Below are positions 1-33,292 of a DNA stretch of 33,292 bases, in pieces. The notes under the pieces are model-generated. The model searched no databases. It had not been told where the DNA came from and saw only the letters and a list, made by a program, of their open reading frames with translations. Position numbers and translations under genes: made by a program. Numbering within the stretch: the stretch's first letter is position 1; every line of letters starts with the position of its first letter. The stretch is from a virus: positions 1 through 33,292 of IMG/VR virus record IMGVR_UViG_3300020469_000146. One strand, given 5' to 3'.

Positions 1-1322
1 TTCTCATTAGGATTATCATTACCTCTTGCAAGGTTACGCATCTTTGATTTCTTTTGTGCTGCCTTATGTGCTGACTTATCTATCTCAAAACTTTCTTTTT
101 TCATTTTCTTTTTGTCAAACTTTTTACCTACAGCACCACCGATTCTTTCACCGACTTCACCACCAGCAACTCCAGTAGCAATAGCACCGACTCCTCCCAA
201 TGGAACACCTGCTGCACCACCAGCAAGTCCACCAGCAAGTCCACCTACAACTTTTCCTATCTTCTCACCCCTTCCTGCTTCCTTCTTTTGTATTGCATTA
301 CTTACCCCTCTTGCAGCACCTGACATTCCACCTTGTGCTGCTCTACCACCTGTCTTTCCACCTGCTTTGATTCCTGCTCTTACTACACCCTTCTTGACTC
401 TATTTTTAAGAAGTTCCTTTCCACCCTGCTTTACAACAGTACTAGCAACTTCATATACTACTTCTTCTTTTTGCTCTTCTTTTTTCTTTCCCATTTTCAT
501 TAGACTATCTACACCTTTGGAAACTGCCAATCCAGCAGCCACTGGTCCTGCAGCATTCTTTACAAATTTACCAGCTTTAGCAATAGCTTTGATTGGTTTG
601 TTTATATTTTTTGCAGTTTTATTCATCGCATCTAAACCAGGCTTTGCTGCAGCATTAGGTTTCAATTTTCCAGATCTTACGTTTGGATTATTAGATGACT
701 CTGGAGGGGGAACAAACTTATTCCATTGATTTTGAATCGGATTACCAGTATCTTTGAGTGGCACTTTAGCTGGTGCTTTTTCTACCAATTCATTTCTCCA
801 ATCAGAGTAACTTTCCTTCATTTTCTTTTTCCTTGGACTTTCAGTTGATACGTATGTTGGTTTCGCAGCACCAGATTTGGATTGTTGACCAGGATCTGCT
901 GCTTTCTTTCTTCTTGATGCAGAATCACGTTCTGCTTTAGACATGCTTGCACGTTTAGATGATGAGACACACTTAGGTGTTCCTTCACCTGGTTCATCAC
1001 TTGCACAAGTTCCACCTGTTTTAACATTCACCCATCCAGGTTTACCATCTTTAGATTTAGATCCCTTGAACCATTTATGTAAAGAACCTTCAGACATCCC
1101 GCCACCATTTCCGCCACCGTTTCCGCCACCGTTTCCACCATTACCATTACCATTACCATTACCATTACCACCATTACCATTGCCATTCTTTTTGCCATTA
1201 CTGTCATCATCATCTTTTTCATTACGTAAATATCCACCATAACCAATGCGATAACCCTTTGGAATTGGTTTGCATTTTTTATCAGTTTGACAATAATAGT
1301 ATCCAGATTTACACTTTTTCAT
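1..1322 (-). CDS. Modular Cys-rich / DUF5872-like / glycine-zipper protein, 3' end outside window
   Basis: Incomplete gene: the frame is open from ATG at 1322 to base 1, giving 440 codons with no stop. Visible parts in order: a short Cys-rich segment (C4, C11, C17, residues 1-32); an acidic DDDD stretch; an Asn-Gly/Gly-rich linker (about 46-75); a Trp/Cys/basic domain (about 80-145, with WF at 84-85, C106, C118 and an RRKK run) that resembles DUF5872 proteins of marine phages; a motif SYSDWRNEL (171-179); a Lys/Ala-rich region; and a glycine-zipper stretch (about 355-405) flanked by Lys clusters. The start is chosen because it overlaps the gp16 stop by 14 bases, typical of this operon. A role in the virion or head core is inference from position only. 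No terminase Walker motifs are present, so this is not gp17 although it follows gp16. The DUF assignment is from memory of the family. Confidence 0.8.
   Translation of the reverse strand, partial: MKKCKSGYYYCQTDKKCKPIPKGYRIGYGGYLRNEKDDDDSNGKKNGNGNGGNGNGNGNGNGGNGGGNGGGNGGGMSEGSLHKWFKGSKSKDGKPGWVNVKTGGTCASDEPGEGTPKCVSSSKRASMSKAERDSASRRKKAADPGQQSKSGAAKPTYVSTESPRKKKMKESYSDWRNELVEKAPAKVPLKDTGNPIQNQWNKFVPPPESSNNPNVRSGKLKPNAAAKPGLDAMNKTAKNINKPIKAIAKAGKFVKNAAGPVAAGLAVSKGVDSLMKMGKKKEEQKEEVVYEVASTVVKQGGKELLKNRVKKGVVRAGIKAGGKTGGRAAQGGMSGAARGVSNAIQKKEAGRGEKIGKVVGGLAGGLAGGAAGVPLGGVGAIATGVAGGEVGERIGGAVGKKFDKKKMKKESFEIDKSAHKAAQKKSKMRNLARGNDNPNE
1099..1196 (-). repeat. Tandem 12-mer and 6-mer repeats coding an Asn/Gly linker
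   Basis: Inside the left-end gene there are about three copies of a 12-base unit (ccgccaccgttt on the plus strand, 1100-1135) followed by a run of the 6-base unit ccatta (1138-1185). On the coding strand these give GGNG and NG repeats. Units are multiples of three, so copy-number change would lengthen or shorten the linker without a frameshift. This is directly visible; instability is inferred. Confidence 0.85.
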
Positions 1323-1764
1323 TCTTTGGATTAGATCCCTCTTTATTATTTAGAAAACCTTTTTTCAGTATCTTTGATAATTCTGAAGTAGACCCAACAA
1401 ATAAAGCATTATTTGTAACATTATTTGTAGTTTTATTATTATCTTCATCAACTTCTTTTACTTTCTTCTGTAAGTCCATAAGTTTATCAGTTGTGTCTGC
1501 CACAGACTTAATTAACTGACCTGCAACCTCATATGCTCTTGGACTTGCTGTTTCACCAGCAACCTCCATAATACCATTGATTGCTTCTTGCCCTTTCTCA
1601 ATTAATGAATATAAATTACCTCTTGTATAATCATAATCTTTTCCTACATCTTGCCCTTCAACCTTTTTAATTTGATTTTTCTTTTTAGAAACAACATCCT
1701 CTGGTGTTGGAATAATTTCGGACTTTACATTTAAAGCCTCATCAATAGGATCATAATTAGTCAT
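1309..1764 (-). CDS. 16: Small terminase subunit gp16
   Basis: This 151-residue protein matches the T4-like small terminase (T4 gp16 is 164 residues), which forms a ring that stimulates the large terminase during DNA packaging. Visible features are a variable N-terminus with a basic KKK stretch, the central motif DYDYTRGNLYSLIEKGQEAI (residues about 43-62) typical of marine T4-like gp16, a helical coiled-coil stretch with AYEVAGQLIKSV, and a C-terminal NNALFVGSTSEL segment that is conserved in these phages. The start overlaps the gp15 stop by one base (TAATG). The 3' end overlaps the next gene by 14 bases. Position after gp13-gp14-gp15 supports the call. What is odd is that gp17 does not follow. 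Confidence 0.9.
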   Translation of the reverse strand: MTNYDPIDEALNVKSEIIPTPEDVVSKKKNQIKKVEGQDVGKDYDYTRGNLYSLIEKGQEAINGIMEVAGETASPRAYEVAGQLIKSVADTTDKLMDLQKKVKEVDEDNNKTTNNVTNNALFVGSTSELSKILKKGFLNNKEGSNPKNEKV

Positions 1765-2561
1765 TAGATATCAGTTTGCCTTGTAGGACTATAAGTTTTA
1801 GAATCTGAGAAAATTGCTGTAGTTTCATTAAATCCAAAATCATCATCAGGACCAGCATCAGCAGGTTTTGGAGTAACTGTATATCTCATCTCACGTTTTG
1901 CATTTTGAGTATCAGTATCTGTAGCATAATCAATCTGAACTTTTTTGATAAGACCTGATGTAGATTCTGCAACAGGACCAAATAGATATGTTTTTGCGGT
2001 AAATCCTAACGTATATATTAGTGCTCTTCGTGTAGAAAAATCACCTTCATAATCATCCTGAAAATTAATACTATCTAAAACTATTGGTATATCTCTTTTC
2101 TCTCCAATTGATTTGACTAAATCAACTGTCAAATTAAATGACGGTTGAAAATATGGTAAAATTTGTTCAATGATTTGTAGAGCATCATCGTTCAATTTTG
2201 CAAGTATGTTTAACTCAAACCCAATGTTATATGGAACAGGCATGAAAACTTTCTTTACATTGTTTCCATCAGATGCCTTAAATGTTTGTGTGACACCACT
2301 TTTTCTTGATGGATCATAAGAAACATTATTCATCTCAAATGACATTCGAGGAAGAGTAATTCCAACTGGTTTATTTAAATCTGCTTGTTGTTCAAGTCTT
2401 GCAAGAAACTTTTGAGAAGGTCCGTATGCCAAAGGAACTTTTAATTCACTATAAGTATTACCTGCACTATCATCATGACGAATACTAATAGCATTAAAAA
2501 GTGTTCCAAAAGTAACAATTGTCTTTCTAATTATTTCGTGATAGTAATAGGTTCCTAACAT
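1764..2561 (-). CDS. 15: Tail sheath stabiliser / tail completion protein gp15
   Basis: The protein has 265 residues (T4 gp15 is 272). In T4, gp15 forms the terminator ring that caps the tail tube and sheath and joins the tail to the neck. The N-terminus MLGTYYYHEIIRKTIVTFGT is the characteristic start of gp15 in marine T4-like phages, followed by a segment on interaction with the sheath (FNAISIRH). Further signs are PVPYNIGFEL near residue 110-120 and a C-terminal region rich in Asp and Thr. The start codon overlaps the gp14 stop by one base (TAATG), so the two are probably translationally coupled. Gene order 13-14-15-16 is the T4 order, which makes the identification secure. Confidence 0.92.
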   Translation of the reverse strand: MLGTYYYHEIIRKTIVTFGTLFNAISIRHDDSAGNTYSELKVPLAYGPSQKFLARLEQQADLNKPVGITLPRMSFEMNNVSYDPSRKSGVTQTFKASDGNNVKKVFMPVPYNIGFELNILAKLNDDALQIIEQILPYFQPSFNLTVDLVKSIGEKRDIPIVLDSINFQDDYEGDFSTRRALIYTLGFTAKTYLFGPVAESTSGLIKKVQIDYATDTDTQNAKREMRYTVTPKPADAGPDDDFGFNETTAIFSDSKTYSPTRQTDI

Positions 2562-3991
2562 TAAAATGTACCAAATGGATTATTTTCTGAGAAATCAATA
2601 ATTGCATCAGCTTCTGTTTCGATTTCATCACTTTTATCATATTTATCAGCAAATTCTGCAGACTCAATAAAATCAACAGTATAACTTGCTGATGATTCAG
2701 ATCCAACTATTATATCACCTGCAACAAAAGTTCCATTTGTTGTACCCAGTTTTAATATATTTGTAGTCACATTCCAAGACTTGACTCTTGCGGTTGCACT
2801 AGATTTTGAACCTGTTACAAGTTCATTAAACTGATAAGTTCCAATACCTGTAACAACAGGTGGAGAGGAAATTGTTGCGATTCCAGTTCCACTAGTATAT
2901 CCAATACCAGCATCTGAAATAAGAACTTGATTGACAGTATTACCAACACTAACTAAAACTCTTCCTGTAGCAGTTCCAACTCCAGATGTGGGAGTTGTAA
3001 AGAATAGATTTGGTGCTGTTGGATACCCATCTCCACCTGATGTAATTATAACATTTCCAATACCAGCATCATTTGTAGTAATTAACGCAGTAGCTGCAGC
3101 ACCTACACCATAAGATGTACTTCCAACTCCTAAAACTGTTGATGCAGCACTGACAATTGTTACAGAAGGAGTTATCGTATATCCAGCACCAGGATTTACA
3201 ATTAGTATTTCTTTAACTGAATTAACACCATTTATTGATGTTGTAATTGCAACAGCAGTTGCATTTGTTCCTCCAGTTGGTGCAGTTCCTATTGCAACAG
3301 TTGGTGTTTTTGTATAGTCATATCCATCTTCATTTAAGAATATTTTTCTAACATATCCAGTTGCTGTTGACACACCTAAAGTTGCTGTTGAACCAATTGA
3401 TATGAGTTGAAGTGACGTAATATATCCTTGATCAACAAGAGCATCATCAATTTCACCTGTTGTTGTGCTAAGTTGATTCCATCCACCCATCTCATCTTCA
3501 AGTTCAAAGAGTTCACAACGAAGTTCATAAACATAATTTTTACCTAATTGATAAAATGGTTTTTCATGTTCTACAAATTTTATCTCAAAAATTCTTCTAC
3601 CTAGTGGGAAGTATATTAAATCTCCCTCACTTGGTCTACTTGTAACTTCAATTTCCCCTTCTGGTAATCCAACTAAAAATGGTGAGATAAAATCTTCAAA
3701 CCTTTCTTTTGATATTGTAACTATGAGTTCATCTTTTAAACTCATTCCAAATTTAGTCATAATATCACCAGCACCACCATATCCATCAAAGGTGTTTATA
3801 TATGCTTCAATTGCAAAATTATCAGCAAATCTTGATGATTGTATTTCAGTAAAAATACTATCTTTATTTACAATTCTTCGAGGTAGATACATTACCTCAA
3901 CACCATAAATTTTTAACTGTTCATTAATAAGATCTTGAACAAGTCTTTGCTCACTTTGTGATCCTTGTAAAAAGAAGGGATTTAATGCCAT
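2561..3991 (-). CDS. 14: Neck protein gp14 with a beta-repeat insertion
   Basis: The first about 190 residues carry the gp14 hallmark: MALNPFFLQGSQSEQRLVQD, then INTFDGYGGAGDIMTKFG (about 65-82), and LGRRIFEIKFVEHEKPFYQLG (partly, 130-150). gp14 joins gp13 in the neck between head and tail. At 476 residues it is far longer than T4 gp14 (256). The extra length is explained by about 180 residues (205-385) of Gly/Thr/Val-rich repeats with DGYDYTKTP, GAGYTITP, GDGYPTAP and GIGYTSG, each heading a beta-strand segment, followed by a small beta part and an acidic C-terminal tail that resumes gp14-like sequence (SEFADK...NPFGTF type). The start is six bases after the gp13 stop. The family call is sure; the function of the insertion is unknown. 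Confidence 0.92.
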   Translation of the reverse strand: MALNPFFLQGSQSEQRLVQDLINEQLKIYGVEVMYLPRRIVNKDSIFTEIQSSRFADNFAIEAYINTFDGYGGAGDIMTKFGMSLKDELIVTISKERFEDFISPFLVGLPEGEIEVTSRPSEGDLIYFPLGRRIFEIKFVEHEKPFYQLGKNYVYELRCELFELEDEMGGWNQLSTTTGEIDDALVDQGYITSLQLISIGSTATLGVSTATGYVRKIFLNEDGYDYTKTPTVAIGTAPTGGTNATAVAITTSINGVNSVKEILIVNPGAGYTITPSVTIVSAASTVLGVGSTSYGVGAAATALITTNDAGIGNVIITSGGDGYPTAPNLFFTTPTSGVGTATGRVLVSVGNTVNQVLISDAGIGYTSGTGIATISSPPVVTGIGTYQFNELVTGSKSSATARVKSWNVTTNILKLGTTNGTFVAGDIIVGSESSASYTVDFIESAEFADKYDKSDEIETEADAIIDFSENNPFGTF

Positions 3992-3996
3992 TATAA

Positions 3997-4842
3997 TTAA
4001 CCTATAAAATCAAGAGGAGGCATCTCATACTCTTTCACAATTCTCTCTCTTATTATATCCATTTCTTTTTCTGCATCATCATATATTTGCCTTCCATTCA
4101 ATTCCAATCCACCTGGCAATTTGACACCCTGAAACTTTATAAGATTTTGTCCCCACTGCCTTTTTATAAGAGTAGTGAGATATAATTTAACAAATGGATC
4201 ATTATATATCTGTACGAATGAATCAGGATCTAAAGCACGATAGCAATCAAGAACAATAAACGTACCTTCTTGCTGTGCACTCCAATCAATATCAAGATAT
4301 AATCTATCTTGTCTTTTATTAAATCTTATTTGTTTGTCTGTTGTCAATAGAAAATCTATATCTTCCAAATATCTTTTTGTCATGGAATATTGTAAAAGAT
4401 TTACTGCATTAAAATAATATAAGTCATTTAAAAATAACTGATATTTAATACTAAACATTCCACCAGATATTGTACTTGTATCAAATTTAAATATCTTTTC
4501 TACACCAATCACTGAATCTGGAACTTGAATGAAGTTAGATGTTTCATAAAAATTTGAAGTGATAGTTCCCAAACCACTTACATTTGTAGAATTTCCAGTA
4601 GTGGTAACAATTCCAACTCCCGATGTCCCCGATGCCTTCCCTCTATCAATATCGTCCTGAGTAATTTTATATTTTAAATACATTCTCTCAACACCTTCAT
4701 AATTTCTTTCCTGAAAGTATTGAATAGTATCATCTACCAAATCGTCTACTTGATCATCATCTACGTTTACTTCTAAAACTGGCGCACCTAATTTTCGAAA
4801 ACAGTAGTCAATAAGTCCTTGTCTAGTACTTGGTTTAGCCAT
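3997..4842 (-). CDS. 13: Neck protein gp13
   Basis: This 281-residue protein (T4 gp13 is 309) begins MAKPSTRQGLIDYCFRKLGA and continues with VNVDDDQVDDLVDDTIQYF, the typical opening of gp13 in marine T4-like phages. It forms the neck ring with gp14 that seals the packaged head and receives the tail. Residues about 60-100 carry a short Gly/Thr/Ser-rich insert (SGVGIVTTTG). The C-terminus ends with PPLDFIG, as commonly seen in the family. The start overlaps the preceding stop by one base (TAATG) and has a strong GGAGGT ribosome site eight bases upstream, inside the last codons of the previous gene. Confidence 0.92.
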   Translation of the reverse strand: MAKPSTRQGLIDYCFRKLGAPVLEVNVDDDQVDDLVDDTIQYFQERNYEGVERMYLKYKITQDDIDRGKASGTSGVGIVTTTGNSTNVSGLGTITSNFYETSNFIQVPDSVIGVEKIFKFDTSTISGGMFSIKYQLFLNDLYYFNAVNLLQYSMTKRYLEDIDFLLTTDKQIRFNKRQDRLYLDIDWSAQQEGTFIVLDCYRALDPDSFVQIYNDPFVKLYLTTLIKRQWGQNLIKFQGVKLPGGLELNGRQIYDDAEKEMDIIRERIVKEYEMPPLDFIG

Positions 4843-5504
4843 TAAAATGCACCTCCATCGATTAATCCAGCAGTAAGTGTTCCATCTACAAAAACATTGT
4901 TAGCAAATGTTGCTATCGCACCAAATGTAGCAATACCAGCACTAACAATAAGTCCTCCAGTATTGATTCTTATACCTGATCTGGCAGTGATGATACCAAT
5001 AGAATCAACGTTAGTAACGTCTTCATAAGTAAGTGTTCCTCCAATACTTAAATTACCAACAATTACAGCATTAGTATTTACTTGTAAAGAATTAACAGTT
5101 GCTATACCTGTGATATTTAGAGAGTTACCAGTTACATTATCAAGAACTATATCATCCTTTATAAAAAGATCCCCACCAACAAATAAATCACCTGTTGTAG
5201 TAACTATTCCCACAAATGTGGATAATCCTGCTACATTTAATGATCCTAACGTTCCCAATGAAGTAATAAGAGGTTGTGCAGCAGTCTGAACTGTTCCTGT
5301 TAAAGGTCCTACAAATGATGTTGCAGTGATAATTCCTGTAGATACAACATTTGTTAGAGTAGATATTCCTAATACATTTAACTGAGATACAGAGGCTATA
5401 CCACCTATAACATTTACAGCAGTTTGAGCGCTAACAGATCCACCACCAGCACTGGATAGTATTTTTATTGCATCTGATTGACCGACCCTAACTTTGATAG
5501 GCAT
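4842..5504 (-). CDS. Fibre-like virion protein in the fibritin/gp12 position
   Basis: A 220-residue Gly/Ile/Thr/Val-rich protein with many short beta-repeat motifs, for example GISTLTN, TGIITATSFVG, GLSTFVGIVTTTG, GIATVNSLQVN and GIITARSGI. Such repeats are common in marine phage tail fibre shafts, where three chains form a beta-helical or triple-stranded rod. The first about 25 residues (MPIKVRVGQSDAIKILSSAG) are non-repetitive and may be the attachment part. It ends in GLIDGGAF. It lies just before gp13, exactly where T4 carries fibritin (wac) after gp12, so a collar whisker or short fibre role is possible, but that is inference from position and composition. Start and stop overlap both neighbours by one base. 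Confidence 0.8.
   Translation of the reverse strand: MPIKVRVGQSDAIKILSSAGGGSVSAQTAVNVIGGIASVSQLNVLGISTLTNVVSTGIITATSFVGPLTGTVQTAAQPLITSLGTLGSLNVAGLSTFVGIVTTTGDLFVGGDLFIKDDIVLDNVTGNSLNITGIATVNSLQVNTNAVIVGNLSIGGTLTYEDVTNVDSIGIITARSGIRINTGGLIVSAGIATFGAIATFANNVFVDGTLTAGLIDGGAF
4851..4856 (-). promoter_or_regulatory. Strong ribosome binding site for gp13
   Basis: GGAGGT lies eight bases before the gp13 ATG (4842) and is embedded in the Gly-Gly codons near the end of the 220-residue gene, so the upstream protein's C-terminus and the gp13 ribosome site share sequence. This supports the chosen gp13 start. Confidence 0.7.
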
Positions 5505-5845
5505 TATCGAGTGACTCCTTCTCTTAAGAGCACAGATCCCTCTACGACTCTTGTTTTTTCACTTGCTGCATTTGTTATCACAATATCATATACATATCTA
5601 CCTGGTTTAGGTACATTAGATGCTGTAGCAGTTAAGGAAATTAATATTTTTCCCCCAGAAGCATCCATTATAGTTGTAGTAAAATCATTTTTTGAAGTAC
5701 TACCAGCATGCTTTCTAAACTGAGCTGCGACTGAAAATCCATTCAAATCTAATGGACCTGAATCATCACTTTCTACTAAATCGAAAGTTTGACTAAAATC
5801 TGATCCTGCATTGATAACCAAATTCGAAACATATACAGCTGCCAT
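5504..5845 (-). CDS. Small beta-domain virion protein (hypothetical)
   Basis: A 113-residue protein with alternating strands (MAAVYVSNLVINAGSDFSQT, then FDLVESDDSGPLDLNGFSVAA) and a typical phage beta-sandwich pattern ending in YVYDIVITNA...RVVEGSVLLREGVTR. The pattern of an NAGSDF-type start, LxGxxxAAQFRK and PGRYVYDIV resembles the N-terminal domain of small baseplate or fibre-attachment proteins in several phages. I cannot name a precise family. It lies between the DUF4815/68-residue genes and the fibre-like protein and shares TAATG with the latter, so a baseplate or fibre-base role is inferred. A near-consensus late promoter (5872-5879) lies 27 bases before the start. Confidence 0.75.
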   Translation of the reverse strand: MAAVYVSNLVINAGSDFSQTFDLVESDDSGPLDLNGFSVAAQFRKHAGSTSKNDFTTTIMDASGGKILISLTATASNVPKPGRYVYDIVITNAASEKTRVVEGSVLLREGVTR

Positions 5846-5871
5846 CTACTTAAAATAATATTTGCTAATTA

Positions 5872-5879
5872 TATTTATG
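5872..5879 (-). promoter_or_regulatory. Probable T4-type late promoter (variant)
   Basis: CATAAATA, a 7 of 8 match to the T4 late promoter element TATAAATA, lies about 27 bases upstream of the 113-residue gene and overlaps the stop of the 68-residue gene. In an AT-rich genome such matches arise by chance; its location at the only intergenic gap in this part supports it. Confidence 0.45.
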
Positions 5880-6081
5880 TGTTATTATTGCCCTCAACTA
5901 AAATTTTAAGTAACGACTTGATTTCATCAATATCCTTTTTCATATTTTGTATCTCTTCTTTTTGATTTTTTCTCAACTTTTGAGATCTAACGTGCTGATT
6001 ATACCCAACATCATCACAATTTATAATTGCTCCTGTTCTTTCATCTCTGTATAAATGTGGATGTCCTTCTACTTTAATCAT
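5875..6081 (-). CDS. Small coiled-coil protein, unknown function
   Basis: A 68-residue protein. The N-terminal half (MIKVEGHPHLYRDERTGAI, then INCDDVGYNQH) has a recognisable conserved look: similar short proteins occur in T4-like marine phage structural clusters. The second half (about 33-63) is a charged helix, KLRKNQKEEIQNMKKDIDEI, with a heptad-like spacing of I/M/L residues that suggests a coiled coil. The start overlaps the stop of the DUF4815 gene by one base (TAATG), so translation is probably coupled to that giant. Function is unknown; a chaperone or trimerisation helper for the preceding structural protein would fit but is speculative. Confidence 0.75.
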   Translation of the reverse strand: MIKVEGHPHLYRDERTGAIINCDDVGYNQHVRSQKLRKNQKEEIQNMKKDIDEIKSLLKILVEGNNNT

Positions 6082-9000
6082 TACTTAACAGCAATTGCCC
6101 TCAATTCTGTAATTCTTGGAGGTTGAGCCTGATTTGTTCCAGACATTACAATTTTAATTGTAAATCCTACAAATTCAGGTAGGTTATCAGCAGTAAATTG
6201 ATATTCTTTAAATTCATTATCTAAACTTGGTGTAACTATTGTATCAGGTCTACCATCATTTTTGGATTCATCATCTACAATGAAACCATCATTATTTGTC
6301 TTTGTAGTATTTTTAAAACCAGGAAATAGTTCAAATGATTGTTCAACTTCATTAGAATCTGGTCTAACTAAACTATAAAGAACTCTAAAGTCTGACGATT
6401 CAGGTCTAAATGCACTTAATATTACTTTCAATGATGTTGCAGGATTTTTAAGATCCACTCTATTGCTCATGTAAATTGCAGAATGAGGATCATCAATTAC
6501 TGAATTTACACTACCATCACCATCATAATTTTCCAAATTAATTGGTCTAGTCAATCTATGACTTATAAATTCAGTCTCTGATCCACTGGATAATCTTATT
6601 AACGGTGATATATTTTCATCATTCGAACTTAGATTAAGAATAGTTGTGAATGATTTATTTGATGGTAGACCACTTAAGTATTGATTTTCATTTATCTTTG
6701 ATGCAACTAACTTAACATCATCAAATGAATTAATAGTATTAAGTTGAATGTCTTCAAATCCATTATCTAAGAACGATACTTCATTTCCACTTGCACTTGT
6801 ACCAGAAACACTTCTAATTGATGCCTGTATGCCTGTTACAGCACCTTCCACACCAGTAGGGGTTAATACATCATATCTTGGCACGATGGCACTGTAAAGT
6901 AGGTTCTGAGTCACTTTTACATTTGATCCACCTAAAAATTCATCATTGTTAAATGACAACTGGGGAGAAGTGGCAGTATCGGTAGATCTATCTGTTCCAT
7001 TTTTAGATCTATCGAAGGTTACTCTATAACTATCAATATCTAAAGGAGTAGTTACTGAAAGACCTGTTGTATCAGTTGTCTCCAATCTTCTTATTGATAC
7101 TCCAGAGATTTCTTGTTTTCTAATAATTGAATTTATTGTATGATCTACTACAACTGTATTATCAATACCTCTTTGACTATTACCAATGTTTAACACACCT
7201 GTTCCTACAGACTCATACCCAATTATTTCACTTCCTATTTTAACATATCCAGTGTTTGCAGCTCCGACTGATATTCCTTCAAAATTAGTAAATTGTGCCG
7301 TTGATGCAACACTGATAACTGATGTTTCCGTTTTACTTAATGCTGCAGTTATCACAGTTGGTTCTATATCAGATTCAATATCACTAATTTTTACTTTGTT
7401 AGATGTTGAATACATTCCATGATTAAACTGATCGATAAACATCACATTACCTGCATGCGATCCACCATCAAATGCAACAGTACCAGTGCGAATAGCACCC
7501 GTGGCACCCATTGCTACAACAGTTCCAGCATCATTAAAATATTTAATTTGAGTACCATTTTGGAATCCATTTGAACCATTATCAGCCTGTATATTTGTTA
7601 GGAATAATGTGTCAATACCATCTATACTTCCAATTGTTATCTGAGCACCCTCACCCTGTCCTCCTTTTGTTCCAACAGTTGAAGTTACAATACCAACCAC
7701 ATCCCCAACTTGATATCCATTTCCTCTTACAACTGGAGTTGTATTAACAGCTGTTATGCTACCATTACTATTAACGGTATCAATATCTATTTTTAAACCA
7801 GAACCTTTACCAGTTATTGCAAATGTTTCAACATCAGAGTCAGTTGTATAATTTGATCCTCCAAGATTTGGAGATGTAGTTAAGGTTAATACAGAACAAC
7901 CAACACCTGTAATTACAGCAGTGCTTGTATTTTGACCTCCGCAAATTTTTCGACCTGGTGTAAGGAATGATCCCATTCCTTGGTTTGTAGTTATACCAAT
8001 TGATCCTGTTTTTGAAATAGTAAATAGAGGATTATCTACCATGGTATTTTCAAAACCATTACTTTCATCCAAATCAGGATTATGAAAGAATGCTGAACCT
8101 GATTGTGATGTGAATTTAGCTTTATATAATTTAAAGGTTATATCTTGATGTTGATCTTCAGTCCAAAGAGCACCATTTTGTGATTTAAATATTGAACCAG
8201 CACCATATTGAGTTGAATATATTATAGATGAACCAGGATTTGCTCCTGTAATTGTTGATGGATTTACAGCAGTACCACCATGTCTTCCTGTCCAGACATT
8301 ATATGCAACACTTCTTGGTGCGAGTAATACAAAAGAATAAACTCTACCTGGTTCTAGATAAATTGGTTCAGGGAAAGTAAATTTAGTTGCTTTACTTGCC
8401 TCATTTGGATCAGCTTCAATAAGTGTAACTTCATTTCCATTAGCATCAGTGCCTTTTGGTTTAAGAGTCCTACTTCTTCCAATAGTTTGAGTTGATGGTC
8501 TTGCATCTGCAATAGTTGATCTTATTTCACACCTTATTGGAGCATTTGCCACAGTATCTACTGTTGCAAAATAAACTTCAACCGCAGTTATAAAAGCACC
8601 ATTTTTATCTTTATTAGCATCTTGAGCACTTGGTGCTTCTACATTACCACCAACTGTAAATGTTTGTGCAATAGGATCAGGTGAACCACCCCCTCTTCTT
8701 CTTCCACTAATATTGAAATTTGTAGTGATGGTTCTTGTTGTAACTGTAGTTTGGAATTGTTCGACTGTTCCTCTAGAATCATATTGTGACTCTGCAGTTA
8801 TGAGTCCAAATTTTTGTGATGGTTCTATATTTTCATTTGTAGGACTTGTTGTGACTTTAAATTCTTTTACACCTGTTTGTATTTTAACTGGTGGTGCTGG
8901 TTGTGTATGTGGATCACGAATGAAACATGAACCAAGCACATCACCGTAAGCATCGGTGATTAATCTTATATCTTTCACGTATGAAGTGGCACCACTTTCT

Positions 9001-12000
9001 TGACCAACTAGTTGTGCATTTTTTGTAACATAACCAAAATATTTACCTTGTGCTTCCTCAGCTAGTGCTTTTGTATCAACATTTAAAACTGTTGATGATT
9101 GACTATAATTAGAAGGTATTTCAGTTAGACCTGAAGTATAAGGATTATTAAAATATGACTCTGATGGATTATTATACTTTCCAGATTTATGATCTGGTTG
9201 ACATAATCTAAATTTCATAATTACATTACCTTGTCGATTAATAGCATGAACTTCCTCTCCAATTTTATAGACACCATTTGATCCAGATACAGATCCATTC
9301 TTCGTTGGTGTTATTTCAAGTAATTTTGGAATTACATCAAATATTTTTTGTCCATCAAAGAACACATATGTTTCAACAAAATCAACAAATCCTTCAGATA
9401 TAAATTGAATATTTCTTGATCTAACAAAATCATCATTAGCTGTTGAAACTAAATTATTTTGCCTAGTAACTGTTGTATTAGACCTTGTAGTGCTGCCTCT
9501 TAATTGTCTACCAATAGCACGTAATCGCACCATACCTAAACCAAATCGACTTAAATCAAAAAGTCCTTGATTTCTATTTAAATTTGTTCCTAAATTTATA
9601 TTTTCAGTTCTAGTTCCTGTTTGTTGTATATTATGATTTGCAAGTTGTATAGATCGAGTCCATCTATCAAATTCAGGATCTAATTCTACTTCACCCTCAA
9701 ATACAGGTATCTCATAAGGATTTACATTTATGATATCATTTGTATCTCCACTTATTGTTGCATATGGTTGTGTAATCCACTCAACTTCTTCATAATTTAA
9801 TGTTACAACATTTCCTGTTTTTTTGACATTTGAGTCAAATAGAGTAAAATCTGTACCAAAATCTAACTCTGAACTTATTGTAGTTTCTGCAGGTTTAATT
9901 TGGGAAGCAAGTGTATCCCTTGTTCTAAATGGTATTAATTCTTCTGATTCAGGATTTATTTGTATTAATGAATTCTCATTAATAAAATTATAATTTTTAA
10001 AAGGATCTGCAAACAAACCACTTTTAAATCTATTCCTACCCTCTTCATCTTGTATTTGTAATGTTTGAGCACTAACTTCTAAAAGAGATAATGTTGTAGT
10101 TTCTTCTAAATTTGTAACTCTATCTTCAATATTACCAATATCTCTCATGGTAAATCTTCGATTATCTATAAGAGTTAAACTCGCATCTTGAGGATTGTAT
10201 AAGTAAGGTGGTAATGAAATCGTTGCAAGTTCCATCAACTCTCCAACCTTGGTTGGTGGTTTTGGATCAAGAGATGAAACACCTTTCTCATAGACAAATT
10301 CACCAAATTTATTCATGTAAACTGTATCTTGTCTACCTAGATAAAAATTATAACTAGCAGTTGAAGATTCATTTGGTGTAAAATAATTTAATATTGAAGT
10401 TCCACTAAAATCTCTTTGAGAGAACTCAAAAGGAGAACCAGTATCTGTAGAAGGATCATATACAGAAACTCTAGGTCTAAAATCAAGTGTATCAGTAGCT
10501 CTTATATTAAACTCACCAATATCAGGTATGTCTTTTGAAAATCTCTCTTCATCATAACTTCTTACCGTAAATACATCTCCATCATCGGAGGAAACAGAAT
10601 AATAATCAAATACAACCAATAATTGGGCACTTGGTGAGGAAACATTTCGATTACGAATTAATCTAGAATAGTCATAGAATTCATCTTTCTGACCCTTATC
10701 TAAAGTAAATGAATTTGTTATATCTTTATATTTTCCAATATCAATAGATTCAATATTTGATTTTATACCTGACTCCTCAAATTCAACTAATTCACCTGTT
10801 TCAAATTTTCCTGATGTAATATAAACTATTTCTAATACATTGTTGGAAGGTGAGGAGACAACTCTTGCAATTGTATTAGTTTCTTTACTTACTAAATTTT
10901 CACCAATAATCGCATTATTATGTACAGCAACAGTGCTTGTAAATGTTAGCTTATCTAATACTGGTGCAGATGCATTCGTTGATTCATAAACTGCTAAAAA
11001 CTTAGCAACATCTGGATAATTTAAAGAGATTTCTTCGTCTTGAACTCTCAATCCATATCTAGCATCAAAAGTGAGTCCGTCTGCAATTGAACCACCATTC
11101 CCACCTGCAACACTTCCAGATTCTACATTTCTTGATCTAGTTACATTTAATGTTTGACTTCTGTTATATTGTTTTATCTTAGATTTTACTTTATTTTTAA
11201 TTAAAGATACATTTACCGTTTTACTATCATTCGCAGCAATATTTGTAAATGTAACAGAAGCACCATCAGTGCCATATGAAAATGTGTCATTTGTAATTGC
11301 CAAGGGACTACCATCACTGGCAGTAGACATGGTATATCTTTCTTGATCAAAAGTATCAAATATTACATCTGAAACATCTGTAATATCACTGGTGTTTATT
11401 GTTAATTGATTTGAAGTTGCGTTTTTAGATATTTGTTTTGTAATTTTTATTTTTGATTTTGTAAGATCAACATCAGCAATATTAGGATTTAAAGGTACGT
11501 ACAAAGCTCCTGTACCTCTGATAACTGGAGCACCAATAAACATATTAACTGTTTCTGTTCCAGATGTAAGAGATCCATCATATACTCCAGCAACAGAATC
11601 AGGTATTAAAGCAAGTGTGATTGTTCCATTTGAATTTATAGATGAGACTGTATTAAATGTATCTAATGTGGATCCTGCTTTTCGATATACAACTAAAGAT
11701 CCTTTTCTAAGACCTTTAAATCCTTCACTTACTGACGCAGTTGCAATACCAGCAGTTACAGATACTTCACTTATGGCATTTGGTAAATTAAATTTTTCAA
11801 TAACCACATCACCTTTTAAATTATTACTATCTCCTATAGATCTTATGTTTTGTGCTGTATATTCTGTTTTTATACCTATTGTTCTAGGAAAATCAACACC
11901 ATTAATTTGTATCTGTTCACCGACATTAAATGATCCTGAAGTTTCATTCAACGAAACAACTGTTGATCCACCTCCAGCTCCTACAGCAAATCCACTAGCA

Positions 12001-13451
12001 CCACTATTTTTACCTTTAATAAATGACCCTTCTGGTAATTCTGTATTACTTACTGATTGATTTAAGACCAAATCGGTATTTGTTTGAGCATCAAATAATC
12101 TTAACTCCCATTTTGTAGTTACATCTTCATATGCAGCATCTTCTAAATTAAATGAATATACTCTTGCACTTCCTATATTTGTTCCTGTAGAATTAAAATT
12201 ATCAAATAATTTTACGACACTTCCCTGAACAGCAATACCTTTTGTAACGTTATTTAATTTTAATACATTACCCATCTCAAAACCGACACCTATATCACTT
12301 CTAATTCCAACATCTCTTGGTTTATCAACATCTATAATTGTAGTTCCTGTTTTTTCAATATCGTATCCTCTTACATACACCTCACCTGCAGATACTTTTA
12401 AACACATTAAATCATCTGATGGTTTATTCTCTTGTTCAGTTTTTTCACCTTCAAAAAATAAACCATTATTTCCTAAATTATCATTTAATGAATTGAATAA
12501 ACCCATGTTGAATGGTTTTACACTATAATCACCAGATTCATCATAAGTTCTCTCTGCAATATAATCACGAATTTTATTATATTCACTTTTTGATTGAATT
12601 AACTTTAATTTTCCTTCATCAACTCTCATTAATTCAATAAAATCAGTATCATTTTTATCTGTTAATGTTTTTTTAGTTAAAGTAAGTTTTATTTTTAATC
12701 TATCAGCACCAGGTGCTGCAAAGTTGCTAAATCCTTTAGCATTATCAAATAATGTATTATCTTCTTTAGCATTGACAATTAATTCCTCAATTTTTAAACC
12801 TACTCTATATGAAGGAGTATTTGTATAAGGATCTAATATTATTGATTGGTCTGAAACATTTACAAAAAATCCTCTTATAAAATATACACCTTTGGATATG
12901 AAAGCAGCAGATCCCACGGAAGTTGCATCTATAGAAACTAATGATGCAAAAGGAGTATTAGCATTTATCGTTGTATTTCCATATACTACATTTTCATCTG
13001 CACTTACTGATTCACCATCAGTAAATGAATTAAATTGTGAATTGTTATCAGCACTTAAATAATTTACATATAAAGTGACATTTTCTATTTCTCCTCCATC
13101 TGGGAGTGATACAGATTTTACAATAGCTTCAATTCCAGAGTCAGATCCTTTGATTTTTTTTCCAATGAAATTTTCAATGTAAACTGATATATCAATATTA
13201 AAATTAGTAATATTTAACTTTACTGCGTTGTACTGAATATCATATGCTATTCCGCCAGGTATGACTACTGATCCATCTTTAAATATATTATCACCAAACT
13301 TTTCTACTTGATTTTGTAATATTGATTGTTGCTGCGTTAATTCTCTAGCTTGCACTGGAAAACCAGGTTTATACAAAACCTTATGAAAGTTTTTTTCACT
13401 ATCGAAATCGTCATAGTATGGACTTGCATTTAAATTAATTTTTTGTGCCAT
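6081..13451 (-). CDS. Giant DUF4815 baseplate/virion protein in the gp9-gp10 position
   Basis: A 2456-residue protein. The N-terminus (about 10-70) with YYDDF, VLYKPGFPVQARELTQQQS and the run to VVIPGG is the DUF4815 signature found in many myovirus virion proteins. Residues about 1590-1780 hold a conserved beta part (PIAQTFTV, then VEVYFATVDT, PIRCEIRSTI, YLEPGRVYSFVLLAP and a WTGRHGG motif). About 2043-2113 is a module with IGSEIIGYES, a QRGID motif and a following VVDHT. The C-terminus (PPRITELRAIAVK) is the usual end in marine phages. The gene lies between gp8 and gp13, where T4 has gp9 to gp12, so it likely forms the peripheral baseplate or pin parts. That assignment is by position; DUF4815 itself has no proven biochemical role that I know. 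Four bases separate it from gp8. Confidence 0.88.
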   Translation of the reverse strand: MAQKINLNASPYYDDFDSEKNFHKVLYKPGFPVQARELTQQQSILQNQVEKFGDNIFKDGSVVIPGGIAYDIQYNAVKLNITNFNIDISVYIENFIGKKIKGSDSGIEAIVKSVSLPDGGEIENVTLYVNYLSADNNSQFNSFTDGESVSADENVVYGNTTINANTPFASLVSIDATSVGSAAFISKGVYFIRGFFVNVSDQSIILDPYTNTPSYRVGLKIEELIVNAKEDNTLFDNAKGFSNFAAPGADRLKIKLTLTKKTLTDKNDTDFIELMRVDEGKLKLIQSKSEYNKIRDYIAERTYDESGDYSVKPFNMGLFNSLNDNLGNNGLFFEGEKTEQENKPSDDLMCLKVSAGEVYVRGYDIEKTGTTIIDVDKPRDVGIRSDIGVGFEMGNVLKLNNVTKGIAVQGSVVKLFDNFNSTGTNIGSARVYSFNLEDAAYEDVTTKWELRLFDAQTNTDLVLNQSVSNTELPEGSFIKGKNSGASGFAVGAGGGSTVVSLNETSGSFNVGEQIQINGVDFPRTIGIKTEYTAQNIRSIGDSNNLKGDVVIEKFNLPNAISEVSVTAGIATASVSEGFKGLRKGSLVVYRKAGSTLDTFNTVSSINSNGTITLALIPDSVAGVYDGSLTSGTETVNMFIGAPVIRGTGALYVPLNPNIADVDLTKSKIKITKQISKNATSNQLTINTSDITDVSDVIFDTFDQERYTMSTASDGSPLAITNDTFSYGTDGASVTFTNIAANDSKTVNVSLIKNKVKSKIKQYNRSQTLNVTRSRNVESGSVAGGNGGSIADGLTFDARYGLRVQDEEISLNYPDVAKFLAVYESTNASAPVLDKLTFTSTVAVHNNAIIGENLVSKETNTIARVVSSPSNNVLEIVYITSGKFETGELVEFEESGIKSNIESIDIGKYKDITNSFTLDKGQKDEFYDYSRLIRNRNVSSPSAQLLVVFDYYSVSSDDGDVFTVRSYDEERFSKDIPDIGEFNIRATDTLDFRPRVSVYDPSTDTGSPFEFSQRDFSGTSILNYFTPNESSTASYNFYLGRQDTVYMNKFGEFVYEKGVSSLDPKPPTKVGELMELATISLPPYLYNPQDASLTLIDNRRFTMRDIGNIEDRVTNLEETTTLSLLEVSAQTLQIQDEEGRNRFKSGLFADPFKNYNFINENSLIQINPESEELIPFRTRDTLASQIKPAETTISSELDFGTDFTLFDSNVKKTGNVVTLNYEEVEWITQPYATISGDTNDIINVNPYEIPVFEGEVELDPEFDRWTRSIQLANHNIQQTGTRTENINLGTNLNRNQGLFDLSRFGLGMVRLRAIGRQLRGSTTRSNTTVTRQNNLVSTANDDFVRSRNIQFISEGFVDFVETYVFFDGQKIFDVIPKLLEITPTKNGSVSGSNGVYKIGEEVHAINRQGNVIMKFRLCQPDHKSGKYNNPSESYFNNPYTSGLTEIPSNYSQSSTVLNVDTKALAEEAQGKYFGYVTKNAQLVGQESGATSYVKDIRLITDAYGDVLGSCFIRDPHTQPAPPVKIQTGVKEFKVTTSPTNENIEPSQKFGLITAESQYDSRGTVEQFQTTVTTRTITTNFNISGRRRGGGSPDPIAQTFTVGGNVEAPSAQDANKDKNGAFITAVEVYFATVDTVANAPIRCEIRSTIADARPSTQTIGRSRTLKPKGTDANGNEVTLIEADPNEASKATKFTFPEPIYLEPGRVYSFVLLAPRSVAYNVWTGRHGGTAVNPSTITGANPGSSIIYSTQYGAGSIFKSQNGALWTEDQHQDITFKLYKAKFTSQSGSAFFHNPDLDESNGFENTMVDNPLFTISKTGSIGITTNQGMGSFLTPGRKICGGQNTSTAVITGVGCSVLTLTTSPNLGGSNYTTDSDVETFAITGKGSGLKIDIDTVNSNGSITAVNTTPVVRGNGYQVGDVVGIVTSTVGTKGGQGEGAQITIGSIDGIDTLFLTNIQADNGSNGFQNGTQIKYFNDAGTVVAMGATGAIRTGTVAFDGGSHAGNVMFIDQFNHGMYSTSNKVKISDIESDIEPTVITAALSKTETSVISVASTAQFTNFEGISVGAANTGYVKIGSEIIGYESVGTGVLNIGNSQRGIDNTVVVDHTINSIIRKQEISGVSIRRLETTDTTGLSVTTPLDIDSYRVTFDRSKNGTDRSTDTATSPQLSFNNDEFLGGSNVKVTQNLLYSAIVPRYDVLTPTGVEGAVTGIQASIRSVSGTSASGNEVSFLDNGFEDIQLNTINSFDDVKLVASKINENQYLSGLPSNKSFTTILNLSSNDENISPLIRLSSGSETEFISHRLTRPINLENYDGDGSVNSVIDDPHSAIYMSNRVDLKNPATSLKVILSAFRPESSDFRVLYSLVRPDSNEVEQSFELFPGFKNTTKTNNDGFIVDDESKNDGRPDTIVTPSLDNEFKEYQFTADNLPEFVGFTIKIVMSGTNQAQPPRITELRAIAVK

Positions 13452-13455
13452 TTGT

Positions 13456-15060
13456 TTAGAATTCTAGAATAATTTTAACGTCTTCTTTTTGCCTAATGTT
13501 TCTTTCAACTTCTTTTCGATTGTCAATGTAAATAACATCTCCAGTCTTTTTATTTATCTCAGAATTAGCAAGTCCTTTTGTAAACTCAATACCTAAGTTG
13601 ACTTGCTTATTACTAACAGTTGTGGTTATTCCAGTAAAACCTGCATCTATTGAACTTGTAAAAGATGCTGAACCAGATCCTATTATGGTTTTGTCAGATT
13701 GATCTGTGGATTCAAAAGAGAGTACCTTAGATCTTGAGCTCATGTTTGGATAATCAGTAGTATCAGATGATGACTGGTTAAAGTTTAAACTTCGATCTTG
13801 AAAATATTTTAAAACAAAAGTATCTGGATCATATGATGCAACGGTTCCCCTTGCAGTACCATCAGTCACAGTTTGTGCTATTCCAGCACCAATTAAAGTG
13901 CTTAAATCACTAACAGTGGTTATTGGTGATGATAATTTAATTGCTGATAATGAAGAAAATTGTGATGCTGTTATGATACCAGTGATATCAAATTTACTTG
14001 GATTCTTTATTATTCCCACTTGTGCAAAATGTGTATCAGTAGGAAAATCTTTTGTAGAATCGTCAAAACGAGAATAAACTAAAACTTTATCTGCACCTAG
14101 TTCAGTGTAAATATCAAAACCATGACCTTTTGATGGAGGTATGATTGGTATTAAATTAGCACGAGTTCCTGTATCACTATTAAAAGATATACTACTCAAA
14201 TCAACCATAGCAAATGTATACCCAGAACCACCTTTAGTTACAATTACATCAGTTATTACACCAGATATATAAAAAACTCTAGCTTCTGCACCATCACCAT
14301 CTCCTAATATATTAACTAATCTTGAACTAGTTCCACCATTAGCATATCCTCCTCCACCGTTTTTAATAACAACTTTTTTAATTTGGTTTTTGTTAATATC
14401 TGAATCTCCTGCCTCTCTTACTGCCTGTATCTGAGCATCAGTCGATGTTGACCAATTATTTGGCAGCACTATGTATTCTGTAGAGTCAAACTTTATTACA
14501 TCACTTGGAGAAACTGTGAACAAGTATTTCCATATGTAATTATCATTTACACCAGCAGCTGCTGGTTCTAAATCAGTAAAGGTGGGTTCATCTTTACTTT
14601 GCTCTCCTAAATTATTATTTGAAGCACTAACACCATTATCTAAACAAATATAGACTTTAAACTCTGAGGTTATTACATAATAATTACTCCTATATAAACT
14701 TCCAGTTTGAGAATTAGGTGATTTATTACTTGCACTATAATCGTGACGATACATATCGTATCTTATATTTGCAGCCCATGAATTTTTCTTGACAACTCTT
14801 CTAATATTAGATGAATTAATCTTTTTACCAAACATTGAAGTATTTCTATAATGCGTCAAATATTCTAGGTTATCTACTGGATCTGGAGTTCCATCGGCAT
14901 TATTCCAAGTAAATGTTCTACCAAAACCCACAGTGTTTCCTATACCCAAAGGGTTTGCTAAACCTAAAAATACATAATAAGAATTATTAGAGTCCAACAC
15001 GGAATCTACAAAATTACTTGCGTTTGCTATTCTAAACTGATCTGTTACTACAGCTGGCAT
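13456..15060 (-). CDS. 8: Baseplate wedge protein gp8
   Basis: A 534-residue protein (T4 gp8 is 334). The N-terminal about 220 residues carry gp8 family sequence: MPAVVTDQFRIANA, YYVFLGLANPLG (29-40), RHDYSASNKSP, YYVITSEFKVYICLDNG (127-143), and YIWKYLFTVSPSD (175-187). gp8 sits on the outer part of the baseplate wedge and contacts gp7 and gp10. The added length includes two GxGY repeats at about 228-290 (GGGGYANGG and GGSGYTFAMVDL) and a C-terminal beta part. It ends with a stop four bases before the DUF4815 start. A perfect late promoter lies 18 bases upstream; no clear Shine-Dalgarno sequence is visible before this ATG. Confidence 0.93.
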   Translation of the reverse strand: MPAVVTDQFRIANASNFVDSVLDSNNSYYVFLGLANPLGIGNTVGFGRTFTWNNADGTPDPVDNLEYLTHYRNTSMFGKKINSSNIRRVVKKNSWAANIRYDMYRHDYSASNKSPNSQTGSLYRSNYYVITSEFKVYICLDNGVSASNNNLGEQSKDEPTFTDLEPAAAGVNDNYIWKYLFTVSPSDVIKFDSTEYIVLPNNWSTSTDAQIQAVREAGDSDINKNQIKKVVIKNGGGGYANGGTSSRLVNILGDGDGAEARVFYISGVITDVIVTKGGSGYTFAMVDLSSISFNSDTGTRANLIPIIPPSKGHGFDIYTELGADKVLVYSRFDDSTKDFPTDTHFAQVGIIKNPSKFDITGIITASQFSSLSAIKLSSPITTVSDLSTLIGAGIAQTVTDGTARGTVASYDPDTFVLKYFQDRSLNFNQSSSDTTDYPNMSSRSKVLSFESTDQSDKTIIGSGSASFTSSIDAGFTGITTTVSNKQVNLGIEFTKGLANSEINKKTGDVIYIDNRKEVERNIRQKEDVKIILEF

Positions 15061-15077
15061 ATTATTAGTTTTTTAGA

Positions 15078-15085
15078 TATTTATA
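15078..15085 (-). promoter_or_regulatory. T4-type late promoter upstream of gp8
   Basis: A perfect TATAAATA on the coding strand, in the 42-base gap between the stop of the 4205-residue gene and the gp8 start (15060). T4 late promoters consist of this element at -10, read by the phage sigma factor gp55. The predicted leader to the ATG would be only about a dozen bases, with no obvious ribosome site. Confidence 0.7.
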
Positions 15086-15102
15086 CAACATTTTTTAATT
15101 AA

Positions 15103-18100
15103 TTAAATTTCTGGAATTATAGACCCAGTATTTTCGAATGTTTTTGGACCTTCAGTTCTTTTTAAAGTAGGATACGTGGTTATTCCAATGGACTCTATCA
15201 GACCAATAGTGAATCCAGTTACTCCTATTGATACTGCGTTTGATCCTCTAGAGAAACCACTTATTCTACCAACAGAATACTTTCCAACAGCAGATCCACT
15301 TGAAATCATACCAGATACATTAGTATCTGACTTAATAAGACAAGTAATTACTCCAACACCACCTGTTAGATCTTGGAAAGCAGCTATACTGTAAATACTA
15401 TCAGCAAAAGAAGTTCCTATACCAACAGAGTTGGTATTATTACCATGAGTATCTATTCCTATAACTCCAGATCCAACACGAGTATCAAAAATATAAATTG
15501 GGTTTCCAACTGATATTGGATTAAAATCAGATAAAGAAGAATTACGTTTAATAGTAAATTTGATTCCTAATTTAGATGATAATATCGTTGTTCCAATCCC
15601 TGTTATAGATCCTGTATTATTTTGAATTGATAAACTACCACCTGGTGTAGGTGTTGTAAGATTTTCAAACGTATTGGAATATGTAACAGGACTCGATATT
15701 AAAACTTTAGGTGCTATTGTATATCCCAATCCAGGATTAACCACAGATATAGTAGTAACTGTTCCACCAGCACCAATAGTTGCAGTTGCAGTTGCAGTCG
15801 TTCCTATTCCTACACCAATACCACTAGATGGTACTGATAATTTAACAATAGGGGCAGTTGCATATCCAGAACCAAAGTTAGAGGTACTAAATCCTGTTAC
15901 AGTTCCTGCTGTAGAAACAGTAGCAGTTGCTCCTGCATTTATAAAATTAAATTGATCTTTCTTTAAAATTGACAATCCTAAAGATGTTGTTCCTGATTCG
16001 TAATTAAATAAATCCATGCTATCAACAAATATAGTAGTATCAGTAGTTGTAACATCACCAATTATTTTTGCAGTAGGCGTAATTCTTGGTTCAATACTCT
16101 GTCTTTTTTTAGAAACAATCGTTTTATTGATTATCTTATCCTCTTTCTGTTTTATCAAACTAATTGGTCTTGATACAGAACTTATACCAACATCCTGATA
16201 TGCATTAGTTTCTAATTTTTGTGAAGTATTTAAATTAAATACTGTTCTTTTATTCTGTTCTTTTACATTTTTTAATCTAGATAATTTAACTTCATCACCC
16301 ACTTCTATAGTTATTTTTTCTTTATCTCTAACTATAGAATCATCATTTGTAGTTCCTTTATAGAATAGTATTGATATATCATCTTCTGGAATAGGTGCCT
16401 CACTAAAACTAATTATATTTCCACCAATTATAGAATATGATGTTGCTGGATCTTGAATAACTCCGTTTACAATAACTAAGAATAAATTTTCAAGTTTAAC
16501 ATTTTGGTTGAGAGTGTTTCCATCTCTTTCAAAACTTATAAGTTGATTATTTAAAATTATTGAGAAGTCAGTTCGAGAACTATTTTGAAGATCTTTGATG
16601 GAGTCGATATAATCAAAATCACCAAATTGCCACAATGCAAATGAATCATTAAATATTTTGTCTACAGTTAATGTAGATCTCTCAACAAGTTGACCTACCC
16701 CCTTTGCAGTTACTAATCCAACAGCTTCTATAACATCACCTCTTTTAAATCCAAATCCTTTATTGACAATCTCATATTCTGTTATTTCAAATAAAGTTGA
16801 TCCAATTCCTACAGAAGGTTTTGGAATAGCATTGACTCTAAAGTCAGTTCCAGTATCTGTTGTTGCTCCAAATCCAAGTCTTGATACACCAGTGACAGAC
16901 AAATTAGAATATGATGGTTCTGAAACCACTACTTTGGGATCTTTATAACTTGTTCCTGCAGATACAATTGAAAATGCTAATGTTCCACCAACACCTACTG
17001 AAGCACTTATACTAGCACCACTACCAACGTTGACTCCAACATTTATACTGAATATATCATCAGTTAATTTTGTAACTGCTGTGCTAACACCAGCCACTGG
17101 ATCTGTAGATCTAGGATATGGGTGAACAGTTTGGAAATTATCTTTTGAACATGAGAAAAACATGCTGCCAGTTGTAATTCCAACACTACTCGAATTAGTT
17201 AATCCATGATTAGGAGCTGTTATCTGTAATTCTCCAGTGAATGAATTGTAAGAAGCATCTATTGGTGTTAAATTACCTGTAATTGAATTTGCATTTGCAG
17301 ATATAAATCGATGCTCATATCCAACATCTATTACTGTTACTCCAATTGATACTATATCATTATATCCAGATCCTACAGTTAATCTTGGGAAGAACGGATA
17401 TACTTTTCCTGAACCTTGATAATTGAATGATGTTGGTTGTGCACCGACTCTTACACTAAAAACATTTGTCGATGCTATCGAAATTATTTCATACTCATTA
17501 CTTTTCAAAGTAAGACTAGGTGAGAATACAAAACCCTGAAGTATTGCAAAATCATTTGAATGTATAAATTTATGTTCATTGACAGTTCTAATTGTCATGA
17601 TACCAGTCACATTATTATAAGTAGCAGTCTGAACTCCTAAATTACTTCCACTATAAGATGTGCCTACAATACTTGTTATTTGACCTGAAGCATTGGTAAG
17701 TGCTTTAACATTTGCACCAACTAGAGGAGCATAACCTAATCCATTAATTGTGTTTCCAATTGAAACAGGAACACCACCTCTAGGTAGTTCATTTGTGTTA
17801 ATGTTATTTGATGTGAATACAGATCCATCATTGGATGTGATTCCAGTAAATATAACTGTTGTTACACCAGTAGCACCACTACCACTTTCTATTATTTTAA
17901 AATTCTTATTGGGGTTGAAAAATGTTGATGGTGATTGGAATACTCCATTTACAAATAGTATTCCACTACCACCCGTGCTTCCTATTCCAATAGTATTAGA
18001 TCCACCAACTGTTACTGTAAAATCAGATTTTATTCCTGTAAATTGATCGGATACATCATCATAGATTACATTTGTACTATAATCATTTCTCAAGTAAACT

Positions 18101-21100
18101 CTCCCAGAGAATTTAGTTGTTGTTTTCAATAAATCATTTATAGTTCTTGAATTAGAGAGATCACCTCTTGGAGGGTTAGTAAAGAATAAATCTCTTCCAT
18201 TAATATTATAAGATCCTCTAAACACAGTAACTGTTGTTCCATCAGAGTGTGTAGCTCCTGCACTTCCAACAAAAGATCTTGTAACTTCAACTGTATTGAA
18301 TGTCCCTGAAGATCCAACAGGACCCCCACCAGTTGTTGCGAATCCAACATTAGTTATCTCGACAAATTCATCATCTATTTTTAACAGGTCACTTGATGTT
18401 AGTGTTGATATTCCACTTAAATGAATTATAGTGGTTGTTAAACCAACAGAACCTGATAAATTATGACTTAGAGTATGAGTGATATTACTTCTTATTAAAG
18501 GATATTGACCCACCTCATCAAGTGAAACTAAAATTTTCTCGTTTGCTTTGGACATATTCAATTCATGAACATTCCCCTCACCTAAACTTATAAATGAAAC
18601 GGCTGCACCAGCTCTTGTAGTTGATATAAAGAAAGAATCATTCGTAACATTTTTAGCAAAAACTGTTGTTGGTAATTGACTGATTGTTGATATTCCACCA
18701 GATTTAATTTCAAATTGCATAGGTGTGGAACCAACACCAACAAATGAACTATTAGGTTTATATACTAATTGTTCATTTTCTCTAAAGAAATGATTATCAA
18801 TTGAAAACTGACCAGTTACTGAATTCAAACCAACTGAATCAGGATTAAAAACTTTTCCAAAAATTGGTATAGAATTAACTTTTGGTGTGAATTGTGTCCT
18901 TTCTATTCTATCTCCCTCTAGAGAGTTATATAATTTGACAGAATTACTTTCAGTTATTACACCGTAGATATGATCATCTGGATCATTTACAGTATCCATT
19001 TTTGTATATAAACAATGATTTAATGCAACCACTGTTGATATTCCTGATGAATTGTCTGGATGAAACTCAAGTATAAAATTAGATCCAGAAAGAATTGCAC
19101 CAAAAGTTCCTAATCCAGAGGAAGGATCATATTCTGATGTATAATCTTTTGTTACTGATAATGACCCAGACTGTTGAGCATACGCATCTGTTCCATCGTG
19201 CAGGAATAAAACTTCATGAACAGCTTTAGATGATCCTATGCTGACTTCTACAACTGACTTAACACTATTGAAAAGATTTGAATCTAAATTGAGTATAGTA
19301 GATACTCCAACATTTCTTGTTGATATTCCTGTATATTTTGAAGTTCTTTCTGATCCATCGTTCTGACCAGGTGATTTAAATCTAAAAGTTCCATCAGAAA
19401 CACCTGTTGTTCCTATCCCTATTACTCTTGATTTCAATTTTAAAGTACTTAATTCGTTATTTTGATAACTAAGTATTAAATTATTATTCGATATACTTGA
19501 TGTTATGATACCCAGTTTATTTGTAGAAAATTCATTTTTCTGTGTATTAAAGTAAGCTTCTGTAAGGAAAGTATCTGTACCAGAGTGAGATACAAAACTT
19601 TCTATCAAATTCATCTCTTTAGTTACATCATCAATTACATGTATTGTTGCATATAAAGATTCAAATTCATTAACTGGAACACTAATAATATTTGTTGTTA
19701 TCCCTGCAGGGCATAGTTGGATACCTGAAGTTAAATTTATTGGACCTATAGAAGTTGTTCCTACACCAGTTGATGTTGTATTAAATTGAGATGAGAATAT
19801 TTTTAAATCATAATCAACTTCATTTCCTGGTATTGGATTTGTCTTTGGTATGAATCTTAAAGTATTTTCTGTTGTAGAAGTTTCATTTTTATTGAGAAGA
19901 AAATCAGCAAAAACATCATCACTTGTATTTGGACCATTTCCAGAATTTATTAAATTAGATTTTTCAACTAGTACATTTTGATTTCCATTACTTAGTAAAA
20001 GTAGGTTTGATATTTGAATCTTATTTGAAGAAGAACTACTACTTTTAGTAACTATTATAAGATCATTGAACAATTCGGTAAGGACAGAATCAGAAAAATT
20101 AAACAGTTCTAAAAAATTATCAGGATTTCCTTGTAAATTTGAAAATTCATTGGAAATATCATCCATTATCAAAACATCATTAGTTTTACATGAAACATAA
20201 TCAGATAATCTTAAATTATCAAAACTTATAAATCTACTAATATTACCATTTATATCAGTATCTCTGGCAAAATCCAAATTTCTTATTTCATCAACTCTTT
20301 TTTGCTCTGTTAAATCTACAACCACATTTAAATAACTACTGGATCCTATGCTCAAATTGGAAGTTGAAGATATACCTGTATCAGCAAAATTTTTCATTCC
20401 ACTGGTATGGAGTAAATTATTTACTGGTGTTCTCAAACTTTTCCATTGAATAGGACTTTGAACAGAATATGACATGTTTTGATAATAGTCATTATCAGGT
20501 ATTACTTGAAAATCTTCATTTAATTTACCTATATTATCACTCCAAGAAAGATTTTTTAATATTGAAAAATCAGTTTTTAATCTTCCTTTATTTTTCTTTA
20601 TACTGGATATATTACATTGACTTCCAGAATTTTCTCCAACTAATTTATCACCTATATTTAAAACATTTGTTCCAAAGATTTTTAATTTACCAATATTACT
20701 TCTAACAACTTTAGAGTTAGTCTTGGTATCATTTATTACTAATTTTTCATCAACATCAAATGTTGATTGGTTTTGGGTTACAAAGAAAGAAGGATAATCA
20801 GACTCATTAATTACATTTGCAAATGTATCTACAACAGTTTTAGCTATACCAGTGCTTGATGTAAGATTACTTACATCAATTGTTACTTGACCCTGTGTAG
20901 TTACATTGGGTTCATATTTTGAAACTGTTAGTAACTTATATCCATAGTCTTTAGAGTTAAACCCTGATCCACCAATGCTAACTCTTTCAATTCCCTCAAT
21001 AAAAACTTTATCATTTACAGAAAAAGGATCTTCAGCAAATACTGGGTTGGGTGTAGATATTCTACATGTAAAGATACCTGAATTATTTGATATTACGTCT

Positions 21101-24100
21101 GTTATGACGATACCATTACTATTGTTAATAGTTCTTATTGTCACTACTTTTTCTGGTAAACCAATTGGTCTTTGAGCAATTTCAACACTTGAAATACTAT
21201 TTTCCGACATTATTGGTTCTAAGAAACCACTTTTTATCTGTTCACCTGTTTCTGTATTAACAACTATGATATTAGGGGTATCAATAAAATCAGAACCACC
21301 ATTCGTTACACTAACAATTCCTAAAGTATTTGTATTGCTTATATTCACAGTGTCTGCTATAAGACTTTCAGGTTCTAGAGTTTTATCAGAGGAATACTCA
21401 AAACCTTCATTTATTATTCTAACTTGTTCAATGTTTCCAATTGTATTTGATGTGGGAATTAAAACGGATTCTTTTCCAATAGAAGTTCCTCCAACTCCAA
21501 TAAAGTTAGGAATTTTTTTATAGTTAGATCCACCAGAAATAATATTAACAGAGTTTATAGAACCTTTTGCTGTTTTAGAACTGGTATTATATTTCAATAC
21601 ATCACAATCTACTGAATTGTAAGATAGTTTTTCTGGATTATCTTTTATAAAAACTTTAAAACTAGTATCACTAACTTTAGTAATCTGATACGTATCTTCA
21701 TAAAGACTATCAACAAAAGATATTTTTGAATAATCTTTTACATCATTATCAGTGGTACTAATTGTTCCTGATTTTTCTAAATTGTAAAACAAACTATTTG
21801 GGATGCTACTACCATATCCTATGGTTAAAGCAGCTCCTACAGACCCATTTGATCCAGATGTAGAAATACCAAATATTGTGGACACACCAACAGATATGTA
21901 ATCATTTCTAAATTCTTGATCATAATATATTTTAAAATCATATCCAGTTAGTGAAGAATCTGAAAGATTGAAAATTAAATCATTATTTTTAATTACTTCT
22001 ACTTTTGGATTAATTAAAGATATAGATTGTGTACTACCTCCTGTGGATCCTATACCAGTTATTTTTGGAATATCTCTCTTTACATCTAATTGAGTTTCAC
22101 ATAATTTGATAGCATCATCGTCAAATTTGTATACGAAATAGTTTTTATTTTCTAATCCCTCTGGTAAAAAATTAGATTCATATTTAATTTTATCACCTGT
22201 TTTAAATCCATGATTTATAATCCTAATAGAATTATTTGAAGTATTGATCGATGAAGAATTAAAACCAACAGGATTTAATAAAATATTTCCTGTTACTAAA
22301 TCTCTTGATACTTTTATCTCAGTTGATGTTCCAATTCCTACTGATAAATTAGGTTCAACTCGTAGTGTTATTGAATCTCCAGTTTCTAACTCATGAGATT
22401 CTGTTGTAGTTACAGTTGTTTCTATTCTCTCAGTTTTTGCAGTGACTTCATCAAAAACTGTTTCAAATAGATATCTATCACGTAAATCTTCACTTATAGA
22501 TGGTACAGTAATAAAGTGAACTTCAGAAAAATTAGTTCCTATTCCAGTTTTAATTCCAATTGAATTTATATTTTTGTTAACAGCAAATAAAGTTTCTGGT
22601 AAATTAAATGTGGAAATTCCTTTATCCGTAGATATTGCTATATTTTGCCCTGCACCTCCAGTTGGTGTTGAGAATTTAATTCTCTGATTTGTTTTAAAAG
22701 GATGATTTTCAATATAAATTTGTTTTACTGGAACATTTCTTGTAATATTTTGACCAGCAAAAGAAAATGTTAATGCATTCTCAGATCCATCATCAGTTCC
22801 TAATCCAACTGTTTGTGATGGATTAAAGAATACTTTTTTATTTAAATTAGTTTCAAAATATGGTAATGACTTGTTAATTGTAAATTTATTAGATAGATAA
22901 AGAATATTTGTTCCTTCTGGGTGAGTTGCAGCATAACCTGAGTCAGTTCCTCTTTGAACAGTGATAACATTTAAATTTTTGTAGATGTTTAATATCTTTA
23001 AAGTCTCAGTTCCAATACCTATACTACTACCAGCAGAAACAAAATTAGGTATGTCAGTAACAAATATTTCAGTTGTAAAACCTGCAGATGGTGATGGAGA
23101 TATTGTAGAAATTGTAGTCGAAGAAAATGTAGTTACGCCAATTTTAAATGAATTGTTTAATTGTGATATATCTGTTGATAATCCAGATATTTTAACAAAA
23201 TCATTATTTTTAAAATCGTGATTAGATTCAGTAAAAACTGATATTTCTTTTTCTGACCATGTAACAACTGATCCAGTTTTTACACCAACCTGAGTGTTTA
23301 TCGTAGATATAGGTTTTCCATCTATTGATGATACTACTGATATTAAACCATTCCCATCTGTTTCATTATTATCAAAATTTAAAAATTCATTTACCTTATA
23401 ATTCAATCCACCAGATATTATATCAAATCCTGTTACAGATCCAGAAGAAACTGATGTTATCTCTATTTTTTGATCTTGTATTTCGTTAGTTTCAACTAAA
23501 AAATCATTATTAGCAAAATTATCTGCAACTTTATATGGAAAAGTATTTCTAATTAAGTTATTGGAGTTAAAATCAAAATTAGTTTGTAAGTTGTTATCTA
23601 CATTATATTGAATTGATTTTGATCTATATGAATTACCGATAAAATAAGGGAAAGAGGGTGTGTTCGAACCACCACTAACCGTCGCATGATATACATAAGA
23701 ACCGTTTGGAAATTCTTGTGTAATTTCAAATCTACCATTATGTTCATCTAAATCACCAATTGAATTATCAAATTTATAATCTCCAATAAAGAAACCATCA
23801 AAAAATCCACTTGGTCTATCGACAATATTAGAAGTATCTAAAACATAACTTGATATTAGTTTTTTAACTTTATTATCATCAGTCTCTTGATATTTTTCAG
23901 GATTTTCATATGCAAAAGGACCATATATTGGATTCCCATCATAAGCCCATCCTATTAAACCTGAAGGATTATTAACATTTTCATTGAATAGTGTTATATC
24001 ATATCCATTAAAAGAATATTTTAATTTATTCTCAGTATCTTCTAAAAGTTGATAATTATCTTCACCACTATACTTATTAATTTCTAATGATCTTACTTCA

Positions 24101-27100
24101 GTGTCAAATATTGAGTTTTGGCCAGATGGTTTAACATTTATAGACGTATCTGTAGAATATCCGATACCAGCATTTACGACAATTACAGTCGATATACCTG
24201 CATTTACAACAACTGGTCTTAATCTGGCACCAGAACCTTTACCTGTTGGATCTATAATATCAAGATCAGGAATTGAAAAATACTCCTTTCCGACAGACTC
24301 AACACTAACAGAATTAATTCTTCCATTTACTATATTGGGTTTTACTGAAGCATTTTTTCCAATTTTTAACGTTACAATTGGTTTTTTATGATTATTAATA
24401 ATTGTTGAACCATAACCTGTGCCAGATTCATAAAGATATGTTTGCTCTATTGATCCTTTAACTATTGGTGTAAAATCAATTGTTCTTTCTACATACTCTA
24501 CAACTGTTGCTGCTGTGGTTCCTATACCAATGGTGGTAAACTCAGATGTAACTTTAATATCTGGATATTTAAATTCCTGAAATCCAGATCCTTTTGAATT
24601 TAAAATAACTTTTTTTCTTCTTTCATAATTTGATATGTCAGTGGCACCTATTCCAACATCACTTAAACTAAAAGAATCGTTATCATTGAATAAAATATAA
24701 TAATTCTTACTCGTATCTAATCCAGAAATATTTCCACTATATTCGATAAGATCACCATCTTTGAATCCATGATTAACAAAATTTATCGTATCGTTTGATG
24801 TAGAAATTCCAGTTGGTTTAACTATTAGTTTTCTGTTTGTATATCCACTACCACCATCAATAACTTTTACATCTAGAAGAGTATTTCGAAGACCGACTTT
24901 AAATATTTGATCTCCACCAGCATTGTTACCATTGAAAGTTATCGTTCCAATTCCAGCATTTAAATCAGATATTGATTCATATAATTCAATAGCTGTACTA
25001 TTAATAAATTTTGTGTAATATGTTGATTGATTTATTAAAACTGAATTTCCAACACCAACTCCAATAGAATCTTGAAAATTAGAATCATATATAACTGCAT
25101 CTCCTGTTCTGAAACTATGATCTGATTTGAAAATTATTCTAGATTCTGGACTACTTGTGGTAGATGTGTTTATTCCACCACCCTGTGTGGTTGGTCTAGA
25201 ATCAAATAATTCCTGTCTGAACCTTTCACCTACTACTGGTTCTAATATACAACCAGTTCCATTTCCACCAGTTACTCCAATAGAAATAACTTTATCTACA
25301 TCAAAATTTTGAGAGTCAACGAAGACATCTATAATTTTACCACTCACTACTGGCTGAACTAAAGCTGTAGATCCAACTCCAGATGATATTGTTATATTGG
25401 GTAAATTAATTACATCAAAATTGTCTCCACCATTTAGGACATTAACTTCTTTTAATGGTCCAAAATACATTTTGTCACTTGATTTATAATTAGATATTTC
25501 AACACCATTAATCAGCATGCCAGTTTCACCGAAAGGTGTCTCTTCATTATTTCCATCAGATAAATTTTGACTTAATGGAAATTTTTTAATTAATTTTTGT
25601 GCTCCAATTACTCCAGATTTTTGGGAAAATAGAATAAAGTTGTGAACCCCATCATTTAAATCCTTTGAAAAAGTTACGTTTTGACCATCAGCAATTCCTG
25701 AAGGTGATCCAAATAATTTAATACTTTTTTGTCCTGCTAGAACTTCAACAAAATAAGGTCCAGTACTTAACCCAACAAGAGAATCACCATCAGAAAAACT
25801 ATAGAAAACTTTATCACCAGTTTTAAATGAAACTTCATTGGCAAAATTTATTATTGAAAAACTTTGTTGATCATCAGTAGATCCTGTAAGACTTCCTCCA
25901 TTAGGATCTGATAAGTTAAGAGAAATATCTTCAACACTTACATTAATTTGTTTTGAAAATTCAGATAAATTATTAACAAAAGATGGTAATGAATTGGAAG
26001 TTACATATGCATTTTCATTTTGAATGTATACATTTTGAACGTCAGATGTGATTACACCATTCCCATACTCAAGTGGTGTTCCAGAACTATTAGCTTTGTT
26101 TAATTTTTTTCTAATTTTATAATTACCGCTACTTAGAAAAACAAAACTTGAATTATTTAATGTAATAGAATTACTACTATCAACAATTTGATTTACAATG
26201 GCTCCAGTTTCTAATATTTCATTTGAACCTCGATCAACTATATCAATAACATCACCCCTTTTTAAACTTGATCTATCAATCTCACTATCTAGATAAATTA
26301 TACCAGATTCTACCTTTGTTACGAAATATGATGAACTCGTATTATAAATCCATGAATTACAAAATATTTCTTTATATGATTTATTTTGTTCGGGATTTTT
26401 TACTTTATCACCAATACTTTTAACAGAAATTATTTCTCCCTCTTCTACATCAACATTTCCATCTTGTTCAAACTCAGATAATACTCCTGTTAATCTCAGT
26501 ACAACTTTATTATCTAAGTTTCCATCTTCAAATCCAAAATAAGTAATATCAGATCTAATGTTTTGAATAGGAACTATAGGACTAGTAACTCCTGAACAAT
26601 TTAAAAATTGATTTATTGTTTTATCTGTATAAGTTATTGTGTTTACACCAGATAGAATAGTTCCTGTTACTCCAAATCCAATTGTAGAATCAACTGTAAT
26701 AACACTAGATCCTATTGACACATTTTCTATTGATTTTGTGTTTGGAACTATTATAAAATCACCTGCAACATCAGAACTTTCATCATATCCAACGAATAGT
26801 CCAATTTTATAATAAGTTGTTATTCCAGACAATCCAGAGTCAACTCTTTCAAAAGGTTCAATTTCAGATATTGATGCGTTAATATTAAGATCAAGGTCAC
26901 TTCTAAAAAGTGTTTGTCCAGTTAGACCTTTCAGTAAAGATTGACCTTGTAATTGTATTGGGTCACCTTCTAAAAGTTCTGCTACACAGACTCTCCTTCT
27001 TACATAACTCGCAAAAGATGGTTTTATTAATCTCTCTTCTAAATTTAATATTTTTGGTGTTATACCATACAAAACATTAAAAAGTATTCTAAATGACTCC

Positions 27101-27720
27101 TCTGTTCCTTTTGTTTGGTATAATGACCTTGCTTCACCTATAAATGTTCCTACATCTAAATTTTCTTTTAATTCTGTCTCTTCTAATCCTGGTAAAAATG
27201 TTTTTTTAAATTTTTTATAAAATTCTTTTAAAAATAAAGAACTTAAATTTTGAATATTAGATAATTCTGCATGATCTGCTGATATTGAAGTGCTAAACAA
27301 CAAATCTTCTTTACTTGAATCAGAATGGTAACTTGTAATACCACTAAATCCACGAATACAACCAGTAAACGTGTTTGTAGTTATACCCGTGTAAGTAATT
27401 ATTTCATCATCAATTTTAAATAGTCCATATTGATTTGGAAATCCTTTTGTAGATGAAACAACAATGTCAGTTGTTGTAGTTGAAATTCCAACTGATAATA
27501 TTGCACTATCTACTATTACTTCAGGTGTTAAATTTTGAACATTTAAATATTGATCTAAATTATCAGATATGTCTGCGGAAGAACCTTGGTATTCTTGAGA
27601 AGTATAATATTGTTTTAAAAAATCAATCGTCAGGGGACTTTCTTCTTGAATAAATTCAGGAAGTTGACTAGATATTACATCTTGTATTTTGACTTTACTT
27701 ACAATACCTGTTTGTATCAT
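15103..27720 (-). CDS. 7: Giant gp7-like baseplate wedge protein with YHYH domain
   Basis: At 4205 residues this is about four times T4 gp7 (1032), which starts wedge assembly by binding gp10, gp8 and gp6. The N-terminal about 255 residues include a conserved helical part (SLFLKEFYKKFKKTFLPGLE at 161-180, GTFIGEARSLYQTKGTEESF at 191-210) seen at the start of gp7-position proteins of marine T4-like phages. A YHYH-type domain is at about 1230-1370 (GWAYDGNPIYGPFAYENP, later YVYHAT). Several module types repeat: GxGY modules (for example about 3927-4010), RGxxG...H modules (about 75-135, 1546-1613, 3090-3173) and HGFxTGD modules (about 625, 862, 980, 1832). The ATG overlaps the gp6 stop (ATGA). 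The gp7 name rests on order between gp6 and gp8 and size; sequence similarity to T4 gp7 cannot be shown here. Confidence 0.85.
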   Translation of the reverse strand: MIQTGIVSKVKIQDVISSQLPEFIQEESPLTIDFLKQYYTSQEYQGSSADISDNLDQYLNVQNLTPEVIVDSAILSVGISTTTTDIVVSSTKGFPNQYGLFKIDDEIITYTGITTNTFTGCIRGFSGITSYHSDSSKEDLLFSTSISADHAELSNIQNLSSLFLKEFYKKFKKTFLPGLEETELKENLDVGTFIGEARSLYQTKGTEESFRILFNVLYGITPKILNLEERLIKPSFASYVRRRVCVAELLEGDPIQLQGQSLLKGLTGQTLFRSDLDLNINASISEIEPFERVDSGLSGITTYYKIGLFVGYDESSDVAGDFIIVPNTKSIENVSIGSSVITVDSTIGFGVTGTILSGVNTITYTDKTINQFLNCSGVTSPIVPIQNIRSDITYFGFEDGNLDNKVVLRLTGVLSEFEQDGNVDVEEGEIISVKSIGDKVKNPEQNKSYKEIFCNSWIYNTSSSYFVTKVESGIIYLDSEIDRSSLKRGDVIDIVDRGSNEILETGAIVNQIVDSSNSITLNNSSFVFLSSGNYKIRKKLNKANSSGTPLEYGNGVITSDVQNVYIQNENAYVTSNSLPSFVNNLSEFSKQINVSVEDISLNLSDPNGGSLTGSTDDQQSFSIINFANEVSFKTGDKVFYSFSDGDSLVGLSTGPYFVEVLAGQKSIKLFGSPSGIADGQNVTFSKDLNDGVHNFILFSQKSGVIGAQKLIKKFPLSQNLSDGNNEETPFGETGMLINGVEISNYKSSDKMYFGPLKEVNVLNGGDNFDVINLPNITISSGVGSTALVQPVVSGKIIDVFVDSQNFDVDKVISIGVTGGNGTGCILEPVVGERFRQELFDSRPTTQGGGINTSTTSSPESRIIFKSDHSFRTGDAVIYDSNFQDSIGVGVGNSVLINQSTYYTKFINSTAIELYESISDLNAGIGTITFNGNNAGGDQIFKVGLRNTLLDVKVIDGGSGYTNRKLIVKPTGISTSNDTINFVNHGFKDGDLIEYSGNISGLDTSKNYYILFNDNDSFSLSDVGIGATDISNYERRKKVILNSKGSGFQEFKYPDIKVTSEFTTIGIGTTAATVVEYVERTIDFTPIVKGSIEQTYLYESGTGYGSTIINNHKKPIVTLKIGKNASVKPNIVNGRINSVSVESVGKEYFSIPDLDIIDPTGKGSGARLRPVVVNAGISTVIVVNAGIGYSTDTSINVKPSGQNSIFDTEVRSLEINKYSGEDNYQLLEDTENKLKYSFNGYDITLFNENVNNPSGLIGWAYDGNPIYGPFAYENPEKYQETDDNKVKKLISSYVLDTSNIVDRPSGFFDGFFIGDYKFDNSIGDLDEHNGRFEITQEFPNGSYVYHATVSGGSNTPSFPYFIGNSYRSKSIQYNVDNNLQTNFDFNSNNLIRNTFPYKVADNFANNDFLVETNEIQDQKIEITSVSSGSVTGFDIISGGLNYKVNEFLNFDNNETDGNGLISVVSSIDGKPISTINTQVGVKTGSVVTWSEKEISVFTESNHDFKNNDFVKISGLSTDISQLNNSFKIGVTTFSSTTISTISPSPSAGFTTEIFVTDIPNFVSAGSSIGIGTETLKILNIYKNLNVITVQRGTDSGYAATHPEGTNILYLSNKFTINKSLPYFETNLNKKVFFNPSQTVGLGTDDGSENALTFSFAGQNITRNVPVKQIYIENHPFKTNQRIKFSTPTGGAGQNIAISTDKGISTFNLPETLFAVNKNINSIGIKTGIGTNFSEVHFITVPSISEDLRDRYLFETVFDEVTAKTERIETTVTTTESHELETGDSITLRVEPNLSVGIGTSTEIKVSRDLVTGNILLNPVGFNSSSINTSNNSIRIINHGFKTGDKIKYESNFLPEGLENKNYFVYKFDDDAIKLCETQLDVKRDIPKITGIGSTGGSTQSISLINPKVEVIKNNDLIFNLSDSSLTGYDFKIYYDQEFRNDYISVGVSTIFGISTSGSNGSVGAALTIGYGSSIPNSLFYNLEKSGTISTTDNDVKDYSKISFVDSLYEDTYQITKVSDTSFKVFIKDNPEKLSYNSVDCDVLKYNTSSKTAKGSINSVNIISGGSNYKKIPNFIGVGGTSIGKESVLIPTSNTIGNIEQVRIINEGFEYSSDKTLEPESLIADTVNISNTNTLGIVSVTNGGSDFIDTPNIIVVNTETGEQIKSGFLEPIMSENSISSVEIAQRPIGLPEKVVTIRTINNSNGIVITDVISNNSGIFTCRISTPNPVFAEDPFSVNDKVFIEGIERVSIGGSGFNSKDYGYKLLTVSKYEPNVTTQGQVTIDVSNLTSSTGIAKTVVDTFANVINESDYPSFFVTQNQSTFDVDEKLVINDTKTNSKVVRSNIGKLKIFGTNVLNIGDKLVGENSGSQCNISSIKKNKGRLKTDFSILKNLSWSDNIGKLNEDFQVIPDNDYYQNMSYSVQSPIQWKSLRTPVNNLLHTSGMKNFADTGISSTSNLSIGSSSYLNVVVDLTEQKRVDEIRNLDFARDTDINGNISRFISFDNLRLSDYVSCKTNDVLIMDDISNEFSNLQGNPDNFLELFNFSDSVLTELFNDLIIVTKSSSSSSNKIQISNLLLLSNGNQNVLVEKSNLINSGNGPNTSDDVFADFLLNKNETSTTENTLRFIPKTNPIPGNEVDYDLKIFSSQFNTTSTGVGTTSIGPINLTSGIQLCPAGITTNIISVPVNEFESLYATIHVIDDVTKEMNLIESFVSHSGTDTFLTEAYFNTQKNEFSTNKLGIITSSISNNNLILSYQNNELSTLKLKSRVIGIGTTGVSDGTFRFKSPGQNDGSERTSKYTGISTRNVGVSTILNLDSNLFNSVKSVVEVSIGSSKAVHEVLFLHDGTDAYAQQSGSLSVTKDYTSEYDPSSGLGTFGAILSGSNFILEFHPDNSSGISTVVALNHCLYTKMDTVNDPDDHIYGVITESNSVKLYNSLEGDRIERTQFTPKVNSIPIFGKVFNPDSVGLNSVTGQFSIDNHFFRENEQLVYKPNSSFVGVGSTPMQFEIKSGGISTISQLPTTVFAKNVTNDSFFISTTRAGAAVSFISLGEGNVHELNMSKANEKILVSLDEVGQYPLIRSNITHTLSHNLSGSVGLTTTIIHLSGISTLTSSDLLKIDDEFVEITNVGFATTGGGPVGSSGTFNTVEVTRSFVGSAGATHSDGTTVTVFRGSYNINGRDLFFTNPPRGDLSNSRTINDLLKTTTKFSGRVYLRNDYSTNVIYDDVSDQFTGIKSDFTVTVGGSNTIGIGSTGGSGILFVNGVFQSPSTFFNPNKNFKIIESGSGATGVTTVIFTGITSNDGSVFTSNNINTNELPRGGVPVSIGNTINGLGYAPLVGANVKALTNASGQITSIVGTSYSGSNLGVQTATYNNVTGIMTIRTVNEHKFIHSNDFAILQGFVFSPSLTLKSNEYEIISIASTNVFSVRVGAQPTSFNYQGSGKVYPFFPRLTVGSGYNDIVSIGVTVIDVGYEHRFISANANSITGNLTPIDASYNSFTGELQITAPNHGLTNSSSVGITTGSMFFSCSKDNFQTVHPYPRSTDPVAGVSTAVTKLTDDIFSINVGVNVGSGASISASVGVGGTLAFSIVSAGTSYKDPKVVVSEPSYSNLSVTGVSRLGFGATTDTGTDFRVNAIPKPSVGIGSTLFEITEYEIVNKGFGFKRGDVIEAVGLVTAKGVGQLVERSTLTVDKIFNDSFALWQFGDFDYIDSIKDLQNSSRTDFSIILNNQLISFERDGNTLNQNVKLENLFLVIVNGVIQDPATSYSIIGGNIISFSEAPIPEDDISILFYKGTTNDDSIVRDKEKITIEVGDEVKLSRLKNVKEQNKRTVFNLNTSQKLETNAYQDVGISSVSRPISLIKQKEDKIINKTIVSKKRQSIEPRITPTAKIIGDVTTTDTTIFVDSMDLFNYESGTTSLGLSILKKDQFNFINAGATATVSTAGTVTGFSTSNFGSGYATAPIVKLSVPSSGIGVGIGTTATATATIGAGGTVTTISVVNPGLGYTIAPKVLISSPVTYSNTFENLTTPTPGGSLSIQNNTGSITGIGTTILSSKLGIKFTIKRNSSLSDFNPISVGNPIYIFDTRVGSGVIGIDTHGNNTNSVGIGTSFADSIYSIAAFQDLTGGVGVITCLIKSDTNVSGMISSGSAVGKYSVGRISGFSRGSNAVSIGVTGFTIGLIESIGITTYPTLKRTEGPKTFENTGSIIPEI

Positions 27721-29621
27721 GTTCTAATTATTTGACCGTTTGGATAACTTGATGAATAAAAATCTCTGGTGAATTGTACACCAGAAACTTCATCACCTGA
27801 TGATATTACATCTCTAACCATATTTATTGTACTATTTGAAACGTCTAATGAGACATATAAATCTTTTAAACCAACAACATCATTTGACCTTGGAAAAACT
27901 TGAACTTCAACTATATTATTTTCTTTAACAGTTGATTCAAAGTTAATTGTCGATAAATTTACTTCACCCTTCTCATAGTCTATAGAACCTGCAGATGATA
28001 CTACAACCCGAATCGTATCATCATCTAATATTTTAATTATTCTCAAAATACCAGTTCTCAAATCAGAATTTGGAACATCAGATAGATATAAAGTTCCAGA
28101 TTGTCCAAAAATACTAAAACCAGTTGATTTTATATTGTATCCGTTTGGATCAACGTAAAATCTATTTCCAAAACATAATTCATATTGTGCAAATCTACCT
28201 GTTGTTACCTGTAAATTTCTTCTTATTCTAATTTTAGTAATATTTGAAGTAATTGCTTGATCAGTGTCATCAATTATCTTTAATAATTTACTATATTTCA
28301 ATCTACCACCAAATTTGTTTAAATTAATCGATTTTGAATATGTATTTAATGAATTTATAATATTTGTCTTCAATGTGTCTGCTGTTGTAACAAGAGAGTC
28401 ATTATAATAGATGTTTGAATCAATTTCAATATACAATAATTTTAAATCTATAATTTTTTGGTTAATTCCTGATATTGAATACTGTTTTAATTTTGATAAA
28501 ATTTGATTTTTAGAAAAATCAGATACTAAATCACCATTTTTAGGTTTTATACTAATTGCAACTGTTCCAAACTCTGGAGGATCAAGTTCTTCACCACCAA
28601 TTACTGAAACTGACTCTGTATTTGGGTAAACTCTCTTAATTATCGCCTCATAATCCCTTGCAGTCACTGCTCTATTCTGTGATGAGTACATGAGAGGTGA
28701 ATAATACTTAACAGAATCAATAGATTCAATATTTCCACCATTTTGAGCTTTTGAAATAGTTGAAATTGTTGGAGTTTCTACTACATTTATAAATGTGGAT
28801 CCAGATTTGAGTAATCCAGAGAAAGAAAATCTCTGAATACCATTCCCATCTTCACCATCAGTTGTAATATACCTAACTGTGATCACATCACCATCTTTAT
28901 TTGGTCCTGTACCTAATTTTTTACCAAAAAATCCATCACCAAACTTTAATTCGTATTTTTCATCCTGAACTTCTTTAATTAAAAATATTTTTGACTCTGA
29001 ATTAACCTCTATTATATCATTTGCTAGAGTATACTGAGTTCCATCACCACTATCACCATTATTTTTAATAAAAACCACGATTTTAGAAGTATCAATGAAC
29101 GAATTATCTAAAATAAATTTTTGATCGAGTGATCCATTATAAGTAAATTTCTTTTCAAGATAGGTTCCCTGATAAACGTTGATATTTTCAAATTTTGCAA
29201 CATTGTTTACAACATTTGTACTCACTGGTTCTGTTATTGCAAAAGTATATGTCTCATTGTTCACATCCCCAGTGCATACTAGACCTGGCTGTAGTGTGAT
29301 TGAACTCACATCATTAGTGATACTAACATCGAAGGATATTTGTGCGTTTGCTGCCGTTCTAGACCTTGGTGTGTAACCTACATTTCCTGCTAACGATACA
29401 ACATTTTCCCTCAAAGTAGCAGAATCAAGAAAAGATTCATTCACAATCATGTTTGAGTTGAATGCTGTGATGTAAGTATTGTATGCGAGTGTGTCAATTA
29501 GCACAGAAAAGTTTGAACCGTCAAAATCAAAGTCCGTAAAATTGGAATTTGTGCGAAGATAGTCTTTAATTGATGTTTTTATCTGATCGAAATCAAGATT
29601 TGTAAAGTTAGAAAAAGGCAT
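27717..29621 (-). CDS. 6: Baseplate wedge protein gp6
   Basis: A 634-residue protein (T4 gp6 is 660), the ring-forming wedge component related to baseplate J proteins. The N-terminus (FTNLDFDQIKTSIKDYLR, 6-23) and the following DTLAYNTYITAFNSNMIVNE, then GNVGYTPRSRTAA, are diagnostic for gp6 of marine T4-like phages. Middle part motifs include YELKFGDGFFGKKLG and, near the middle, RAVTARDYEAIIKRVYP, which is a J-like family motif. The gene begins one base after the gp25 stop, with AAGGTAAT as ribosome site, and ends in an ATGA overlap with the gp7-like gene. All these agree with the gp25-gp6-gp7 wedge operon. Confidence 0.94.
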   Translation of the reverse strand: MPFSNFTNLDFDQIKTSIKDYLRTNSNFTDFDFDGSNFSVLIDTLAYNTYITAFNSNMIVNESFLDSATLRENVVSLAGNVGYTPRSRTAANAQISFDVSITNDVSSITLQPGLVCTGDVNNETYTFAITEPVSTNVVNNVAKFENINVYQGTYLEKKFTYNGSLDQKFILDNSFIDTSKIVVFIKNNGDSGDGTQYTLANDIIEVNSESKIFLIKEVQDEKYELKFGDGFFGKKLGTGPNKDGDVITVRYITTDGEDGNGIQRFSFSGLLKSGSTFINVVETPTISTISKAQNGGNIESIDSVKYYSPLMYSSQNRAVTARDYEAIIKRVYPNTESVSVIGGEELDPPEFGTVAISIKPKNGDLVSDFSKNQILSKLKQYSISGINQKIIDLKLLYIEIDSNIYYNDSLVTTADTLKTNIINSLNTYSKSINLNKFGGRLKYSKLLKIIDDTDQAITSNITKIRIRRNLQVTTGRFAQYELCFGNRFYVDPNGYNIKSTGFSIFGQSGTLYLSDVPNSDLRTGILRIIKILDDDTIRVVVSSAGSIDYEKGEVNLSTINFESTVKENNIVEVQVFPRSNDVVGLKDLYVSLDVSNSTINMVRDVISSGDEVSGVQFTRDFYSSSYPNGQIIRT

Positions 29622-29622
29622 A

Positions 29623-30024
29623 TTACCTTGTTGCCTCTAATATGAATGAATATTCTTGAGTTGGGAACTCTTGACCGACAATATCATAAATTACAGTGAC
29701 CTCAAACTGATTTGAATCAGGGAATGGATCAACTTCAACCTCTACATTATTAACTCTTAGTTCATAATTCTCAACCGAATTCTTAATTTGACCTTGAATT
29801 ATACCAGCAGTACCAGAATCTACAAAATCAAAAAGACTTTTATATACATCTGATCCAAAATCAGGGTTGAAAAATTTTTCAGTAGGTATAGTCTCTACGA
29901 TGTTACGTACAGATCGACTAATTGCTCTTTCATTTTTGAGAATTGGTAAATCTTTCGTGACTGGATGGGGGTCGAACGATAAACTTATGTCTTTAAATGC
30001 TCTCGATACCCGTTTAATTGCCAT
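29623..30024 (-). CDS. 25: Baseplate wedge protein gp25
   Basis: A 133-residue protein (T4 gp25 is 132) of the GPW/gp25 family, shared with TssE of type VI secretion. gp25 links the baseplate wedge core to the sheath and starts sheath polymerisation. Visible motifs are KNERAISRSVRNIVET (30-45), FFNPDFGSDVY (51-61) and the Asp/Glu-rich strand part VNNVEVEVDP (91-100). The family motif EPR, found in T4 as YEPRI, appears here as YELRV (E88, L89, R90), so the central proline is missing. It precedes gp6 by one base. A perfect TATAAATA element is located 18 bases upstream of the start. Confidence 0.94.
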   Translation of the reverse strand: MAIKRVSRAFKDISLSFDPHPVTKDLPILKNERAISRSVRNIVETIPTEKFFNPDFGSDVYKSLFDFVDSGTAGIIQGQIKNSVENYELRVNNVEVEVDPFPDSNQFEVTVIYDIVGQEFPTQEYSFILEATR

Positions 30025-30041
30025 GAACCAAGTTTTATATT

Positions 30042-30049
30042 TATTTATA
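30042..30049 (-). promoter_or_regulatory. T4-type late promoter upstream of gp25
   Basis: Perfect TATAAATA on the coding strand in the 42-base gap between the 43-residue gene and gp25 (start 30024). It is suited to drive the gp25-gp6-gp7 wedge genes late in infection. Confidence 0.75.
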
Positions 30050-30066
30050 CTTGTTTCTAGACATTT

Positions 30067-30198
30067 TTATTTACCTTCTTCTAAGTATTGAGGTTTTTTC
30101 TCCTCTTTTTCATCAAAATAGGCATCACCATCATATTCACTGATTAATTTTTTACCTTTTTTTGAAAATTCTTCCGATTTGTCTACTTTAATAATCAT
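30067..30198 (-). CDS. Small charged protein (43 residues), hypothetical
   Basis: A short frame of 43 codons plus stop: it starts MIIKVDKSEEFSKKG, has a central ISEYDGDAYFDEKEE part and ends in YLEEGK. It is highly charged, with no membrane segment or cysteine. I do not recognise it. It is supported as a real gene because it exactly fills the space between the 261-residue gene and the gp25 promoter, has CAGGT as a ribosome site about eight bases upstream of the ATG, and has a near-consensus late promoter in front. Being too short for a usual length filter, it is easily missed. Confidence 0.65.
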   Translation of the reverse strand: MIIKVDKSEEFSKKGKKLISEYDGDAYFDEKEEKKPQYLEEGK

Positions 30199-30217
30199 TT
30201 TTTTACCTGTAATAATT

Positions 30218-30225
30218 TATTTATC
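30218..30225 (-). promoter_or_regulatory. Possible late promoter (variant)
   Basis: GATAAATA, a 7 of 8 match to TATAAATA, overlaps the stop of the 261-residue gene and lies about 20 bases before the start of the 43-residue gene. AT-rich context means chance occurrence cannot be excluded. Confidence 0.45.
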
Positions 30226-31006
30226 CCAATTCTGGTGCATCATCATTATTTTTTAGAAAATTGTATCTGATTGGTTCTCCCATACGAAGATCATCCACAC
30301 TCATTTGACTTGTATTTTCTATATTTGCAGTATTTCCTGCTCCAATATTAGTATCAACTGACCTTTCTTTTGATGTTTTCCAAAAATAATTGTCCTCTGA
30401 ACCTAATCCGTCACGATCATGACCATTCTCCACCTGATAGTACACGGTTGATACTTTAAAGTCTGGAATCTTAGGTGTCTCAGGAGTGATACTGTTGTCA
30501 TAGATCCTCATTCGGTTATTCGGATAGAGGCAAAACTGACCATTATCCAATTCAAGGAGGTTATGAGACTTATGTTCAGCAGGTTGTTCACTGGTTGAGT
30601 AATCAATTGCGTCCACATCAGAGTGATAATTGTCGAGAGTACATATGTACGTGCCTGTCTGATTACCATAGTCTCTTGTATAGACTTCATAGTGCATACT
30701 TCCGATAAACTGCTTCTGAACGGCAATCACACCATAGTCCATACAGTTCCAAAACTGTAGATTATGAAGTGTCATATCAGGATCAGGTATCTCAGGAGAA
30801 GAGAGGAAAGCAGAAATCGGCAACTTATCAAACATGGCAGCATACTCAGGTAGATAAGTTTCAAAATAAAAGGCACGACCAGGTATACTCTTTGCCGATA
30901 CCCAGACTCCTTTTACAAATTCACCATGACCACTCTTATGATCAGTTAAGTATTCTTTTCGCACCCATACCTCATAGGAGGGTAGATTTGTAATTAATGT
31001 ACTCAT
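30221..31006 (-). CDS. Conserved T4-like marine phage protein of unknown function (upstream of gp25)
   Basis: A 261-residue soluble protein rich in aromatic residues. The opening (LPSYEVWVRKEYLTDH, 8-23) and the motifs KSIPGRAFYFETYLPEYAAM (39-58), LSSPEIPDPDM, LDNYHSD, LLELDNGQFCLYPNNR and PKIPDFKVSTVYY are, as I recall, strongly conserved in T4-like phages of marine cyanobacteria near gp25 and the wedge genes. No catalytic motif or membrane segment is evident and the function is unknown to me. Its place between fibre-like genes and the wedge genes suggests a virion or assembly role. The ATG overlaps the previous stop (ATGA). Codons and composition do not differ visibly from its neighbours. 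Confidence 0.85.
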   Translation of the reverse strand: MSTLITNLPSYEVWVRKEYLTDHKSGHGEFVKGVWVSAKSIPGRAFYFETYLPEYAAMFDKLPISAFLSSPEIPDPDMTLHNLQFWNCMDYGVIAVQKQFIGSMHYEVYTRDYGNQTGTYICTLDNYHSDVDAIDYSTSEQPAEHKSHNLLELDNGQFCLYPNNRMRIYDNSITPETPKIPDFKVSTVYYQVENGHDRDGLGSEDNYFWKTSKERSVDTNIGAGNTANIENTSQMSVDDLRMGEPIRYNFLKNNDDAPELG

Positions 31007-31311
31007 GGTTTTGGATTCGCATCTTTAACGGTTTTGATGTGGGTTGCCCACGTTCCAGTTGTATCTAACTTACCAGCAACCATATCGTCATACAACATTG
31101 CAAATTGTTCTCTCCAAGATTTGTAAATAACTGTGCCATTATGACTTCGATCTGTTTTATATTTTAATTTATCTAACTCAACTCTAGCAGCATCAACTAA
31201 AGTTTGATCTATAGTTATTTGATTTCCAGAACTATCTAAAACGCCAACTTCATCATCAACAATTTGTGCGTTTGAATATGCTTTTAAAATAGCATCGTGA
31301 TCTAAAGACAT
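31003..31311 (-). CDS. Small tail-associated protein (hypothetical, 102 residues)
   Basis: The start is placed at 31311, giving MSLDHDAILKAYSNAQIVDD and 102 residues, because this ATG overlaps the stop of the fibre-like gene by one base (TAATG), a junction used throughout this operon. An upstream in-frame ATG at 31347 would add 12 residues but lie inside that gene. The protein begins with a pattern (LDHDAILKAY) often seen in small phage tail/fibre accessory proteins next to fibre genes; the C-terminal half has a helical SWREQFAMLYDDMVAG segment. It is possibly a fibre chaperone or attachment protein; evidence for that is position only. Confidence 0.8.
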   Translation of the reverse strand: MSLDHDAILKAYSNAQIVDDEVGVLDSSGNQITIDQTLVDAARVELDKLKYKTDRSHNGTVIYKSWREQFAMLYDDMVAGKLDTTGTWATHIKTVKDANPKP

Positions 31312-31850
31312 TAAACCGCAATCTCCTGTACTAAAAGACTTGAACAAGCACGACCATCATCAGTCTCATCAGAGTCTTGTCTTGCTCCATTTATTCTTAC
31401 AGCAAAAGTTGCATCACTTTGGTCACAGTTATAAGCTCTTATTGTATAAGTATGAGTACCACTTCCGGGTGTATCTATAAAAGTTCCAGATGTATTCATC
31501 ATACTTTGATCTTGGTTTGCGTTTGCTCCGTAACCAGTATGAACCAAATATCTATTTGAAGCAGAATCAGGTTGACCTACATTTGTACTGCCTCTATATA
31601 TTCTAAAACCTCCCTTACCATTAGATGTACCTGTATCGTAGACGATTGAATAGTGTATAAAAACTTTATTAGAAGAAGATGCCATAGTAATAGCACAACT
31701 CATGTTTGGTATTGTGGCTGTTCCATTTCTTCCCGGATTTATTGAACTCATACCAGTTTTATGAGCAAAAACTGTTTGAATAACACCTCCAAAAGCACCT
31801 GCAGCAAGGCCACCTCTAGGAATTATACTATCGACTTTTAATTGACTCAT
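31311..31850 (-). CDS. Fibre or decoration protein with LKVDSI-type N-terminus
   Basis: A 179-residue protein starting MSQLKVDSIIPRGGL, a short N-terminal motif (LKVDxIxP) found at the head of many marine phage fibre-like proteins and probably an attachment peptide. It is followed by a beta-sandwich-like domain (about 25-175): PGRNGTATIPNMSCAITMAS, SNKVFIHYSIVYDTG, GGFRIYRGSTNVG, HTYTIRAYN and a C-terminal SSLLVQEIAV. Such domains act as knobs in fibres or head/tail surface proteins that may bind host sugars; receptor binding is inference. It has the best ribosome site in the window (GAGGAGG). The neighbouring glycosyltransferase and small genes suggest an adsorption-related accessory block. 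Confidence 0.82.
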   Translation of the reverse strand: MSQLKVDSIIPRGGLAAGAFGGVIQTVFAHKTGMSSINPGRNGTATIPNMSCAITMASSSNKVFIHYSIVYDTGTSNGKGGFRIYRGSTNVGQPDSASNRYLVHTGYGANANQDQSMMNTSGTFIDTPGSGTHTYTIRAYNCDQSDATFAVRINGARQDSDETDDGRACSSLLVQEIAV

Positions 31851-31855
31851 AATTA

Positions 31856-31862
31856 CCTCCTC
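31856..31862 (-). promoter_or_regulatory. Strong Shine-Dalgarno sequence of the fibre-like gene
   Basis: GAGGAGG sits five bases upstream of ATG 31850, fixing that start and implying high translation. Confidence 0.8.
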
Positions 31863-31864
31863 GT

Positions 31865-32038
31865 TTACTCTTCATATTTATTTTGAATTTCAGTTGTTAA
31901 ATCGAGAGGGTTTGGAAGTTTGTCATCATAGAACTGTTGAGCAAGATCTTCCATTAAATCAAAGTATTCCTCTTCTGTGAGATTCTTACCAAGAACCTCC
32001 TGACCATTACGAATCTTATATAACTCTTGTTTTTTCAT
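31865..32038 (-). CDS. Small acidic protein (57 residues), hypothetical
   Basis: A 57-codon frame starting MKKQELYKIRNGQEVLGKN, followed by LTEEEYFDLMEDLAQQFYDD and ending in a proline/leucine segment (KLPNPLDLTTEI). The ATG lies inside the 3' end of the glycosyltransferase gene (23-base overlap) with GTAGG just ahead as a ribosome site. The opening (KxYKIxNGxEVLGKxLTEEEYFDLMEDL) recalls a small protein that I have seen in T4-like marine phages; its role is unknown. Coding is supported by its reading frame running the full gap between two certain genes and by its protein-like, soluble, mostly helical composition. Confidence 0.72.
   Translation of the reverse strand: MKKQELYKIRNGQEVLGKNLTEEEYFDLMEDLAQQFYDDKLPNPLDLTTEIQNKYEE
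31875..31882 (-). promoter_or_regulatory. Possible late promoter (variant) of the fibre-like gene
   Basis: AATAAATA, a 7 of 8 match to TATAAATA, about 25 bases before the start at 31850 and inside the end of the 57-residue gene. Weak evidence on its own. Confidence 0.35.
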
Positions 32039-32792
32039 GACCTACACGAATTCGTGGATCACACCAGATCTCAAATCCTGCTTCCTTTGCATCGAGACAA
32101 AACGAGACATCTTCACCACACATGTCCTGTACCTCACCAGACTCAAAGACCTGCATCTTCGGTGCAAACCAAGGATAAGGTATTCCTTTGTTCTCAAATA
32201 CACCGTGACGAATCAATAACCATCCGAAACCTGTATAATCTACGGTGAACGGTTTCTTACGTTTTGATATACTGTCGATGGTTTCGTGATTCATTACACC
32301 ACCATTATTTCGAAAATCGTCTTCTTCTAACCAATGTGCCACCGAGGTAGTCTTACCATCTTCGGTACAATACCAACCTGCAACAATTTCTCTCTCCTTC
32401 TCACCTTCTGGATTGGCATCAAGAACTAATTGAAAAAACTTCTCTGAATTAAAAACAATGTCAGAGTCAATCCATAACTGATAATCATATTTTAACTTAC
32501 CATCCCATGGAATTTGATCTGGTCCTCGAAGTACGTTTGCACCAAGACACTTACAACGGGCAAAATTGACCATTGATGAATAATCTTGTGATATCTGTAT
32601 ACTTGCTCCTGACTGTACTAAGTCGAAACATAGTTGCACAAAAGTTTTGAGATACTGATAAGATACTCCTCTACCTGGTAGACAAAAGACAATTGCCTTT
32701 CCTTTTACCAATTCCTTTGCTCTCTGGTAGTCCCATTCGGGTTTTTTTTGCACAGCAGGAGTCGCTGCTTTTACTGTAAATCCTTTAGCCAT
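32016..32792 (-). CDS. GT-A family glycosyltransferase
   Basis: A 258-residue protein with the pattern of a GT-A fold sugar-nucleotide transferase: a first strand/loop AIVFCLPGRGVSY (33-45), a second helix/strand region with FARCKCLGANV, and the DxD metal-binding motif in YQLWIDSDIVF (104-114, D109 and D111). Further signs are VDYTGFGWLLIRHGVFE (184-200), the acceptor-side GED (226-228) and a histidine near the end (H252) as in many GT-A enzymes that bind the metal. No membrane segment is visible, so it is cytosolic. Phages of this type use such enzymes to modify DNA, virion proteins or host surface sugars; which applies is not visible. It has its own sigma-70 type promoter. Confidence 0.85.
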   Translation of the reverse strand: MAKGFTVKAATPAVQKKPEWDYQRAKELVKGKAIVFCLPGRGVSYQYLKTFVQLCFDLVQSGASIQISQDYSSMVNFARCKCLGANVLRGPDQIPWDGKLKYDYQLWIDSDIVFNSEKFFQLVLDANPEGEKEREIVAGWYCTEDGKTTSVAHWLEEDDFRNNGGVMNHETIDSISKRKKPFTVDYTGFGWLLIRHGVFENKGIPYPWFAPKMQVFESGEVQDMCGEDVSFCLDAKEAGFEIWCDPRIRVGHEKTRVI

Positions 32793-32812
32793 AATAGAAT
32801 GCGTTCATTTCA

Positions 32813-32841
32813 ATTATATACTATTATATAGTGGTTGTCAA
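32813..32841 (-). promoter_or_regulatory. Consensus sigma-70 type promoter of the glycosyltransferase
   Basis: TTGACA (32836-32841) and TATAAT (32813-32818) on the coding strand, separated by exactly 17 bases, a perfect match to the bacterial housekeeping consensus. The -35 box overlaps the stop of the upstream gene. The start at 32792 would leave a leader of about 14 bases without a clear ribosome site. It suggests reading by unmodified host RNA polymerase, unlike the late genes downstream. Confidence 0.8.
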
Positions 32842-33020
32842 TAAGAAGATTCATATATTGTAGAATCTTCTATACCCATATCATGTATCTCTGTATATGT
32901 AATTTCTTCCTTCCAATAAGACGTATATAACTTGTTCCATATCATATTAAACTCCTCTTCATTTAAATTCTTAAACAAACATTTATCATTCAAATAAATG
33001 TGGTAACTCTTCTTAGTCAT
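32838..33020 (-). CDS. Small protein (60 residues), hypothetical
   Basis: Start chosen at 33020 (MTKKSYHIYLNDKCLFKNLN) because its ATG overlaps the preceding stop in an ATGACTAA junction; a longer frame to 33083 would run over the upstream gene with an unlikely Met/Lys-rich start. The 60-residue product has a YHIYLNDKCLF strand pair, then NEEEFNMIWNKLYTSYW and an acidic, Tyr/Ser-rich end. Such short YHIYxxDKC proteins occur in T4-like marine phages to my recollection, without known function. It ends at the -35 box of the glycosyltransferase promoter. Confidence 0.7.
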   Translation of the reverse strand: MTKKSYHIYLNDKCLFKNLNEEEFNMIWNKLYTSYWKEEITYTEIHDMGIEDSTIYESSY

Positions 33021-33177
33021 CTTCTTCGGGTGAAATACAGAAACTTGGTTCTTCATCATACTTTCTTTCATAGTCATACCCATCTATAACAATCACTGGT
33101 GCAATCACTGAATGAAACTCTCGAAAGTATTCTTCTCGACTTTTTGCATACTTACGTGGTTCTTCCTTTTTAGTCAT
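33013..33177 (-). CDS. Small charged protein (54 residues), hypothetical
   Basis: Start chosen at 33177 (MTKKEEPRKYAKSREEYFRE), which overlaps the stop of the gene to the right in an ATGACTAA junction; an upstream ATG at 33204 would lie in that gene. It has a basic N-terminus with an EEYFREFHSV segment, a short hydrophobic strand IAPVIVIDGYDYE, and an acidic tail (EEDD). No family is recognised. The product is soluble-looking. It is one of three small genes linked by the same 8-base overlap, so it is probably co-translated with its neighbours. Confidence 0.65.
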   Translation of the reverse strand: MTKKEEPRKYAKSREEYFREFHSVIAPVIVIDGYDYERKYDEEPSFCISPEEDD

Positions 33178-33280
33178 CCTTTTTGAGAGTAAGGTAAATA
33201 CCATCTATATCTAAATTCCATTTTAACACAATATCTTCATACCAGTCAAGTTCATTCATAACCTCTTCGGGAATTGCCAT
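33170..33280 (-). CDS. Small acidic protein (36 residues or longer), possibly cut by window edge
   Basis: From ATG 33280 the frame gives 36 residues, MAIPEEVMNELDWYEDIVLK then WNLDIDGIYLTLKKDD. The frame stays open upstream to the window end (four more codons), so the true start may lie outside. The Trp-rich, acidic composition and the precise ATGACTAA overlap with the next gene argue that it is coding. No recognised family. Confidence 0.55.
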   Translation of the reverse strand: MAIPEEVMNELDWYEDIVLKWNLDIDGIYLTLKKDD

Positions 33281-33292
33281 ATAATATCTGTC

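Follow-up and report, generated by a model that had tools for sequence, protein, structure and literature searches.

What does a T4-like virus encode immediately behind the small terminase gene gp16, at the place where T4 has gp17? The question is raised by one end of the window, i.e. the whole stretch of DNA that was analysed, a linear virus record of 33,292 bases whose end falls inside the gene concerned. This gene, hereafter the cassette gene, is a single open frame of 440 codons on the minus strand (3-1322), with its ATG at 1322 and its 3' part truncated by the contig end. We suggest, with a probability of about one half, that it is the internal-head-protein locus of a marine T4-like phage (Kyanoviridae) in polyprotein form, whose product enters the head via the prohead core and is cleaved there by the prohead protease gp21.

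The cassette gene and its surroundings

In the window, gp13 (3997-4842), gp14, gp15 and gp16 follow the T4 order, with Pfam matches above cut-off for gp14, gp15 and gp16 and a PHROG match for gp13. The top gp16 match listed among named phage records, in a listing that may omit very near ones, is the single-cell record AG-345-L05 (71%, Kyanoviridae). The cassette gene starts within the last codons of gp16, and the overlap of 14 bases described in the first-pass annotation is real. The same spacing of -14 is found in 21 of the 74 relatives whose family gene starts no more than 120 bases from the gp16 stop, and for this group the overlap makes translational coupling to gp16 plausible. The parts of the protein named in that annotation are likewise present: a Cys-rich start (C4, C11, C17), an Asn-Gly stretch, a Trp/Cys/basic domain, the motif SYSDWRNEL (residues 171-179) and two glycine-rich stretches. 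The protein has a pI of 10.1 and a net charge of +48, compared with pI 4.3-5.2 for gp13-gp16, a charge that fits DNA-binding. Its N-terminus reads MKKCKSGYYYC and carries no T4-type targeting sequence (CTS), CTS-like motifs being internal only, which counts against packaging as a head polyprotein. The features are as follows.

3-1322, minus strand: T4-GC119-type cassette gene, an ORF matching phrog_3477 (E 1.6e-54) and phrog_727 (E 2.9e-30), with homologues between gp16 and gp17
1309-1764, minus strand: gp16, small terminase subunit (PF11053, E 5.4e-6; phrog_445, E 1e-53), overlapping the cassette gene by 14 bases according to the spacing survey
1260-1313, minus strand: Cys module CKSGYYYC..KKCKPIP, residues 4-21, also found on its own in AG-345-L05 (23064-23345), where a T4-like targeting sequence precedes it
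1098-1202, minus strand: Asn-Gly/Gly linker, residues 41-75, of variable length among relatives
1089-1097, minus strand: putative prohead-protease site MSE-78|GSLH; of 48 distinct copies of the cassette that follows, 38 have hydrophobic-x-Glu just ahead of them, where shuffles give 2.8
843-1088, minus strand: Trp/Cys/basic cassette, residues 79-160, called DUF5872-like in the first-pass annotation (57-sequence alignment; AlphaFold mean pLDDT 63.5)
813-821, minus strand: putative site MKE-170, by motif only
780-812, minus strand: SYSDWRNELVE, a recurring motif ending in LVE-181, itself a putative protease site (53 non-redundant relatives have 75 such motifs, their shuffles 1.65)
492-551, minus strand: glycine-rich stretch 1, residues 258-277, from the sequence and the alignment of relatives
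450-458, minus strand: putative site VYE-291, by motif only
282-437, minus strand: Lys-rich stretch, residues 296-347, with helices predicted at low confidence
117-257, minus strand: glycine-zipper stretch 2, residues 356-402; the whole glycine-rich block is absent in L006, L010, L098 and L118
3-95, minus strand: start of a further cassette, ESFEIDKSAHKAAQKKSKMRNLARGNDNPNE, residues 410-440, similar by eye to a stretch inside the 984-aa L151 protein

That the cassette gene replaces gp17, as had been proposed, was rejected, since the window merely ends and an intact gp17 comes next in relatives. In locus L006, with a gp16 97% identical to that of the window, the same cassette gene start and a gene of 621 aa, gp17 starts 6 bases past the cassette gene stop; in L009, where the gene has 1010 aa, the distance is 7 bases. 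No terminase family appears among the Pfam and PHROG hits of the window protein (E<=1).

At least one cassette-bearing ORF was found between the terminase genes in 42 of 46 loci with distinct gp16 DNA and both terminase genes present, the exceptions being L013, L053, L087 and L088. Since many of these loci were recruited by the cassette gene itself, the fairer count is that of the gp16-recruited loci alone (L006-L085, the best 80 gp16 matches). Among those with both terminase genes, 18 of 20 have a cassette ORF in between, which in L029 is only 83 aa long; in the two misses, L013 and L053, just 109 and 23 bases separate the gp16 and gp17 matches. The gene also lies between gp16 and gp17 in S-SM2, S-SM1 and ACG-2014f. 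In S-SSM7 the interval holds only an 83-aa ORF with no recognised cassette, and the P-SSM4 copy (P-SSM4_160) and the cassettes of S-CREM2 ORF160 are sited away from the terminase genes. The interval has already been named as a hot-spot (Sullivan et al. 2010, PMC3037559). In the Pelagibacter phage HTVC008M (L088), it contains a phytanoyl-CoA dioxygenase and a tryptophan halogenase and no cassette gene.

Two other genes of the window are of note. The gp14 gene (2561-3991) encodes an enlarged protein of 476 aa, in which the Pfam neck protein match is limited to residues 3-159 and the later part also matches baseplate and other structural PHROGs. A single frame of 4205 aa (15103-27720) is matched almost from end to end by phrog_2885, a baseplate wedge subunit.

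Family and domain identity

The cassette gene had been considered unlike any assigned T4 protein, which is not borne out. Both PHROG matches of the window protein, confined to its first ~180 residues, place it in a known family, whose S-SM2 member is annotated T4-LIKE GC: 119 and matches phrog_727 along its entire length. The family is known (T4-GC119), its PHROGs being annotated with unknown function, and gp17 directly follows in relatives. By tblastn, 316 phage records match the window protein, none of them over 80% of the query, and the 40 matches listed all fall within query residues 2-198. A C-terminal DUF6321 (PF19846) was found in 9 of 10 relatives scanned with Pfam, one of the ten also having DUF192 and another DUF5661; the window gene is truncated before its C-terminus. 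IP families are absent from the Pfam and PHROG scans of the window protein.

The Trp/Cys/basic cassette resembles DUF5872, a phycodnavirus family, only in its Trp, Cys and basic residues. The identity has no Pfam support: neither the window protein nor any of the 57 domain copies has a DUF5872 hit at E<=1, assuming that the model is present in the library. DUF5872 is named in one open-PMC paper, for a haptophyte virus; we keep "DUF5872-like" as a label. The alignment of the 57 sequences has 13 invariant columns, including W7, F8, W20, C29 and C41.

Structure predictions were too weak to interpret, both for this domain (pTM 0.40) and for the whole 440 aa (mean pLDDT 41.7, pTM 0.20, with 385 of 440 residues below 50). 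In the full-length model, strands are placed at the Cys module and helices in the part rich in glycine and Lys, all at low confidence. Neither Foldseek with the domain model nor a profile search of the domain against solved structures (E<=1) had any match in PDB. Such models would neither support nor exclude a polyprotein of the head.

Modular anatomy of relatives

Family members were collected by hand-made motif patterns, giving 124 unique ORFs in the loci, 75 of them complete, and removal of near-duplicates at 70% shared 6-mers reduced these 75 to 53 proteins. The frames stay open over long lengths in the 75 complete genes, and the median pI is 9.8 (n=75). With 12 recognisable cassettes, 33 different cassette orders occur among the 53 proteins. 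In an alignment of ten relatives, blocks are present or absent as units. The Cys/Asn-Gly module, for example, is N-terminal in the window, internal in S-SM2, C-terminal in the 984-aa L151 protein and stand-alone in AG-345-L05. The glycine-rich block of the window comes after SDWRNEL, and the four relatives without it keep the earlier modules; it is an optional insert. The membrane-active role considered in the first-pass annotation would rest only on this block.

Putative prohead-protease sites

The T4 protease gp21 cuts after [LI]xE. In T4, residues 8 and 10 of IPIII are involved in processing, and gp21 itself has LIE-9 (PMC9026906). We counted [LIVMF]xE in the seven residues ahead of each cassette and compared the counts with shuffles; relatedness among the cassette copies makes the counts non-independent, and the shuffles do not remove it. 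Besides the DUF5872-like cassette (38/48 against 2.8), sites precede CWxGY in 45 of 47 copies (8.0 in shuffles) and DUF6321 in 42 of 43 (7.3), its three forms giving 16/17, 17/17 and 9/9 versus 3.1, 2.6 and 1.6. Counts for the rarer cassettes were 12/17 versus 1.1 (DHEY), 2/2 versus 0.3 (FSQxAHC) and 4/8 versus 0.9 (RYCPKC). Counting against the polyprotein reading, there was no upstream excess for KDACY (8/44 versus 5.0), SNYGK (0/6 versus 0.6) and SDWR (8/69 versus 5.4). Allowing a GSG linker, a site is found ahead of KDACY in 46 of 58 copies, an anchor picked after the null result and counted with no shuffle control. The residue two ahead of Glu is L, I, V, M or F, with V and M dominating before the DUF5872-like cassette and M before DHEY.

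Inside the five cassettes tested, taken together, 34 sites were found in 10,935 aa versus 61.8 expected, and in the remainder 469 in 19,812 aa versus 310.9 expected. Internal sites are scarce in three of the five: DUF5872-like (1 versus 15.0 expected), CWxGY (5 versus 16.9) and AWVQSK (1 versus 10.5). VWPSAY is uninformative (0 versus 0.0 expected), and DUF6321 is an exception that likewise counts against the polyprotein reading, with 23 internal sites versus 11.6. In the window protein, the putative sites are MSE-78, MKE-170, LVE-181, VYE-291 and VGE-392.

The internal SDWR motif

Between cassettes there recurs a motif of the pattern [SYF][DN]W[RK]. The 53 proteins contain it 75 times, versus 1.65 in shuffles; 40 of them have it, 32 in at least two copies. 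Its spacing i, i+3, i+6 matches Y4, F7 and E10 of the T4 signal, position 8 being Arg and not Ile. E or D stands three residues past Trp in 73 of the 75 motifs (E 43, D 30), and hydrophobic-x-Glu is found at W+4 to W+6 in 34 and anywhere in W+3 to W+11 in 50. By analogy with T4, we infer that the motif works as a targeting signal. Several observations count against this: F or Y is present three residues ahead of Trp in only 42 of 75 motifs, and 13 of the 53 relatives do not have the SDWR motif, 11 of them having neither it nor a broader CTS-like motif. In S-CREM2, the internal SDWR-type motif is not enriched among detected virion proteins (1/52 versus 2/150, p=0.59). Scanning eight phages for SDWR-like codons at the DNA level proved too unspecific, since the degenerate pattern lets in other codons, and was given up in favour of protein-level scans.

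Targeting sequences and stand-alone cassettes

In T4, the first 10 residues of IPIII suffice as a targeting sequence into the prohead core, with residues 4 and 7 important for targeting and 8 and 10 for processing (PMC9026906). At the T4 locus, ipII and ipIII both begin with MKTYQEFIAE, and a DNA pattern made from this sequence, allowing up to 2 mismatches, finds four T4 places, namely ipI, ipII, ipIII and 61.1. The last of these (AF158101 18966-19130; 54 aa, hypothetical) begins MKTFKEFIKED, near the starts of IPI, IPII and IPIII, and to judge from this start may be an internal head protein that has so far been overlooked.

In five marine phages, the pattern MKx[FYL]xxF[ILVM]xE begins 10 of 1027 ORFs versus 0.014 in shuffled starts; it was written after CTS-like starts had been noticed, and one of those, S-SM2_108, is among the later hits. 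A looser start pattern in the same scan gave 9 versus 0.66 expected. Among the ORFs found is the cytidylyltransferase/NMNAT, which bears this annotation in P-SSM4 and S-SCSM1 and was assigned by start similarity only in S-SM2, S-SM1 and AG-345-L05. The protein has been reported from the virions of S-SM1 (T4-GC190; PMC3037559), S-SCSM1 (PMC9602691) and S-CREM2 (PMC10665884).

In S-CREM2, three ORFs begin with the start pattern, namely the SAM hydrolase, the cytidylyltransferase and ORF13; all three belong to the 52 MS-detected ORFs and none to the 150 others (p=0.016). A further loosened pattern, devised after reading ORF136, adds this MS-detected ORF and one undetected ORF of 55 aa; the test was repeated with MKx[FYL]xxF[ILVM]xE. 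Pooling S-CREM2 with S-SCSM1, the start pattern is found in 4 of 97 detected versus 1 of 354 other ORFs (p=0.0085), where the 45 detected proteins of S-SCSM1 come from its paper, its 249 ORFs were called by us and the labels of two tagged ORFs come from GenBank. The miss is the CTS-tagged S-SCSM1_30, with no virion label in GenBank, and counts against a targeting role. A strict DNA pattern for CTS starts was dropped: it had zero matches in S-CREM2, where the protein pattern did match, because it required Ser or Thr at position 3.

For four cassette types there are stand-alone forms with a CTS-like sequence at one end, one of them identified by weak similarity only. In AG-345-L05, MKEFDKFIEE is followed by the Cys/Asn-Gly module. 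The FSQKAHC cassette stands alone in S-SM2_108, which begins MKTLKQFLKE and adjoins the family gene. The VSKxQQRF cassette is S-SCSM1_93, with a virion label and the tag-like RTFKEFLEYIE at its C-terminus. The weak case is that of phrog_1742-type proteins, which start with MKSFQQFLSES or similar (32-36% identity to a cassette, E 5e-5 at best).

Related sequences were seen elsewhere in these genomes. The C-terminus of gp21 is F-x-x-F-L (e.g. FNDFLNSL, AFEAFLKSL) in S-SM2, P-SSM4, S-SCSM1, AG-345-L05 and S-SM1, where gp21 is annotated in S-SM1 and identified by similarity in the other four; such an end is a possible core-binding tail. The virion-detected SAM hydrolase of S-CREM2 (L226, 3837-5081, minus strand) has the CTS-like start MKDFDSFLEE; it may be packaged in the head and, in the manner of T4 IPI, counter restriction once injected. 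Behind the cytidylyltransferase comes a second cluster of CTS-tagged and cassette genes, both in S-CREM2 (L225, 124608-129235), where ORF154, 155, 156 and 160 are virion-detected, and in P-SSM4 (L004, 152192-156700).

Homologues in virions

The first-pass annotation also suggested a virion partner, and this is supported for homologues, as ORF137 and ORF160 belong to the S-CREM2 virion proteome and S-SCSM1_29 is labelled as a virion protein. Table 3 of PMC10665884 gives 8 unique peptides for ORF136, 4 for ORF137 and 7 for ORF160; the first two are the ORFs that separate gp16 from gp17. By motif and reading, ORF137 ends like DUF6321 proteins. ORF160 is a chain of DUF5872-like, CWxGY and VWPSAY cassettes with predicted sites at E127, E218 and E252, one ahead of each cassette, and has no Pfam family at E<=0.01. 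The coverage of ORF137 was 4.1%, and the preparation also contained gp21 and scaffold (PMC10665884), so that immature heads may have been present. Cassette content (2/52 detected versus 0/150 other ORFs, p=0.065) is not significantly associated with detection, and C-terminal CTS-like ends gave the same counts (2/52 versus 0/150, p=0.065).

In S-SCSM1, 45 virion proteins were identified by MS (PMC9602691), and GenBank labels S-SCSM1_29, _92 and _93 as 'virion protein'. The S-SM2 GC119 bears the note 'similar to Synechococcus phage S-SM1 protein', which is also found on S-SM2 gp13-15, gp18 and gp19 and on S-SSM7 gp20, gp21, gp23 and gp3, and is absent from gp16, gp17 and, in S-SSM7, gp22. Because it sits on those structural proteins and not on gp16 or gp17, the note looks like a mark of detection in S-SM1 virions; we kept it out of the virion evidence.

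Interpretation and alternatives

If the cassette gene is a locus of internal head proteins, translation behind gp16 would yield a string of small, basic, Cys-bearing cassettes as one chain. The chain would enter the prohead core by its CTS-like motifs (typically Y/F-S-D/N-W-R-x-E/D, with SFQQF-type variants), and gp21 would cut between cassettes at the hydrophobic-x-Glu sites. The small basic proteins would then stay among the packaged DNA and be ejected along with it. Family, position in relatives, modularity and site pattern are supported by the present data, and virion detection of homologues by the work of others; the internal location, the role of the motif, cleavage and ejection we infer. 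The jobs of the cassettes, DNA condensation or counter-defence, are guesses and the least certain part.

The main rival is an accessory prohead core (scaffold) protein like T4 gp67, gp68 or gp22, cut by gp21 with its fragments mostly lost and with no job in the next host. It draws on the same motif and site evidence, and the low coverage of ORF137, with gp21 and scaffold in the same preparation, would agree with it. We nevertheless regard it as unlikely, considering that three of the five cassettes are poor in internal sites, that the proteins are strongly basic and that the N-terminal tag is also found on enzymes (cytidylyltransferase, SAM hydrolase), improbable as scaffold. An uncut DNA-binding or packaging partner of terminase, with plain binding domains and with hydrophobic-x-Glu linkers as mere flexible connectors, would agree with the tight spacing after gp16, the basic charge and the adjacent gp17. 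A packaging partner, as also proposed in the first-pass annotation, would rest on the position beside the terminase genes. Homologues and cassettes located elsewhere (P-SSM4_160, S-CREM2 ORF160), and the few bases between gp16 and gp17 in L013 and L053, make this quite unlikely, and it leaves unexplained the excess of sites between cassettes and their overall depletion inside.

The detection or labelling of homologues as virion proteins could equally suit an external or neck/tail-associated protein, perhaps membrane-active through the glycine zipper of the window. This is distinctly improbable, as the glycine-rich block is an optional insert and stand-alone cassettes bear targeting tags like those of internal head proteins. 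The gene could, at last, be mainly a product of the published gp16-gp17 hot-spot, a recombination-prone mosaic with little function of its own, as the 33 orders in 53 proteins might suggest; long open frames in 75 complete genes, invariant residues and virion-detected homologues argue against it, and we hold it to be very improbable.

A wider version of the internal-head-protein reading is offered tentatively, as possible but clearly less probable than the reading itself. The gene would be an exchangeable multi-warhead polyprotein between the terminase genes, whose ejected take-over or counter-defence cassettes are freely swapped, loaded together by internal T4-type signals and cut apart by the protease, the same code loading enzymes (cytidylyltransferase/NMNAT, SAM hydrolase).

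Relation to known systems and significance

T4 IPI, IPII and IPIII are like the cassette proteins in being basic and diverse, with a CTS-type motif and gp21-type sites, the latter putative in the cassette proteins. However, they have one protein per gene and a single N-terminal CTS, whereas the window family has many cassettes per chain and an internal motif. A further parallel is offered by T4 Alt and by the ejection proteins of the giant phage SPN3US, head proteins that the prohead protease processes, in some cases repeatedly, at short x-x-Glu motifs. There the cuts remove propeptides, while in the window family the sites would separate many mature cassettes. The cyanophage proteins known as T4-GC119, phrog_727, phrog_3477 or DUF6321 are the same family by PHROG profile and usually lie between gp16 and gp17; their records say only hypothetical or virion protein, and the papers found do not describe cassettes, sites or targeting motif.

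Open PMC full-text searches, with subscription papers outside their scope, gave no title or abstract describing a cassette polyprotein or a shared targeting code. DUF6321 occurs in no open-PMC paper, and among the matches listed 'capsid targeting sequence' and 'cyanophage' come together in PMC9026906 alone, the latter only in a reference title. What was known before is the family with its genomic position, and that homologues are detected in virions; reading the gene as a polyprotein, and a targeting code that is shared, appear to be new.

Despite the great abundance of T4-like cyanophages, little is known of the proteins inside their heads or of how these are selected. With a readable targeting code, injected proteins could be predicted in many marine phage genomes; such a code would also explain the 'hypothetical' virion proteins of the gp16-gp17 hot-spot. 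If true, a string of cassettes that is loaded into the head and separated there would be a new variation on the theme of the T4 internal head proteins.
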